Source: Vulcanimicrobiota bacterium
Lineage (GTDB): Bacteria; Vulcanimicrobiota; Vulcanimicrobiia; Vulcanimicrobiales; Vulcanimicrobiaceae
Assembly (NCBI GenBank): GCA_027459645.1
Contig: DAIDHQ010000012.1
Location: forward strand, 18,314 to 82,313
Direction: 5' to 3'
Length of the DNA: 64,000 bases
Positions 1-64,000 of this stretch are shown here, piece by piece (position 1 is the stretch's first letter; every line of letters starts with the position of its first letter). Position numbers and translations under genes: made by a program. The notes beneath the pieces were generated by a model that saw only the letters and a list, made by a program, of their open reading frames with translations, was not told the origin of the DNA and did no database searches.

Positions 1-220
1 CTCGATGCAAGAGACCGTTCCGAAGGATTCGATCTTCGGAAAGGAATCGGCTTCGGAAGAGACCTGGCAGTCGATGCTCTCCGACGAGCGCGCCCAAGCG
101 ATCGCAAAAAGCGGTTCGCTCGGTATCGCCAAAGTGCTCGAAGAGCAGCTCAAATCGCAGGTGCTCGCCGATGCGAGCAAAGAGTCCAAAGTGCAAGTCG
201 ACGGGAGGATCGATCCGTGA
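1..220 (+). CDS. flgJ: Rod-binding protein FlgJ-like, C-terminal fragment (5' end outside window)
   Basis: Open frame from window edge; peptide ...SMLSDERAQAIAKSGSLGIAKVLEEQL resembles the FlgJ N-terminal rod-binding domain; directly upstream of FlgN/FlgK genes. Confidence 0.6.
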   Translation, partial: SMQETVPKDSIFGKESASEETWQSMLSDERAQAIAKSGSLGIAKVLEEQLKSQVLADASKESKVQVDGRIDP

Positions 221-696
221 GCGATTCCTGGGAAGCGTTCGCGAATGCCCTTCAGGTTGAATCGGCGCTGCTTTCGCGCGTTGCCGACGCTTCGACGCGT
301 CTGACGCAGGCGCTGGTCGAAAACGAAGTCGAGAAGATCGCCACGATCGAACGCGAGCTGGATACGGCGCGCAAAGCCTATCAGTCGGCCTCCGGGACGC
401 GCCGGGGCATGCAGGTCCGCGGATTCGGCGCCTTGACCTTGCGTCAAGTCTGCGGCTATGCGCCGCGCGCGATGTGGCCGGTACTCAACCAGCGGCTCGT
501 GGAGCTTACGACGACCTCGATCGCGCTTGGCATTACGACCAACAACAACAAGGCGTTGATCCTCAGCGGCATGGACCGCCTGATGAAGGTAACCTCGGCG
601 TTGCAGAAAGCCCACAACGACGGCCCCGGTACGTACAAGCGGCGCGGTTACGTTCCGCCTCCCTCCAATAGCGTCTTGGTGAGCAGCAAAGCATGA
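217..696 (+). CDS. flgN: FlgN-like flagellar export chaperone
   Basis: 159 aa helical small protein, 4-nt overlap with preceding gene and flgK; position typical of FlgN. Confidence 0.6.
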   Translation: MSDSWEAFANALQVESALLSRVADASTRLTQALVENEVEKIATIERELDTARKAYQSASGTRRGMQVRGFGALTLRQVCGYAPRAMWPVLNQRLVELTTTSIALGITTNNNKALILSGMDRLMKVTSALQKAHNDGPGTYKRRGYVPPPSNSVLVSSKA

Positions 697-2846
697 GTTC
701 GTTCTTCCCGCAAAGCACGTTCTTCGGCATCGACATGATGGGCAACGCGCTCAACATGTTCTCCGTCGCCGAAAATCAGACGAGCGATAACATTTCGAAC
801 GTCAATACACCCGGTGCGTCGCGCCAGCAGGTCGATTTCACCGAGCAGACGCCGCTCGTCGGTTCGCCGTTCATGGCGACGCACGTACCCGGCACCGCCG
901 GTCAAGGCGTGACGATTTCGCAGATCGAGCGCATCCACTCCGATACGTACGACGCGATGTTCCGCGGTGCGTCGTCGTCGCAGAATTTTTACCAGACGCA
1001 GCAGCAGATGCTTCAAGGCGTGCAGTCGCAACTCGGCGATCCGAACGCCGGCGTAGGGACGCAGTACGCGGCGTTTCAAACCGCAATCTCGCAATTGGTC
1101 TCACAGGCCGGCAGCGGAAATCCCGGCGCGTCGCGGGCCAACGTCCTTAATGCCGCACAGACGCTGGCGAGCGCGCTCAACAACTCGTCGAGCGCCATCT
1201 CCAATGCCGAAGCCCAGGTCATGCAGCAGGGCGATCAGCTGGTGACGAAGGTCAACGGGATCCTCGATCAGATCGCGGCGCTCAACGGGCAGATCCGCGC
1301 TTCGACCGCCGTGGGCGACAACCCCAACACGTTCAAAGATCAGCGCGATTATCTGATCGACCAGCTTTCGCAATATCTCTCGACGAACACGTCGATTCAG
1401 GCGGACGGTTCGACGCTGGTCACGGTCAACGGGCAGGCGCTCGTGAACGACACGGTGACATATCACCTCAACAATCCGATCATCGGGCAGGCGACGAACG
1501 GCACGCCCACGTTCCAAATCAATTTCGCCAATCCGGCTCCGACGTCGACGACGCCGGGGATTCCGCTCGGCTCGGGTCAGTTGGGCGCGCTGCAAGACCT
1601 CTACAACAACAAGCTTGCCGCCTACGGGACGCAGCTCGATCAGTTCGCGGGCGCGCTTTCGAACGAAGTCAATCGCATCACGCAGGCCGGGTTCGATCAA
1701 AACGGCCAGCCCGGAACCGCGCTCTTCCAGCCCCTCGTCGCGGGTCAGCCCATTACGGCGGGCAATATCCAGTGCGCGATCACCGATCCGACCCAGTTGC
1801 CCGTCTCGCTGGCGAACACCAGCGCCGGCAACCTCGTCGTTCCGCTCAACTCGTCGAATAACACCGTCGACACCTCGCAGCAGCTGACCAACAACGGCAA
1901 TCTCGCAAACCCGCCGGCGGCGCCGCTGATCGGTACGCTCACGGTCAGCGTGGACGGCGTGACGAGCACGTTCAACTACAATACGACGGCCGGCCAGAAC
2001 TCCGACACGATCAACGACTTCGTCTCGAACTTCAACGCCGCGCACACCGGCGTCACGGCGTCGTTCGATCCGAACTCGCAGCGCATCGTCTTTGCGCGCG
2101 ATCCCCAGAACGAAGATCTGGTGCTGCGCGGCAAGCAGCAAGGCAACGCCGAAACGCCGCAGTTCACGATCACGGACAGCAACTTTGTCGCCGGTACGCC
2201 GGCGGTTTCGCTGGTCGGCGTACTCGGCGCTTCGAACATCAACGGCGTCGTGCAAGGCGCGAACAATGCCTTCGCGGCAAGCGACAACGGCGGCGCCAAC
2301 GCGCTGGTGAAAATGTTCCAAGCCAACGTCGGCATTCCGGCGCTGGAAACGATCAGCACGACGGCGGCCGTCGCGGGAACGGCGATGACGGTCGCACTCC
2401 CGTCCGGCGTTACCAACGTTCAGGTCGGCCAGGTGCTGACGATCGACGCGCAGCCCGGCGGCGCCGCGCCGCAAGAGAACGTCACCGTGACCGGCATCAC
2501 GATCAATCCCGCGACGGGGATCGAATCGGTCACGTTCACTCCGGCGCAAAATCATGCGGCCAATTTTAGCGTCACCAGCGCACAAGTGCAGACCCTGCAG
2601 CAGTTCTACGGACAGACGATCACGCAGGTCGGCATCGACACACAAACGGCGATTACGGGTAATCAGACCCAGACGTCGCTCGCAAACAACATCAACCAGA
2701 CGCGCCAGAGCATTTCGGGGATCAACCTGGATGAAGAGACCCAAAATCTGATCAAGTACCAGAACGCCTATGCGGCTGCCGCCAAGACGATCGCGGCCTT
2801 GAATCAGATGCTCAACACGGTCATTACCGGACTCGGCGTCGGGTAG
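693..2846 (+). CDS. flgK: Flagellar hook-associated protein 1 FlgK
   Basis: 717 aa; N-term FFGIDMMGNALNMFSVAENQTSDNISNVNTPGASRQ and C-term SGINLDEETQNLIKYQNAYAAAAKTIAALNQMLNTVI are classic FlgK termini. Confidence 0.95.
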   Translation: MSSFFPQSTFFGIDMMGNALNMFSVAENQTSDNISNVNTPGASRQQVDFTEQTPLVGSPFMATHVPGTAGQGVTISQIERIHSDTYDAMFRGASSSQNFYQTQQQMLQGVQSQLGDPNAGVGTQYAAFQTAISQLVSQAGSGNPGASRANVLNAAQTLASALNNSSSAISNAEAQVMQQGDQLVTKVNGILDQIAALNGQIRASTAVGDNPNTFKDQRDYLIDQLSQYLSTNTSIQADGSTLVTVNGQALVNDTVTYHLNNPIIGQATNGTPTFQINFANPAPTSTTPGIPLGSGQLGALQDLYNNKLAAYGTQLDQFAGALSNEVNRITQAGFDQNGQPGTALFQPLVAGQPITAGNIQCAITDPTQLPVSLANTSAGNLVVPLNSSNNTVDTSQQLTNNGNLANPPAAPLIGTLTVSVDGVTSTFNYNTTAGQNSDTINDFVSNFNAAHTGVTASFDPNSQRIVFARDPQNEDLVLRGKQQGNAETPQFTITDSNFVAGTPAVSLVGVLGASNINGVVQGANNAFAASDNGGANALVKMFQANVGIPALETISTTAAVAGTAMTVALPSGVTNVQVGQVLTIDAQPGGAAPQENVTVTGITINPATGIESVTFTPAQNHAANFSVTSAQVQTLQQFYGQTITQVGIDTQTAITGNQTQTSLANNINQTRQSISGINLDEETQNLIKYQNAYAAAAKTIAALNQMLNTVITGLGVG

Positions 2847-2865
2847 GGAAAGGGAGTTCTAACCG

Positions 2866-4185
2866 ATGCGTATTGCAACTTCGACGATCTACGACGCACA
2901 GACGGCCTCGATCGACAATCTCACCGCCACATATCAGAACCAAGGGCAGCAACTGTCGACGGGCAAATCGCTCAACGCACCCTCCGACGATCCCACGGTT
3001 ATCGCGCAAGATCTTACGGTGCGCGCCGACAATGCGGTGCAGACGCAGCTCGGGAAGAACCTGAGCGATCTGAACTCGCAGCTAACCGCGGTCGACGGCG
3101 CGCTTTCGAGCTTGACGAACGTCATGCAGAGCGCCCGCAACCTGGCCGTCGAGGGTGCGAGCGACACCGTCAATGCGTCGCAGCGTCAAGACATCGCGAA
3201 GCAAATCGATCAGTTGCTGCAAGAAGCCGTCGGCATTGCGAACACCCAGTACGACGGCAAGTACGTCTTCGCCGGTACGAACGTACCGTCGTCGGTTCCG
3301 CTCGTGCAGACCCAGGGCAGCCCGATTTCGAGCGTCACCTCGCAAGGAAACGTCGTCCAGCAAACGCAGGAATTGCCCAACGGAACCAGCGTTCCCACGG
3401 GCGTCACCCTGCAGCAGGCGTTCAATTTCGGTGCGACAGACGGTTCGCCCGACGTGTTTCAAACCTTGATCGCCCTGCGCGATTCGTTGCAGAATAGCTC
3501 CGTCGTCGACGAGAGCCAGACGCGCGTGAACCTTCCCGCGACGAGCGTGGCCACCACGACGACGCTGACCCAGTTGAGCACCGGCTCGGTGCCGCAGATA
3601 CTCGCTACGCCGTTGAAACCGGATTCGACCGGTGACGTCACGATCAATATCGCCGACGGGACGAGCACGAGCGGCGTGAACGTGACGTTCTTGCCGACCG
3701 ACACGATGGCGAATATCGTGACGAAGATCAACGCGGCGGCAAACGCCATCGGCGTTACGGCTTCGTTCAATTATCAAACGCAGCGTCTCAGCCTCACCAG
3801 CAGCTCGAATCCGCCCGTGCCGTTCCAGATCCAGGACGTGCCGAGTACCGGTGCGACCAATTCCGGGAATTTCGTGGAAGCCTTCGGCTTGGTCGGACAG
3901 GCGAGCACCACGTCGTTCGTCTCGACGCAATTGGGAGACTTCGACAACGCCATCAACCAGACGCTGAGCGCCCGCGCGACGATCGGAGCCACCCTTCAAA
4001 ACGTCTCCGACCTGACCCAGACGGCGAGTTCACAGGTCCTTAACGACACGACCGTGCAGTCGAATCTGGAAGATGCCGATATTGCTAAGGTAACGTCGGA
4101 TTTCTCGAAGACGCAAACGGTGTTACAAGCCGCCTACGCGACCACGTCGCGCCTAGAGGCCAAGACGCTCTTCGACTACCTATAG
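2866..4185 (+). CDS. flgL: Flagellar hook-associated protein 3 FlgL
   Basis: 439 aa; MRIATSTIYDAQTASIDNLTATYQNQGQQLSTGKSLNAPSDDP flagellin-like N-term; follows flgK. Confidence 0.93.
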   Translation: MRIATSTIYDAQTASIDNLTATYQNQGQQLSTGKSLNAPSDDPTVIAQDLTVRADNAVQTQLGKNLSDLNSQLTAVDGALSSLTNVMQSARNLAVEGASDTVNASQRQDIAKQIDQLLQEAVGIANTQYDGKYVFAGTNVPSSVPLVQTQGSPISSVTSQGNVVQQTQELPNGTSVPTGVTLQQAFNFGATDGSPDVFQTLIALRDSLQNSSVVDESQTRVNLPATSVATTTTLTQLSTGSVPQILATPLKPDSTGDVTINIADGTSTSGVNVTFLPTDTMANIVTKINAAANAIGVTASFNYQTQRLSLTSSSNPPVPFQIQDVPSTGATNSGNFVEAFGLVGQASTTSFVSTQLGDFDNAINQTLSARATIGATLQNVSDLTQTASSQVLNDTTVQSNLEDADIAKVTSDFSKTQTVLQAAYATTSRLEAKTLFDYL

Positions 4186-4208
4186 ATTAGCGAGAGGAAA
4201 TACCGGCG

Positions 4209-4703
4209 TTGAGCATTATGGAAACCGGCATGGAAACGAGCCAAACGCAGACGATCGAATTTCCGCGATTCGGTGCATGCACGTTCTCCGCGAGCGACGT
4301 GATCGAATTCCCGTGGGGCATCCCGGGTTTCCCGAACTTGCGCCGCTGGCTCGCCCTCACGCTCGAATCTCACGCAAGTTTCGTGTGGCTCCAGAGCATC
4401 GACGACCCGAAGGTCGCGCTGCCGACCACCGATCCGTACTACATCTTCGAAGACTACAACCCGAAGCTGCCGCCCTACGTGGTCGCGGCGCTCGAAATCG
4501 CCGATCCCTCGGATTTCACGATGCTTTGCGTCGTGGTGGTCACCGAAAACGCCGAAGAGATGACGATCAACCTGCTCGCCCCGATCGTGGTCAATCTGCG
4601 CAGCCGCAAGGCGCGCCAGATCATGCTTGAAAGCTCGGGTTACTCGACCCGCCACCCGATCCCCCGGAAGCAGGCCACCGCGGAAGGCCAGCCCGCAAGC
4701 TAG
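4209..4703 (+). CDS. fliW: Flagellar assembly factor FliW
   Basis: 164 aa; FPWGIPGFPNLRRWLAL and MTINLLAPIVVNLRSRKARQIML motifs; adjacent to csrA. Confidence 0.95.
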   Translation: MSIMETGMETSQTQTIEFPRFGACTFSASDVIEFPWGIPGFPNLRRWLALTLESHASFVWLQSIDDPKVALPTTDPYYIFEDYNPKLPPYVVAALEIADPSDFTMLCVVVVTENAEEMTINLLAPIVVNLRSRKARQIMLESSGYSTRHPIPRKQATAEGQPAS

Positions 4704-4740
4704 TTAGAAGCTCCCCGAGCATCGCCACGGAGGGCCTGAC

Positions 4741-5031
4741 ATGCTCGTTCTCAGCCGGAAGATCAACGAATCCATCATGATCGGGGATTCGATTCGCGTC
4801 GTCATCGTCGCGGTCGATCGCGATCAGGTCAAGCTGGGGATCGAAGCGCCCCGTGAGGTGCCCGTTCACCGCTCCGAGATTTACGAGGAGATCCAGCGCG
4901 CGAACCGCGCGGCCGCCCAGGCCGCCAGCGGCGCGCCCTCCGAGCCGGCTGCCACCCACGCGACCCTGGGTGCCTCCAAGGCCAAGCTCCAGCCTCGTAA
5001 AAAGTCGCCAAATCCACACCCCGGCCACTAA
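4741..5031 (+). CDS. csrA: Carbon storage regulator CsrA with C-terminal extension
   Basis: [52 protein letters not shown] is canonical CsrA; ~40 extra C-terminal residues. Confidence 0.97.
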
Positions 5032-5055
5032 AGTCTCGCTGCGGCGCTCCGATAC
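5029..5055 (+). promoter_or_regulatory. Sigma-28 (FliA/SigD)-type promoter for flagellin
   Basis: TAAA (5029-5032), 15-nt spacer, TCCGATAC (5048-5055), against TAAA-N15-GCCGATAA. Confidence 0.75.
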
Positions 5056-5062
5056 CATCGGT

Positions 5063-5090
5063 AGAGGGGACAGGATGCTCCCCTCCAGGA
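5063..5090 (+). promoter_or_regulatory. CsrA-binding hairpin in flagellin 5' leader
   Basis: Perfect 7-bp stem GAGGGGA (5064-5070)/TCCCCTC (5079-5085) with loop CAGGATGC exposing AGGATG; second AGGA at 5087-5090 and third GGA overlapping the SD (ggagg 5134-5138). Confidence 0.7.
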
Positions 5091-5143
5091 CATGTCTAGT
5101 AACGCGCGTTTGATCGATCTTCGCGCACATCATGGAGGAAAAA

Positions 5144-6433
5144 ATGGGTCAAGGTCTGAGCATTGCCAACAATCTGTTGGCAAACAACGTCCAGTTAAAC
5201 CTCAATCGCAATCAAGAGTCGCTTCAAAACGTCGTAACCCAACTGTCGTCCGGCCTGCGCATCAACACCGCAGCGGATGATCCCTCTGGGCTTGCGATCT
5301 CGACGAACCTGCAAACGCAGGTCGATGCGTTCAATCAAGCTTCTTCGAACGTTCAGAACGCCAACAATGCGGCGCAAGTCGCGCTCGGCGCGTTAACGAC
5401 GACGACCAACATTCTTCAGCGTATTCGCAATCTCGCTGTCGAAGCTGCGTCCGACATCAACAGCAACAACGACCGCACGAACCTTCAAACCGAAGTTTCG
5501 CAGCTGTTGCTCGAAGTCAATCGTATCGCGCAAAACACCAACTTCAACGGTCAGGCATTGCTCGACGGAAGCCACTCCGGCTTCCAGCCGCAGCAGGCCG
5601 CGTATGTGAACGTCACGGCGAACGCCGCGCTTGCCAGCAACGGCAACATCGCGACGGTCAACGGCGTGAACTATGGCTTCCTGGCCGCGTCGGTCAGCGC
5701 GAACGCGACCGGCAACTTCGCGACCACCATCGGCTCGGCAAGCGCCTACGCCGCCACCGCCGGTGGTACGTACGCGACGGTCGACGGCACGATCGAACTC
5801 CAGGTTATTAACACCGGCGTTTCGATCGCCGTTCAAGAAACGTTCATCAACTCGGCGACCGGTGCGATCTCGGTTGACTCGACGCTCTTCGCGGCCCAGT
5901 CGGTTTCGGCGGACTTCGAGAACGTCTCGATCACGATCGGCTCGTTCGCAACGGCCGACGTCGGTACGACGTCGTTCATCAAGATCAGCCAGAACGTCGC
6001 AGCCCTGACGAACCCGAACAACCCCGCATTCAACTTCCAATCGGGCGCCGACGAAGGCGACGTCATCCAGCTCGGCATTCAAGCAACGAACACGCAGACA
6101 CTTCGCATCTCGAACGTCAACGTGGCGGTCTCGTCCTCGAACAGCCCGTCGCTCGGCGCAGAAGATGCCATCGGTCAGATCGACCAAGCACTGCAAACGC
6201 TGCTCAACCAGCAGGCGCAAATCGGTGCCGTCGTGGTCCGGCTCAACATCGACAAGGACAACGACAACGTTGCAGCCACCAACTTGCAGGCGGCGGAATC
6301 CAACATCCGCGACCTCAACGTCGGCCAAGCAACGACCGAGTTCACGAAGCTGCAGATCCTGGTGCAAGTCGGCACCTCGGTCTTGGCACAATCGAACGCA
6401 AACGCGCAATCGGTACTGGGTCTGTTCCGATAA
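5144..6433 (+). CDS. fliC: Flagellin
   Basis: MGQGLSIANNLLANNVQLNLNRNQESLQNVVTQLSSGLRINTAADDPSGLAIS N-term and C-terminal D0/D1; the ORF track begins at 5132 but GGAGG (5134-5138) is the SD for ATG 5144. Confidence 0.96.
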   Translation: MGQGLSIANNLLANNVQLNLNRNQESLQNVVTQLSSGLRINTAADDPSGLAISTNLQTQVDAFNQASSNVQNANNAAQVALGALTTTTNILQRIRNLAVEAASDINSNNDRTNLQTEVSQLLLEVNRIAQNTNFNGQALLDGSHSGFQPQQAAYVNVTANAALASNGNIATVNGVNYGFLAASVSANATGNFATTIGSASAYAATAGGTYATVDGTIELQVINTGVSIAVQETFINSATGAISVDSTLFAAQSVSADFENVSITIGSFATADVGTTSFIKISQNVAALTNPNNPAFNFQSGADEGDVIQLGIQATNTQTLRISNVNVAVSSSNSPSLGAEDAIGQIDQALQTLLNQQAQIGAVVVRLNIDKDNDNVAATNLQAAESNIRDLNVGQATTEFTKLQILVQVGTSVLAQSNANAQSVLGLFR

Positions 6434-6452
6434 CCTTCGGAACGCTCGCAGT

Positions 6453-6490
6453 AAGAGGGGTGTCGCTTCGGCGACGCCCCTCTTTTCATT
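6453..6490 (+). terminator. Strong Rho-independent terminator of flagellin transcript
   Basis: 14-bp stem AAGAGGGGTGTCGC-TTCG-GCGACGCCCCTCTT (one G-U) followed by a T-rich tract TTTTCATT. Confidence 0.93.
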
Positions 6491-6508
6491 TTGCCTGATG
6501 TGCCGGCG

Positions 6509-6514
6509 TATAAT
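6509..6514 (+). promoter_or_regulatory. Candidate -10 element TATAAT upstream of structured element
   Basis: Perfect TATAAT at 6509-6514, just before the inverted-repeat element; no convincing -35 at 16-18 bp. Confidence 0.4.
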
Positions 6515-6515
6515 A

Positions 6516-6681
6516 GCGACGACCAGGCGCCACATAGCCACTCGTGCGCCGCTCCTCGCAATTCCATCCGTGGAATTGCTCCTGCTGCCTGCGGATTCGG
6601 CCGAAGGCCGAAACGCCACAGGTTCCGCGAAGCGGAACCCTGCAGAGCCGCACTAGCGCCTATGTGGCGCCTGCTCGTCGC
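6516..6681 (+). ncRNA. Candidate structured ncRNA or palindromic intergenic element (long closing stem plus three hairpins)
   Basis: Arms 6516-6548 and 6649-6681 pair over ~29 bp with 4 mismatches; inside are GCAATTCCA-TCCG-TGGAATTGC (6558-6579), TTCGGCC-GAA-GGCCGAA (6596-6612), GGTTCCGC-GAA-GCGGAACC (6621-6639). Confidence 0.6.
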
Positions 6682-6720
6682 CTCTAACGCAAAGGGCGCG
6701 CAAAACCGAAGAAAAGAACG

Positions 6721-8799
6721 ATGCCCCTTCGTGTGAACGTCAAGCGACAAGCGAAAGCGTCTGCGTCGCCGCCCGCGCCCGCGGAAGCGAGCGGGCAGCC
6801 GTTTGGATTGGCTGCGGTGCCGGCCGGCCGCGTGCAATTGCCTCCAGGCATGAGCTTGTGCATGATCGTCAAGAACGAAGAGCGGTTCTTGGCGCAGTGC
6901 CTTTCGAGCGTTGCGGACGTCGTCGACGAGATCATCGTCTGCGACACGGGCAGCACGGATCGAACGGTTGAGATCGCCGAGTCGTTCGGCGCGACCGTCA
7001 TCCATCGCGAGTGGCGCAACGACTTCGCGTGGGCGCGCAACCAATCGATCGAAGGGGCGCGCTTTCGCTGGATCATGTTCCTGGATGCGGACGAGGAGCT
7101 GACCCCGGCTTCAAAGCCGGCTCTGCTTCAGGTCAAGCACGCCGAGGCGTACCACGAGGCCATCTGGGTGCGCTGCTTCAACGAATCGGACGACTACCGC
7201 GGCACGGGCGCGATGTCGCACGCTCTCATTCGCATCTTTCCGAACTGCCCCGAAATTCGCTTCCGCGGCCTGATTCACGAATTCCCTTCGGTGAACAACA
7301 GCGCCGACGGGCTGCAGGGGCGCATGGCGCCGATTTCGATCATCCATCACGGCTATCTCAAAGACGTGGTCGCGCAACGCAATAAGGGCGCGCGCAATCT
7401 GGAGATCGTTCGCGCCGCCGCCGAGCGCGAGCCCGACGATCCGTTCCACTGGTTCAATTTGGGATCCACGGCGTTTCTGGTCGACGATTTCGAACAGGCG
7501 CGCGACGCGCTCGAAAAGATGCGCGAAATCAACGCGGGGCGCATGCGCGGCTTTATCCCGAACGGGCTCTCGCTGCTCTCGGAAGTCTACGGCGATAAGC
7601 TGGGCGATGCGAAAAAAAGCGAAGAGATCGCCCGTGAATGTCTGGCAATCGCTCCGCACTATGCAAACGCACATTTTCAATTGGGCAAGGCGCTGGTCTC
7701 TCAGCGGCGCTACGAAGAGGCGCGCGAAGCCTACTTGGCGGCGATCGAAGACGGGAAATACGCGCACCTGCAATTCGTGCTCGACGACCAGGTCTACATC
7801 TGGAAGGCGTATTCCGAAATCGGTGCGAGTTACGTAGCGCAAGGCGACGAAAAGAGCGGCAGCGAGTGGTTCCAGAAGGGCCTCGATAATGCTCCTAACG
7901 TCGAACCGCTCATGGTCAATCTCGCCCGGTGTCTGGATCGACAACAGCGTTTTGACGAAGCCGAGGGCGTGTTTCGCCGGGCGTTCGAAACGCATCACAG
8001 CGACATGACGGCGATCGACTACGTGAATTTTCTCTTGCGTCATCGCCGCGGGATGGATGCGCTTGCGGCGATCGAAACGGTTCATCGAGATCTGAGCGAC
8101 GAGGGCGCTGCGGCGTTGCTTTCTGCAGCCGCGCAAATCGCGGAAAAGCACGGCATGCCGTCGCTCCGATATTACGAACTCGCCGCCGAGCGCTCGCCGG
8201 GAAGCGCCGAGGTCGTAAACCCGCTCGAAACGTTCTACCGGGCCAACAACCGGATGGCGGATCTGGAACGCCTGCTCGCGCGCGAGCGTGAAACCGAGCC
8301 GAAGCTGCCGCCCGATTTCGTCCGCCGCTCGTACCAAGCGATTCAGGAGAAAGACTGGGAGCGAGCGCGGCAGTTCGCCGAAGCGGGGCTGCGACTGCAA
8401 GAAGAGCCGCATCTTCGGTATAACGCTGCCGTTGCGGCGCATCAACTCGGGGACATCGAAGGTGCGCTCGCGCATCTCGATCACGTGCATACGGAAGCCG
8501 AGGACGTGTTCGCAAACGCGCAACTCTTCCGTGCGACGCTGCATCGCGACGCGTCGCGCGTGGATGACGCGATGCTCGCGATCGGGCACTTACTTGCCGA
8601 AATGCCGAACGACGTCCAAGCGCTCGTGATGCGCGGGGAGCTCTTCGAAGCGCGCGGCGACGTGCAGGCTGCCGAGGAAAGCTATATGCGCGCCGCAGAG
8701 GCCGACCGTCAGCGAGGAAGCGTTGCGCTCGCCGGATTCTATTTGCGCCAGCAACGCTTTGCCGACGCGGCGCGCGTCGCCGACGTGGCTTTGCACTAG
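6721..8799 (+). CDS. GT2 family glycosyltransferase with C-terminal TPR repeats
   Basis: MSLCMIVKNEERFLAQCLSSVADVVDEIIVCDTGSTDRTVEIAESFGA GT2 motif, MFLDADEEL DXD, followed by TPR-like repeats. Confidence 0.88.
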   Translation: MPLRVNVKRQAKASASPPAPAEASGQPFGLAAVPAGRVQLPPGMSLCMIVKNEERFLAQCLSSVADVVDEIIVCDTGSTDRTVEIAESFGATVIHREWRNDFAWARNQSIEGARFRWIMFLDADEELTPASKPALLQVKHAEAYHEAIWVRCFNESDDYRGTGAMSHALIRIFPNCPEIRFRGLIHEFPSVNNSADGLQGRMAPISIIHHGYLKDVVAQRNKGARNLEIVRAAAEREPDDPFHWFNLGSTAFLVDDFEQARDALEKMREINAGRMRGFIPNGLSLLSEVYGDKLGDAKKSEEIARECLAIAPHYANAHFQLGKALVSQRRYEEAREAYLAAIEDGKYAHLQFVLDDQVYIWKAYSEIGASYVAQGDEKSGSEWFQKGLDNAPNVEPLMVNLARCLDRQQRFDEAEGVFRRAFETHHSDMTAIDYVNFLLRHRRGMDALAAIETVHRDLSDEGAAALLSAAAQIAEKHGMPSLRYYELAAERSPGSAEVVNPLETFYRANNRMADLERLLARERETEPKLPPDFVRRSYQAIQEKDWERARQFAEAGLRLQEEPHLRYNAAVAAHQLGDIEGALAHLDHVHTEAEDVFANAQLFRATLHRDASRVDDAMLAIGHLLAEMPNDVQALVMRGELFEARGDVQAAEESYMRAAEADRQRGSVALAGFYLRQQRFADAARVADVALH

Positions 8800-8807
8800 A
8801 CCCCGTC

Positions 8808-11366
8808 GTGCTCGACTACTCGATCGTCATCCCCGTTTTTAACAAGGCGGCCTTCACGAAGCGCTGCCTCGAAACGCTGCCTCCGACGCTTGCCAACGCG
8901 GGCGACGGTGAGGTGATCGTGGTCGATAATGCATCGACCGACGAAACGCCGGAGGTACTCGCTGCATTTCCGTGGATTCGCGTGGTTCGCAACGAAACGA
9001 ACCTTGGTTTCGCCGGTGCAAACAATCAAGGCGCGCGTCTGGCGCAAGGGCGGTTTCTCGTCCTTCTCAACAATGACACCCAGGCGCATCCCGGCTGGCT
9101 CGCACGACTGCTAAAGACCGCTGCCGAACCGGGCGTCGGCGCCGTCGGAGCGCGGCTGCTCTTTCCCAACGAGACCGTCCAGCATGCCGGCGTCGCAATC
9201 AGTCCCGTCTTTCTTTCGCGGCTGAATTTCGTCGCGCTGCACGTGGACTATAAGTTGCCTGCGAACGATCCGCGAGTCGTCGTGACGCGCGATATGGCGG
9301 CCGTAACCGGCGCCTGTCTCGTGACACCACGCGATCTCTACCTTGGTCTGGGCGGCCTCGACGAGGCGTTTTGGAATGGTTACGAAGACGTCGATTACTG
9401 CCTGAAGGTGCGGGCCGAAGGTTTGCGCGTGGTCTACGACGGGCGCGCGTCGCTCTATCATTTCGAATCGCAATCGGGCGCACAGCGCTTCCGCAAAACG
9501 ATTTGGAACGCGGAGATGCTTCGCGAACGCCACCCCGAGGGCGTGGAATTCGACGTCGTGGCGCAACGCGTGCGCCAAGGCGCGGTGCGTCACATGCAGC
9601 GCACGACGCGTGGGGGAATCGATCTCCAGACGTGGCCCATTCCGCCCGTGACGCTGGTCGTGCACTCCGCAGCGGCAAGCGACCGGGGCGAGCGCTTTAT
9701 CGATGCGACATCCGTGCCGGTGGAACGCGTGATAACGGTCGGCACCACCGCGCAGCTCGATCCGGTGAACGACGCGCTACGCGTGCGAGGATTTCGGTAC
9801 GCCGCATTCGTGCATGCCGAAACGGCGGTGCGCGACGGTTGGCTCGAAGAATTGATCCGCCAAGTCGAAAACTCGTCTACGTGTGCCGCCGCTACGACCT
9901 CCGAGCGATTGCCGTTGGGAGAGAATGTTCGCGCGTTGGCACCCGACGCCCGATGCACGCTGCTTTCGTTGGAAAAGTTCCCGGCGCATCTCGAACTGCA
10001 GCCGTTCGATACGTGGGATGCCGCCGTTGCAGACCTCGCCATGCGCGCGTTGCCGCTCCAGGTCGGGACGCGCGGCGCAGGAAGCGCGATTGCCGATCTG
10101 CCGCCCGTTGGGCAAGATGCGGGATTTGCGCGCGAGCACGGCTTGCGTTTGGACGAATTGCACCGGGACGAACTCGTCGAGGAGCGGTCGGGGCTGCCCG
10201 AATTGCAGCGAGGTCTCGTCTCGATCGTCACGCTGAGTTGGAACGCGCCCGCATTTACCAAACTCGCGCTCGATTCGATCCGCGAACGCACATCCGAGCC
10301 GTATGAAGTGATCGTCGTCGACAACGGCTCGGGGCCGGAAACCCTCGAGATGTTGCGGGCGATCGACGATCCGCACGTGCGAGTCGTCTATAATCCCGTA
10401 AACCGCGGCTTCGCCGGCGGTAACAACGACGGCCTCGCCGTCGCTCGCGGCGAGCACGTCATCCTCTTGAACAACGACGTGATCGTGAGCGACGGGTGGA
10501 TCGAAGGCCTGCTTCGGCCGTTCGCGCAGGTTGCGGGCGTCGGGGTAACCGCTCCCCGCAGCAATCGCGTGGTCGGCCACCAGATGATCTACGATGCGAT
10601 CTACGAAGGCGACGCCGGCCTCCACGCCTACGCGCGGGAGCGTGCTAAGCGTTATCGTGGGCGAGGATACGTCACCGATCGCGCGATCGGCTTTTGCTTG
10701 TGCATCAGCCGTACCGTGCTGGAGCACGTCGGCGGCCTAGACGAAAGTTTCGGCGCCGGAAACTTCGAAGACGACGATTATTGCTTGCGCGTGCGCGGCG
10801 CCGGTTACAAGATCTACGTGTGCGACGACGTGTTCATCCATCATTTCGGCAGCCAGAGCTTTGCGGCGAACAACGTCGATTACGCCGCGTCGATGCACGG
10901 AAACTGGAGCGTCTTTTCCAAGAAGTGGGGCTATCCCGCAACGTATCCCGTCAACGGTTATCAGCCCTCCGAAGCGATCCGTCGCGGCTTCGATCCTGCG
11001 CGTCATTTCGTTCCGTTCGTACAGCGTATGGAGACGTCCGACGCGATGCCGCTGGTGCTTTGGGGACGCGTCGAAACCGACGTCGAGTGGGAGCGGATGG
11101 CGCCGTTCGTACGCCGGTACATGCGCGCGTTTACCGCTGCCGATCGCGTGGAACTTCACCTGACGGTCGGAGCCGGTGCCGATCCGGACGTGATCGCTCG
11201 CCGCATCGAGCGCGCGGCATCGAAGCTCGGCATGGCTCCCGAAAGCATGCCGGAGATCGTGGTGACCGATGAAGAGCCGCAGACGCCGGTGCGCCGGGCC
11301 GTGGCGGAAATCGAAGATTCGAGTCCGAGCGCGCTGCGACGCATGCTGGGGACGGCTGCATCGTGA
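8808..11366 (+). CDS. Tandem-domain GT2 glycosyltransferase
   Basis: Two GT2 modules: LDYSIVIPVFNKAAFTKRCLETLP...VVDNASTDET and SIVTLSWNAPAFTKLALDSI...VVDNGSGPET, each with a LLNND motif. Confidence 0.88.
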   Translation: MLDYSIVIPVFNKAAFTKRCLETLPPTLANAGDGEVIVVDNASTDETPEVLAAFPWIRVVRNETNLGFAGANNQGARLAQGRFLVLLNNDTQAHPGWLARLLKTAAEPGVGAVGARLLFPNETVQHAGVAISPVFLSRLNFVALHVDYKLPANDPRVVVTRDMAAVTGACLVTPRDLYLGLGGLDEAFWNGYEDVDYCLKVRAEGLRVVYDGRASLYHFESQSGAQRFRKTIWNAEMLRERHPEGVEFDVVAQRVRQGAVRHMQRTTRGGIDLQTWPIPPVTLVVHSAAASDRGERFIDATSVPVERVITVGTTAQLDPVNDALRVRGFRYAAFVHAETAVRDGWLEELIRQVENSSTCAAATTSERLPLGENVRALAPDARCTLLSLEKFPAHLELQPFDTWDAAVADLAMRALPLQVGTRGAGSAIADLPPVGQDAGFAREHGLRLDELHRDELVEERSGLPELQRGLVSIVTLSWNAPAFTKLALDSIRERTSEPYEVIVVDNGSGPETLEMLRAIDDPHVRVVYNPVNRGFAGGNNDGLAVARGEHVILLNNDVIVSDGWIEGLLRPFAQVAGVGVTAPRSNRVVGHQMIYDAIYEGDAGLHAYARERAKRYRGRGYVTDRAIGFCLCISRTVLEHVGGLDESFGAGNFEDDDYCLRVRGAGYKIYVCDDVFIHHFGSQSFAANNVDYAASMHGNWSVFSKKWGYPATYPVNGYQPSEAIRRGFDPARHFVPFVQRMETSDAMPLVLWGRVETDVEWERMAPFVRRYMRAFTAADRVELHLTVGAGADPDVIARRIERAASKLGMAPESMPEIVVTDEEPQTPVRRAVAEIEDSSPSALRRMLGTAAS

Positions 11367-13339
11367 GATACGATTTTAAAACCGACCGGCTTTGCTTCAC
11401 GCGGGATCGCGAGCGGCAGAAAGCGTTCGTTCGTGCGGATCGGCTTGCGTACGCGCGCTTCGAAACGGCGCTCGCGCAAAAGTTCTTTGCTATCGTCGAC
11501 TTGGTCTTTGCGGAAGGCGACGAAATCGCGGTACTTCCCTTTATTGTCGTGGACGGCACGATGTTGCTGGAGCGAGAGCTCAGCCCGTTCATCTGGCCGG
11601 CGCATTTGAAAGATCTCGACGACGGCGTCGTCGAGGCGATCGAAGCGCGGATCGAGCCCTGGCTGCGCTCCTTGATCGTCGCGCGCAATGAAAACGGGTT
11701 CGGCGAGCGTCTTTTTTCCGAAGACGTAACGTTCAAGCAGCGCTTGGAACGTGCGAAGCAACGCGGGTGGCTGGGAACCGCTCCCGCTCGCGAGGTGCTG
11801 CTGGATATCGCACCGCACGCCTACGCCGTGCGTTTCGCGTTTTCCGGAGACGTCGTCGTGCGCGGACGCGGCGCGCTCAACGGTGCCGCGTACTTGAGCG
11901 TCGGCAACGGGCGCACGCTGGCCGTTGCTGCGAATGAAGAAGAAGCGGTGGACGCCCGCGCGTGGTTCGGTCTCGACAAGGTCGAAGTCGACGCGCCCGG
12001 CCGATGCGACCTCTACGTCGGCCCTCGCGTGAACGCTCCCGATTGCGGCACGGCGATTTTCTTGGAATCGCAGGCCGAGCCGGGAGAACGCCGCGTTTCG
12101 GTCGCGGCGCCGCTGCCGATCGAAGTGCTGCTCTCGTACGACCTCGACGACGCTGGCGAGGCGTCGTCATTCGCGGTGCGCGCACGGCCGCGCTCGGCGC
12201 GGGCGTCGCACGTGACGGTGCCGGCTGCGACCGGAGGCTCCGCGGGCCGGGTCGCGCTCGTCGCGCGCGAGGACCTCTTGCGCGTGCGCGATGCCGATAC
12301 GGACGCCGTCACGATGCTGCAGACCATGCTTACGGCGGAAGGCTTCTCGGCGGAGATCGTCGCTCCGTCGCATTTCCGCGTCGATGGCTTCGATCTAATC
12401 CACGTCTTCGGATTCCGCTATGCGCCGGCCATTGCAGCGCAGATCCACGCCGCGCGCGACGCCGGCACTCCGGTCGTACTCACGGCCTATGCCGACGATC
12501 CGCAGAACGATTATCCCATCGGGACGGGTACGTTCCGCCGGCTGCTCCAGAACACCGACGACGAGATCGTTCGCGGCGAATATCTGCACGCGCTTTCGTT
12601 ACGGCGTTTGCGCGACGACGAACTGGTCGACGCGCTCGACGTTGCCTCGGTGAAGCTGCTCTGCTCGACGGCGCGCGTCGCCTACGTAACCTGCGCGCGT
12701 GAAGAGCAGCGCCTTCGCGCCGATTTCGGCTTCGACGGAACGAGCATCCACGTGCCCGCGATTGCCTTTAACACCAACGGCGACGGCGACCCCACGTGGG
12801 CGACGGGTTACGACGACTTCGCGTTGGTGTTCGGGCCGGTCGGCACGGAATCCAACGCCTATCTGATCGCGCGGGCGGCTTCACGGCTGGGGATACCGCT
12901 GATCGTCTGCGGCGACGTGGTCGATGCCGCCTATTATCCCGAGCTGCGCACCGTTCTCGGCCGTCAGGGGATCTGGCTGCCCGCCCGCGAGCTTTCCGAG
13001 GGCGAGCGTCGCTCGCTCTTGGCCCGGGCCCGCGTCGTTCTCGACGTCTCTTGGAGCGGGCAGGGCCTGCACCGGCTGGCGAGCGCGGCCTGCGCCGGCG
13101 TACCCATCGTGGGCTCCTCAACAGGCTATGCGGGCGACGTGTGGGGCGATTTGGCGTTCGTCGCGGACCCCGCGAGCGAGGAGTCGATCGCGGTTGCCCT
13201 GGGGCGCGCGTGGCTCGTGGGAGAGGAGCACCGGAGGGGGCTCGTGATGCGGACCGCTCCCCTGGCCGATCCGCTGTCGGTGCTGGTCAATACGGTCCAG
13301 GGCTACCAAGAGGCTGCTCGGTCCTTTACGCGACTCTGA
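11363..13339 (+). CDS. Large protein with glycosyltransferase-like C-terminus (GT4/GT1 C-domain)
   Basis: 658 aa; C-term VLDVSWSGQGLHRLASAACAGVPIVGSSTGYAGDVWGDLAFVADPASEESIAVAL resembles GT4 nucleotide-sugar site; 4-nt overlap with previous gene. Confidence 0.6.
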   Translation: MRYDFKTDRLCFTRDRERQKAFVRADRLAYARFETALAQKFFAIVDLVFAEGDEIAVLPFIVVDGTMLLERELSPFIWPAHLKDLDDGVVEAIEARIEPWLRSLIVARNENGFGERLFSEDVTFKQRLERAKQRGWLGTAPAREVLLDIAPHAYAVRFAFSGDVVVRGRGALNGAAYLSVGNGRTLAVAANEEEAVDARAWFGLDKVEVDAPGRCDLYVGPRVNAPDCGTAIFLESQAEPGERRVSVAAPLPIEVLLSYDLDDAGEASSFAVRARPRSARASHVTVPAATGGSAGRVALVAREDLLRVRDADTDAVTMLQTMLTAEGFSAEIVAPSHFRVDGFDLIHVFGFRYAPAIAAQIHAARDAGTPVVLTAYADDPQNDYPIGTGTFRRLLQNTDDEIVRGEYLHALSLRRLRDDELVDALDVASVKLLCSTARVAYVTCAREEQRLRADFGFDGTSIHVPAIAFNTNGDGDPTWATGYDDFALVFGPVGTESNAYLIARAASRLGIPLIVCGDVVDAAYYPELRTVLGRQGIWLPARELSEGERRSLLARARVVLDVSWSGQGLHRLASAACAGVPIVGSSTGYAGDVWGDLAFVADPASEESIAVALGRAWLVGEEHRRGLVMRTAPLADPLSVLVNTVQGYQEAARSFTRL

Positions 13340-13350
13340 CCCGATTACTC

Positions 13351-13378
13351 TAAAAAATACGGCCAACCAGTCCGAATA
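13351..13378 (+). promoter_or_regulatory. Weak sigma-28-like promoter upstream of flaG-fliD-fliS
   Basis: TAAA (13351-13354)-N16-TCCGAATA (13371-13378), 5/8 match to the -10 and 1 nt longer spacer than consensus. Confidence 0.35.
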
Positions 13379-13413
13379 CTCTCTCTAGAGAGTACTCAGA
13401 GGAGCGTGGTCAC

Positions 13414-13764
13414 ATGGATGTTTCCGCCATTACCTCGGCTGCCGGCACGCCGGCACCCGCGGTGTCGGATCAAGCAGCCGCAACGACGCCGGTAGCCGGC
13501 GCTGATTCGTCATCACAAAACCAGTCGTCACCGAACGGGTCCTCAGCGCTCACCCCTGCCATCGCAAAGCTCTTCGGCAGCAGCGGTTCACCGCAGCCCG
13601 TCGAGTTGCACGTATCGTATCGCGTCGACGGCCAGGATATCGTCACGATCTTCACCGACCCGAAAACCGGAAAAGAAGTCGCCCAATTCCCACCCGAATT
13701 GCTGCTCGGGCTTGCGAAGTTTTTCGATCATACCGGCGGTGTGACATTGGATAAAACCGCTTAG
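13414..13764 (+). CDS. flaG: FlaG family protein
   Basis: VELHVSYRVDGQDIVTIFTDPKTGKEVAQFPPELLLGLAKFFDHTGGVTLDKTA matches FlaG C-terminal pattern; upstream of fliD. Confidence 0.82.
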   Translation: MDVSAITSAAGTPAPAVSDQAAATTPVAGADSSSQNQSSPNGSSALTPAIAKLFGSSGSPQPVELHVSYRVDGQDIVTIFTDPKTGKEVAQFPPELLLGLAKFFDHTGGVTLDKTA

Positions 13765-13779
13765 AGCCAAGGAGGGCTT

Positions 13780-15777
13780 ATGTCCAGCAGTCAGGTTCCC
13801 GGTACAAACGTACCACCGATATCGTTCCCCGGCATTTCGTCGGGCATCGATTACAATTCGATCATCACGAAGCTGACCTCGCTCACGCTCGCGCCGACGG
13901 TCGGTTTGAATCAGCAGATCGCCACGCTCAATGCAGCGAACGCGGAGCTGATTACCATCAACTCGCTCTTTACCTCCGTGCAGAACGCGCTTGGAGCGCT
14001 CTCGGATCCCACGCTCTTCACGTCCTATTCGGCTACGTCGAGCAACTCGGCGTTTGCAACGGCACAAGAGATTTCCGGGCAAACCGCCGCGCCCGGCACG
14101 TACGCGATCAAGAGCGAAACCATCGCCACATCGACGACCGTAACGAGCAACGCTTCCGTTGGCCACTCGATTCGCGATCTGATCACCCAAGGGCCGTATA
14201 GCGGTCTGGCTTCGGACACGGTGCCGCTGGTCGACTCTTATGCTGCCGTCACGCCGACCAATGGCGCCGGCGCGAGCGGGACGATCACGGTCGACGGCGT
14301 TGCGGTCTCGTACAACGTCAATACCGATTCGCTTCAAACGATCCTCAACCGCATCCAGACCGCCGTACAGGCGAACTATGATTCGTCGTTCACGATCGGC
14401 TACAACGGTACTACCGACACGATCGTGGTGAATGGAAACAAGCCGATCACGTTAGGAAGCGCGAACGATCAGGGCAACCTGCTCCAGGTGCTTAAGCTCG
14501 ATCAAGCGCAGATCAACGATTCGGGTCCGGGGCCGTACACGGTCACCGGAACGTCCGGCGTCGGCGGACTCAACCTCGCCGCCGCCTTGAACAGCTATAC
14601 CTATGCTGGCTTCCAAGGCACGGGCGTTACGTCCGGAGTCTTTACGATCAACGGCGTCGCCATCACCGTCTCCAGCACGGGAGACAATCTCGCCTCGATC
14701 ATCGGCAAGATCAATGCGAGTTCCGCGGGCGTCGTTGCATCGTACAACAGCGCGACCAATCAGATCACGCTCGTCAGTAAAACGACCGGTACGCAGAGCA
14801 TCGTCCTTGGGGCGAGCGGCGACACGAGCAACTTCTTGGCGGAAGCGGGGCTGACGACGGCGAGCGGTGCGTCGACGACTCTGGGAACGCAGGCCAGCAT
14901 CGTGCTCCAGACCCCGAGCGGCGGCACGACGACAGTTTACAGTAATAGCAATCAAGTCACCAACGCGATACCGGGCATTCAGATCAATCTGCTATCGAAC
15001 TCGACGTCGCAGTTCACGATCAACGTCGCGCAAGACACCACCGGGTTGGTCAACGCGGTCAATACGTTCGTCTCCGCCTATAACGCGGCGATCACGGAGA
15101 TCAATAACGCGACGCAGCCGCCTGTCGTCACGGCATCGGCTCCCGGAACTTCGGGCGTGCAGTCGACGGCGATCGGCGGCGGCGTGCTGTGGGGCAATTC
15201 GGACGTCGCCAATCTCAAGAGCGTGCTCGTCGGTCTCGTGAGCGGCTTCTTCGGAAGCGGCAACCAGTATAACTCGCTCGCGTCACTGGGTTTGCAACTC
15301 AGCAGTTCGTTTACGCAGCTGACCTCCAACAACAACACGGGGCAGAACGGGAACAACACCCAGCCGATTCAATCGACGACATACCAGGGAACCGACGGGA
15401 CGTTCCAGCCGCTGGATGCGACGAAATTCCAGGCCGCCTTTGCCGCTAACGCGAGTGCCGTCGAGCAGATATTCCAAGGTGCGAACGGCCTCACGACGCA
15501 GCTCGGCACCTACTTGACGGGCGTGACGGGTTTCCCGACGCTGCTGAACAGCGGCCCGGTCGGGAACATTCCCACCGTTGCGATCATCCAGAGTTTCGAA
15601 AACACGAACTCATCGCAAATCACGACGATTCAGCAGCAGGTCCAACAAATCACCGACAACGCGAATCAGCAGGCAAATCTACTGCGCCAAGAGTTCGTCG
15701 CCACCGAAACGCAGCTCGCAGGCTACCAAGCTCTGCAAAGTCAGCTTGCCGGCTTCTTTAAGCAGTCGGGTGGGTAG
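13780..15777 (+). CDS. fliD: Flagellar filament capping protein FliD
   Basis: 665 aa; ISFPGISSGIDYNSIITKLTSL N-term and coiled-coil C-term ...QQANLLRQEFVATETQLAGYQALQSQLAGFF. Confidence 0.93.
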   Translation: MSSSQVPGTNVPPISFPGISSGIDYNSIITKLTSLTLAPTVGLNQQIATLNAANAELITINSLFTSVQNALGALSDPTLFTSYSATSSNSAFATAQEISGQTAAPGTYAIKSETIATSTTVTSNASVGHSIRDLITQGPYSGLASDTVPLVDSYAAVTPTNGAGASGTITVDGVAVSYNVNTDSLQTILNRIQTAVQANYDSSFTIGYNGTTDTIVVNGNKPITLGSANDQGNLLQVLKLDQAQINDSGPGPYTVTGTSGVGGLNLAAALNSYTYAGFQGTGVTSGVFTINGVAITVSSTGDNLASIIGKINASSAGVVASYNSATNQITLVSKTTGTQSIVLGASGDTSNFLAEAGLTTASGASTTLGTQASIVLQTPSGGTTTVYSNSNQVTNAIPGIQINLLSNSTSQFTINVAQDTTGLVNAVNTFVSAYNAAITEINNATQPPVVTASAPGTSGVQSTAIGGGVLWGNSDVANLKSVLVGLVSGFFGSGNQYNSLASLGLQLSSSFTQLTSNNNTGQNGNNTQPIQSTTYQGTDGTFQPLDATKFQAAFAANASAVEQIFQGANGLTTQLGTYLTGVTGFPTLLNSGPVGNIPTVAIIQSFENTNSSQITTIQQQVQQITDNANQQANLLRQEFVATETQLAGYQALQSQLAGFFKQSGG

Positions 15778-15781
15778 AGCG

Positions 15782-16252
15782 ATGAAGAATTCGTCGGCTC
15801 AGCAGAAATATCTCGAAACGTCGATCTCGACGGCGTCGAAAGAAGATCTGATCATCAAGATCTTCGACGTGCTCGTGCTTGCGTCGCAGCAGGCGCACGA
15901 GAAGCTTACGCGCACGCCGGGCGACATCGAGGGCATTCACAAGGCGCTACTGCGCGCGCAACGCGCGTGTGCCTTATTGATGGGCTCGCTCGACATGGAG
16001 ATCGGCGGCGAACTTTCGAAGAATCTGTTCCGCGTGTACGAGTTCTGGCATCACGAACTGGTCATGGCGAACATGCAAAAGGATCCCACGCGGGTGGAAC
16101 GCATCCTGGGCTTCGCGCAAGACTACCGCACGACGTGGATGCAAGCCGTCGCGCAATTCAAAGCGCAGAAAGGCGCAGCAGCCGCCGCGTCTTCGGCGGC
16201 CCGGGGCGCGGCGTTCTCGGGAGAGTCGAGCACCTTTGCCGCCGTCAGCTGA
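15782..16252 (+). CDS. fliS: Flagellar export chaperone FliS
   Basis: MKNSSAQQKYLETSISTASKEDLIIKIFDVLVLASQQAHEKL...; downstream of fliD; start inside the longer ORF-track entry. Confidence 0.88.
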   Translation: MKNSSAQQKYLETSISTASKEDLIIKIFDVLVLASQQAHEKLTRTPGDIEGIHKALLRAQRACALLMGSLDMEIGGELSKNLFRVYEFWHHELVMANMQKDPTRVERILGFAQDYRTTWMQAVAQFKAQKGAAAAASSAARGAAFSGESSTFAAVS

Positions 16253-16625
16253 CGAGCAGCTCCACGCGATCGGTCAAACGGTCGGCGGCCTGGAGCAACT
16301 CTGCAACGAACTGGAAGTTGCGTTACGCGCGCGCGACTGGCCGCGTATGGGCGTCGCGATCGCCGATTCCCGCCGCGTCATGCACGAACTCGAAAATGCC
16401 ATGGCCGACACGACGGGACTGCGTACGGCCGAATTCGATCGCACCATCTATGCGCGCTTGCAGCGCGTCTTCTCCGTGCGAGACGAGCAGATGAAGCGCC
16501 TCTCGCAGCTTCACGACGAGGTTGCGGAGAATCTGCGCTCGCTCTCGCGATGGAAGGGCTATGCGCGCTCGATCGGCGGAAGCGATCAAACGCGGCCGCC
16601 CCGCATCCTCAACGATCTGCGGTAG
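16236..16625 (+). CDS. FliT/FlgN-like small flagellar chaperone
   Basis: 129 aa helical protein overlapping fliS 3' end; gene order fliD-fliS-fliT. Confidence 0.5.
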   Translation: MPPSADEQLHAIGQTVGGLEQLCNELEVALRARDWPRMGVAIADSRRVMHELENAMADTTGLRTAEFDRTIYARLQRVFSVRDEQMKRLSQLHDEVAENLRSLSRWKGYARSIGGSDQTRPPRILNDLR

Positions 16626-16636
16626 ACGCCGCTTCC

Positions 16637-17398
16637 TCAGCGCGGCGTGACGTACTCGACGAGCGCTCGTCGATGTATTTCGCCTTGCGCCGGAATGTGC
16701 TCGTAGGGCACGAGCAAGTGTTCTTCGCCGCGTCGTACGGCGATGCGCCGTTGGTTGGTCACGTCGGGCGGCTCCCAGACGTCCGGCATGACGCGGCCGC
16801 GCCCGCGATCGTAATGTCCGCAGCGCGCCCCGGCGTCGAGAATGACCTTCCAGCCCCGCTTGCGCAGCCGATCGCAGAAAAGATAGTCTTCGTCGCACAC
16901 GCGTACGCGCGCCGCTGCCGGTTCCAAAAAGACGTGCGCGGGAAAATACGGCGGTTCGAATTCCCCGAGCGCGGACATGCGAACCGCAACGCAACCGAAT
17001 CCGACGCCGTCGACCTCAACCGGATCGTTTGCAAAAGCCGGCACCGTTGCGCTCGTCGTATCGTCGGGATTCCAGTCCGCCACGGCCATCGGACGAAAGC
17101 CGTCTCGCGAGTAATAGAGCGCACCTGCGAGTCCGCAACGCGGCTCCGCCTCGAGCACGTGCAGCAAGCGCATGAATACATCGTGCGGCATCACGATATC
17201 GTCGTCGCACATGAAGAGTACGTCGGCTTGCAATGCGAGCGCGCGTTCGGCGATCAAATCGCGTTGCGCGGGCACGAAGTTGCCGGTCACGACGTAGCTT
17301 TCAAAACTCGTTCCCGAAGGCAGCCGCGCTTGTTCCAAGGCTTGCATGAACGGCGCCGCCGGCGAGCCGGCCGTCGGTATGCCGAGGAGAATCCTCAC
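16637..17398 (-). CDS. GT2-like glycosyltransferase
   Basis: MRILLGIPTAGSPAAPFMQALEQ...VLFMCDDDIVMPHDVFMRLL DXD-type motif. Confidence 0.7.
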   Translation of the reverse strand: MRILLGIPTAGSPAAPFMQALEQARLPSGTSFESYVVTGNFVPAQRDLIAERALALQADVLFMCDDDIVMPHDVFMRLLHVLEAEPRCGLAGALYYSRDGFRPMAVADWNPDDTTSATVPAFANDPVEVDGVGFGCVAVRMSALGEFEPPYFPAHVFLEPAAARVRVCDEDYLFCDRLRKRGWKVILDAGARCGHYDRGRGRVMPDVWEPPDVTNQRRIAVRRGEEHLLVPYEHIPAQGEIHRRALVEYVTPR

Positions 17399-18912
17399 CG
17401 TTCGATGATCGAAGCGAAGGCGGCAAGTACCGCGCGGGCGGCGGCATCGAGCGCGGGCTCGCTCGCGAAGAGCAACCCGGTCGTGCGATCGATGCGGATG
17501 CGAACGAACAATTTCTGCAGCGTGGTCATCGATAGCTGCGCGTAGCCGCGAAGCGCGTTTTCAAGCGATGCTCCCAACGCGTCGTCGTCGACGATCGCGC
17601 GTTGTGCCTGCAACGCGAGCGTGAGCTGACGCGCCTTGATGAAATCCCAGCGCTCGCGCTCTTCGAAGATCTTTTTGACGACCGCGAGCGTCGGGGGCGA
17701 AAGTTCGGTTGCGAGCAGCGCCGTTCCGGCCGTTCGGTTCGGTGGCGGCGTCACCGGTGCAGGATCGATCGTGTCGAGTTCCGCCAGCAGCGCGCCGGCG
17801 TATTCCACGATGGGTTCCTTTTTGCCGAGTTTTTCATGCAGAGCGATGCGGTGTAGTACCTGCGACTGCGCGTCCAGATGGCGCTTGAGTGCGGCGGAGT
17901 CATTTCCCGAGGTATCGGTCGTGCATGCAAGCGCGCTTGCGAAGATGCAATGTTGAAGCAGCGTCGGCGTCTTTGACCCGTTGAAGGAGCGTTCGAAGAA
18001 GACGAGCGTCGTACGATCGAAGCGGCCGTACAGCATCACCGCTTCCCGCACCGCCACGGGTTGTGGTTCAGGTTCGGGCTCCGCCACGGGTTTCGGCTCG
18101 ACGCGCGGCTCCGCCGCGACCGGCGGCTGCTCGATCTCAACCGGCGGCTGCTCGATCTCCGCCGGAGGCGGGGCTGGGGCTGCGGCGTCGGATAACGCGG
18201 CATCCGCCGCCTCATAGACGAGCGTCTCTTCAACGTCGAGTTCGTAGATCGGCAGATCGTCTTCCGGCAGTTCGTCGGCGGGTATCTCGACCGGAATGAG
18301 CGGCTTGGCTTCCAAATAGACCGATTCGGCACGAGAGACCTCGGCCGAGAAGCTGCCCTCGCGCTGGTTGCGTCGCGTGACCCGCAGCGCCCGTGCGCCG
18401 GCGATTGCCGCGTTCGCGGAGCGGACCGACGGCAACAGGACGAGCGGACCGATCCCCAAGCGTACGCCGACCTTCCACAAGGCGGTCGCGCGACCACCCG
18501 CCGGAATCTCGGGCAGCTCCAGCCCGTCACCAAAAAAGCGCTGGACGGCGTCTTCGGGAACCGCCCGCCCGTCCACAAGCAACGACCCGCTCCGGTAGGT
18601 GGCGTCTGCGGGCAGCGGAACGGCCGCCACGACGCCGCGCGCCCCCTTTGCGCCCTCGTTTGCGATGCTGAGCGAGAACGTCACTACGGTGCCCGCAATG
18701 ACGCCCGAAGGCGGATTGGCGGCGGCTTCAACGACGAGAACGGCGCTCTCGCCGACGAACGGTACCTCATCGTCGGTGACGCCGGCGGCGGCGTCGCTTC
18801 CGTAGCGCGATTCCCAACGGGTCGGCGGCGGCGGTGCAAGGCCGAGGGCGCTGCGCTGCAGTTCCAGCAAACGCATGTCGGCGCTGGCCTCGAAATCGGG
18901 CTCGCGGTTCAT
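17395..18912 (-). CDS. Hypothetical protein with DUF11-like/CARDB-like N-terminal domain and Pro/Glu linker
   Basis: 505 aa; GVIAGTVVTFSLSIANEGAKGARGVVAAVPLPADATYRSGSLLVDG resembles DUF11-type repeats; linker with IEQPPVEIEQPPV repeat; 4-nt overlaps with both neighbours. Confidence 0.5.
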   Translation of the reverse strand: MNREPDFEASADMRLLELQRSALGLAPPPPTRWESRYGSDAAAGVTDDEVPFVGESAVLVVEAAANPPSGVIAGTVVTFSLSIANEGAKGARGVVAAVPLPADATYRSGSLLVDGRAVPEDAVQRFFGDGLELPEIPAGGRATALWKVGVRLGIGPLVLLPSVRSANAAIAGARALRVTRRNQREGSFSAEVSRAESVYLEAKPLIPVEIPADELPEDDLPIYELDVEETLVYEAADAALSDAAAPAPPPAEIEQPPVEIEQPPVAAEPRVEPKPVAEPEPEPQPVAVREAVMLYGRFDRTTLVFFERSFNGSKTPTLLQHCIFASALACTTDTSGNDSAALKRHLDAQSQVLHRIALHEKLGKKEPIVEYAGALLAELDTIDPAPVTPPPNRTAGTALLATELSPPTLAVVKKIFEERERWDFIKARQLTLALQAQRAIVDDDALGASLENALRGYAQLSMTTLQKLFVRIRIDRTTGLLFASEPALDAAARAVLAAFASIIER

Positions 18913-19856
18913 CCGGTGCTGCGGCGGGCGAATAGCCGCGAAAAGAATCCGCGTGGCGCCGGTGCGTGATCGTGCGCGCCGTTCGCGACGACGGGCACCG
19001 GCTCCGGAACCGTCTCCACGATGGCGCGCTGCGGGATCGGAATGCCGCGAATGCGCATGGACGTGTGGACGTGGTCTTCGTTGACGAGGGTGCTTGCGCG
19101 GTCGGCGGCCTCTTGCATTGCCAGATGCGCGAGCATCGTCAGGCGGCGCGGAAGGCCGCCGGCGGCCGCGATCAGCAACGCGCGCGCCTCGGGAGTAAAG
19201 ACCGTTTGGCCCGGGGCTGCTCCGGCACGCGTCAGGCGAAAATCGAGCATCGCCGACGACATTGCATCGTCCAAGCGTTCCAAGCGGATCCAGGAGTCGA
19301 CGCGGTCCTCCAGGTTGCCCTTGTTGTGAATGCGCTGTTCCAGCTCGCTCTGTCCGAAGAGCAGAATATTGAGCAGCTTGCGTTGCGGAACGTGATAATT
19401 CAGCAGCAAACGCAGCGCTTCCAGCGCATCGTCGCTGAGGCTTTGCGCTTCGTCGACGGTGAGCACGAGCAGGCGTTTCTCTAAAACGGCCGTTTCGAAG
19501 AAGAAGTTCTTCAGCGCGTTTTTCAGCGCTGCGCTCGATCGTGGCGGCAACGCAAGCCCGAAGACCCGCCCGATCGCGATCAAGAACTCCACCTCCGTGG
19601 CGAAGGTGGGGTCGAGGATCTTTCCGAGGACGATGCGCTCGTCGTTGAGCAGCTCTTGCTCGAGCGCTCCGCTCAAGCTCGTCTTACCCGTCCCGGGCTC
19701 GCCGATAATGACCGTGAGGCCGCGGGAGGCGTCCACCGATGCTGCAAGGCGTTCCTTTGCTTTACGCAAAGCGCCGAACTCGCAATAAAAATGCGGGTCC
19801 GCGGTATCGAGGAACGGGTCTCGCTCGAGTCCGAAGAAGCGATAATACGTCGACAT
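18909..19856 (-). CDS. ExeA/GspA-like AAA ATPase
   Basis: MSTYYRFFGLERDPFLDTADPHFYCEFGALRKAKERL; Walker A GEPGTGKTS, Walker B VLTVDEAQ. Confidence 0.85.
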   Translation of the reverse strand: MSTYYRFFGLERDPFLDTADPHFYCEFGALRKAKERLAASVDASRGLTVIIGEPGTGKTSLSGALEQELLNDERIVLGKILDPTFATEVEFLIAIGRVFGLALPPRSSAALKNALKNFFFETAVLEKRLLVLTVDEAQSLSDDALEALRLLLNYHVPQRKLLNILLFGQSELEQRIHNKGNLEDRVDSWIRLERLDDAMSSAMLDFRLTRAGAAPGQTVFTPEARALLIAAAGGLPRRLTMLAHLAMQEAADRASTLVNEDHVHTSMRIRGIPIPQRAIVETVPEPVPVVANGAHDHAPAPRGFFSRLFARRSTG

Positions 19857-19897
19857 GCTGGCTAAGCACGTTTTTGACCCGGACCGATAAACTCATT

Positions 19898-20845
19898 GTG
19901 TCGCAGACCCCAAAGACGTCGTTGTATGCGGGGAAGCGTGCCGTCGTGCTCGGCGCCTCGGGATTTCTCGGCCGGGTCCTGAGCGCGCGCCTTTGCGCAT
20001 GCTCCGCGACCGTCGCGGCGGTCTCGCGAGGTACGGCGACGCCCGCGATCTCCGAACTTCGCGGCACGCAGATCCTTCCCGGGGACGTCACGTCGCGCCC
20101 CGATATGGAGCGCGTCTTGGAGGGCGCCGACGTCGTCTTCGTGATGGCCGGCGTCAGCGGCGCCGCTGCGAGCTGGAGCGAACCGCAACGCAGCCTGGAC
20201 GTCAACGTGGGCGGTTTGACCAACGTGCTCGACGTGCTTTGCGAACGGGCGCCCCACGCGCGCGTCGTCTTTCCGAGTTCCCGTTTGGTGTACGGACGGC
20301 CGGATGCACTTCCGGTGCGCGAGGACGCGCCCTTGCGTCCCGATTCACCCTACGCGTTGCACAAAATGTTTTGCGAACGGTTGCTGGCACTCTACAACGA
20401 GCGATACGGTCTGTCGTATGCCGTCGCCCGGTTGACGAACCCGTACGGGATGACCCGCGAGCTGCCGGTGCAACCCTACAACGTCATGAGCGCGATGATC
20501 GCGCGAGCGCGCGCCGGTGAAGAACTCGTGGTCTTCGGCGACGGCTCGCAACTGCGCGACTACATCTACGTCGACGATGCGATCGATGCGCTGATCGAAC
20601 TCGGCATGCTGCGCGACGACGTCGTCGTCAACGTCGGGCACGGCGAGGGAACGCGGTTCGTCGACGTGGTCAAAGCGATCGTCGAAGTCGCGGGGTCCGG
20701 CGTGGTGACGTTTCGCGAGTGGCCCGCGGCATATGCTGCGGTGGAGTCGGGCGACTTCGTTGCGGATACCACGTACGCGCGTTCGCTTGGACTGATCGAG
20801 CCGCGAGGCATCGCCGAGGGCTTGCGCCAATCGCTCGCGCAATGA
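19898..20845 (+). CDS. NAD-dependent epimerase/dehydratase (extended SDR)
   Basis: VVLGASGFLGRVLSARL Rossmann motif, YALHKMFCE catalytic YxxxK; GTG 19898 chosen inside longer ORF. Confidence 0.85.
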   Translation: MSQTPKTSLYAGKRAVVLGASGFLGRVLSARLCACSATVAAVSRGTATPAISELRGTQILPGDVTSRPDMERVLEGADVVFVMAGVSGAAASWSEPQRSLDVNVGGLTNVLDVLCERAPHARVVFPSSRLVYGRPDALPVREDAPLRPDSPYALHKMFCERLLALYNERYGLSYAVARLTNPYGMTRELPVQPYNVMSAMIARARAGEELVVFGDGSQLRDYIYVDDAIDALIELGMLRDDVVVNVGHGEGTRFVDVVKAIVEVAGSGVVTFREWPAAYAAVESGDFVADTTYARSLGLIEPRGIAEGLRQSLAQ

Positions 20846-22914
20846 CCCTTGCGACGCATCCGCGTTTTGCCGGATATCTGCCGCCCGTTGCGGCATCGTT
20901 AACGCAGCCGCGGCTGGTCTCGGTCAAAGTGGAACCGGCACCGGCGCCGATGCCTGCCGCGACGTTGCTCGACGTCTTGATCGCCGACGGCGAACGCCTG
21001 CACGCGCTGCCGTTCATCGAGCGGCGCGACGGCCGCACGATCGTTCCGCAAGCCTATGCGCCGATCGAAGCCGTCATTGCCGCAATCGAACCGCAATTGC
21101 GCACGCTCGACGAGCGCTTCAACGTGAGCCGGGAAGCGTCGCTCGATCTCTTTTCTACCGATCCCGACATCGTGTCGTGGGCGCCGTTGCAGTCGCCGGA
21201 GGCGTTGCTCGTGCCCGGCTTGGCCGCATACGGGCTGCTCTTCGATTTGATCGATCGCTACCGGTTTGCGTCGATCTTCTGCTCCGGACGCCATGTCGTC
21301 GATCTTCGGCCGGGATGTGGTTTCGGCGGCATCGTTCTCGGTTCGCGTCCGGCGTCGTATGCGGCCGTAAGCACGAGTGAAGCCGATGCACGGGCGCTCG
21401 CGCGCTTTTGCTTTGCGTCCCAAGAGCCGGCGCACGCGGCCGAGGTCGTGCTCGCGTTTGCGACGGAGCCGGCAAACCTGGAGAGCACCATCGCGCGCGC
21501 ACGCGAGCGCGTGAAGCGCGACGGACGGATCGTCGTGAGCGCGCTCGGCGAGCCCGGGCGTGAAGCGTTCCGCGCGCTCGGTTTGGAGCCGCGGCCGTTA
21601 ACGCGCCCGGGGTTGGATCCCGTGCCTCACCCCGATTTCGTCGCGGTCTTGGAACCCGAGCGCGTCTTCAGCGGCGCGCACGTTCCGTCGCCCGCTTCCA
21701 GGGTCGAAGTTGCGGCGCGACCGCTCTCGGTGCTCTTCGTGCTTCGCCCGTCCGCCGCGGTCGCTTTCGGCGGTGACGTCGTGCAGGTTCGCGAAACCGC
21801 GAACGCGCTGCGCGAACGCGGGCATCGCGTCGAGATGACGCTCGATCAGGTGCCGCAGATTCCCGAAGGCATCGACGTCGTTCACCTCACGAACCTCACC
21901 TGTCCGGACGAGACGCTCCCGCAGGCGCAAGCCGTTGCATCGTTCGAGGGCCCGGTGGTGATGATGCCGATCTTCATCGATCACGCCGACGAAGCGATAT
22001 GGGGAATGCAGGCGGCCTTCGACGCCGTGCGCTATGCGGCGACGACCGAGGACTTGGAAACGCATCAACGGGCCGTTGCGGAGCGCCGGATGACGATCCG
22101 GCGTCACGACGGCGCCGAACTGCTGCCGCCGCCTGCGCGCACCGATCTCGGGTTCAACTACACCCTCAACCAAATGCGCATCCTGGAAAATGTCGATTTC
22201 CTGATCGGGAACGCCTATTCCGAAGTATATGCGATTCATCGCCACCTGACGACGCAGATTCCCTTCGCGATCGCGCCGAGCTGCTGCAATCCGTCGATCT
22301 ATGCCCCCGAGCGAGCATCGGAATTCATGGAGCGTTACAACCTGCGCGATTTCATTCTTTCGACCGGGCGGATCGAAGCGCGCAAGCAGCAATTGACGTT
22401 GATGCAGATCGCACGCCGCTGGCCGGAGCGCCGGTTGGTCTTGATCGGAAAGAATGCCGACGTCGGTTTCGGTGCGATGCTGCGCATCTGCTGGTCCGAG
22501 AACGTCACGCTGATCCCGCACATGAGCGAAGAAGAGCTTGCCGGCGCGTACGCGGCAGCGCGCGTGGTCGCGATGCCGTCGTGGGACGAGGTCGTGAGCT
22601 TGACTTCGCTCAACGCCGCGGCGAGCGGCGCGGCGCTGGTGCTCACGCGTAACGGATTCGAACACGAATACATGCGCGACGACGCCATCTATTGCGACCC
22701 CGGCGACATCGAAAATATTGCCGCCGCGATCGATCGGGCATGGAATCTTCACGAGGCGCGAAGCGAGCGCCGCTCGGCTTTAAGCGAGCGCGTGCGGCGC
22801 GAGTACACCTGGGCGCAGTCCGCCAAGGCGACGGAAGAAGCGTATTATCGCGTGTTGAGCGACAACCCGCGAGGCCGCACGCGCGCTTCTCGTCAGGTCG
22901 CGCAAACGCTCTAG
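20842..22914 (+). CDS. Multidomain glycosyltransferase (N-terminal conserved region, Rossmann-like region, GT4 C-domain)
   Basis: C-term FILSTGRIEARKQQLTLMQIARRWPERRLVLIGKNAD...VVAMPSWDEVVSLTSLNAAASGAALVLT is GT4; ATGA overlap with upstream gene. Confidence 0.8.
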   Translation: MTLATHPRFAGYLPPVAASLTQPRLVSVKVEPAPAPMPAATLLDVLIADGERLHALPFIERRDGRTIVPQAYAPIEAVIAAIEPQLRTLDERFNVSREASLDLFSTDPDIVSWAPLQSPEALLVPGLAAYGLLFDLIDRYRFASIFCSGRHVVDLRPGCGFGGIVLGSRPASYAAVSTSEADARALARFCFASQEPAHAAEVVLAFATEPANLESTIARARERVKRDGRIVVSALGEPGREAFRALGLEPRPLTRPGLDPVPHPDFVAVLEPERVFSGAHVPSPASRVEVAARPLSVLFVLRPSAAVAFGGDVVQVRETANALRERGHRVEMTLDQVPQIPEGIDVVHLTNLTCPDETLPQAQAVASFEGPVVMMPIFIDHADEAIWGMQAAFDAVRYAATTEDLETHQRAVAERRMTIRRHDGAELLPPPARTDLGFNYTLNQMRILENVDFLIGNAYSEVYAIHRHLTTQIPFAIAPSCCNPSIYAPERASEFMERYNLRDFILSTGRIEARKQQLTLMQIARRWPERRLVLIGKNADVGFGAMLRICWSENVTLIPHMSEEELAGAYAAARVVAMPSWDEVVSLTSLNAAASGAALVLTRNGFEHEYMRDDAIYCDPGDIENIAAAIDRAWNLHEARSERRSALSERVRREYTWAQSAKATEEAYYRVLSDNPRGRTRASRQVAQTL

Positions 22915-24893
22915 ACGCCGCGAATCGGCACCGGCCCCCGTTCGATCATCGCTTCGTAGGCGTCGTAGAGCAGGTCGCCGGCGCGATGCCATCCATACTC
23001 GTCGTGCACGCGCTGCGCGAGCGCACGACGCCGTCGTTTCGTCGCGGCGTCTTCGGCGACGGCCGCAGCGATCGCTTCGCGCATGGCATCGGGGTCGCAG
23101 GGATCGACGTAATAGCCGAGATCGCCAAAGAGCTCCACGTGATAGCCGGCGTGGCCCATCACGACGGGAACGGCGCATGCCGCGGCATCTAACACGTTGA
23201 GGCTGAAGACCTCGGCCCAACTCGGAACCATGACCGCGGCCGCGTTTGCGAAGAGCGATCCGAACCAGGGATGGGACTGAAGCGGAACGCTTGGAAGCGG
23301 AATGAGATTTTCGGTCGCGCCGGACATGATGATGCCGGCGAAACGGTACGAATCGACGTCGATGCGCCCGAGCACGACGACGTCGATATCGTTCATGCGC
23401 CGCGCGGCATCGAAGAGGCCTTGCAGGTTCTTCTGGCCGTCGATGCGCGTCGCCATGAGCACGTATGGGCGCTTCGTCGGCAGCATCGGCACGCGGGGCA
23501 CGTCCGGACGCATGACCGCGGTATCCACGCCGTTCGGAATGAACGTCGTAGGGCGATAGACGCCGAGGCGCACCGCAATTTCCCGCGCTTCGCCGTAGGC
23601 GCAGATGAAGAGATTGTCCGCGAGGGCGTAGCCCTGCCGCATCGTCGAGAGATTTCGAAAGTCGGTTGCATTCGGCGCCGGCTGCAACTTATCGACCGAG
23701 AGCACGCGTTTGCGCATGGCGTCGACGATGCGGTCTTGTTCGCTGCTGCGCGGGTCCGCGTGTGCGGAAAGCGACGCGCCGACGAACCATTGGAAACCGT
23801 CGTAGGTCGCAAAGACGGGTGTCAGCGCGAACGGAACGCCGGCGGCGCGAACCGCCTGTCCTTGCGCGATAACGTTGTCCGCCAGACCGCCGATGACGTG
23901 CGCGACGTCGTAACCGCGGGCGTCGGGTGTCAGCGTCTCTTGCACGTCGACCGTCGCGCCACGCGCTTCCATGGCGCCGGTCACCTGTTGTATCAGCGTC
24001 TCTACCCCGCCGATGGGGTACTGTTTCCGATCGGGGCGCGCAACGATCAGCAAGCGAAGCGGTTTTCGCAGCGTCGTGCGTGCCGGTTCTTCGGTTACGC
24101 CGGCGCTCGAGCCGGCCGAATGGACGACGATGACGTTCAGACCGTCGAGAACGCGTTCCGGAAAGAATCCATAATCCGGCGCTCTCTGCATGACGCCAAA
24201 CCGTTCGACGTCGCTATATGCGTTGCGGAGTTGCGCCTCGGCGGCGTCCGCCTCGTCACGGGGGCCGATCCACACGAGCGGCGCCCCGCGCAGATCCAGC
24301 TGCGGTACGGCACCTCCGAATACCACTGCAGCATTGCCCGCGCCATATGCATCGCGGGGAACCGGTTCGAAGCTGGAGCGCACCCGATGCGCGGTCTCGC
24401 TTCGGGGTTGATAGCCGGCGATCTCCGCACCGCACAGGCGCGCAGTCCACGGATAGCCCGGCGCATTGAATTCGTAGACGTGGCGGCCTTCGAGGAGGCT
24501 GCGAACGCTTCGTAACGCGGTCGCAAGCGCAAACTCCGCTTCGATCTCGCCGATGCCCGGCAGCAAGCCGCCCTCGCTCGCGTACTGCTGGTAGAGCTCG
24601 CTTCCGGGGAACCAGTGAATCTTCGGGCCGGCGTTGAGCAGCGCGTTCACATCCCGCGCGCCCAGCTCGCGAAGGACGGCTTCGTGCACCGACGGCTCGA
24701 TCAACTCGGGCTCGTGCAACGCGTTTTCGACGACGATGAAAGGACCGGTCACGCCCGCGTTTGGCCCGGTCGTTAAGACGTCGAGCGCCGGAAGGGCGGC
24801 GCGATTCGTTCGAATTCCGAGCGCGCGAATCGCCGCAATGCGGCCTACGGCTTTGGGCTGCGGGCGATAGAACTGGAAGTAGCGGTGTGCCAA
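22911..24893 (-). CDS. Multidomain GT4 family glycosyltransferase
   Basis: RPYVLMATRIDGQKNLQGLFDAARRMNDIDVVVLG...VMVPSWAEVFSLNVLDAAACAVPVVMG GT4 signature. Confidence 0.82.
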   Translation of the reverse strand: MAHRYFQFYRPQPKAVGRIAAIRALGIRTNRAALPALDVLTTGPNAGVTGPFIVVENALHEPELIEPSVHEAVLRELGARDVNALLNAGPKIHWFPGSELYQQYASEGGLLPGIGEIEAEFALATALRSVRSLLEGRHVYEFNAPGYPWTARLCGAEIAGYQPRSETAHRVRSSFEPVPRDAYGAGNAAVVFGGAVPQLDLRGAPLVWIGPRDEADAAEAQLRNAYSDVERFGVMQRAPDYGFFPERVLDGLNVIVVHSAGSSAGVTEEPARTTLRKPLRLLIVARPDRKQYPIGGVETLIQQVTGAMEARGATVDVQETLTPDARGYDVAHVIGGLADNVIAQGQAVRAAGVPFALTPVFATYDGFQWFVGASLSAHADPRSSEQDRIVDAMRKRVLSVDKLQPAPNATDFRNLSTMRQGYALADNLFICAYGEAREIAVRLGVYRPTTFIPNGVDTAVMRPDVPRVPMLPTKRPYVLMATRIDGQKNLQGLFDAARRMNDIDVVVLGRIDVDSYRFAGIIMSGATENLIPLPSVPLQSHPWFGSLFANAAAVMVPSWAEVFSLNVLDAAACAVPVVMGHAGYHVELFGDLGYYVDPCDPDAMREAIAAAVAEDAATKRRRRALAQRVHDEYGWHRAGDLLYDAYEAMIERGPVPIRGV

Positions 24894-24929
24894 CGGTTAT
24901 AAAGGTTTCGAATCGGCCTGTCGAAAGTC

Positions 24930-25916
24930 ATGCCCGTGCGAGTACTGATCACCGGCGCCGGCGGCTTCATCGGAAGCCACGTCACGGAAGCGGCGGTCCG
25001 CGGCGGCTTGGAGGTTCGCGCGATCGCGAACTACAATTCGCGCGGCGACGTCGGCTTCTTAGCAGAACTTCCCGCCGACGTCAAAGCGTCGTGCGATATC
25101 CGCCAGCTCGACATTCGCGACGATTATGGCGTCGACGCGCTGGCGACGGGATGCGACGCGATCTTTCATCTGGCGGCGCTCATCGGCATTCCCTATTCGT
25201 ATCTCGCGCCTTCGTCGTACGTGGACGTAAACGTGCGCGGCACGCTGAACTTGCTCAATGCCGCTCGCCGCCGGTCGATTGCACGTTTCGTGCATACCTC
25301 CACGAGCGAGGTCTATGGATCGGCGCAATATGTGCCGATCGACGAGAAGCATCCGCTCGTCGGGCAGTCCCCATATTCGGCGACGAAGATCGGTGCCGAC
25401 CAGCTCGCAGAGAGCTACGCGCGTTCGTTCGATCTTCCGGTCACGATCATCCGGCCGTTTAATACTTACGGGCCGCGCCAGTCGCCCCGCGCCGTGATTC
25501 CGACGCTGGCGGCGCAACTGCTCGATGCTTCGATCGACACCGTGCGCGCGGGGACGCTCGGCACCGTTCGGGATTTTACGTTCGTGACGGACACGGCCCG
25601 TGCGTACCTGTGCGCGCTCGAACATCCGGAGATCGCGTCGGGGACGGTCGTGAATCTGGGAACCGGCGAAGGCCACACCATCGCGACGATCTACGAACGC
25701 TTGATGGATATCACCGGCGTGCGCAAACCCGTCGAGGCCGAAGCGGACCGGGTGCGCCCGGAGCGATCGGAAGTGCTGCAATTGATATCGAACAACGCGC
25801 GTGCCAAATCGATGCTGGGATGGTCGCCACGCGTCTCGATGGACGACGGCTTGCGCGCGGTCGTTGCGTACCTGCGCGAACATCCGGTTGCGGAAGCCGG
25901 GGCGTACCGCGTCTGA
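24930..25916 (+). CDS. NAD-dependent 4,6-dehydratase/epimerase, LegB-like
   Basis: VLITGAGGFIGSHVTEAAVRGGLEVRAIANYNSRGDVGFLAEL and SPYSATKIGADQLAESYARSFDLPVTIIRPFNTYGPRQSPRAVIPT. Confidence 0.85.
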   Translation: MPVRVLITGAGGFIGSHVTEAAVRGGLEVRAIANYNSRGDVGFLAELPADVKASCDIRQLDIRDDYGVDALATGCDAIFHLAALIGIPYSYLAPSSYVDVNVRGTLNLLNAARRRSIARFVHTSTSEVYGSAQYVPIDEKHPLVGQSPYSATKIGADQLAESYARSFDLPVTIIRPFNTYGPRQSPRAVIPTLAAQLLDASIDTVRAGTLGTVRDFTFVTDTARAYLCALEHPEIASGTVVNLGTGEGHTIATIYERLMDITGVRKPVEAEADRVRPERSEVLQLISNNARAKSMLGWSPRVSMDDGLRAVVAYLREHPVAEAGAYRV

Positions 25917-26626
25917 TGCAGGCGGTCATTCTCGCCGGCGGCCTGGGAACGCGGTTGGCGCCGTATACGACGGTCTTACCGAAGCCGCTGATGCCGATCG
26001 GTCAGATGCCGGTGTTGGAGATTATCATCCGGCAGTTGAAGCGTGCCGGATTTACGCGCATCGAACTTGCGACCGGCTATCTGTCGACGCTCTTGGAGGC
26101 ATACTTCGGCGACGGTTCGCGCTGGGGCGTGGAGATTCGCTATCATTTGGAGCGCGAGCGCGCGGGAACGGCCGGCCCGGTCGCACTTTTGGAAGACGCG
26201 CTCGACGAAACGTTTCTCGTCATGAACGGCGACGTCGTGACCGACTTGAAGTTTCGCGAGTTCTACGACGCGCACCGCTCGAGCGGCGCCGTTTTAACGG
26301 CAGCTACCTGCGAGCGCAGCGTCACCTTGCCCCTCGGCGCGATCGTGCACGATGCGAGCGGCAACGTCAGCGATTACATCGAAAAGCCGACCTATCGTTT
26401 CGAATGTTCGGCGGGCATTTACATCATGAATAAAGCGGTTGTGCGCTTTATCGAACGTGGGCGTCCCTACGACTTGCCGGATCTCGTGCGCCGGTTGATT
26501 GCCGAACACCAGCCGATTCGGACGCATCCGATTACCGGATTCTGGCTCGACATCGGCACGCCGGCGGACTTTCAAAAAGCGACCGAAGAGTTCGACGCGC
26601 TCTTCCCCGATCTCACGGTTTCGTGA
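25916..26626 (+). CDS. Sugar-1-phosphate nucleotidyltransferase
   Basis: MQAVILAGGLGTRLAPYTTVLPKPLMPIGQMPVLEIIIRQLKRAGF. Confidence 0.9.
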   Translation: MQAVILAGGLGTRLAPYTTVLPKPLMPIGQMPVLEIIIRQLKRAGFTRIELATGYLSTLLEAYFGDGSRWGVEIRYHLERERAGTAGPVALLEDALDETFLVMNGDVVTDLKFREFYDAHRSSGAVLTAATCERSVTLPLGAIVHDASGNVSDYIEKPTYRFECSAGIYIMNKAVVRFIERGRPYDLPDLVRRLIAEHQPIRTHPITGFWLDIGTPADFQKATEEFDALFPDLTVS

Positions 26627-27456
26627 GAGTAGCGGTTACGGGCGCCGGCGGCCAGATCGGCCGTGCTCTCGTTTCATGGTTGCAGCGGCACGAGTACGAC
26701 GTGTCTCCCGCGCCGCCGAAAGACCGCATGGATCTGATTCTCGACGTTCCGTCGGTACGCACGTGGATCGAAGATGCTAGGCCCGATGCCGTGATTCACC
26801 TCGCCGGAACGAAGCCTCCGGCCCCCGGCTATATGATGCTCGCCAATAATGCCGGCGGCACGCACAACATTCTCGAAGCGGTGCGCGCTTTGCGTCCGGA
26901 CGCAAAGGTGCTCGTCGTTTCCTCGGCGGCGGTCCTCGGCGACCCGCCGACGTCCTACGGCGTCTCGAAACAAATAACCGAGGTGTTGGCGCAACATGCG
27001 CGCGAGAGCGGGGTTGCGGCGACGGTGCTCCGCATCGCCAACGTCGTCGGCGTAGGAGGCGATACGACGAGCCTCGTGCCTCAGCTCTTGGAGCGGATCG
27101 AGCCGGCGGAGCCGGGGAGCACACTCGAGATCCGCGATGCCGACTGCACGCGCGACTTCATTCTGCTCGACGACGTGCTCGAGGCGTTCGACGTGCTTTT
27201 GAATCGGCCCGGACTCCCCGCGCTCGTCGAACTCGGAAGCGGAGAGGAGACGGCCGTATACGACGTCGCCTTAAAAATCGGCGCGGCCGTGAATCCGTCG
27301 GTCGAATTCGTGCCGCTTGCGTGGACGGGAAGCGGCGTACGCCGGTCGGTAAGCGATATCGCCGCGTTGCGATCGCTTGGGTGGAATCCGCGCTACACGG
27401 CAAGCAACGCTTTAGACATCGCTATAGAGCGGCTACGGAAGGAGCGTCACCCGTGA
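26623..27456 (+). CDS. NAD-dependent epimerase/dehydratase (SDR)
   Basis: MRVAVTGAGGQIGRALVSWL; SYGVSKQITEVLAQ; 4-nt overlap with previous gene. Confidence 0.85.
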   Translation: MRVAVTGAGGQIGRALVSWLQRHEYDVSPAPPKDRMDLILDVPSVRTWIEDARPDAVIHLAGTKPPAPGYMMLANNAGGTHNILEAVRALRPDAKVLVVSSAAVLGDPPTSYGVSKQITEVLAQHARESGVAATVLRIANVVGVGGDTTSLVPQLLERIEPAEPGSTLEIRDADCTRDFILLDDVLEAFDVLLNRPGLPALVELGSGEETAVYDVALKIGAAVNPSVEFVPLAWTGSGVRRSVSDIAALRSLGWNPRYTASNALDIAIERLRKERHP

Positions 27457-27489
27457 GCGCCGCGCCACGAGGAAGCCGCCGTAAACGCG

Positions 27490-29241
27490 TTAGCCGTTTA
27501 GCAAATTCCATGGCGGCCATGCGAGCTCGCCTCCGATGCCGATCGTCGTGTCCGTTTTAAAGCCGGAGTCGCCGGTTAGTAGTCGTTCCAAGACCGCCGA
27601 CCTGGTATGAGCGACTGTGGATAGACTATCGACTGGATACATCGCATAGATGGTTTTGAACGCTTCGACGGTTCTGTCTTTCCACATGGTCGAAATTTGC
27701 GCGGCGCCGGCGTTTCGGATCGTGTAACAGGACGTGATGCTTTCGATGTGGATAAAGTCGTGCTTCGACGCGAGACGCAACCAAAGCGCGTAATCGCGAC
27801 AATACGGTACTCGTTCGTCGAGTATGTATCCCTCCGTCAGTACCTTCCGTCGAAAAAGGACGCTTGTCGTCCCCAAATGGTTGTTGGCAAGAAGGTTCTG
27901 ATATTCTACGGAGCGGTGCATTTGGTAGTCATATCCGTAGCAAAGCCACGCTTCGTCATCGCCGCGTAAGTAAGCAGTCAGCACGTTGCCGTGCGCGACA
28001 TTCGCATGCGCTCGTTCGAGCGCCGTGACGAGTGAGGCTACATGATGCGGGAAAAGGATGTCGTCATCGCAGAGGATTCCGACGTATTCTCCCTTCGCGG
28101 CTTTGAAAGCGGTGTTTGCGGAAACGGGCGGATTGTTTTCCGCCATCGTGATTAGCCGGCTTCGAGGATATTGCGCCACGAGTTCGTCGATCGGAGGGCC
28201 TCCGTCGTTGACGACGATGCCTTCGATATTTGCATACGTCTGGCGTTCGATGCTCTCGAGAGCGTCGCGCAGTTTTGCAGGTCGATCGAACGTCGGCACG
28301 ATGATGCTCACGAGTGGCCCATCGTTCAAGAGTTCGATCGAGGGAGGCGTCAATATGGCTGAAGTCTCCGCCGTAGGGGCAGCAACCGCCGAGCCGAGTG
28401 CCGCGTATACCGCCTCTGCAAGCGATGCTGGTATCTGCCTGCTATAGCACCGAACGTGGTCGATCGCTTCGGTTGCTCCACTCTCGGCATCGGCCACGAG
28501 GGCTGCGTTCCATTGCGTGAGTGCGCGCGCCGTGTCGGCGCCATAAGCGCAAGTATCAACGATAACGCGGGCGCGCAGTAGAGCCTCGGACGCACGATCT
28601 GGAGGCACCCATGTTGCGCCGGTGGCAAGCGACGGGGGCGTCGAGGAAACGAGCAGTTTCTCCGCGTGAATGTCGCCCATGAGAAGCGCGAACGCCGCCG
28701 CCTGGTTTCCCGGCATACTCGGAGCCCAAATTAAGACGCACGACTGCGTTCCGCTTATGCCCGGGGGAGGCACCGGCACGAAGGGGTCGCAGCGAAGCAC
28801 CACCCGAGCGGGGGGCTGTGTGCGCAAGATATGTTGTATGCGTCGTCGCTCCGCTTCACTTGATGCGATGGCCGCATCGCTGAGGTCGACGATCGTACGT
28901 GCGGCGATGCGGAGCTGATCCCCATACACGCGCATGTTGCGCAGCGGCGTCTTATTGACTTCGAGGGTGCCGAGCCACGCCATTTCGACTGCACGGCGTT
29001 GGTCGGCGGGCGACGACATCATCGGCAAAACTTGCTCGAGCACGGAATCGACGACGATCGACTCCTCGTTCGGCAGTATCGGTCGGGTATAAAAGTGTTC
29101 GCCACGCGCGCGTCGGCCCAGCGCATCTGCAAAAGCTGGCGCGATACCCGTGATGTCGAACACGATCACAGGCTCAGCCGCGTCGAGCGTCGCTGCGGCG
29201 TTAGAAGCTAAAGTGCCATACGCGGCTCGTCCTTTAACCAC
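27490..29241 (-). CDS. GT2 family glycosyltransferase with long N-terminal region
   Basis: LVSIIVPTFDRPAKLRDALESIERQTYANIEGIVVNDGG; GTG start 29241 overlaps upstream sulfotransferase stop (ORF track start at 29340 would overlap by >100 nt). Confidence 0.8.
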   Translation of the reverse strand: MVKGRAAYGTLASNAAATLDAAEPVIVFDITGIAPAFADALGRRARGEHFYTRPILPNEESIVVDSVLEQVLPMMSSPADQRRAVEMAWLGTLEVNKTPLRNMRVYGDQLRIAARTIVDLSDAAIASSEAERRRIQHILRTQPPARVVLRCDPFVPVPPPGISGTQSCVLIWAPSMPGNQAAAFALLMGDIHAEKLLVSSTPPSLATGATWVPPDRASEALLRARVIVDTCAYGADTARALTQWNAALVADAESGATEAIDHVRCYSRQIPASLAEAVYAALGSAVAAPTAETSAILTPPSIELLNDGPLVSIIVPTFDRPAKLRDALESIERQTYANIEGIVVNDGGPPIDELVAQYPRSRLITMAENNPPVSANTAFKAAKGEYVGILCDDDILFPHHVASLVTALERAHANVAHGNVLTAYLRGDDEAWLCYGYDYQMHRSVEYQNLLANNHLGTTSVLFRRKVLTEGYILDERVPYCRDYALWLRLASKHDFIHIESITSCYTIRNAGAAQISTMWKDRTVEAFKTIYAMYPVDSLSTVAHTRSAVLERLLTGDSGFKTDTTIGIGGELAWPPWNLLNG

Positions 29242-30229
29242 GTTGTTGTAGCAGCAGCCAAGCGAGAATAGCCCCAACCTTCGCTGCATCGAGGGCGGCG
29301 CCGCGGGGCTCGATGCGTTCCTCGCGATTCCGTTCGGCAAACAAACGGGAGCGGCCGAAATAGCGCTCGGCTACGGCACGATTCCCCTCTGCGTAGCGCG
29401 CCATCAAAGCCACTGCGGTCCTGCTATCGATAGATGGACCTTCGTCAAAGAATCCGCGCCCGGCGGTGGTCGCCGTAAGTTCGATCAACTGATGATGAAA
29501 TGCGCGTTTCTCTTGGACCGTTAAGGGCAACTGGTTGAAGGCCCGCTGAAATTCGAGAAGATCGCGGTTCAGACCAGTGTTGACTCGCTCTCGCGAGATG
29601 ACGAATGAAGACCCATCGATGCCTACCGTGCAGAAAAAATCTTCAAGGAGAGAGCCACCGACGAGTTCTTCTTCCTCGTATGATCGGGCTACGATCGCGT
29701 CGCGTCCAAAGACTTCTTCCCAGCGTTGCAGGTTCCGATGATAATCCCAGAGTTCGAAGTACCTTTCGATGCAAGCTTCGGGGGTGTGCGTCGCCCCTTG
29801 GGCCTTAATCGTTTGGTTGTACCAGGATTCGTGGGCGTCGTCTTGTCGACGCAGATAGACGACGATTCGTGGACTGCGCCCGTTCAAGACACCCGTCTCG
29901 TGCAGCAACGCACGAAGGCCTTCTGGATTGGGGCACAGGTAGAAATCCTCGGAACTCAGGACGACCGAGCCACTGTGGGCTGCGCATGCGGCGGCAAGAT
30001 CCAGCGCCAGCTCTGAAAGCGTACGCGCCTGCGGCGTCGCCCAATCCGGGTAGCCCCCCGCGACGAGAAACGCGAGGTCATGATGGCCGTAGCCGCGGAG
30101 GCTAACGTCCGGATAAAGCATGCCATGCGCACGCATCGTTTCGCGGTTTTCAAAAAGCACCCGTTGAATGAGCGTGCTGCCCGTCTTGGGTGCCCCGATA
30201 TGAACCACGCACGTTTTCGAGGCTACCAT
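29234..30229 (-). CDS. PAPS-dependent sulfotransferase family protein
   Basis: VVHIGAPKTGSTLIQRVLFEN 5'-PSB loop; RIVVYLRRQDDAHESWYNQ 3'-PB motif. Confidence 0.8.
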   Translation of the reverse strand: MVASKTCVVHIGAPKTGSTLIQRVLFENRETMRAHGMLYPDVSLRGYGHHDLAFLVAGGYPDWATPQARTLSELALDLAAACAAHSGSVVLSSEDFYLCPNPEGLRALLHETGVLNGRSPRIVVYLRRQDDAHESWYNQTIKAQGATHTPEACIERYFELWDYHRNLQRWEEVFGRDAIVARSYEEEELVGGSLLEDFFCTVGIDGSSFVISRERVNTGLNRDLLEFQRAFNQLPLTVQEKRAFHHQLIELTATTAGRGFFDEGPSIDSRTAVALMARYAEGNRAVAERYFGRSRLFAERNREERIEPRGAALDAAKVGAILAWLLLQQRG

Positions 30230-30315
30230 ACTCCTGCTTTCATCGGCTAAAGCATGCGGCAAAACCTACCGAATCGCGAAGAACGAGGCGGTTTAGCCGC
30301 GAAGGAACTACTGGG

Positions 30316-31494
30316 ATGAAGCGCGCCGTTGAAGAGCTGGCAATTTTCGGAGGGACCCCCCTTTTCGATTCGATCAAACCGGTCGGCCAGTTGGCTGTGC
30401 CGCCCCTCGACGCGTATCTCGAGCGCTTGCGTCCCATCTTTCACGAGCACCGGCTGAGCGGTAACGGCCCCGTGGTTGCGGAGCTGGAACGGCGTTTAGC
30501 CGAGTATCACGGCGTCTCGCACTGCATAGCGGTGGCCAATGCGTGCGTCGGCCTCGTAATGGTGTTGCGTCAGCTCGTCGGTGGGAAACGTGGGAATGCC
30601 ATCGTCCCGGCCTTTTCCTATAGCGGCATTCCGCACATCGTGCAGTGGGCGGGCCAAATGCCGAAGTTCTGCGATGTCGAGCGGCGCCGCCACGGCCTCG
30701 ATCCGGTCGCTGTCGACCGAGCGATAGACGAAGATACGACCGTCATACTAGCTGTCGCCAACGTTCATGGCACCTGCGAGATCGATGCGTTACAGGAGAT
30801 CGCTTCGCGTCGCAAAGTCCCGATCGTATTCGATTCGGTTAGCGCGCTCGGCGCGTCGTTTGGCGGGAAGATGCTCGGGTCGTTCGGGCGAGCTGAAGTC
30901 TTTAGCCTTCATGCAACAAAGATGTTGAATGGATTCGAGGGTGGTTATATCACGACAAACGACGACGCCCTTGCGCAGGTCCTGCGCGATCAGCGTAACT
31001 CGGGTGTGGTAAACGCTCGGCTGAACGAAATGCACGCCGCGCTAGCTTTGCTGTGCGTGGATCAGCTTGATGACGTCATCGGACGGAACGAAGCACGGTA
31101 TCGTGCCTACGAGCGGGAATTAGCGTCAGTAGAGGGCCTTGAGCTCCTTCGGTACGTTGACGAAGCGCGCGAACACTATACCTATCAGATGGCTTTCGTC
31201 GCCGTAACCGATCGCTGGCCGCTGACACGCGAAGATACGGTGAAGGTTCTGCGGGCGGAGCGCGCATTTGCTATGCCGTACTATTCCCCCGCGCTCCATC
31301 ATTCGAGTCATTGCCCAATCGGTGTCGCCGTTCCGGAGTTACCGGTAGCGGAAGAGCTCGCGAGACTCTTCATGTATCTTCCGGGTGGCGAACACACGAC
31401 GATCGATGACGTGGCGTCGTGTGGCGAGTTGCTGCGATTCGTCCACGAACATGGCGACGAGATTCGCCGGCGCCTTTCCGAGAACGCAGCATGA
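30316..31494 (+). CDS. DegT/DnrJ/EryC1 aminotransferase (intact PLP lysine)
   Basis: FGGTPLF...LSGNGPVVAELERRLAEYHGVSHCIAVANACVGL; VFDSVSALGAS; FSLHATKMLNGFEGGYITT. Confidence 0.9.
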   Translation: MKRAVEELAIFGGTPLFDSIKPVGQLAVPPLDAYLERLRPIFHEHRLSGNGPVVAELERRLAEYHGVSHCIAVANACVGLVMVLRQLVGGKRGNAIVPAFSYSGIPHIVQWAGQMPKFCDVERRRHGLDPVAVDRAIDEDTTVILAVANVHGTCEIDALQEIASRRKVPIVFDSVSALGASFGGKMLGSFGRAEVFSLHATKMLNGFEGGYITTNDDALAQVLRDQRNSGVVNARLNEMHAALALLCVDQLDDVIGRNEARYRAYERELASVEGLELLRYVDEAREHYTYQMAFVAVTDRWPLTREDTVKVLRAERAFAMPYYSPALHHSSHCPIGVAVPELPVAEELARLFMYLPGGEHTTIDDVASCGELLRFVHEHGDEIRRRLSENAA

Positions 31495-32561
31495 AACGTC
31501 TGCGGCTTGGACAGCATTACGTACCGTCTTGGAATGTCGTCGAAGATGGGGTGCGTGGGATCTTCGAGCGCGCCTACTTTGCAAATAACGGTCCGCTCGT
31601 ACAGGATCTCGATCGCGTCGCGGCAGAGGCCACCGGCGTCCCCTATGCGGTCGCAGTTACGAACGACATGATGGCGATGATGCTTGCCGCAAAGTCGCTA
31701 TTTCGGCAAGGGGGCGTGGTAATTGCGCCGCCTTTTTTGAGCCCGCAACTGCGCGAAGCTCTCGTGTGGGGCGGCTATCGCGTGCGGATGCTCGACGTAG
31801 ACCAGATAACGAGGCAACTCGATCCGGATACCGTGGAACGTTCAGTAGATGGCGAGACGGCGGGTATAGTCGCCGTGCACGTGTTGGGAAATGTTGGTAA
31901 TGCCGCGGAGCTCGAGGCGCGCGCCGCGGCATTGAATGTGCCGCTAATCTTTGATGCTTCCGATGCATTTGGTGCGGCAACCTCCGGTCGTTTAGCGGGA
32001 AGCTTTGGTGATGCATCGCTTGTGTCGTTCGGCGAAGCGGACCTGCTGAACGCCGGGGAAGGGGCGTGCGTCACGACTCGTTCCTTGGAGGTCTCAAATC
32101 GCGTGCGGACATTACGAAATTTCCACCCTGGGCAAACCTTTGCGCAGATGCCGCTACGCATGAACGGTAAGATGGCGGAAGCCCCCGCCATGCTCGCACT
32201 GGCCGCGTTCGCGGACGTGACCGAGCGGATAGCTATGAATAGCCGGCGCTTTGATACCTATCGTCGCGCTCTAGAGGCGGTAGAATCGCTGACGCTTCTA
32301 GAGCCCGTTGACGAACAAGCGAACTATCAACGCCTCGTTGTCGAGCTGGCGCCAAGCGTCGGCACCGCCTCCCATGTTGCTCGCTGCTTGGATCCTTACG
32401 GTATTGAGGCCCGACCTGCAGTTGCGGCGACCGATGCAAAACTTTACCCGGTTGCCGGGGCGATGTTCGAACGGCTCTTGGAGCTCCCGAACGGTGCGGA
32501 TATTCGTGATGAGGACGTGTTCGAAATCGCCGGACGGTTAAAGAAAATAGCAGCCATATGA
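31491..32561 (+). CDS. DegT/DnrJ/EryC1 family homologue lacking the PLP lysine
   Basis: FANNGPLVQDLDRVAAEATGVPYAVAVTND; FDASDAFGAA; SFGEADLLNAGEGACVTT has Asp in place of Lys. Confidence 0.85.
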   Translation: MKRLRLGQHYVPSWNVVEDGVRGIFERAYFANNGPLVQDLDRVAAEATGVPYAVAVTNDMMAMMLAAKSLFRQGGVVIAPPFLSPQLREALVWGGYRVRMLDVDQITRQLDPDTVERSVDGETAGIVAVHVLGNVGNAAELEARAAALNVPLIFDASDAFGAATSGRLAGSFGDASLVSFGEADLLNAGEGACVTTRSLEVSNRVRTLRNFHPGQTFAQMPLRMNGKMAEAPAMLALAAFADVTERIAMNSRRFDTYRRALEAVESLTLLEPVDEQANYQRLVVELAPSVGTASHVARCLDPYGIEARPAVAATDAKLYPVAGAMFERLLELPNGADIRDEDVFEIAGRLKKIAAI

Positions 32562-33289
32562 TCCTTGGGATCATGCAACCGTATTTTTTCCCGTATATCG
32601 GATACTTCGACCTTATCAATCGAACTGACCGCTGGATCGTCTTCGATGTGGTGAAGTATCACCCGAAGTCATGGATGAACCGAAACCGGGTCTTGCACCC
32701 CACGGGCGGTTGGCAATATGTGAGCGTTCCTGTAGACAAGCACGCGGGCGATGGGCTGATAAAGGATGCGCGCATCCTAAACACCGAGATGGCTAAAGCG
32801 AGAATCTTGGGCCAATTAACCCATTACCGAGCGGGCCGCGCGCCGCATTATCAGGCCGTGGTCACATTGGTAGAGCGCGCGTTCGAGGCGGCGGAAACCG
32901 ATCGGCTACGCGACCTCAACGTCGCAAGCTTAGCCGTAACCTGCGAATATCTCGGGATATCCTTCAAGCCGGAAAATCTCTCGGAGATGCCGCTGGATCT
33001 TTCAGGCGTTCACCATGCAGGCGGCTGGGCCGTCGAGATCGCACGCGCTCTGGGCGCAAGCGAATATATAAATCCTCCCGGAGGGCGCGAGATATTCAAC
33101 GAGCGCGAATTCGAGCTCGCAGGCATTCGCTTGCGCTTTACGGAGGCAGCAGATTTTCGCTACCCAACGGGAAGGTACGAGTTTCAAGAACGCATGTCGA
33201 TCCTCGACGTGTTAATGTGGAACGATTCGGCTTCCGTTCGCGAGTATTTAGAAAACCTGGCAACGTCGGTACGGCTCAAACACTTATGA
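32558..33289 (+). CDS. WbqC family protein
   Basis: MILGIMQPYFFPYIGYFDLINRTDRWIVFDVVKYHPKSWMNRNRVL. Confidence 0.88.
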   Translation: MILGIMQPYFFPYIGYFDLINRTDRWIVFDVVKYHPKSWMNRNRVLHPTGGWQYVSVPVDKHAGDGLIKDARILNTEMAKARILGQLTHYRAGRAPHYQAVVTLVERAFEAAETDRLRDLNVASLAVTCEYLGISFKPENLSEMPLDLSGVHHAGGWAVEIARALGASEYINPPGGREIFNEREFELAGIRLRFTEAADFRYPTGRYEFQERMSILDVLMWNDSASVREYLENLATSVRLKHL

Positions 33290-33990
33290 ATGATCGTGAG
33301 CGCGAACTCAGTCGCGATCTTTGGAACGCTCATGCGAGCCGGCACGCCGGAGATCTTTACGCGCAAGTCAGGCGCACGGTCAATGGACGGCCCGTCGACG
33401 ACGAACAAATCGATATGATTGTGTCGGCGGTTGTAGCAGGTCTGGATCTGCAATCGGACGACGTGCTGCTGGACCTGTGTTGTGGTAACGGCTTTCTTTC
33501 GGATCGCTTTTTCGCAAGGTGTGCTGGTGGCGTCGGGGTCGACTTCTCGGAAGTCCTAATTGCAACGGCAAAGGAACATTTCGAATTATCGCCGGGGAGC
33601 ACTTTCGTCTGTTCGGACGTTCTCTCGTTCGTCTCAAACGTTGAGAGACCGCAGCAGTTCTCGAAGATCGTTTCTTATGGGTCTCTACAATACATCGCGG
33701 ATGCCGAAGTCGCGGAACTTCTAACGGTCGTTCATGAGCGCTTTACGGCCGCTAGCCGATTCATGGTAGGCAACCATCTCGATCGTGAGAAAGCTCGGGA
33801 GTTTTTTTACGAGAGCAGTTACGTCCCAGGAATAGAAGAAGACACACTTACCGCGCTCGGGCGATGGCGATCGAAGGAAGAATTCTCGGCTTTGGCTCGA
33901 TCGGCGGGTTGGCGCGTTAGGTACCATCACATGCCGTCGACGTTTTACGGAGCAGCGTATCGCTTCGATGCGGTGCTTGAACGGGCTTAG
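33286..33990 (+). CDS. Class I SAM-dependent methyltransferase
   Basis: VLLDLCCGNGFLSDRFFARCAGGVGVDFSEVLIATAKEHF motif I/II. Confidence 0.85.
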   Translation: MNDRERELSRDLWNAHASRHAGDLYAQVRRTVNGRPVDDEQIDMIVSAVVAGLDLQSDDVLLDLCCGNGFLSDRFFARCAGGVGVDFSEVLIATAKEHFELSPGSTFVCSDVLSFVSNVERPQQFSKIVSYGSLQYIADAEVAELLTVVHERFTAASRFMVGNHLDREKAREFFYESSYVPGIEEDTLTALGRWRSKEEFSALARSAGWRVRYHHMPSTFYGAAYRFDAVLERA

Positions 33991-35090
33991 CCTTGAAGTG
34001 CCGTCCCAAGCTCTTCGATTACACGGTTCACGTCCTGTTCGCGCATATCGTGAAAGAACGGCAGGCCGAAAACGCGGTCCGCGAGATATTCGGTCACCCG
34101 CAGCGGGTCTCGGCCAAATCGGCTGTATGCTTCCTGCCGGTGCACGCCTTTTTGCCACCAGCGGCGCGTGTCGATGCCTGCGCTAGCCAATTTCGCGATG
34201 GACGCCGTTGCGTCGCCGGCGGTACGAATATTGCAATAACACGATACCCAGCCGTTGCCGTATCCAGGCACCATGCCGATCCCGTCGATGATTGAGAGTC
34301 GCGACTTATATTCGTTCGTTAGCGCTTCGAGCGCATGCCGGCGTTTCGGCCATCCGGCGACGGCCGCGAGTCCAACGGCGGAGTGATACTCGCTTTGCTT
34401 TCCGTTGTATCCAAGAATCTGCCCCGGCGCGTGCCAGACGCCGAAATTGCAGATTTGATTGAAACGTTCCATGACGCGCTCGTCCGTGGAAATAACCAGC
34501 CCGCCCTCGCCACTGCCGAGTGCTTTCGTGGCATGCAAACTGATCATGATCGGCGAGCGGCCGGGTTTTGCTTTCTCCACCGACGCCACCGCATCAAAGG
34601 CGGCGGCGCAATCGATGATCACGGGGATACCGGTATCGTCCGAAAACGCGTCCCAAGCGGCGGTATCTACGGGAGCACCGAACGGCGACACGGCCATCAC
34701 GGCTGCAACGTCATCGAGATCGTTCCTGCGCCGGAGAGCATCGGGATCGAGCATCCACGTCGCTTCGTCCACATCTACAAAATAGGGCCGGAGATTGGCC
34801 GCCCATGCGGCGGCCGCGGAGGCGACGAAGGTCCACGACGGAACGAGGCAACGCGAACCCGGCTTAGCGCCAACCGCGAGCAATGCGGCCGAAAGCGCGA
34901 CCGTGCCATTCGCGACGACGGAGACGTTGGAAGCCGGCACGCCGTAGAACTCCGCCAGACGCTCTTCCAATTCGCGCAGCAGCGCGCCGTGATTGGAGTA
35001 GTAGCGCGCTTCGTCGATGCGGCGAAGGTATGGCAGCAGTTCGTCGGCGGTCGGCAACTGCGGACGCATCACCGGGATGCGCTCGGTCAT
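33987..35090 (-). CDS. DegT/DnrJ/EryC1 aminotransferase (sugar transaminase)
   Basis: MISLHATKALGSGEGGLVIST with PLP lysine; YYSNHGALLRELEERLAEFYGV. Confidence 0.9.
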   Translation of the reverse strand: MTERIPVMRPQLPTADELLPYLRRIDEARYYSNHGALLRELEERLAEFYGVPASNVSVVANGTVALSAALLAVGAKPGSRCLVPSWTFVASAAAAWAANLRPYFVDVDEATWMLDPDALRRRNDLDDVAAVMAVSPFGAPVDTAAWDAFSDDTGIPVIIDCAAAFDAVASVEKAKPGRSPIMISLHATKALGSGEGGLVISTDERVMERFNQICNFGVWHAPGQILGYNGKQSEYHSAVGLAAVAGWPKRRHALEALTNEYKSRLSIIDGIGMVPGYGNGWVSCYCNIRTAGDATASIAKLASAGIDTRRWWQKGVHRQEAYSRFGRDPLRVTEYLADRVFGLPFFHDMREQDVNRVIEELGTALQG

Positions 35091-35833
35091 GCGTGAGTCC
35101 CGGCCGCCCGTTCGTTTTCGCGCGCACTTGCGACCAGTTCAGCGGCGCGGAATAAGGATTCGAATTGTCCGGCGTCGGTCCACCAGCCGTCTAGGATGTC
35201 GTAGTAGAGATCGCCTTCTTTGATGTATGCGTTGTTGACGTCGGTGATTTCGAGTTCGCCGCGGGCGGAGGGCTTGAGGCGCTTGCAAAAATCGAAGACG
35301 CGCCGGTCGTACATGTATATTCCCGTTACGGCGTAGCGGCTGGCCGGCTTCGCCGGTTTCTCTTCGATTCGCACGATGCGGCTACCGTCGAGTTCGGGGC
35401 AGCCGAAACGCTCCGGGTCGTCCACCTCTTTGAGAAGAATGCGCGCGCCCGAGTCTTGTTCTTCGAACTTGCGGACGTACGGCGAGATATCGTCTTCGAC
35501 GATGTTGTCGCCCAGGATCACGATGATACGCTGGCCTTCGGCGAAGTGTTCGCACAGCTTGAGCGCATCGGCGATGCCGCCTTCGCCTTCCTGATAGGTG
35601 TAGTAGATATCTTTGAGACCGAACTCGCTACCGTTGCCGAGCAAGCGCAAGAAATCTCCCGCGCTATTCCCGCCGGTAACGATCATGATGTCTTTGATGC
35701 CCGCCCGGCAAAGCGTTTCGATTGGGTAATAGATCATCGGCTTGTCGTAGATCGGCAAGAGGTGTTTGTTCGTCACCTTCGTGAGGGGACGCAACCGCGA
35801 ACCGAGACCGCCAGCGAGAATGACGCCTTTCAT
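35087..35833 (-). CDS. rfbA: Glucose-1-phosphate thymidylyltransferase-like
   Basis: MKGVILAGGLGSRLRPLTKVTNKHLLPIYDKPMIYYPIETLCRAGI; ATG at 35833. Confidence 0.88.
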   Translation of the reverse strand: MKGVILAGGLGSRLRPLTKVTNKHLLPIYDKPMIYYPIETLCRAGIKDIMIVTGGNSAGDFLRLLGNGSEFGLKDIYYTYQEGEGGIADALKLCEHFAEGQRIIVILGDNIVEDDISPYVRKFEEQDSGARILLKEVDDPERFGCPELDGSRIVRIEEKPAKPASRYAVTGIYMYDRRVFDFCKRLKPSARGELEITDVNNAYIKEGDLYYDILDGWWTDAGQFESLFRAAELVASARENERAAGTHA

Positions 35834-35939
35834 GTCAGCGCCGTCCTTCGTCGGCGCCCGGCGTAACTCCGTCGGCTTCCGTTTTTGGTCCGTAAAATCG
35901 GGGGGAATCGGTCGCGCTTGTCTCAAAGCCGCGCAGTTC

Positions 35940-36746
35940 ATGACATCGGGCTTCGACGATCTGGACGAGCTGGAATCGCGAACGATTTTCATTCTGCGTG
36001 AGGCGTTCGCGTCGCTCGCCCCGCTCGCGATGCTGTGGTCGATCGGGAAGGACTCGACGGCGCTTCTGTGGATGGTGCGCAAGGCGTTTCTTGGGGAGGT
36101 CCCGTTCCCGGTCGTGCTGCTCGATACGGGCATGGAGTTTCCCGAGGTCTATGCCTTTCGCGATCGGCTCGTCGATGAGTGGAAACTGCCGGTACACAAC
36201 GAGCCGTGTCCGCCTGAGAGCGAGGTCGATCCGACCCTGCCGCCTGCCGGACGGCACGCGGCGCGTAAGACCGCGGGGCTGCGCAATCTGCTTGCCCGCG
36301 AGAAGTATCGCGGGATCATTCTCGGCATCCGCCGCGACGAACAAGCGATCCGTGCCAAAGAGCGGATCTTCAGCCCCCGTAACGTCGACGGCTCGTGGGA
36401 CCCGCGCTCGCAGCCTCCCGAACTGTGGGATTACTTTTCGTACGACGTTCCCGACGGCGCACACGTGCGGATCCATCCGTTGCTGCATTGGACCGAACTG
36501 GACATCTGGCGCTACACGCAGCGCGAAGGGATTCCATACGTTCCGCTCTACCTCGCGAAGGACGGGAAGCGCTTCCGGTCGCTGGGCGAGAGCAATATCA
36601 CCTTCCCGATAGCTAGCGACGCCGATTCGCTCGAGAAGATCATTGCGGAACTCGAACAGACCCGCGAACCGGAACGCGCCGGCCGCTCGATGGACAACGA
36701 AACCGAAGATGCCTTCGAACGCCTTCGCGCTACGGGGTACATGTGA
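35940..36746 (+). CDS. cysD: Sulfate adenylyltransferase subunit 2 (CysD)
   Basis: MLWSIGKDSTALLWMVRKAF...PFPVVLLDTGMEFPEVYAFRD; followed by cysN/cysC. Confidence 0.93.
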   Translation: MTSGFDDLDELESRTIFILREAFASLAPLAMLWSIGKDSTALLWMVRKAFLGEVPFPVVLLDTGMEFPEVYAFRDRLVDEWKLPVHNEPCPPESEVDPTLPPAGRHAARKTAGLRNLLAREKYRGIILGIRRDEQAIRAKERIFSPRNVDGSWDPRSQPPELWDYFSYDVPDGAHVRIHPLLHWTELDIWRYTQREGIPYVPLYLAKDGKRFRSLGESNITFPIASDADSLEKIIAELEQTREPERAGRSMDNETEDAFERLRATGYM

Positions 36747-38572
36747 AGCAACTCCGCATCGTCATGGTGGGTGACGTCGACGCCGGTAAGTCGACGATTC
36801 TCGGGCGGCTGCTCGTCGATCTCGGGCAAGTGACGCCCGCGAAACTCGCCGAACTGGAATCGACGAGCGCGAAACGCGGTGTCGCGATTGAGTACTCGTT
36901 TCTGCTCGACGCGTTTCAACTCGAACGCGATCAAGCGATCACGCTCGATCTCTCGCGCATTTGGGTCCGCTTGCCCCAGCGCGATCTGGTGTTCGTCGAT
37001 GCGCCCGGCCACCGCGAGCTCATCCGCAATCTCTTGAGCGGTGCATCGGAAGTCGATGCGGCGATCATGGTCGTGGCCGCCGATGAAGGCATCACGGCGC
37101 AAACGCGCAAGCAGGCGTTGTTTCTGCACTGGTTTGGCTTTAGCGAGATCACCGTTGCGATCAATAAGCTCGACCTCGCGAGCGATCCGAAACGCGCCTA
37201 CGAAACGCGCCGCGCCGAAGTCGAAGCGTTTCTCGCCGAACTCGGAATCCAGGCGCGCGCGATCGTACCCGTCGCCGCGCGCAGCGGGGACGGCATCGTC
37301 AAGGCCGGCCCGCTCACGGCGTGGTGGAATGGTCCGGCACTGCTCGACGCGCTCACGGGGATCCCGTCGCGCGTTCCCGATCCTACCGCAGAACTGCGCT
37401 TCGTCGTTCAAGACGTCTACCGTCGCGACGGTAAACGATTTATCGCAGGCCGTTTGGATTCAGGCACGATGCACGTCGGGCAGCGCATCGTGTTTTGGCC
37501 GCTGCAGACATCCGCCGAAGTCACGTCGATCGTGAATTGGCCGGCGCAGCTCGACGCAGCGCGCGCGGGGCAATCGGTTGCGATCGAATTGAACTCGCGA
37601 ATCTTCGTCGATCGCGGAGCGGTTGCGAGCGCGGTCGGACACGGTCCCGAACTCGGACGCGCGCTGCAGGCAACGGTCGTGTGGCTGGGTGCCACGCCCG
37701 CAAGCGAAGGCGATTCGTTACGCCTGCGTCTCGGCACGCGAGAAATTCCCGTGACGCTGCAGAAGATCGAACACGTCGTCGATCACGAAACGCTCGAGCC
37801 GCGTCCCGCGGAAACGATCGGCGCGGGTGAAGTGGGCGTCGTCGCATTCGTCGCCCGGGAATCGATCGCGGCCGACGCCGGCTTTGAGGCATCCAGCCTC
37901 GGGCGCTTCGTGCTCATGCGCGACGGCGCCGTTGTGGCGGGCGGCCGCGTCGATGCGGTCATCGGTCGCGCAAAAGGCGAGGGCGCCACGAACGTTATCG
38001 CGATGCATTCCTCCGTTACGGCGGAGGAACGCGCTCGGCGTAACGGACACCGCGGCGGCGTGTTTTGGCTGACCGGATTGCCGAGCGCCGGAAAATCGAC
38101 GATCGCCATGGCCGTCCAGCGCATGCTCTTCGAACGCGGACGGCACGTTTACGTTCTCGACGGCGATACATTGCGCACCGGACTCAATATCGATCTTGGC
38201 TTTTCCGAAGAAGACCGGGCCGAAAACGTCCGCCGTACCGCTGCGGTGGCCGGCGTCTTTGCCGATGCGGGTTTTGCGGTGATTACGGCATTGATTTCAC
38301 CGAACGCGCAGGACCGCGAAGCGGCACGCGCCGCATATCCCGACGGGTTTTTCGAGATTTACATCTCATGCGATTTATCGACGGCCGAGCGGCGCGACGT
38401 CAAAGGCCATTACAAGCGCGCGCGCGCCGGCGAAATGGTCAACTTCACGGGCGTGAGCGCACCCTACGACATTCCCGAGAATCCCGAACTCGTGGTTGAC
38501 ACGGTGACGCACGACATCGCCGAATCGGCCGCCGCCCTGCTGGCGTTCATCGAAGAGCGAATCCTCGTTTAG
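36743..38572 (+). CDS. cysNC: Bifunctional sulfate adenylyltransferase subunit 1/adenylylsulfate kinase (CysN-CysC fusion)
   Basis: N-term GTPase VMVGDVDAGKSTILGRLL; C-term APS kinase HRGGVFWLTGLPSAGKSTIAMAVQRML. Confidence 0.95.
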   Translation: MKQLRIVMVGDVDAGKSTILGRLLVDLGQVTPAKLAELESTSAKRGVAIEYSFLLDAFQLERDQAITLDLSRIWVRLPQRDLVFVDAPGHRELIRNLLSGASEVDAAIMVVAADEGITAQTRKQALFLHWFGFSEITVAINKLDLASDPKRAYETRRAEVEAFLAELGIQARAIVPVAARSGDGIVKAGPLTAWWNGPALLDALTGIPSRVPDPTAELRFVVQDVYRRDGKRFIAGRLDSGTMHVGQRIVFWPLQTSAEVTSIVNWPAQLDAARAGQSVAIELNSRIFVDRGAVASAVGHGPELGRALQATVVWLGATPASEGDSLRLRLGTREIPVTLQKIEHVVDHETLEPRPAETIGAGEVGVVAFVARESIAADAGFEASSLGRFVLMRDGAVVAGGRVDAVIGRAKGEGATNVIAMHSSVTAEERARRNGHRGGVFWLTGLPSAGKSTIAMAVQRMLFERGRHVYVLDGDTLRTGLNIDLGFSEEDRAENVRRTAAVAGVFADAGFAVITALISPNAQDREAARAAYPDGFFEIYISCDLSTAERRDVKGHYKRARAGEMVNFTGVSAPYDIPENPELVVDTVTHDIAESAAALLAFIEERILV

Positions 38573-38602
38573 GATCCGCTCCCAGCCGGACGATCAGCGT
38601 GT

Positions 38603-38863
38603 TCATGATTCGGTCGAAAGGGAGCGGACGAGTTCGACGAGGTCGCCGACGTTAGCGAGTCCGCTTGCGGCCTCGAACGGCAGTTCTATCCCAAACTCCG
38701 CCTCGACGTTCATGATGAGAAACGTGTACGCGAGCGAATCCCAGCCCGGCACGTCTACGCTCGTCGTCTCTTGCGTTACCTCGATCGAGCGCGCGGTTGG
38801 AAACGTCTTTCCGATGACCGATACGACGCGCTGTGCTACCGCGTCATCCGTAGCAAAGCTCAT
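38603..38863 (-). CDS. Acyl carrier protein
   Basis: 86 aa with GWDSLAY phosphopantetheine motif. Confidence 0.88.
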   Translation of the reverse strand: MSFATDDAVAQRVVSVIGKTFPTARSIEVTQETTSVDVPGWDSLAYTFLIMNVEAEFGIELPFEAASGLANVGDLVELVRSLSTES

Positions 38864-40476
38864 GGCGCCGTGCTCCTTGCTTCAAACCGTCCTTGCAGGT
38901 AGAGCTCGTGATTGTGCTTGCGGCTAATCTTTCCGCTCGTGGTCTTGACCAATTCTCCCGGCCGAAGCAAGACGACGGAATGAACGGCGAGACTCAGCCG
39001 GTCGAAGATCGCCCCGGCGATGGCGCGCGCGGGAGAATTGTCGGTGAGCGCGTCATCGCATTCGGCCAGCACGACGACCGCTAGCGTTCCGGTCCCTTCC
39101 CCCTCTACACCTACGGCGACCGTGCGGCCGGGAATCACATGCTCGACGCCGCACGCGATCTCTTCGATCTCGTGGGCGTAGAAATTTCTTCCGGCGACGA
39201 TCAGCATATCGTCGAGCCTCCCGAGGACGTACACCTCGCCGTCTGCGATGAATCCGACGTCGCCCGAACGATACCACCCGTCGCGCAATCGTTCGGCCGT
39301 TTTTTCGGGCAGCTTGTCGTATCCGTCGAAGAGATAGGCGCCGCCGATCTGGATTTCTCCGCTGCTGCCGTCGGAGAGTTCGACGTTCGAAGATGGCTCG
39401 CAGATCCTTACGGCGACGCCGTCGATCGGTGCCCCGCACGAAAGCGCTGCGCCGCCGTCCGGACGGCTGGAGCGTTTTACCGGTTTCCCAAGTCGTGTTT
39501 GCGTTACCGCAAAGACGTTTTCGGCCATGGCGTAACAGATTTGCAATCGGTCGGCCGTAACGCCGGAGTCGGCGAAACGCTCGAGAAAGCGATCGAAGGC
39601 GGCAGGCTTGCACGGCTCGGAACAGTTGATGAAGGCTCGCATGGAACGCAGATCCCACTGACCGGAACGCGTTGCGTTCGCGATGTGCATGAACGCAAAG
39701 TTCGGAAGCCAGCACAGCGTAGCGCGCTCGCGCTCGATCGCATCCAGCAAGATACGCGGGCGCATGGACCACTCGAAGGGGTCGAGCGCTACCAGAGGGC
39801 AACGCGTAACGACCGCGGTCATGAAGCATGCGATAAATCCCATGTCGTGATAGAGCGGAAGCCAAGATGCGATGCGGTCGTCAGGCGAAAGACCGATGGA
39901 ACGCGCGTATGCCTCTATCTGCCCAACGATCGCCGCATGCGTGAGACGCACGGCTTTTTTAAGGCCAGTCGTTCCCGAACTGTGCTGCAGGCATGCCACA
40001 TCGCTTGCCGCGGCGCGAAGGCCCGGTACTTGGCTCGCGACGGGATGATCGAGCTGCGCTTCGCCCATGACGAGCGTCGGAATATCGAGCGCGATTGCGT
40101 TGTCGGCTTGTGCGAGAATTGTTTGCGAGGACGCAAGCAGTCGTGGCTTTATGCGGGCGAAAAGCGTGCGATGTTCCTGCCAAAAAAGCTGCGGTTTTTG
40201 CTTGGGTGACGGAAACGGCATGAACGACGGCACGCAACCGGCGAGCAGGACACCGAGGAACGCGTAGAACAAATGCGGCGAGTGCTCGTGCATGACGATG
40301 ACGAGATCGCCCGGATTGCAGCCGGTTTCTACAAACGCCGAAGCATAGCGAGCGCTACGTTCGTAGAGCTCGCCGTAGCTTATCGTTTCGCGGTGTGGGC
40401 CGGCCGTAAAGGTGCAAAAGGGATCGTCCGGATGGGCTTCGGCGTTCTCGTAAAATATTCGGCTAACGGTGCGCAT
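38860..40476 (-). CDS. Fatty-acyl-AMP ligase / acyl-CoA synthetase-like (FAAL)
   Basis: MRTVSRIFYENAEAHPDDPFCTF; LQHSSGTTGLKKAVRLTH; ELVKTTSGKISRKHNHELYL; start 40476 within longer ORF; 4-nt overlap with ACP gene. Confidence 0.88.
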   Translation of the reverse strand: MRTVSRIFYENAEAHPDDPFCTFTAGPHRETISYGELYERSARYASAFVETGCNPGDLVIVMHEHSPHLFYAFLGVLLAGCVPSFMPFPSPKQKPQLFWQEHRTLFARIKPRLLASSQTILAQADNAIALDIPTLVMGEAQLDHPVASQVPGLRAAASDVACLQHSSGTTGLKKAVRLTHAAIVGQIEAYARSIGLSPDDRIASWLPLYHDMGFIACFMTAVVTRCPLVALDPFEWSMRPRILLDAIERERATLCWLPNFAFMHIANATRSGQWDLRSMRAFINCSEPCKPAAFDRFLERFADSGVTADRLQICYAMAENVFAVTQTRLGKPVKRSSRPDGGAALSCGAPIDGVAVRICEPSSNVELSDGSSGEIQIGGAYLFDGYDKLPEKTAERLRDGWYRSGDVGFIADGEVYVLGRLDDMLIVAGRNFYAHEIEEIACGVEHVIPGRTVAVGVEGEGTGTLAVVVLAECDDALTDNSPARAIAGAIFDRLSLAVHSVVLLRPGELVKTTSGKISRKHNHELYLQGRFEARSTAP

Positions 40477-41470
40477 ACTGGCGCTTGTAATAGTCGAGAA
40501 ACTCGCCTGATTTGAGCGGCCGCCACCACGGCTCGTTCTCGCGATACCACGCGACCGTATCGCGCAAGCCTTGCTCGAAATCGACGCGGGGCGTCCAGCC
40601 GATTGCGCGGGCCTTCGCGGTGTCGACCGCGTAGCGACGGTCGTGGCCCGGCCGGTCGACGACGTGCTTGACGTGCGTCTCCATCGAGCGCCCGCAATCG
40701 TTGACGAGAATGCGCGTGATCTCGATGTTCGTACGCGGATTGCCGCCGCCGATGTTATAGACGTTGCCGAGTTCGCCGCGTTCCAGCACGTGCATGATGC
40801 CGCGGGCGTGATCTTCCACGTGCAGCCAATCGCGAATCTGCATGCCGTCGCCATACACGGGCACCTGTTGATCGTCGAGCAGATTCGTAACGAAGAGCGG
40901 GATCAATTTCTCCGGATACTGGTACGGCCCGTAGGTGTTGCTTCCGCGCGTGATCAGCACCGGCGTTTTGAACGTCGTCCAATACGCGAGCACTTGCAGA
41001 TCGCCGCCCGCCTTGCTCGCCGAATAGGGGCTGCGCGGACGGATCGGATCGCTCTCCGACGATTCCCCTTCGCTCACGTCGCCGTAGACTTCGTCGGTCG
41101 AAACCTGCAGAAACCGCGGAATCTCTCGCTCGCGAACCGCTTCGAGCAGCACGTGCGTGCCAAGAATGTCGGTGCGCAAAAAGGCCTCGGGATCCAAGAT
41201 CGAGCGGTCGACGTGCGTTTCCGCCGCGAAATTGACGATCGCATCCACTCCCTCGCCGATGGCGCGCGCCACCGCTGCAGGATCGCAGATGTCGCCGTGC
41301 ACGAACGCATAGCGCGAATCACCTTCGACGTCGCGAAGATTGGCCGGGTTGCCGGCATACGTCATCGCATCGAGATTGACGATCTGCAGGTCGGGCCGTT
41401 CGCGTAGAACCAGACGAATGAAGTTGGACCCGATAAAGCCGAGTCCGCCGGTGACGAGCCAACGCATCAT
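40463..41470 (-). CDS. rfbB: dTDP-glucose 4,6-dehydratase
   Basis: RWLVTGGLGFIGSNFIRLVLRERPDLQIVNLDAMTYAGNPANL; SPYSASKAGGDL; TYGPYQYPEKLIP. Confidence 0.95.
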   Translation of the reverse strand: MMRWLVTGGLGFIGSNFIRLVLRERPDLQIVNLDAMTYAGNPANLRDVEGDSRYAFVHGDICDPAAVARAIGEGVDAIVNFAAETHVDRSILDPEAFLRTDILGTHVLLEAVREREIPRFLQVSTDEVYGDVSEGESSESDPIRPRSPYSASKAGGDLQVLAYWTTFKTPVLITRGSNTYGPYQYPEKLIPLFVTNLLDDQQVPVYGDGMQIRDWLHVEDHARGIMHVLERGELGNVYNIGGGNPRTNIEITRILVNDCGRSMETHVKHVVDRPGHDRRYAVDTAKARAIGWTPRVDFEQGLRDTVAWYRENEPWWRPLKSGEFLDYYKRQYAHR

Positions 41471-42885
41471 AAGAGTGTTCGGCTCGCGCGCTGCGTCACC
41501 ATTTGCCCGAACGCGTGCACGATGCGTTCGATCGGTTCCCGTCGATAGGCGAAGTGCTCGCCTTCGGGAGGGGCGGGTACGACCATCGTGGCGTTGGCCT
41601 CAAACACGACGAGCTCGCCGCTCGGCCCGAGCGTGAAATCGGCGCCGGCATAGTCGAGTCCAAGAAGGTGCTGTACGCGTTGCAAGGCTCGGTAGGCGCT
41701 ATCGCCGAGGACGCCGTGCGCATCCTGAAGATAGCGCACCTCCTCGGCGCGATAGGCTTCGCTCGATTCCATCTCAGAGCTGAAATAGTGGACTTTCCAG
41801 TCGTGCGAGACGGCGAGGTGCAACGGGTAGATCGCTGCGCCGACGAACATCGCGCGATACTTCCTATAGCCTCCAGCCGAGTCGCGCGTGTCGATGAACT
41901 CGATCGCGAGAAGGTCGTCGCCCGGCAGTGTCGCGACCGTTGCCGCAAGATCCTCGGCGCGTTCGACGCGAGCAAAATGATCGCCGCTGTGAAAGCCGAG
42001 CGAGCGCAACAGCACGGGAAACGCGAATCCGTGCGCTTCTAGCGTTGCCGGAACCAGCCGATCGCGTGGAAACGATTGAACCTTCGCTGCGCGCACGCCC
42101 TCGAGCGAGCGCAGGCGTTGGGCGTTCTCGCGGCGTCCGGTCGGCGCGATCCGATCGGGCCGATTGAGCACCGGCGCCGAAGCCGAGGTCAAAAGTGCGG
42201 CGACGCGCGCGAGCGCTTCCGGAGCGTCGTCGGGATCGGCGATCGCATTGAAGATCACGTCGTGCGGGGGCACGTCGACCGTGTCGCCGCACTGTTCGAT
42301 GACGAGCTTGGTGACCGCAAAGAGCCGGTCGTCCAGCAGCCGGTCCGTGCGCACGTTGCCGGCGCGCAGCGACACGGGCACCAACACGCGTACCGGCGTT
42401 CCGTTTCCGCGATAGGGCAGCGTGACGACGGGGTTGGCCGGCGCAGCCGCCGCCATGGTTTCCCCGAGTTGAGCCAGCGCGGCAGCCAGGCCGCGGGCCG
42501 CCTCCTGGTTGTTCGGATCGAGCTCCACCGCTCGCTCGTAGCGCTCGCGCGCCCCCCGAAGGTCGCCGCCTTTGAGCAGCATGAACCCGAGGTTTGCCTG
42601 CGCGACGGCGTTATCGGGATGCTGCAGAGCCGCGTCGCGGTAGCGTTCGAAGGCTTCGACCGGCGACCCCGACCTATAGAGGAGCAGCGCCAGGTTCGTT
42701 AGGGCCGTCCAGTTCTTTGGATCCCGGCCCAGGACGTCCTCATAGCCCTTTCGAGCCTCTGCGGTGCGTCCGAGCGCCTCCAGAAGACGGGCTCGCTCGA
42801 GCCGAAGCGGCAGCGACCCGGGCATCCGCAGAATCTTGGCATTGAGTTCGCGCAGCGCGTGCTCGGGATTGGGCTTTTTAGCCAT
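41467..42885 (-). CDS. TPR-repeat protein with ATP-grasp-like C-terminal domain
   Basis: N-terminal TPRs (ALTNLALLLYRSGSPVEAFERYRDAALQHPDNAVAQANLGFM...); C-term LLGLDYAGADFTLGPSGELVVFEANATMVV ATP-grasp-type. Confidence 0.75.
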   Translation of the reverse strand: MAKKPNPEHALRELNAKILRMPGSLPLRLERARLLEALGRTAEARKGYEDVLGRDPKNWTALTNLALLLYRSGSPVEAFERYRDAALQHPDNAVAQANLGFMLLKGGDLRGARERYERAVELDPNNQEAARGLAAALAQLGETMAAAAPANPVVTLPYRGNGTPVRVLVPVSLRAGNVRTDRLLDDRLFAVTKLVIEQCGDTVDVPPHDVIFNAIADPDDAPEALARVAALLTSASAPVLNRPDRIAPTGRRENAQRLRSLEGVRAAKVQSFPRDRLVPATLEAHGFAFPVLLRSLGFHSGDHFARVERAEDLAATVATLPGDDLLAIEFIDTRDSAGGYRKYRAMFVGAAIYPLHLAVSHDWKVHYFSSEMESSEAYRAEEVRYLQDAHGVLGDSAYRALQRVQHLLGLDYAGADFTLGPSGELVVFEANATMVVPAPPEGEHFAYRREPIERIVHAFGQMVTQRASRTLL

Positions 42886-42970
42886 TCCGCTAGGTGTTCG
42901 GCGCGCCCGTCCTGGGTCTTAATGCGGTCACAGGCAGGCAATATGGGCGTAACGAACGTGCGTCATCCTC

Positions 42971-43297
42971 ATGCGCATGGAAAGCGAAATTTTTGCGGCG
43001 GTCATGAGCCTCAAGGAAGCGACCGAGATGGGCTTTGCCCGGATAGACGGCCGCCTGGATCGGCTCGAAGGCCGGTCGGACCGGATCGAGGGCCGGCTGA
43101 ATCGGGTCGAAGGCAGGGTCGATGCGCTGGAGGTGCGGGTGACCGGACTCGAATCCGAGATGCGTGCGGGCTTCGCACGTATGGACGCTCAGTTCGCGAA
43201 GATCGACAGCCAGTTCGCGAAGATCGACGCCCGCTTCGATCAGGTCGATGCCCGCCTCTTGAAACTGGAACCGGGGAGACGCCGCCGCCCCTCGTAG
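42971..43297 (+). CDS. Coiled-coil heptad-repeat hypothetical protein
   Basis: [38 protein letters not shown]... regular 7-residue repeats. Confidence 0.6.
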
Positions 43298-43330
43298 ACC
43301 CGCCCTTGAACCCCGTGCTATACTCGTCGT

Positions 43331-43357
43331 CGCTGTCCGCAAGGGCAGCGTCTTTTT
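43331..43357 (+). terminator. Intrinsic-terminator-like hairpin with U-tract upstream of rpsB
   Basis: CGCTGTCC-GCAA-GGGCAGCG (8 bp with one G-U) followed by TCTTTTT. Confidence 0.7.
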
Positions 43358-43451
43358 CACTCTGTGCCGCATGGAGGCGGCCCATGAATGGCTCCTGACA
43401 CGACCGCACGCCATGAGGGAACGCGGATCGGGGCCAGAAGGGAGAACCTTT

Positions 43452-44234
43452 GTGTCTGTTGTGACTATGCGCGAGCTCCTCGAGGCCGGCGTCCATTTCG
43501 GTCATCAAACCCGGCGCTGGAACCCGAAGATGAAACCGTACATCTTCCAGGAGCGCAACGGCATCTACATCATCGATCTCGCGCTCACCGTGCAGAAGCT
43601 GCGCGAGACCTACGACGCCGTCAAGCAGATGGCGCGTGAAAAGAAAGTCATTCTCTTCGTCGGTACCAAGAAGCAAGCGCAAGACGTCGTGCGTGAAGAA
43701 GCCGAACGCGCGGGCACGTTCTTCATCAACCAGCGCTGGCTCGGCGGAACGCTGACGAACTTCTCGACGATTCAAAAGCGCATCGCGCGCCTGCGCGAAC
43801 TCGAAGGCATGAAGCTTCAGGGCGATTTCGACCGTCTTCCGAAGAAAGAAGTCGCGAAGCTCTCCGACGAGATGAACAAGCTCGAGCGCTTCCTGGGCGG
43901 CATCAAAGACATGCACCGCTTGCCGGATGCGGTCTTTATCGTGGATCCGAAGAAAGAGCGCATCGCGGTTCTCGAAGCGCAAAAGCTCAATATTCCGATC
44001 ATCGCCGTGATCGATACGAACTGCGATCCCGACGAGATCGACTATCCGATTCCCGGTAACGACGACGCGATTCGCGCGGTGAAGCTGATGGTCAGCAAAA
44101 TCGCCGACGCGATCATCGAAGGTAAGACCGAGGGCGAAAGCTCGTACGACGTCGAGACGGCGTACGCCGAAGCGGACGACGCCGACGCGGACGAAGCCCC
44201 GATGACCCTTGCCGAAGCCGAAGCCGCACTCTAA
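43452..44234 (+). CDS. rpsB: 30S ribosomal protein S2
   Basis: GTG start: [43 protein letters not shown]. Confidence 0.96.
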
Positions 44235-44243
44235 GGAGCACCC

Positions 44244-44852
44244 GTGTCCACCACTGCGTATTCACCCAAAGCCGAAGAAGTCAAAGCGCTGCGCGAAGAG
44301 ACGAGCGCCCCGATGATGGATTGCCGCAAGGCGCTCATCGAAGCGGGCGGCGACATCTCCAAAGCCAAGGCGCTCTTACTGGAACGCGGCGCCGCGCAAG
44401 CCGAGAAGAAGGCCGAGCGCTCGGCGAACGAAGGCTTGGTCGGCAGCTACATCCATTCCGGCGGCAAGATCGGCGTGCTGGTCGAGGTCAACTGCGAGAC
44501 CGACTTCGTCGCTCGCAATCCGAAGTTCGCCGAACTCACGCGCGATATCGCGATGCACGTCGCGGCCATGTCGCCCGAGTACCTCGACCGGGCGAGCGTC
44601 CCCGAGGACGTCGTCGCCAAGGCCAAGGACGAGTTCCGCGGGGCCGTCCCGGCCGGCAAGCCGCCCGAGGTGGCCGACAAGATCGTCGAGGGCAAGCTGA
44701 ACAAGTGGTACGAGGAGCACGTGCTGCTCGACCAGCCCTTCGTGAAGGATGACTCGCTCTCCGTGAACGATTTGATCAACGCGGCGGTGGGCTCGCTCGG
44801 CGAGAACATCAAAGTCCGCCGCTTTGCGAAGTTTGCTCTCGGAGAAGGCTAA
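44244..44852 (+). CDS. tsf: Elongation factor Ts
   Basis: [54 protein letters not shown]. Confidence 0.96.
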
Positions 44853-45580
44853 TTCGGTACAAACGGGTCCTCCTGAAAATCTCCGGCGAAGCGTTCGCCG
44901 GAACGGATAGCGGCGTCGACGTCAATACGACGCGCGCGATGGCCGAACAGATCGCGGACGTGAGCCGCGCCGGAGTCTCCGTTGCCGTCGTCGTCGGCGG
45001 CGGCAACATCTGGCGCGGCAAAGTCCACGAAGAGGCCGGCATGGATCGCGCGACGGCCGATTACATGGGCATGCTCGCGACCGTGATTAACGCGCTTGCC
45101 CTGCAAGACGCGCTCGAACGCATGGGCGTTCCCTCGCGCGTGCAGACCGCGATCGCGATGCACCAAATCGCCGAACCGTACATCCGGCGCCGAGCGATGC
45201 GTCATCTGGAAAAAGGACGCGTCGTGATTTTTGCGGCGGGAACCGGCAATCCGTACTTCACGACCGATACGACGGCTGCGTTACGCGCGGTCGAAATCGG
45301 CGCCGAAGCGATTCTGAAGGCCACCAAGGTCGACGGCATTTACACGGCCGATCCGATGAAAGATCCCACCGCCACCCGGTTCGAAGCTCTCGACTATATG
45401 GACGTGCTCCAGCGCGGCCTCGAAGTCATGGATTCGACCGCGATGGCGCTATGCATGGATAACAAACTGCCGATCGTCGTATTCGACATGGCCGTTCCGG
45501 GCAACATTCGCCGCGTGATCGAAGGCGAAACGATCGGAACGATCGTCGGCGCGCAGATGACAACCGGAGGAGTTCGCTAA
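44852..45580 (+). CDS. pyrH: UMP kinase, probable AUU start
   Basis: ATT CGG TAC AAA CGG GTC CTC CTG AAA ATC TCC GGC GAA GCG = (M)[19 protein letters not shown] track starts at internal ATG 44939 which would remove the conserved N-terminus. Confidence 0.85.
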
Positions 45581-45581
45581 A

Positions 45582-46136
45582 GTGGCGGATTTTTTCAAAG
45601 ACGTCGAATCGAAGATGAACAAGTGCATCGAGGCGACGCGTAACGATTTTGCATCGATTCGGACGGGACGAGCGACGCCGGCGCTGCTCGACCGTCTGCA
45701 CGTCGAGGCATACGGTAACTCCGTTCCGCTCAAACAAGTCGCAGGCGTCTCGACGCCCGACGCGCGCACGCTCTTAATAACCGCGTGGGACAAGGGCGTC
45801 GTCGGCGACATTCGCAAGGCGATCGAAAAGAGCGACCTCGGATTGACGCCCAATATCGATGGGACCGCCATCCGGCTGATGATTCCGCCGCTCAACGAAG
45901 AGCGTCGCAAAGACCTCGTCAAGGTGATGAAAAAGAAGGCCGAAGACGGCAAGGTCGCGGTGCGTAACGTGCGCCACAAAGCGCACGACGATCTCAAGAC
46001 GCAGTTGAAGAATCACGAGATCACCGAAGACGACAACAAGCGCATGCAGGATCAGCTCCAGAAGCTGACCGACAAGTTCGTAAGAGAGATCGACGGACTG
46101 GTCGCGGCAAAAGAAAAAGACATCATGGAGGTCTGA
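45582..46136 (+). CDS. frr: Ribosome recycling factor
   Basis: MNKCIEATRNDFASIRTGRATPALLDRLHVEAYGNSVPLKQVAGVSTPDARTLLI. Confidence 0.95.
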   Translation: MADFFKDVESKMNKCIEATRNDFASIRTGRATPALLDRLHVEAYGNSVPLKQVAGVSTPDARTLLITAWDKGVVGDIRKAIEKSDLGLTPNIDGTAIRLMIPPLNEERRKDLVKVMKKKAEDGKVAVRNVRHKAHDDLKTQLKNHEITEDDNKRMQDQLQKLTDKFVREIDGLVAAKEKDIMEV

Positions 46137-46336
46137 TGTCCGGCGAGGCTGCCGACGTGACCCTGATGACGGAAGTGCAAGCACGGGCGGCTCTCGCGGG
46201 CCGCCGTTTGCGCGTTTCGGTGCTCGCACCGGTCGGCGATTGGCTTGGATATGGAAGCCTGCGCGTGCTGCGCGCGTCGGAGCAGGCGGGAACGATGGAA
46301 TTGGTATGCGGTTATGAGTCTTACCGTCGACCTTAG
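46136..46336 (+). CDS. Small hypothetical protein between frr and uppS
   Basis: 66 aa ORF, TGATG overlap with frr stop, overlaps uppS start; no recognised family. Confidence 0.35.
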   Translation: MSGEAADVTLMTEVQARAALAGRRLRVSVLAPVGDWLGYGSLRVLRASEQAGTMELVCGYESYRRP

Positions 46337-47030
46337 CGTCCCGCGCCACGTCGCGATCATCATGGACGGCAACCGCCGCTGGGCCAAGCGGCGCGGACTC
46401 CCCGGCATCGAAGGCCATCGTCGCGGCATCCTGGCGCTGCGTGAGGTGACGCGAGCGGCGAGCGATTTGGGCGTCGAGATCGTGACCGTCTACGGATTTT
46501 CGACGGAGAATTGGCGGCGCGACGCCTCGGAAATCAACTTTCTCTTCGAGTTGTGCGTCTACTTTGCGCGCACGGAGATCGCGGAGCTCAATCGCAACAA
46601 CGTGCGCGTGCGCGTCATCGGCGATTGGGAAGCGCTCCCGAACGGCGCGCGCAACGCCCTCTGCGAACTGCAAGACCGCACTGCGAGCAACGACGGGCTG
46701 GTGCTCAATCTTGCGGTCAACTATAGCTCGCGCAGCGAGCTCGAGCGCGCGGTGCGCGGCATCGCACGCGACGTGGCGGAAGGCCGGCTCGACGTCGAAG
46801 CGATCGACGACGAACTGATCGCCTCGCGATTATTCACCGCGGGCATCCCCGATCCGGATCTGTTGATCCGCCCCGGCGGCGAACAACGGCTCTCGAATTT
46901 CTTGCTCTATCAGGCGGCCTACACGGAACTCGTCATGACCGACATCTTTTGGCCGGATTTCTCTCGCGCACATTTCGAAGCGGCGGTTCGCGAATTTTCC
47001 GGACGTCAACGCCGCTTCGGCGGAGCGTGA
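46314..47030 (+). CDS. uppS: Isoprenyl transferase (undecaprenyl diphosphate synthase)
   Basis: PRHVAIIMDGNRRWAKRRGLPGIEGHRRGI; TVYGFSTENWRR; LLIRPGGEQRLSNFLLYQAAYTEL. Confidence 0.95.
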   Translation: MSLTVDLSVPRHVAIIMDGNRRWAKRRGLPGIEGHRRGILALREVTRAASDLGVEIVTVYGFSTENWRRDASEINFLFELCVYFARTEIAELNRNNVRVRVIGDWEALPNGARNALCELQDRTASNDGLVLNLAVNYSSRSELERAVRGIARDVAEGRLDVEAIDDELIASRLFTAGIPDPDLLIRPGGEQRLSNFLLYQAAYTELVMTDIFWPDFSRAHFEAAVREFSGRQRRFGGA

Positions 47031-47869
47031 GCGTGCCGGTGGCGAGCGTGACGGGAAATCCGATCACGCTGCGCCGGGTCGTGGTCGGCGTCATCGTGGC
47101 GATCATCGGGCTCTCCACGGTCGTGTTTCCGTGGGCGTTCTATTTGTTGCTGCTCGTCGTCGGCCTCACGATGCTCTACGAACTCAACGCGCTCTGCGAA
47201 ATCAAGGGACAGCCGCTCGTCTATCCCGTCGCCGTCTTCGGCGTGGCCGCGTATATCGTGCTCGCCGCGCTCGGCTTGATGCATACGTGGGAAGGCGTGC
47301 TGCTCGCCGTCGTGACGATCGCCAGTTTCTCGATCGGCATGTACGGCGAACATTCCGGCTATTTCGCGCGCACGGCCTACACGCTGCTCGCCGTGCTCTA
47401 CATCGGCAAACTTCTGACGTATTTCGTCTTTCTGCGCCAGGTGCCTCACGTGGGCATGGTGCTGACGTTTTACGCGGTCGTCTTGGTTGCGTTGACCGAT
47501 ATCTTCGGGATGCTCGTCGGCACGGCCGTCGGCCGGCATCAATTGACGCGCATCTCCCCGCGAAAGACCGTCGAAGGTTCCCTCGGCGCGCTCGTGCTGG
47601 TGAGCGCGGTTGCGGCGGCGGCCGCGTTGCGGCCCGAACTGGGGCTGACGTGGTGGCAAGGCGCGGCGCTCGGTTTCTGCACCTGCGTCGCCGCGCAAGC
47701 AGGCGATCTCGCGGAATCCGCGCTCAAACGCGACGTCGGCGTGAAAGATACGGGCACCGTGATTCAAGGGCACGGCGGCGTGCTCGATCGCTTCGATTCC
47801 TATCTCTTCGGAGGCATGGCATTTTTTGCCACGCTTCACGTGCTCGGCGTGTTGGCGGTACCGCAGTGA
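47027..47869 (+). CDS. cdsA: Phosphatidate cytidylyltransferase
   Basis: Multi-TM; C-term SALKRDVGVKDTGTVIQGHGGVLDRFDSYLF signature. Confidence 0.92.
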   Translation: MSVPVASVTGNPITLRRVVVGVIVAIIGLSTVVFPWAFYLLLLVVGLTMLYELNALCEIKGQPLVYPVAVFGVAAYIVLAALGLMHTWEGVLLAVVTIASFSIGMYGEHSGYFARTAYTLLAVLYIGKLLTYFVFLRQVPHVGMVLTFYAVVLVALTDIFGMLVGTAVGRHQLTRISPRKTVEGSLGALVLVSAVAAAAALRPELGLTWWQGAALGFCTCVAAQAGDLAESALKRDVGVKDTGTVIQGHGGVLDRFDSYLFGGMAFFATLHVLGVLAVPQ

Positions 47870-49053
47870 GAAACGTCGCGATTCTCGGCTCCACGGGGTC
47901 GATCGGAACGCAAGCGCTCGACGTGATCGCGCGCTTTCCGGAGCGCTTCCGCGTCGTCGCACTCGCGGCGGGGAAGAACGTCGCGCTCTTGGAGCGCCAA
48001 GTCGAAGCGCTGCGTTCGACGCAAGGCGATGCGCCGGCGGTCGTTTCGAGCGCTGCCGACGGCCCGGGCGGCCTCATGCGCGCGGCGACGGAGAGCGGTG
48101 CCGATATCGTCCTCGCCGCCACGGATGGAGCGGTTGCGTTCGACGCGGTCTTTGAAGCGGTGCGGCGCGGCATCGACCTCGCGGTTGCAAATAAGGAACT
48201 GATCGTCGCCGCGGGCGAGCTGCTCGTGGCCGCGGCGCGCGAGAGCGGATCGCAGATTCTGCCCGTCGACAGCGAACACAGCGCGATCTTTCAGTGCCTG
48301 GTGGGGGAAGATCCCGAAACGGTCTCCGCCATCGTCCTGACGGCCTCCGGAGGGCCGTTTCGAGGGTACTCCGCCGAGCAGCTCGCGACGGTCACCCTGG
48401 CCGAAGCCTTGGCGCATCCCACGTGGCGGATGGGCACGAAGAACACGATCGATTCGGCCACGATGATGAACAAGGGGCTGGAGATCATCGAAGCGAGCCA
48501 TCTCTTCGGCATCGACGCCGCCCGCTTGCACATTCTCGTGCACCCCCAATCGATCGCACACGGATTCGTCGCGTTCACCGACGGCAGCGTGAAGGGGCAG
48601 CTCTGCGCGCCCGATATGCGGGTACCCATCGGGTATGCCTTGGCGTACCCCCGCCGGTTGGTTTGGCACCCGGAACGGAGCGCCGAACCTGGCGGCACGA
48701 TGGACGACGATGCGCTGCACATGCTTGGGGCGCGTCCTCAGGAAGCGCTGCTACGCTTGGACTTCGAACGTCCCGATCCGCAGCGGTTCCCGTGTATCGC
48801 TTTGGCGTACCGGGCGCTCGAACGGGGCGGCATAGCTCCGGCGGTGCTCTCGGCGGCCAACGAATTGGCGGTTGCCGCCTTTGCCGGCGGCGCCATCCGT
48901 TTCGTCGATATCCCGGGGGTGATCGAGGCGGCGCTTGAAGAGATACCGCAACGTCCGCCGTCCCTCGACGGTATCAGGGAAGCAGACCGCGAGGCCCGGC
49001 AGGCCGCGCAGCGCACGATCGAAGACAGGAAACACCGGTGCTCAGTCTCTTAG
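47866..49053 (+). CDS. dxr: 1-deoxy-D-xylulose 5-phosphate reductoisomerase
   Basis: MRNVAILGSTGSIGTQALDVI; PVDSEHSAIFQCL; MGTKNTIDSATMMNKGLEIIEASHLF. Confidence 0.95.
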   Translation: MRNVAILGSTGSIGTQALDVIARFPERFRVVALAAGKNVALLERQVEALRSTQGDAPAVVSSAADGPGGLMRAATESGADIVLAATDGAVAFDAVFEAVRRGIDLAVANKELIVAAGELLVAAARESGSQILPVDSEHSAIFQCLVGEDPETVSAIVLTASGGPFRGYSAEQLATVTLAEALAHPTWRMGTKNTIDSATMMNKGLEIIEASHLFGIDAARLHILVHPQSIAHGFVAFTDGSVKGQLCAPDMRVPIGYALAYPRRLVWHPERSAEPGGTMDDDALHMLGARPQEALLRLDFERPDPQRFPCIALAYRALERGGIAPAVLSAANELAVAAFAGGAIRFVDIPGVIEAALEEIPQRPPSLDGIREADREARQAAQRTIEDRKHRCSVS

Positions 49054-50189
49054 CCATCATCAGCTTCGCCTCGGTCGACAAGATCGTCACGTTCCTCGTG
49101 ATGCTCTCGGTCCTGGTCGTGCTCCACGAATACGGACATTTCATCGTCGCTCGCCGCAACGGCGTCAAGGTGAACGAGTTCGCGGTCGGGATGGGCCCGA
49201 AGATCGCCGGCTGGCGCAGCCCGCGCACGGGCACGCTGTATTCGGTTCGCGCGTTGCCGATCGGCGGATACTGCGCGATGGAAGGCGAGGACAATAAAAC
49301 TTCGGAGGCCGAGCAGCAGCGCGAATTTGCCGAGAGTTTGAGCGCCGGCGGTTCGACTGCGGCCGGCAACTTTCAATCGAAGTCACCGTGGCGCCGCCTT
49401 GCGATCGTGGTCGCAGGCCCAATCGCTAATTTCGTGCTCGCCTATCTGATTCTGCTCGTCGGCGCGTTTGCGTTCGGCGTACCCAGTTCGCGCATCGACC
49501 GCGCCATCGTGACGCAACTCGTGCCGAACATGCCGGCGGCCCAGCACGGGCTGCAGCCGGGCGACCGCATCGTCGGCGTGCGCGTTCACGGCCGCGACGT
49601 CACCGACGCATCGAAGCTCATCGATTCGATTCACGGTTCCCTCGGAACGCCGATCGACGTTACCTACGCGCGCGACGGCATGCAGAGCACGATTCACGTG
49701 ACGCCGGTCGCATGTCCGCAGGACAAGAAACAAGGCTGCATCGGGTTCGTGCCGCAACTGCAATACGAACGCGCGAACGTTGCAAACGCAATCGCGTACG
49801 CGAACGAGATGTACGTCGCCTCCGCGGACCAGGTCTTTATGTCGATCGCGCTGCTGGTGACGCACTTTACGAAGTACGCAGGGCAAGTCTCCGGCGTCGT
49901 CGGCATGGGACAGGCGGCGGGAATCGTGCAAGATTTTGGCTGGGGCCCCTACTTTGCGCTCGCGGCGACGATCTCGTTTGCGCTCGGTGCGTTCAACTTG
50001 CTGCCCTTACCCGCGCTCGACGGCGGACGCGCCGCATTTATTATCGCGGAGCTTCTGCGCGGTAAGCCCGTCGATCCGGAAAAGGAAGCGCTCGTACATA
50101 TCGCCGGTTTCGCCGCGCTGATGGCGCTCATGGTGTTGATCGCTTTCCACGACATCGCCCGCATCGTTTCGGGCAAGGGAGTTCTTTAG
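49038..50189 (+). CDS. rseP: RIP metalloprotease RseP (site-2 protease)
   Basis: VVLHEYGHFIVAR HExxH; PDZ region; FNLLPLPALDGGRAAF. Confidence 0.93.
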   Translation: MLSLLAIISFASVDKIVTFLVMLSVLVVLHEYGHFIVARRNGVKVNEFAVGMGPKIAGWRSPRTGTLYSVRALPIGGYCAMEGEDNKTSEAEQQREFAESLSAGGSTAAGNFQSKSPWRRLAIVVAGPIANFVLAYLILLVGAFAFGVPSSRIDRAIVTQLVPNMPAAQHGLQPGDRIVGVRVHGRDVTDASKLIDSIHGSLGTPIDVTYARDGMQSTIHVTPVACPQDKKQGCIGFVPQLQYERANVANAIAYANEMYVASADQVFMSIALLVTHFTKYAGQVSGVVGMGQAAGIVQDFGWGPYFALAATISFALGAFNLLPLPALDGGRAAFIIAELLRGKPVDPEKEALVHIAGFAALMALMVLIAFHDIARIVSGKGVL

Positions 50190-50191
50190 TC

Positions 50192-51316
50192 TTGGCCCTC
50201 CGTTTGCGCCGTAAAACCAACGCCATCTTCTTGCAGAACAAGACCGGCAAATCCGACGCGAAGAGCGTGTGGATCGGCGGCGATCATCCCGTCGTCGTGC
50301 AATCGATGACCACCACCGATACCGCCGACGCCGACAAGACGCTCGAACAGATCTACGCTCTCGCGATGGAAGGCTGCGAAGTCGTTCGCGTCACGGTCAA
50401 AGATCCGCCCGACGCAGCGGGGCTTCCGGCCATCGTGCACCGCTCTCCAGTGCCGATCGTTGCCGACATCCATTTCGATCATCGCATGGCGCTCGCCGCG
50501 ATCGAAGCCGGCGTCGCAAAGCTGCGCTTGAATCCGGGCAACATCCGCGACCCAAAGAAGGTCGTCGAAGTCGTGACCGCCGCCAAGGAACGGGGCATTC
50601 CGATTCGCGTGGGCGTCAACATGGGCTCGCTCGCGCCCGATTTGGAAAAGACGCTCGGCCACACGGCCGAGGCGATGGTCGAATCGGCGATGCGGCATAT
50701 CGAGATTTTGGAAGAGCACGGACATACCGCTCTCGCCGTCTCGCTCAAGGCGCACGACGTGATCACGACCGTTGCGGCGTATCGGTTGATGGACAAACGC
50801 CTGCGCGAACGCAACACGCCGTATCCGTTTCATTTGGGCATCACCGAAGCCGGCCTGCTGCGCGACGGCACGATCAAATCGTCGATCGGCCTGGGCATCC
50901 TTCTTTTCGAAGGCATCGGCGACACGATTCGCGTCTCGCTTGCAGCCGATCCGGTCGAAGAGGTTCCGGTCTGCTGGTCGATCTTGAAATCGCTGGGCCT
51001 GCGCGAAAAAGGCTTCGAGATTACCGCATGTCCGTCGTGCGGCCGCGCGGAGATCTCCGTGCTCGAACTCGGACGCGCGGTCGAAGCGATCGCGAAAGAA
51101 TACACGGCGCCGGTGAAGGTTGCGGTGATGGGCTGCGTCGTCAACGGCCCGGGTGAATCGAAGATGGCCGACGTTGGCGTCGCCGGAGGCAAGGGCAAGG
51201 GCGCGATTTATCGCGCGGGTGAACTGGTCGGAACCTATCCGGAAGATGAGCTGCTGGGAATGCTGCGTCTGGAAATCGAGAAAGTCATCGCCGAGAAGTA
51301 TCCAGAGCACGCATGA
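50192..51316 (+). CDS. ispG: 4-hydroxy-3-methylbut-2-enyl diphosphate synthase
   Basis: VVVQSMTTTDTADADKTLEQIYALAMEGCEVVRVTV; ACPSCGR; VMGCVVNGPGES. Confidence 0.96.
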   Translation: MALRLRRKTNAIFLQNKTGKSDAKSVWIGGDHPVVVQSMTTTDTADADKTLEQIYALAMEGCEVVRVTVKDPPDAAGLPAIVHRSPVPIVADIHFDHRMALAAIEAGVAKLRLNPGNIRDPKKVVEVVTAAKERGIPIRVGVNMGSLAPDLEKTLGHTAEAMVESAMRHIEILEEHGHTALAVSLKAHDVITTVAAYRLMDKRLRERNTPYPFHLGITEAGLLRDGTIKSSIGLGILLFEGIGDTIRVSLAADPVEEVPVCWSILKSLGLREKGFEITACPSCGRAEISVLELGRAVEAIAKEYTAPVKVAVMGCVVNGPGESKMADVGVAGGKGKGAIYRAGELVGTYPEDELLGMLRLEIEKVIAEKYPEHA

Positions 51317-51744
51317 CCTATCGCTGGCCGCGGCCGCAGACGCTCGTCATTACGGTCGTCCTGGCGACGCTTTCCGCGGCGCTCCTGACGTTCTCGCGTC
51401 CCGTGGAAATGCTCGTCGACGGCCAGCGCGTCGTGAGCGACGTGCCGCCGGTTACGACCGTGAGCGATAAGGTCTACGTGCCGCTGCGGTCGATGGCCGA
51501 AGCGCTCGGTGCGCGCACGGTCGTGCAAGGAAACACCATCGAGGTGCTGCGTGGAAAACAATCGCTGCGCGTCAAGGTCGGCGATAGGCACGCGACGATC
51601 GACGGGGAGCCGTTTACCATGGCGCACGCGCCGTTTCGCGTTCGCGGACGCGTGATGATCGGATTGAAGCCCATCTCCGATGCGTTTGGCGTGCGGACGA
51701 ATTACAACCCGCACACGGGCCGCATCAACGTCATTACGCAGTAA
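51313..51744 (+). CDS. Copper amine oxidase N-terminal-like (stalk) domain protein
   Basis: VEMLVDGQRVVSDVPPVTTVSDKVYVPLRSMAEALGARTVVQGNTIEVLRG. Confidence 0.75.
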   Translation: MTYRWPRPQTLVITVVLATLSAALLTFSRPVEMLVDGQRVVSDVPPVTTVSDKVYVPLRSMAEALGARTVVQGNTIEVLRGKQSLRVKVGDRHATIDGEPFTMAHAPFRVRGRVMIGLKPISDAFGVRTNYNPHTGRINVITQ

Positions 51745-51750
51745 GCGCCG

Positions 51751-53280
51751 CTACTCGAACGCTTCCTGAAGCGCTTCGGGTTCTTCGACCGGCTCGACTT
51801 TGTCGGGATCCGATTTGCGGAAGCCATAGCTGAAGAAGAAGATCAATCCGACGACGAGCGCGCCGCCGAACCATTCCCACGTGGTGCGCGAGAGGCCGAA
51901 GATCGCAAGGAAGAGCGAGCCCACGATGCCGAGGATCGGAAAGACCGGAACGAACGGCACGCGGAACGTGCGCGGAATCTCCGGGCGCCGTTTGCGCAGA
52001 TACAGCACGCCTGCGCAGACCACCGTAAACGCGATGAGCGTTCCGATGTTCACGAGATTGAGCAATTCGTTGAGCGGCACGATCAGGGTGAGAAGGGCGA
52101 CCGCGACGCCGGTGATCATCGTCGTGCGCATGGGCGTCTTAAAGCGTGGATTGACGTAGGCGACCGCGTCGGGAAGCATCTTGTCGCGCGCCATCACGTA
52201 GAAGATGCGCGTCTGACCGAGCAGCGAGCTGAGCGCGACGCTCGTCGTACCCGCGAGAACGCCGATCGTGATGATCCAGTTCAACCACGGTTGATGCAGC
52301 GGAGCCAGCGCGGCGACCAGCGGATCCTTGATCGGCACCTTGTTCCACGGAATCGCGCCGATGAGGATGATTGCCGTCGCGCAGTAGATCACCGTGCCGA
52401 CGGCAAGCGCGCCGAGGACGCCGAAAGGTACGTCGTGTTGAGGATTCTTGCATTCTTCGGACGTTGTCGTCGCCGTGTCAAAGCCGATGTAGCTGAAGAA
52501 GACGTATGCCGAAATCGCGACGATTCCGTACGGCTGCGCTGACGAATTATAGTCCGCCATGCCGCCGAACGGCTTGAGAGCACCCCATCCGTAGGGCGCG
52601 AACTGCGCGAAATGCCCCGGATGGAACAGAAAGAGACCGGCGCCGATAAAGACGATCAGCGCGCCGATCTTGAGCACCACGAAGATGTTGTTGGTCGTGG
52701 CCGACTCTCGAATTCCCACCGAGAGAATCGCCGAAAGAAGGATGACGAAGATCGCGCCGACGAGATCGTATTGCGAATGCAGCAGATCCCAGTTCCACAC
52801 TTGCCACCACGCGCCGTGGATTACCAGGTTTGATTGCTGCGCCCACGCGGGGATCGCAATGCCGATGGTCTTGAGTACGTCCTGGAACGACGCCGAGAAC
52901 TGTTGCGCGACGGGCGCGGCGCTGATGCCGTACTCGAAGATCAACGCGAAGCCGATGATCCAGGCAAAGAGCTTGCCCATCGTCGCGTAGGCATACGTGT
53001 AGGCGCTTCCTGCAACCGGCACCATCGCGCCGAGTTCGGCGTAACACAAGGCGGCGAAGAACGACGTCGCCCCGGCCAGCAGGTAGGAGATGATGACCGC
53101 GGGGCCCGCGCCTTTGACGCCCGTTCCGATGGTAGTGAAAATACCACCGCCGATCATCGTGCCGATGCCGATCGCCACCAAATCTCTTGCGCTCAGGGCG
53201 CGTTTGAGGATTTTCTGCCGGCTGAGCGCGCGAAGTTTATCGACGTTTGTCGTCGCGAAGAGCTGGGAAACGAAGGACAT
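51751..53280 (-). CDS. APC family amino acid permease
   Basis: LSARDLVAIGIGTMIGGGIFTTIGTG...GPAVIISYLLAGATSFFAALCYAELGAMVPVAGSAYTYAY. Confidence 0.92.
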   Translation of the reverse strand: MSFVSQLFATTNVDKLRALSRQKILKRALSARDLVAIGIGTMIGGGIFTTIGTGVKGAGPAVIISYLLAGATSFFAALCYAELGAMVPVAGSAYTYAYATMGKLFAWIIGFALIFEYGISAAPVAQQFSASFQDVLKTIGIAIPAWAQQSNLVIHGAWWQVWNWDLLHSQYDLVGAIFVILLSAILSVGIRESATTNNIFVVLKIGALIVFIGAGLFLFHPGHFAQFAPYGWGALKPFGGMADYNSSAQPYGIVAISAYVFFSYIGFDTATTTSEECKNPQHDVPFGVLGALAVGTVIYCATAIILIGAIPWNKVPIKDPLVAALAPLHQPWLNWIITIGVLAGTTSVALSSLLGQTRIFYVMARDKMLPDAVAYVNPRFKTPMRTTMITGVAVALLTLIVPLNELLNLVNIGTLIAFTVVCAGVLYLRKRRPEIPRTFRVPFVPVFPILGIVGSLFLAIFGLSRTTWEWFGGALVVGLIFFFSYGFRKSDPDKVEPVEEPEALQEAFE

Positions 53281-53332
53281 TCCGCGCAGGTTCGCAAGGA
53301 GGGGCGCGCCGTCCCCCCGGAAAGGCGCCTCG

Positions 53333-53881
53333 ATGAACGATCCGTATCGGCGTCTTTCCAAACGCGAGATCTATCGCAATCCGTGGGTCTGGGTGGAGGC
53401 GCACGTGATCGTGCATCCCAACGGGACGCCGGGCGAACACGTGCTGATATGTACGCCGGCGGCGTCGGGCGTGTTGGTGGTGGACGGCAGCGACTTCATT
53501 CTCGCACGACAGCCGCGTTTCGGCGCGCGCGGCGCGTGCGTGGAGATCGTCAAGGGCGGCGCGGAGCCCGGCGAGCCGGCGCTTGCGTGCGCGCAGCGAG
53601 AGCTTCGCGAAGAGCTCGGCATCGAGGCCTCAGATTGGCACGCGCTCGGACCCGTATGGGAAATACCGTCGCTCGTCGATCATCCCGTCGAACTCTTTGT
53701 CGCCTCCGCGATCTCACCGGCACGCGAGGACCAGGAGGATGTCGAACAAGTCTCGAGCGTGCGCATGCCGATCGAGGAGTGTTATCGCGCGGCGCGCGAC
53801 GGGCGCATCGACGACGCCGTTACGCTGGCGGCGCTGTTGCGCTATTCCACAGATGTTCCGGTTCGTTCAACGCCGCGTTGA
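53333..53881 (+). CDS. NUDIX hydrolase
   Basis: CVEIVKGGAEPGEPALACAQRELREELGIEA Nudix box-like. Confidence 0.85.
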   Translation: MNDPYRRLSKREIYRNPWVWVEAHVIVHPNGTPGEHVLICTPAASGVLVVDGSDFILARQPRFGARGACVEIVKGGAEPGEPALACAQRELREELGIEASDWHALGPVWEIPSLVDHPVELFVASAISPAREDQEDVEQVSSVRMPIEECYRAARDGRIDDAVTLAALLRYSTDVPVRSTPR

Positions 53882-54419
53882 TCCAACGCGACCACACGAA
53901 GAGCGCGTCCGAAAGCCGGTTGACGTAGCGAAGCGGCTCGGCTGAAATATCTTCGTCGACGTCGCGCAGGGAAACCAGCAAGCGCTCAGCGCGACGGCAG
54001 ATCGTGCGCGCCAGATGCAAGAATCCGCCCGGCATCGATCCGCCCGGATGAATGAAGTTGTCGAGTGCCGGAAGATCTTTCTGCGCTTCGTCGATCGCGC
54101 GTTCGAGCGCATCGATGTCGCTCTGCGTGATGAGCGGCATGCCCTCCCAGCGGTCTTTCTTGAGGGTCGCGAGGTCGCTGCCGAGATTAAAGAGCGCGTC
54201 TTGCGTCCAGGCCAGCCACGCGTCGAGCCTGGCCGCGCGAGCAATTGAGTCGAGCGACGGCCGCAGCGCGCTGCGAGCGAGGCCGATCGCGCACGACGTT
54301 TCGTCGACCGTGCCGTAGCACTCGATTCGCAACTCGTTCTTCTTTACGCGCTGACCGCCGACGAGGCCGGTCATGCCCTGGTCGCCGGTGCGCGTGTATA
54401 TACGGGTGAGTTTGGGCAT
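53820..54419 (-). CDS. ATP:cob(I)alamin adenosyltransferase (PduO type)
   Basis: MPKLTRIYTRTGDQGMTGLVGGQRVKKNELRIECYGTVDETSCAIGLARS. Confidence 0.93.
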   Translation of the reverse strand: MPKLTRIYTRTGDQGMTGLVGGQRVKKNELRIECYGTVDETSCAIGLARSALRPSLDSIARAARLDAWLAWTQDALFNLGSDLATLKKDRWEGMPLITQSDIDALERAIDEAQKDLPALDNFIHPGGSMPGGFLHLARTICRRAERLLVSLRDVDEDISAEPLRYVNRLSDALFVWSRWINAALNEPEHLWNSATAPPA

Positions 54420-54484
54420 GGGGAGCGCGCAATTCGGGACCGCTCGCAGGCTCTCCCGCGAAACGGGCCGAAGCGGGGCCGGTC

Positions 54485-55945
54485 ATGTCCGACGCCCTCG
54501 TCCAGCCTGTCGTAAAAGAGATTCCCCCTAAAGCCGCCGATCTTTCGGCGTGGTATACCGCAGTCTGCCTCAAAGCAGAACTTGTGTCATACTCGCCGGT
54601 GCGCGGATGCGTCGTCTTGCGCCCGTACGGTTACGGCCTATGGGAGAATCTGCAAAAACACCTCGACGTCGCCTTTAAAGCCACGGGGCACGAGAACGCG
54701 TATTTCCCGCTGCTGATTCCCGAAGGGCTGCTGCTCAAAGAAGCCGAGCACGTCGAAGGCTTTGCACCGGAAGTTGCGTGGGTCACCCACGGCGGCCAGG
54801 AAGAGCTGACGGAGCGTCTGGCGATTCGGCCGACCTCTGAAGTGATCATCGGCGTCATGTACGCGCAGTGGGTCGAATCCTATCGCGATCTTCCGATCCT
54901 CATCAACCAATGGGCGAACGTGCTGCGTTGGGAGAAGGCGACGCGTCCGTTCCTGCGCACGATGGAGTTCTTGTGGCAAGAGGGGCACACCGCGCACGCC
55001 CACGCGCAAGAAGCGCGCGAAGAGACGCTGCGCATGCTCGAGGTCTATGAGGAATTCGCGCGCGACGTCGCCGCCGTGCCGGTCTACGCCGGCATCAAGA
55101 GTGCGAGCGAACGGTTCCCGGGTGCGGTGGAGACCTATTCGATCGAAGCGCTGATGCCCGACGGAAAAGCGCTGCAATCGGCGACCTCGCACGATTTGGG
55201 CCAGAATTTTGCCAAAGCGTACGACATCAAGTTCGTGGATGCGGACCAGCAAATCAAACACGCCTACACGACGTCGTGGGGCATGTCGTGGCGCATGCTC
55301 GGCGCGATGATCATGGTACACGGCGACGATCGCGGACTTCGGATTCCGCCGAAGATGGCGCCGCTCCACGCGGTATTCGTGCCGATCGTGCGATCGAACG
55401 ACGACCGCGCCGTCGCGGCGTCGCACGAAGCTGCCGCGTCGCTGCGTAAGGCGGGGTATCGCGTGAAGGTCGACGATCGCGACCAGCAGCCGGGCTGGAA
55501 GTACGCCGAGTGGGATCTGCGCGGCGTACCCGTGCGCATAGAGATGGGTCCGCGCGACGTCGATGCCGGGAACGTCGTACTCGTGCGCCGCGATCGCGCC
55601 AAGGGGGATCCGGATCAGAAAGCGATCGTGCCGCTGGATCAGCTCGCCCAGCGGCTGCAAGCGTTGCTCGACGAAATTCAAGCGTCGCTCTACGCGCAAG
55701 CAAAAGCCTTTCTCGAGAGCCACACGTTCGCCGTTAGCGATCGCGACGAGTTCTACGCGAAGTGTAAATCGCGCGCGGGCATGGTCGACATTCCGTGGTG
55801 CGGACGAGAGGCGTGCGAGGCGCACGTGAAGGCGGAGACGAGCGCAACCACGCGTAACACGCATCCGCTCGACGTCGTTGGCGCGCGCTGCGTAGCCTGC
55901 GGCGAACCTGCCACCGTACGAGCGTACTTTGCGCAGTCGTATTAA
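54485..55945 (+). CDS. proS: Prolyl-tRNA synthetase (archaeal/eukaryotic-like type)
   Basis: GCVVLRPYGYGLWENLQKHLDVAFKATGHENAYFPLLIPEGLL...RPTSEVIIGVMYAQWV; C-terminal Cys-containing zinc-like domain. Confidence 0.93.
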   Translation: MSDALVQPVVKEIPPKAADLSAWYTAVCLKAELVSYSPVRGCVVLRPYGYGLWENLQKHLDVAFKATGHENAYFPLLIPEGLLLKEAEHVEGFAPEVAWVTHGGQEELTERLAIRPTSEVIIGVMYAQWVESYRDLPILINQWANVLRWEKATRPFLRTMEFLWQEGHTAHAHAQEAREETLRMLEVYEEFARDVAAVPVYAGIKSASERFPGAVETYSIEALMPDGKALQSATSHDLGQNFAKAYDIKFVDADQQIKHAYTTSWGMSWRMLGAMIMVHGDDRGLRIPPKMAPLHAVFVPIVRSNDDRAVAASHEAAASLRKAGYRVKVDDRDQQPGWKYAEWDLRGVPVRIEMGPRDVDAGNVVLVRRDRAKGDPDQKAIVPLDQLAQRLQALLDEIQASLYAQAKAFLESHTFAVSDRDEFYAKCKSRAGMVDIPWCGREACEAHVKAETSATTRNTHPLDVVGARCVACGEPATVRAYFAQSY

Positions 55946-56489
55946 GCCGCGCGCTCTGTTCGCTTTGCTTCCGCTTATGATGCTCGTAGCTTCCACGCCG
56001 CCGGCGCTCGCCGCCAAACCGAGCATGGCACACGTGGACGCGGCGGCCCGCGCCGAGGGCAACCGCAAGGACCTAGCGATCGCCGTGGGCGACCGGCTCT
56101 TTTTGACGGAATGGCCCGCGCAGGTGCTCAACGTCGAAGCGAACCAAAGCGGACCGCACGTCGTGGTTGGATTGCGCGTCAGCGGCGTGCACTTCCATCA
56201 ACCGATGAACCGTCAAGAGTTCGATGCCGAGATCGCGTCGCTGGTCGGGCAGGTCTTCGCAGCCGCCCCTTCGGCCGAAGAGGTCGACGTCTGGACGGTG
56301 ATTCCGCTGAAGGTTCCCAAGCACGAGGTCGTGGCCGGCGATCTTGCGATGCCCACGTGGCGGACGGTTTTTACGATCAGCGTACGCCGCGGCGAGACCG
56401 CCCCGGAGCTTGCTGCACGCCTGCGCCAAGGTAAAGAGGTCTTCGTGGACGAGGATTGGACCCGCAGTGCTTTCAAAAGAGGCACCTAG
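55929..56489 (+). CDS. Hypothetical secreted protein
   Basis: N-terminal signal-like RALFALLPLMMLVASTPPALAA; no recognised domain. Confidence 0.55.
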   Translation: MRSRIKPRALFALLPLMMLVASTPPALAAKPSMAHVDAAARAEGNRKDLAIAVGDRLFLTEWPAQVLNVEANQSGPHVVVGLRVSGVHFHQPMNRQEFDAEIASLVGQVFAAAPSAEEVDVWTVIPLKVPKHEVVAGDLAMPTWRTVFTISVRRGETAPELAARLRQGKEVFVDEDWTRSAFKRGT

Positions 56490-57745
56490 TGTATAAGAAG
56501 ACGACCCTCCCGAGCGGCCTGCGCGTGCTCACGGAGACCATGCCTGCGGTTCGCTCGGCCACCATCGGCGTATGGGCCGACGTCGGCTCGTCGCTCGAAC
56601 CGCGGGAAGAACGCGGCATTTCGCACTTGGTCGAGCACATGCTCTTCAAAGGAACGCAGCGGCGCAGCGCGCGCGAGATCGCCGAGACGATGGATGGGGT
56701 TGGCGGCAACCTCAACGCGTTTACCGATAAAGAGTCCACCTGTTATTACGCCAAGGTGATCGATCGTCACGTACCGCTTGCACTCGACGTGCTGGCGGAC
56801 ATGTTCTTGCACTCCACGTTCGATCCGGTCGAGCTCTCCAAAGAGCAAAAGGTTGTGCTCGAAGAGATCAAGATGTACGAGGATTCGCCCGACGAGCTGA
56901 TCCACGATCTCTTCCTGCAGACCATGTGGAGCGGTTCGAATCTTGGCGATCCCACGATCGGCTTCGCCGACACCGTGACCGCTATCGTTCCCGACGATCT
57001 GCGCGCGCACATGGCAAAGCATTACGCTCCGAACTCGGTCATCGTAGCGGCCGCCGGCAACGTGGAGCACGATGCGTTCGTCGAGCTCGTCGCCGAATGT
57101 TTTAGCAATTTTCAGGGGACGAGCGAAGCCTTTACGCCCGACGCGCCTTCGACGACGCCGAGCACTTTGGTGCGCCAAAAGGATAGCGAACAGGCATACG
57201 TCGTTCTCGGCTCGCGCGGGCTCTCGGCGCGCAGCGAGCGGCGCTACGCGCTTTCGGTGCTCGATACGATCCTCGGCGGGGGCATGTCGAGCCGCCTATT
57301 CCAAGAGATTCGCGAAAAGCGCGGACTCGTCTACACCGTCTATTCGTTTCAAGCCGCGTACCGGGCTGCCGGATTGTTCGGCATTTATGCCGGCACGTCG
57401 CCCGAGAACGTGCAGCCGTGCATCGACGTCATCGCCGAACAGCTCTCGGCGCTGCGCCGCGTGCGCGTTTCGGATGCCGAACTGCATCTGGCGAAGGAGC
57501 ACATCAAGGGCAACCTGACGCTCGCGCTCGAATCGACGTCTAGCCGCATGATGCGTTTGGGTCGCAACGAGTTTATCTTCGGCTATCAACAGACGCCCGA
57601 GGAAATCGAAGCGCGCATCGACGCGGTGACCGCCCCCGAGCTCACGGAACTCGCGAACGACCTGTTTTCCGAGGATCAGCTCGGCTTGTGCATCCTGGGC
57701 CCCGTCGACGCATCGACCATCGAATTGAATCGTGACGCCGCTTAA
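56489..57745 (+). CDS. M16 family zinc peptidase
   Basis: RGISHLVEHMLFKGTQRRSAREIAETMDGVGGNLNAFTDKESTCYYAKV HxxEH motif; GTG 56489. Confidence 0.94.
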   Translation: MYKKTTLPSGLRVLTETMPAVRSATIGVWADVGSSLEPREERGISHLVEHMLFKGTQRRSAREIAETMDGVGGNLNAFTDKESTCYYAKVIDRHVPLALDVLADMFLHSTFDPVELSKEQKVVLEEIKMYEDSPDELIHDLFLQTMWSGSNLGDPTIGFADTVTAIVPDDLRAHMAKHYAPNSVIVAAAGNVEHDAFVELVAECFSNFQGTSEAFTPDAPSTTPSTLVRQKDSEQAYVVLGSRGLSARSERRYALSVLDTILGGGMSSRLFQEIREKRGLVYTVYSFQAAYRAAGLFGIYAGTSPENVQPCIDVIAEQLSALRRVRVSDAELHLAKEHIKGNLTLALESTSSRMMRLGRNEFIFGYQQTPEEIEARIDAVTAPELTELANDLFSEDQLGLCILGPVDASTIELNRDAA

Positions 57746-58661
57746 CGGCGACCACTATATCACGATCCAACACACCGTGAAGCAGGTGGTGGACGTAACG
57801 CCCCACCTCTGGTCCGGGCGTTTGATCGGTGCGATGATCATCACATTCGTCACGCAGGGCGTGACGATCGGCGCGTATGCCGCGCGGCTCGCGGGCGTGC
57901 AGACCAAACGCATCGCCACCTCGATATCGCTCTACAACCTCTTTATGACGGTCGGGCGCCTTGCGCAGCTGCTCTCGGTCTTTTTCATTGCGCCGCTCGG
58001 CGACGCGGCCGGTAACGCCGTCAAAGAGCTGCAGACCAAGCCGATCGACCTGGCGGCCTGGCAGCACGTCTACGAGATCCAGCTACGCTGGATCGTCGTC
58101 GGCGGCACCCTCGGCATGATCGTCTTTGCGCTGCTGCTGCCGATGTTCACCTACGCGTTCCGTCGCGGCGTGAAGTCTTTTGAAGCGCGCGGGTCCGTGC
58201 CGCATGCGGTGGCGCAGCTGCTCAAACCGAGAAACCTCGTCGATCTCCTTCGCGCCGAGCATCTGCCGTCGTTTGCCGAACTGCGCTCGTTCGATTGGCG
58301 GCGCGTGCCGATGCGCTTGTTGATCTCGAACATTCTGGTGACGGGGGTCTATTCGATCGGCGTCCAGGCGGCGTTCCTCGCCTCGGTGCTCGATCCGAAC
58401 GTGGCTCGAACCGCGGCCACCCTTTCGGGCGTCGTCAACGGCATTGGGACCATTCTGTTCACGCTCTTCGTCGATCCTACGTCGTCGATGATCACGGATG
58501 AAGCGACTCACGGCATCCGCACCGTCGAGGAGGTTCGAACGATGGTGTTCTATTTGAGCTTGACGGCCATCGCCGGATCGCTCCTGTCGCAGCTGATCTT
58601 TATCCCGGCCGCTTTGGTGATTGAGTATGTCGCACGCTTCGCAAACGTCGTCCACTTTTAG
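57732..58661 (+). CDS. Amj-like (DUF2837) putative lipid II flippase
   Basis: YAARLAGVQTKRIATSISLYNLFMTVGRLAQLLSVFFIAPLGD resembles the Amj/YdaH family; multi-TM. Confidence 0.65.
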   Translation: MTPLNGDHYITIQHTVKQVVDVTPHLWSGRLIGAMIITFVTQGVTIGAYAARLAGVQTKRIATSISLYNLFMTVGRLAQLLSVFFIAPLGDAAGNAVKELQTKPIDLAAWQHVYEIQLRWIVVGGTLGMIVFALLLPMFTYAFRRGVKSFEARGSVPHAVAQLLKPRNLVDLLRAEHLPSFAELRSFDWRRVPMRLLISNILVTGVYSIGVQAAFLASVLDPNVARTAATLSGVVNGIGTILFTLFVDPTSSMITDEATHGIRTVEEVRTMVFYLSLTAIAGSLLSQLIFIPAALVIEYVARFANVVHF

Positions 58662-59301
58662 GCTCGCTGCCGCAGCGCTCGCGGTCGCGCTGCTTTCGGG
58701 CTGCGCCGGCTCCATCGAGCGGTGGATCGTGAATTCACGCGTCCACCAGGGGCAGGTTTCGCTCGAGCGCGGGAACGTCCGGGATGCCGTGCTCTCATAT
58801 CGCTTGGCGCTCAAAGTCGATCCCAAGAACCCCAAGGCGCGGGCCGGATTCGTCACGGCCTCGGCCGATTTGGCGCAGGCGCTCTACGCAAACGGCGACT
58901 TCGAAGACGCGCTCGGCCAAATCGAGCAAGGACTGCATTACGATCCTTCGAGCGTGCGGCTGAGCGGCTTGCGATCGACGATCGAAGACGCGAAGCTCAA
59001 ACGCGAGATCGTGATCTCGAACTACCCGACGTATAAAGAAGCGGGCGTCGCGCTGCAAAAATCGTACGAAGCGCTCACGACCTCGGACAAGGCGATTCTT
59101 GCAAGCCTCAAGCGCTTTTCCTACACCTACGACACGGGCGATTTGACGACCGCGATCAAACGCAGCTACGCGCTCCAGCTCGACGTCGTGCGCAATACCA
59201 ACCGCTTGATTTACTACCGGCAACTCGTGAGTTCCGGTATCCCTGAGGCATCGCAGACGACGACGTCGTCGGGTGCTGCCTCGCTGCTGCCGCTGCCGTG
59301 A
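58627..59301 (+). CDS. TPR-type lipoprotein
   Basis: Lipobox ALLSGCAGS; TPR-like DAVLSYRLALKVDPKNPKARAG. Confidence 0.65.
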   Translation: MSHASQTSSTFRLAAAALAVALLSGCAGSIERWIVNSRVHQGQVSLERGNVRDAVLSYRLALKVDPKNPKARAGFVTASADLAQALYANGDFEDALGQIEQGLHYDPSSVRLSGLRSTIEDAKLKREIVISNYPTYKEAGVALQKSYEALTTSDKAILASLKRFSYTYDTGDLTTAIKRSYALQLDVVRNTNRLIYYRQLVSSGIPEASQTTTSSGAASLLPLP

Positions 59302-60101
59302 GCACGTTCGTCCGTTCGTTCGAGGCGCTGCCGCTCTTGGCCGGCGCCATCATCATCGTCGCGGGGTTTGCCATCGCCGCGGTGTTGCTCGCCCGTCTGT
59401 CGCAGCGGGTGTTTCACACCGAGACGCTGATCGAGCACAACGATCTGACGGGGTTCATCTTCGCCGTCGTCGGCGTCATTTACGCGGTGATCCTGGGCTT
59501 TATCGCAATTAGCGTGTGGGAACGCTATGCCGGCGCCGAAAGCGCGGCGTATGTCGAAGCCGGCGATCTAACCACGGTCTATCGCGATGCGGCGACCTTC
59601 AGCGGCGGTGCGCCGTTACAGCGCGAGCTACGCGTCTACGTGACGGACATCATCAACAAAGAGTGGCCCGCGATGCAAGCCGGCAGATCGAGCCAAGGTA
59701 CCGAAGCCGCCGCGGAGAGCGTTGCGCGCGACGTCAATATGCTGGCGCCGCGAACCCTTCGTGAATCGAACCTGCAGGCGCAGATGATCGAATCGACGGC
59801 GGAGGCCTTGGCCTCCCGGAACCGTCGTTTGGCGGAAAACGCGACCGGCCTCAACGGCGTCATGTGGGCGGTCGTTATTTTCGGGGGCTTTCTCACGGTC
59901 GCGTACTCGTTTCTCTTTGGATTCAAAGCCACGCACATGCAGACGGCGATGGTCGGCGCACTGGCCGTCATCATCGGGCTCGTGATCTTTCTAACGATGA
60001 GTCTGGACTATCCCTATCAGGGGAACGTGCGCGTGACGCCCGATGCCTTCGAGCGTGCCGTCGGAACCTTCGCTTCGATCGACCGCACGACGCACACGTG
60101 A
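59298..60101 (+). CDS. DUF4239 (bestrophin-like) membrane protein
   Basis: NDLTGFIFAVVGVIYAVILGFIAISVWERYAGAESAAYVEAGDLTTVYRDA. Confidence 0.7.
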   Translation: MSTFVRSFEALPLLAGAIIIVAGFAIAAVLLARLSQRVFHTETLIEHNDLTGFIFAVVGVIYAVILGFIAISVWERYAGAESAAYVEAGDLTTVYRDAATFSGGAPLQRELRVYVTDIINKEWPAMQAGRSSQGTEAAAESVARDVNMLAPRTLRESNLQAQMIESTAEALASRNRRLAENATGLNGVMWAVVIFGGFLTVAYSFLFGFKATHMQTAMVGALAVIIGLVIFLTMSLDYPYQGNVRVTPDAFERAVGTFASIDRTTHT

Positions 60102-61678
60102 TGCGCGTCGAGAAATTGGCGACCGTGGCCGGCGCGTTCCGCGATGCGGAAGGCGCGCCAGAATCGCCGGCTTCCCGGGAGTTCTAACGCCGGATCGGTG
60201 TGATACACCGGCCACGTGACGTTCGATGCGAGCAACGGGAAGCGTTGCATCCACGCGCAAAGTTCAAGATTTCGGCGCAGCCGGTCGTCCTCCGCGGCGA
60301 TAAAATAGCGAGCCCCTTTTCGAATCGCGCTCTCTTCGTCGAAGGGCGTCCAGAGATAGGGATCCTCTTCCCAGCCGTAGCGGTTCATGTAGTAGAGAAT
60401 GTCCGGGCCGTAGTGGCCGAGCACGACGAGCGCTTTCGGCGGCAGCACGCGGTTCAACGTGGTCGCGTTGCGATAAGCCGTGATACTGTAGGCATAATAA
60501 GGGCGAACCGCTGCATGGCCTTGCGCCGCGCACGCAAGCGCAAAGAGCGGCACGAGCGCCGCGATCGCGTAGCGAACCGGCGTGGAGGCATCGGCGCTAA
60601 AGACCCACGCGATGAACCGTGCGAGCGCGCCTCCGAGCGCGAGCGCGCAGAGCGGCAGCAGCAGATACATGTAGTAGTCCACCCGCTCGACCGTGACGAC
60701 CGCGTAAGTATAGAGCAAGCCGCCGACGAGCCAACCCCAGATCATCCAGCGGCTTCGCATCGGTATCCATGGAAGCGCCACGAACGAAACGATGCTCGCA
60801 AGAAAGGCGAGGGTGCCGAGCATCGTCAAGCGCAGCATGTTGATGACTTTGACGAAGTTGAGCGCCTTGAGCGCAAATGCCGACGGGCTCGTGAGCGCGC
60901 CGATCAATCCCGGAATGACGTGCAGCTTGGTGATGCCGCTCGCCCAATGCCATTCGGCATGCTGCGACACCTTGACGTCGTAGAGGTAGAGAATGACCAG
61001 CGGCACGGCGAGCATGACGAGCATCGCGGTCGGCCGCATCGTGCGTCCGGAACGCACGCGTTCCCACAGCGCCGCGGCGACGGCGATGATTCCCGCAACC
61101 GAGACCGGCTTCGCAAGATACGCTAGCGTCAGCAGCGCGGTGGAACGCGCAAGGGAACGCTGGTTGAAGACTTCGTCTTCGACGATCAACCTCGTCGTCA
61201 CATAGAGCGCGGCCGTCAGAAAAAAGACCATAGCGGTGTCGGGTGTGAACGTGCGGCCGTAATAGACGCTGCCGGGAAACGTCGCGTAAAAGAAGGCGGC
61301 GATCAACCCGGCGACGGCACTCGAGAAGAGCCAGCGCGCGAAAAACGCGACCACCGCGACGGTGCCCACGGAAAATGCGAGCGTAATCAGCCTGCCGATG
61401 ATCGCGTGGACGCCGAAGATCTTGTACAACGACGCGGCGATGAACGGCACGATCTGCAACTCGAGCTCGACGTAGTTCGGCGGGGGCCCGTCGTAGTTCG
61501 TCTGCGGGTACAAAATGTTGTAGTTAAGCGTCGCAAAATTCCGCGCGATGCTGGCGGTGTCACCCTGCCGCCAATTCGGATGATCGAGGATCGGGTTTTG
61601 AATGTGCTGCAACCTCAGCCCGACGGCGATGAGCAGTATCGCCAGAAGGCCGAGGGTGAACCACGGAATGCTCGCCAT
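60017..61678 (-). CDS. GT39-like integral membrane glycosyltransferase
   Basis: DHPNWRQGDTASIARNFA...FYATFPGSVYYGRTFTPDTAMVFFLTAALYV; ATG at 61678 after GtrA stop. Confidence 0.75.
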   Translation of the reverse strand: MASIPWFTLGLLAILLIAVGLRLQHIQNPILDHPNWRQGDTASIARNFATLNYNILYPQTNYDGPPPNYVELELQIVPFIAASLYKIFGVHAIIGRLITLAFSVGTVAVVAFFARWLFSSAVAGLIAAFFYATFPGSVYYGRTFTPDTAMVFFLTAALYVTTRLIVEDEVFNQRSLARSTALLTLAYLAKPVSVAGIIAVAAALWERVRSGRTMRPTAMLVMLAVPLVILYLYDVKVSQHAEWHWASGITKLHVIPGLIGALTSPSAFALKALNFVKVINMLRLTMLGTLAFLASIVSFVALPWIPMRSRWMIWGWLVGGLLYTYAVVTVERVDYYMYLLLPLCALALGGALARFIAWVFSADASTPVRYAIAALVPLFALACAAQGHAAVRPYYAYSITAYRNATTLNRVLPPKALVVLGHYGPDILYYMNRYGWEEDPYLWTPFDEESAIRKGARYFIAAEDDRLRRNLELCAWMQRFPLLASNVTWPVYHTDPALELPGSRRFWRAFRIAERAGHGRQFLDAHHVCVVRSIEAKVPTARSKASGVTRTFP

Positions 61679-61695
61679 CGGGCGCGCACCGCCGT

Positions 61696-62109
61696 TTAGT
61701 TGGTGTGTTTGAACGTCCAATATTTGTTTAGGAAGAAGTTGACGAAGATACCGCATACCGTCGCTGCAAACCAGGTCATGGTGAAGTGATGGAAGCGGTA
61801 GAGATCGGCGACCATAAATACGCCTTTGCCGATGAGGAGCGCAATGCCCGACACGACGAGGAACTGCAAGCCTTCGATAAGGGGATTACGCTGGGAGCGG
61901 AACGTCCAAATGCGGTTTAGTGCATAGTTCGACACGCCGCCGGTCATAAAACCGATGGCGAAGTCGGAAAATCCCGATAGGTCCGTGGTTCTTTGAAGCA
62001 CGTGCGCGATGATGAAATTGACGATGAGTCCCGAAGCGCCGACGATGCCGAATTTGACGAATTGACGAACGCCGCGGCGGGCGGTGATGCCGTTCATTGA
62101 ATCAAGCAA
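61696..62109 (-). CDS. GtrA family protein
   Basis: FVKFGIVGASGLIVNFIIAHVLQ...NYALNRIWTFRS...FFLNKYWTFKH. Confidence 0.9.
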   Translation of the reverse strand: MLDSMNGITARRGVRQFVKFGIVGASGLIVNFIIAHVLQRTTDLSGFSDFAIGFMTGGVSNYALNRIWTFRSQRNPLIEGLQFLVVSGIALLIGKGVFMVADLYRFHHFTMTWFAATVCGIFVNFFLNKYWTFKHTN

Positions 62110-63583
62110 CCCAATACCAATCTGCGAAGAGGACGGTGAAAAGGCCCAGAAGCGGGAGCGAGAGTGCGACGATCACGTTGTTAACCCACGGCCGGTCGCC
62201 CCAGCGTGCAAGGATCGCGAACATCGGGAAGAGCACGAGTGCAAACCGCGGCATGCTCATCAAGCTCGAGGTGGACATCGGCACGAGAATCGAGAGCCCC
62301 ATGTAGGCGATATACGAGGGGCGCAGCCGTTTCCAGCCGCCGATCAAGACCGCGAGCATCAACGCGGTAAAGACGAGTTCGTTGAGTTGGTTCGCGACGG
62401 TTTGCGCCGTCACGGCGTGCGCGATCTTGCCGAAAGCATTGATGATGCTCACCCACGGCATCGCAAAATGGCGGTTCCAGTTGACTTGCACGTGCGAGAA
62501 GTAGAGCGGGTCGCCGCGCAGCACCCAGAGATAGGCCATGTAGATCGACAGTCCGGCCGGGATGAGCGCTCCCGCGGCCAGATTCAATAAACCGGTGCGC
62601 GAGCGGATCCCGTCGATGCCGTGCTGCGAATACCACTCGATCAAAAACGGCACCGCGAGGAGCACCCCTTCGACGCGGGTCATCGCGGCGAGCAGTCCGA
62701 TCAACCCCGCCAGCCACCAGCGATGCGAACGCATGTAATAGAACGACGCGACCGTCAAAAAGAAGAAGAGCGACTCGGTGTAGACCGTCGAGAAAAAGAC
62801 CGCCGACGGGAAGATCGAGATGTAGAAGATTGCGCGACGCGCGACGGGCCGGTCGTATTCGTGCTCGAGCAGCTTGTAGAGAAAGAGCAGGCCGAAGAAA
62901 AACGCGGAATTGGCGATCACGATGCCGGCGACGAGATGGTTGCCGAGGATCGATCCCAGCAAGCGGATCAACAGCGGAAAGAGCGGGAAGAACGCCATGT
63001 CCGTCCCTTGATAGCCCTGCGTCGCGATGGTGAGATAGTGGACGGCATCCCAGCGGCCCCACACGTTGAGCAGCGGGATCGATGACTCTTGGACGTGCAC
63101 GCCGGCGCGTTGCCCGATGATGGCAACCGCCAGCTCCGCGATAATAATGACGGCGGCGCGGGTCGCAACGAAATCGACGAGCACCTCGCGCACGGTTTGA
63201 TTGAAGCGCCCGGCGATCAGCACTTTGGCGATGCAGAAGAGCGCGCCGGCAAGCGCGAAGATGCGCGACCCGCCGTGCGTGAGCGCGGGCGGAAGCACGA
63301 ACGCGAGCCACATCAACAGGAACGGCGCCCACGAGATCGCGTCGTATTTAAGCGAACGCGCGTACGTAACGCCGGTGCGGCGCGAAAAATACCGGCCGTA
63401 GAACGTCCAGAGTCCGATGGTAATGAGGGCCGTTCCGGCCGGAAGCGCGAGCAGCCCGAAGTTCGAAAGCACCGCATCGCGTTGCGGCACGACCGCTACC
63501 AGCCACGCGAAAAAGCCGAGCGTAATGCCGGCAAGCGCAACGACGGCGACGGCAAGAGGACCGGCGCCGCCGAGTTCGCTCAT
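62102..63583 (-). CDS. PIG-V-like/mannosyltransferase-type integral membrane protein
   Basis: WGRWDAVHYLTIATQGY...MAFFPLFPLLIRLLGSILGN...FYISIFPSAVFFSTVYTESLFFFLTVASFYYMRS; start MSELGGAG at 63583. Confidence 0.75.
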   Translation of the reverse strand: MSELGGAGPLAVAVVALAGITLGFFAWLVAVVPQRDAVLSNFGLLALPAGTALITIGLWTFYGRYFSRRTGVTYARSLKYDAISWAPFLLMWLAFVLPPALTHGGSRIFALAGALFCIAKVLIAGRFNQTVREVLVDFVATRAAVIIIAELAVAIIGQRAGVHVQESSIPLLNVWGRWDAVHYLTIATQGYQGTDMAFFPLFPLLIRLLGSILGNHLVAGIVIANSAFFFGLLFLYKLLEHEYDRPVARRAIFYISIFPSAVFFSTVYTESLFFFLTVASFYYMRSHRWWLAGLIGLLAAMTRVEGVLLAVPFLIEWYSQHGIDGIRSRTGLLNLAAGALIPAGLSIYMAYLWVLRGDPLYFSHVQVNWNRHFAMPWVSIINAFGKIAHAVTAQTVANQLNELVFTALMLAVLIGGWKRLRPSYIAYMGLSILVPMSTSSLMSMPRFALVLFPMFAILARWGDRPWVNNVIVALSLPLLGLFTVLFADWYWVA

Positions 63584-63714
63584 GATCGTCGACCGGACGT
63601 TGGTTCGCGCGCTGTGGACGTGGCTCGACACGGCCCACCCTTTTCCGGGGCGCGCGCCGCGGTCCCTTGGGAAGCGAGACCTCGAACGGCGCATTTTGCG
63701 CCCGAGCGCCCGCC

Positions 63715-64000
63715 TTAGGGACTCACGGGAACTTGAATCGACGCGGCCGTGCCGTCGGCGCGATAGGCGTTGAGCTGCAACATCGTCGTTTGTTGCGCGC
63801 TGCTAAGGATCAGCCGGCTTCCGGGAAACGACGCGCTCCATTTGCCATTGCCGAGGTCGGAGAGCTGCACGGCATGACCGGGCGTGCCGATCGTAACCGA
63901 GTTCACGTTCGTCGAGGTAACCACGTGCATTGAAACGATTGTCGTGGGTGTAATGACCGTTGGTTCGAGGCGAGCGTAATAGATCTGCGGCGGATCTTGC
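63715..64000 (-). CDS. Hypothetical protein, C-terminal part (5' end outside window)
   Basis: Frame remains open upstream of ATG 63930 to the window edge (DPPQIYYARLEPTVITPTTIVSMHVVTS...). Confidence 0.5.
   Translation of the reverse strand, partial: QDPPQIYYARLEPTVITPTTIVSMHVVTSTNVNSVTIGTPGHAVQLSDLGNGKWSASFPGSRLILSSAQQTTMLQLNAYRADGTAASIQVPVSP

Follow-up and report, generated by a model that had tools for sequence, protein, structure and literature searches.

REP/BIME repeats, which are associated with RAYT transposases, are palindromes located at the 3′ ends of genes that act as a folded single strand. Rickettsia palindromic elements (RPEs) are units of ~100–200 bp that are present in many copies, both in spacers and in frame in unrelated protein genes (PMC10969869). 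The Correia repeat enclosed elements of Neisseria are likewise small and non-autonomous; they carry inverted repeats and are capable of inversion in situ, and the BOX elements of pneumococci are modular palindromes with repeats inserted into one another (PMC10969869).

Here, we analyzed the element that follows the flagellin gene in a 64,000-nt stretch of DNA (hereafter, the window; contig C12:18314-82313) from a 3.14 Mb genome of Candidatus Eremiobacterota (hereafter, G000), whose nearest named relatives are Candidatus Eremiobacterota MAGs. With a probability of about 0.68, this element is a chimeric copy of a new MITE- or RPE-like family (hereafter, family A) that acts as a folded single strand, and not a flagellin-specific regulator. 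Like RPEs, family A is palindromic, multi-copy, and found both in spacers and in frame inside unrelated genes; however, compared by features rather than by sequence, it differs in its host phylum, mostly intergenic location, copy-specific arms, one-strand fold, and core inversion. Its core inverts in place as in Correia elements, although these have defined terminal repeats, whereas family A has variable ends and a conserved center. A location behind genes and a folded single strand are shared with REP/BIME, but G000 lacks their Y1 transposase, and the A units are several times longer and have three stems. The fusion of two repeats in the window resembles the nested repeats of BOX, which belongs to another phylum and is likened here by modular structure, not by sequence. 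Similar to the CsrB/RsmZ sRNAs, family A has hairpin loops with GGA, including CAGGAUG (PMC7652899), but it comprises many dispersed copies with ~4 GGA each and no visible promoter or terminator, which flip and insert into genes. As is general for MITEs and palindromic mobile elements, family A is dispersed, non-coding, short, and in many copies, with insertion polymorphism between relatives. A non-exhaustive search of the Eremiobacterota repeat literature found no description of such an element, and family A is apparently an uncatalogued family of dispersed DNA elements. It joins traits that are rarely combined: a conserved center with copy-specific arms, core inversion between sister species, in-frame insertion in housekeeping-type genes, and folding of one strand.

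In the window, fliW, csrA, and flagellin lie in a row (4209–6433), which is the arrangement of the FliW-CsrA-flagellin switch of Bacillus and Campylobacter; to our knowledge, this gene order has not previously been the focus of work in this phylum. The flagellin gene (5132–6433, plus strand) runs into the element and has its own intrinsic terminator (6453–6484, plus strand), which is separate from it. All of the bases and positions quoted in the original prediction were present, i.e., TATAAT (6509–6514), the outer arms (6516–6537 and 6660–6681), a hairpin with a TCCG loop (6558–6579), the hairpin TTCGGCC-GAA-GGCCGAA (6596–6612), and the hairpin GGTTCCGC-GAA-GCGGAACC (6621–6639). When folded as RNA, positions 6500–6690 reached −102.9 kcal/mol, whereas dinucleotide shuffles averaged −68.4 ± 3.9 and none of 200 was as good (z = −8.95), which bears out the strong multi-hairpin fold. 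The minus strand of 6505–6690 folds more stably (−118.1 vs. −102.9). Contrary to the view of the element as a single plus-strand unit, the evidence points to folding of the minus strand and to a composite in which two repeat families are joined. The TATAAT that had been pointed out in front of the element is in place, but a −35 partner is missing, and the surrounding sequence yielded no sigma-70-like promoter. In line with the prediction, neither a tRNA nor a known RNA family was recognized: ARAGORN found no tRNA, and the Rfam covariance models gave nothing in the window at gathering score. At E-values up to 1, an Rfam search of eight loci returned only tRNAs and one weak BjrC68 match (E = 0.11), which overlies a terminator beside an A copy. 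A known Rfam family was ruled out, as no curated model matches.

Read on the minus strand of the window, family A has the order arm, GCTC, TGAACGAG, stem P3, GAGGAAGGCAGCAGGA, hairpin P2, GAGGAGC, GG, and arm′. The conserved core of ~88 nt comprises two hairpins and purine-rich junctions (minus strand), and stem P3 has an internal loop GGA/GAGA and an apical loop AGGAU. The arms around the core are long and imperfect (median 48 nt); their sequence is copy-specific and their complementarity is kept. Family A contributes the outer arms and the GCAATTCCA hairpin to the window copy, and the inner two hairpins are another repeat (hereafter, B). The outer arm at 6516–6552 (GCGACGACCAGGCGCCACATAGCCACTCGTGCGCCGC; the 3′ arm on the minus strand) pairs with that at 6645–6681 (the 5′ arm on the minus strand). 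The sequence of 6516–6552 is unique among the copies, and the complementarity is common to all of them. The A-family part (6541–6590, minus strand) consists of the junction, hairpin P2 (6558–6579), and the conserved CTCCTGCTGCC, and shows 88–97% identity to copies on contigs C28, C30, and C6 of the same genome. In place of stem P3, between GCGGCTCTG and GGCAGCAGGA, lies a B repeat (6591–6643, plus strand), with its hairpins at 6596–6612 and 6621–6639 linked by ACGCCACA. Because the inner hairpins belong to B and stand where A would have its third stem, the window copy is a chimera of A and B. Both parts match the covariance model of their own family (model R1 for A: 6533–6663, minus strand, C12:24846-24976, 48.3 bits, E = 1.6e-9; model R2 for B: 57.9 bits, E = 1.1e-10), and no further A/B fusion was found among the matches listed for R1 and R2. 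B constitutes a separate family: genome G030 has 80 matches, and seven other genomes including G000 have 1–13. Homologous two-hairpin repeats occur in G018, G030, G031, and G036.

A BLASTn search of the genome with 6505–6690, an analysis that had been proposed together with the prediction, found more copies of the left half (6541–6590), and an iterated profile search identified ~22 solid A copies in G000. Model R1, which was built from A copies, matched in 36 of 61 genomes; across the phylum there were 426 matches in 61 of 110 genomes (summed over rows), all within three families of one class. Outside the phylum, 22 genomes yielded one weak match (30.1 bits, E = 3.2e-4; locus L337) in the Sericytochromatia MAG G122. 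These copy numbers are probably underestimates. MAG assemblies probably break at A, because many copies stand at the very ends of contigs (e.g., loci L164 and L190). Phage, plasmid, and viral collections, searched with one copy or one pattern, gave no match, and carriage of A by phages, plasmids, or viruses was rejected. The numbers of dispersed copies in G000 and the phylum are those of a repeat element and not of a flagellar RNA, which is how the original prediction had proposed to tell the two apart.

The structure of family A is supported by covariation. In an alignment of 98 copies fitted to model R1, all but one of which came from other genomes, changes on both sides were seen in 24 of 25 pairs. 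There were 531 double-change cells (144 ± 11 in shuffled data), and the pairing signal was lost when the partner was slid by 1–3 columns. An independent MAFFT alignment of the 18 copies from G000 itself gave the same picture (19 of 25 pairs; score 0.487 vs. 0.145). Within a copy, the two outer arms can be aligned across a median of 45 columns (84%), and 111 of 120 copies score above the 95th percentile of arms paired between different copies. To analyze which strand folds, mispairs in these 120 copies were counted over the innermost 30 nt of each arm, read on the minus (model) strand. G-U far exceeded A-C (198 vs. 46), as did G-A compared to T-C (145 vs. 6) and G-G compared to C-C (26 vs. 2), whereas the cross-copy arm control was near 1:1 (2615:2793 and 2774:2194). 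The bias is gone beyond ~35 nt. The tRNA stems of the same genome, used as a positive control, had 86 G-U and no A-C. The 18 copies taken alone showed no bias (G-U 9, A-C 8), but these numbers are small and are superseded by the 120 copies. The bias occurs in 23 of 25 informative genomes, a sign count that is the safer figure because some G-A mispairs cluster at particular positions and the copies of any one genome are related to one another. Since it is on the minus strand of the window that the arm mispairs are chiefly of the G-U and G-A types, the fold of family A is maintained on this strand only, as either RNA or ssDNA.

Copies of family A have inserted into genes as well as spacers. Two copies in G000 lie in frame inside metH and the gene for an error-prone DNA polymerase (dnaE2). 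The corresponding genes of relatives, five for metH and seven for dnaE2 and among them the genome of the same genus, continue uninterrupted at these places. The in-gene copies translate as ALNEP..QD..GEEG. In two more genera, A is found inside reading frames (L157 of G034 and L165 of G038); in G038, the copy separates the two parts of the polymerase that gave matches, and the locus of G034 can be aligned to that of G038. The spacer between infB and rbfA contains A in eight genera, in either orientation and with unrelated arms (L112, L114, L127, L131, L132, L148, L194, and L198), and is either a hotspot for insertion or a place of recurrent replacement. At a homologous site in the sister species G038 and G039, the right arms are identical at 36 of 40 positions, and the cores match at 83 of 87 positions only after one of them is reverse complemented. 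The core of A has been inverted in place between homologous arms in this case, the one clean pair of orthologous sites.

The placement of intergenic copies is strongly biased, with genes called by a simple program based on codon usage. In 90 of 114 scorable intergenic copies (p = 4e-10), the gene next to the model 3′ end points toward A, and a median of 36 nt, mostly arm, separates the model end from the stop codon of that gene. Only five copies are in divergent spacers, although 32% of the spacers >120 nt in G000 are divergent, and in convergent gaps A is nearer to the model-3′-side gene in 32 of 38 cases. The window copy fits this placement, since flagellin runs into the element with its own terminator between them. 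This single orientation closely behind stop codons, with divergent spacers avoided, would agree with A working on the plus strand, within the mRNA of the adjoining upstream gene, as a 3′-end element (a Rho-dependent terminator, mRNA protection, or an RNase III site) with selection for pyrimidine-rich bulges, and T is slightly more common beyond the plus-strand 3′ end. However, read on the plus strand, the mispairs become A-C and C-U, contrary to what a stable RNA under selection would retain, flagellin in the window already has a terminator before the element, and the in-gene copies have the other orientation. We consider this explanation unlikely, if the foremost of the alternatives. Arms derived from captured terminator stems were rejected, because the types of mispair do not suit an RNA from the plus strand. 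The same position right behind stop codons, a folded strand complementary to the upstream gene, and a strand-specific fold retained while the arm sequence varies would also suit an integron attC-like site that is recombined as ssDNA and cut by a putative recombinase. This is clearly improbable given that the outer ends are not conserved, unlike attC core sites, and that the copies are single, located beside resident genes and inside genes, and do not form cassette arrays.

Two further explanations invoke an RNA from the folded strand or from the flagellin locus. The repeat motif of CsrB is CAGGA(U/A/C)G (PMC7652899), and the P3 loop of family A with its closing pair, CAGGAUG, is identical to this motif. 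GGA is present in most P3 loops and ~70% of P2 loops, several P2 loops are ANGGAN hexaloops, and each core has 4.35 GGA on average compared to 2.92 in shuffles. These features, together with mispairs that fit an RNA on the minus strand, would agree with a multi-copy CsrA-binding module in which GGA hairpin loops on the minus strand titrate or recruit CsrA. The co-occurrence of A and csrA across 61 genomes (32/11 vs. 4/14; Fisher p = 4e-4, uncorrected for phylogeny and motility) is in the same direction; within families, p-values were 0.06 (f1) and 0.03 (f3), and these are confounded by phylogeny and motility. On the other hand, about one quarter of the P2 loops are ACGAU without GGA, the entire P3 block is conserved and not GGA alone, and G010 (97% complete) carries A with no csrA detected. 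Moreover, the two sides of A show no promoter/terminator asymmetry, and FliW, the usual CsrA antagonist in the fliW-csrA-flagellin order, is encoded in the window. The CsrA-binding module is rather doubtful. More doubtful still is a mobile, structured RNA module that is shared across the class and lies opposite the coding strand of its neighboring gene; its CsrB-like CAGGAUG loops would form a dispersed network for CsrA binding, spread in the manner of a transposable element, and switchable through inversion of the core between the arms.

The stable regulatory RNA tied to flagellin expression that was suggested at first accounts for the exceptional fold directly behind the flagellin terminator, but it is hardly credible, because the element is not conserved at this locus in relatives, other copies lie beside unrelated genes, and no promoter was found. 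The flagellin-glycosyltransferase junctions of five other Eremiobacterota loci lack the element. The empty junction was read from these loci and not from G001, a same-genus genome in which orthology around the flagellin junction is only partial; a 7-mer likeness of the right arm end to the orthologous flanks was too weak to use. A flagellin-specific ncRNA was rejected on the basis of this distribution and the missing orthologues. A computational search for signs of a minus-strand transcript (promoter, terminator, U-tract) found none and the two sides were alike; accordingly, a minus-strand RNA equipped with its own promoter or terminator was rejected.

Compared to these alternatives, a dispersed palindromic repeat of the MITE/REP-like, non-autonomous type, which the original prediction had also named, agrees with the dispersed copies, the in-gene insertions missing in relatives, and the inversion. 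The REP label does not hold in the strict, RAYT-driven sense: G000 has no Y1 transposase domain (PF01797), nor do nearly all of the genomes in its family that carry A, and RAYT/REP mobilization was rejected on this ground. Retro-mobility by a resident reverse transcriptase was likewise rejected, as RVT_1 is absent from G000 and was found in only 5 of 61 genomes. We found no transposase or target-site duplication, and a non-systematic search showed no autonomous parent of A. The arms are inverted repeats but copy-specific, and exact copy boundaries are not resolvable in the divergent linkers. Family A is probably, and most parsimoniously, a non-autonomous, largely selfish, MITE-like element. 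A folded single strand, either ssDNA or RNA, would be the form in which it is maintained or is mobilized in trans. Its core would be inverted by recombination or template switching between the arms, and the same processes may help to keep the arms complementary. Selection on the folded strand would purge A-C and T-C mispairs and tolerate G-U and G-A. Insertions would persist where they are harmless, mainly just behind stop codons or as hydrophilic protein linkers. The strict orientation beside stop codons exceeds the need of a purely selfish element and hints at a function. Family A cautions against taking strong covariation within a repeat as proof of a host regulatory RNA, and its 426 copies provide material on how a palindrome without a recognized transposase moves, as well as a testable link to CsrA.

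Several arrangements of the repeats were also observed. A copies often form head-to-head pairs ~80–240 bp apart (L160, L173, L175, L177, L190, L196, and L202), and tandem pairs are present at L147 and L156. In G030 (e.g., L304, L312, and L319), B forms tandem units on contig C77 (551–711), and several B copies in other genomes stand just upstream of an ATG. In the dnaE2 linker of G001 (L287), a short unrelated palindrome (ATCCTGAGC...GCTCAGGAT) occupies the place where G000 has an A copy, and this palindrome recurs near an A copy on contig C28 of G000.
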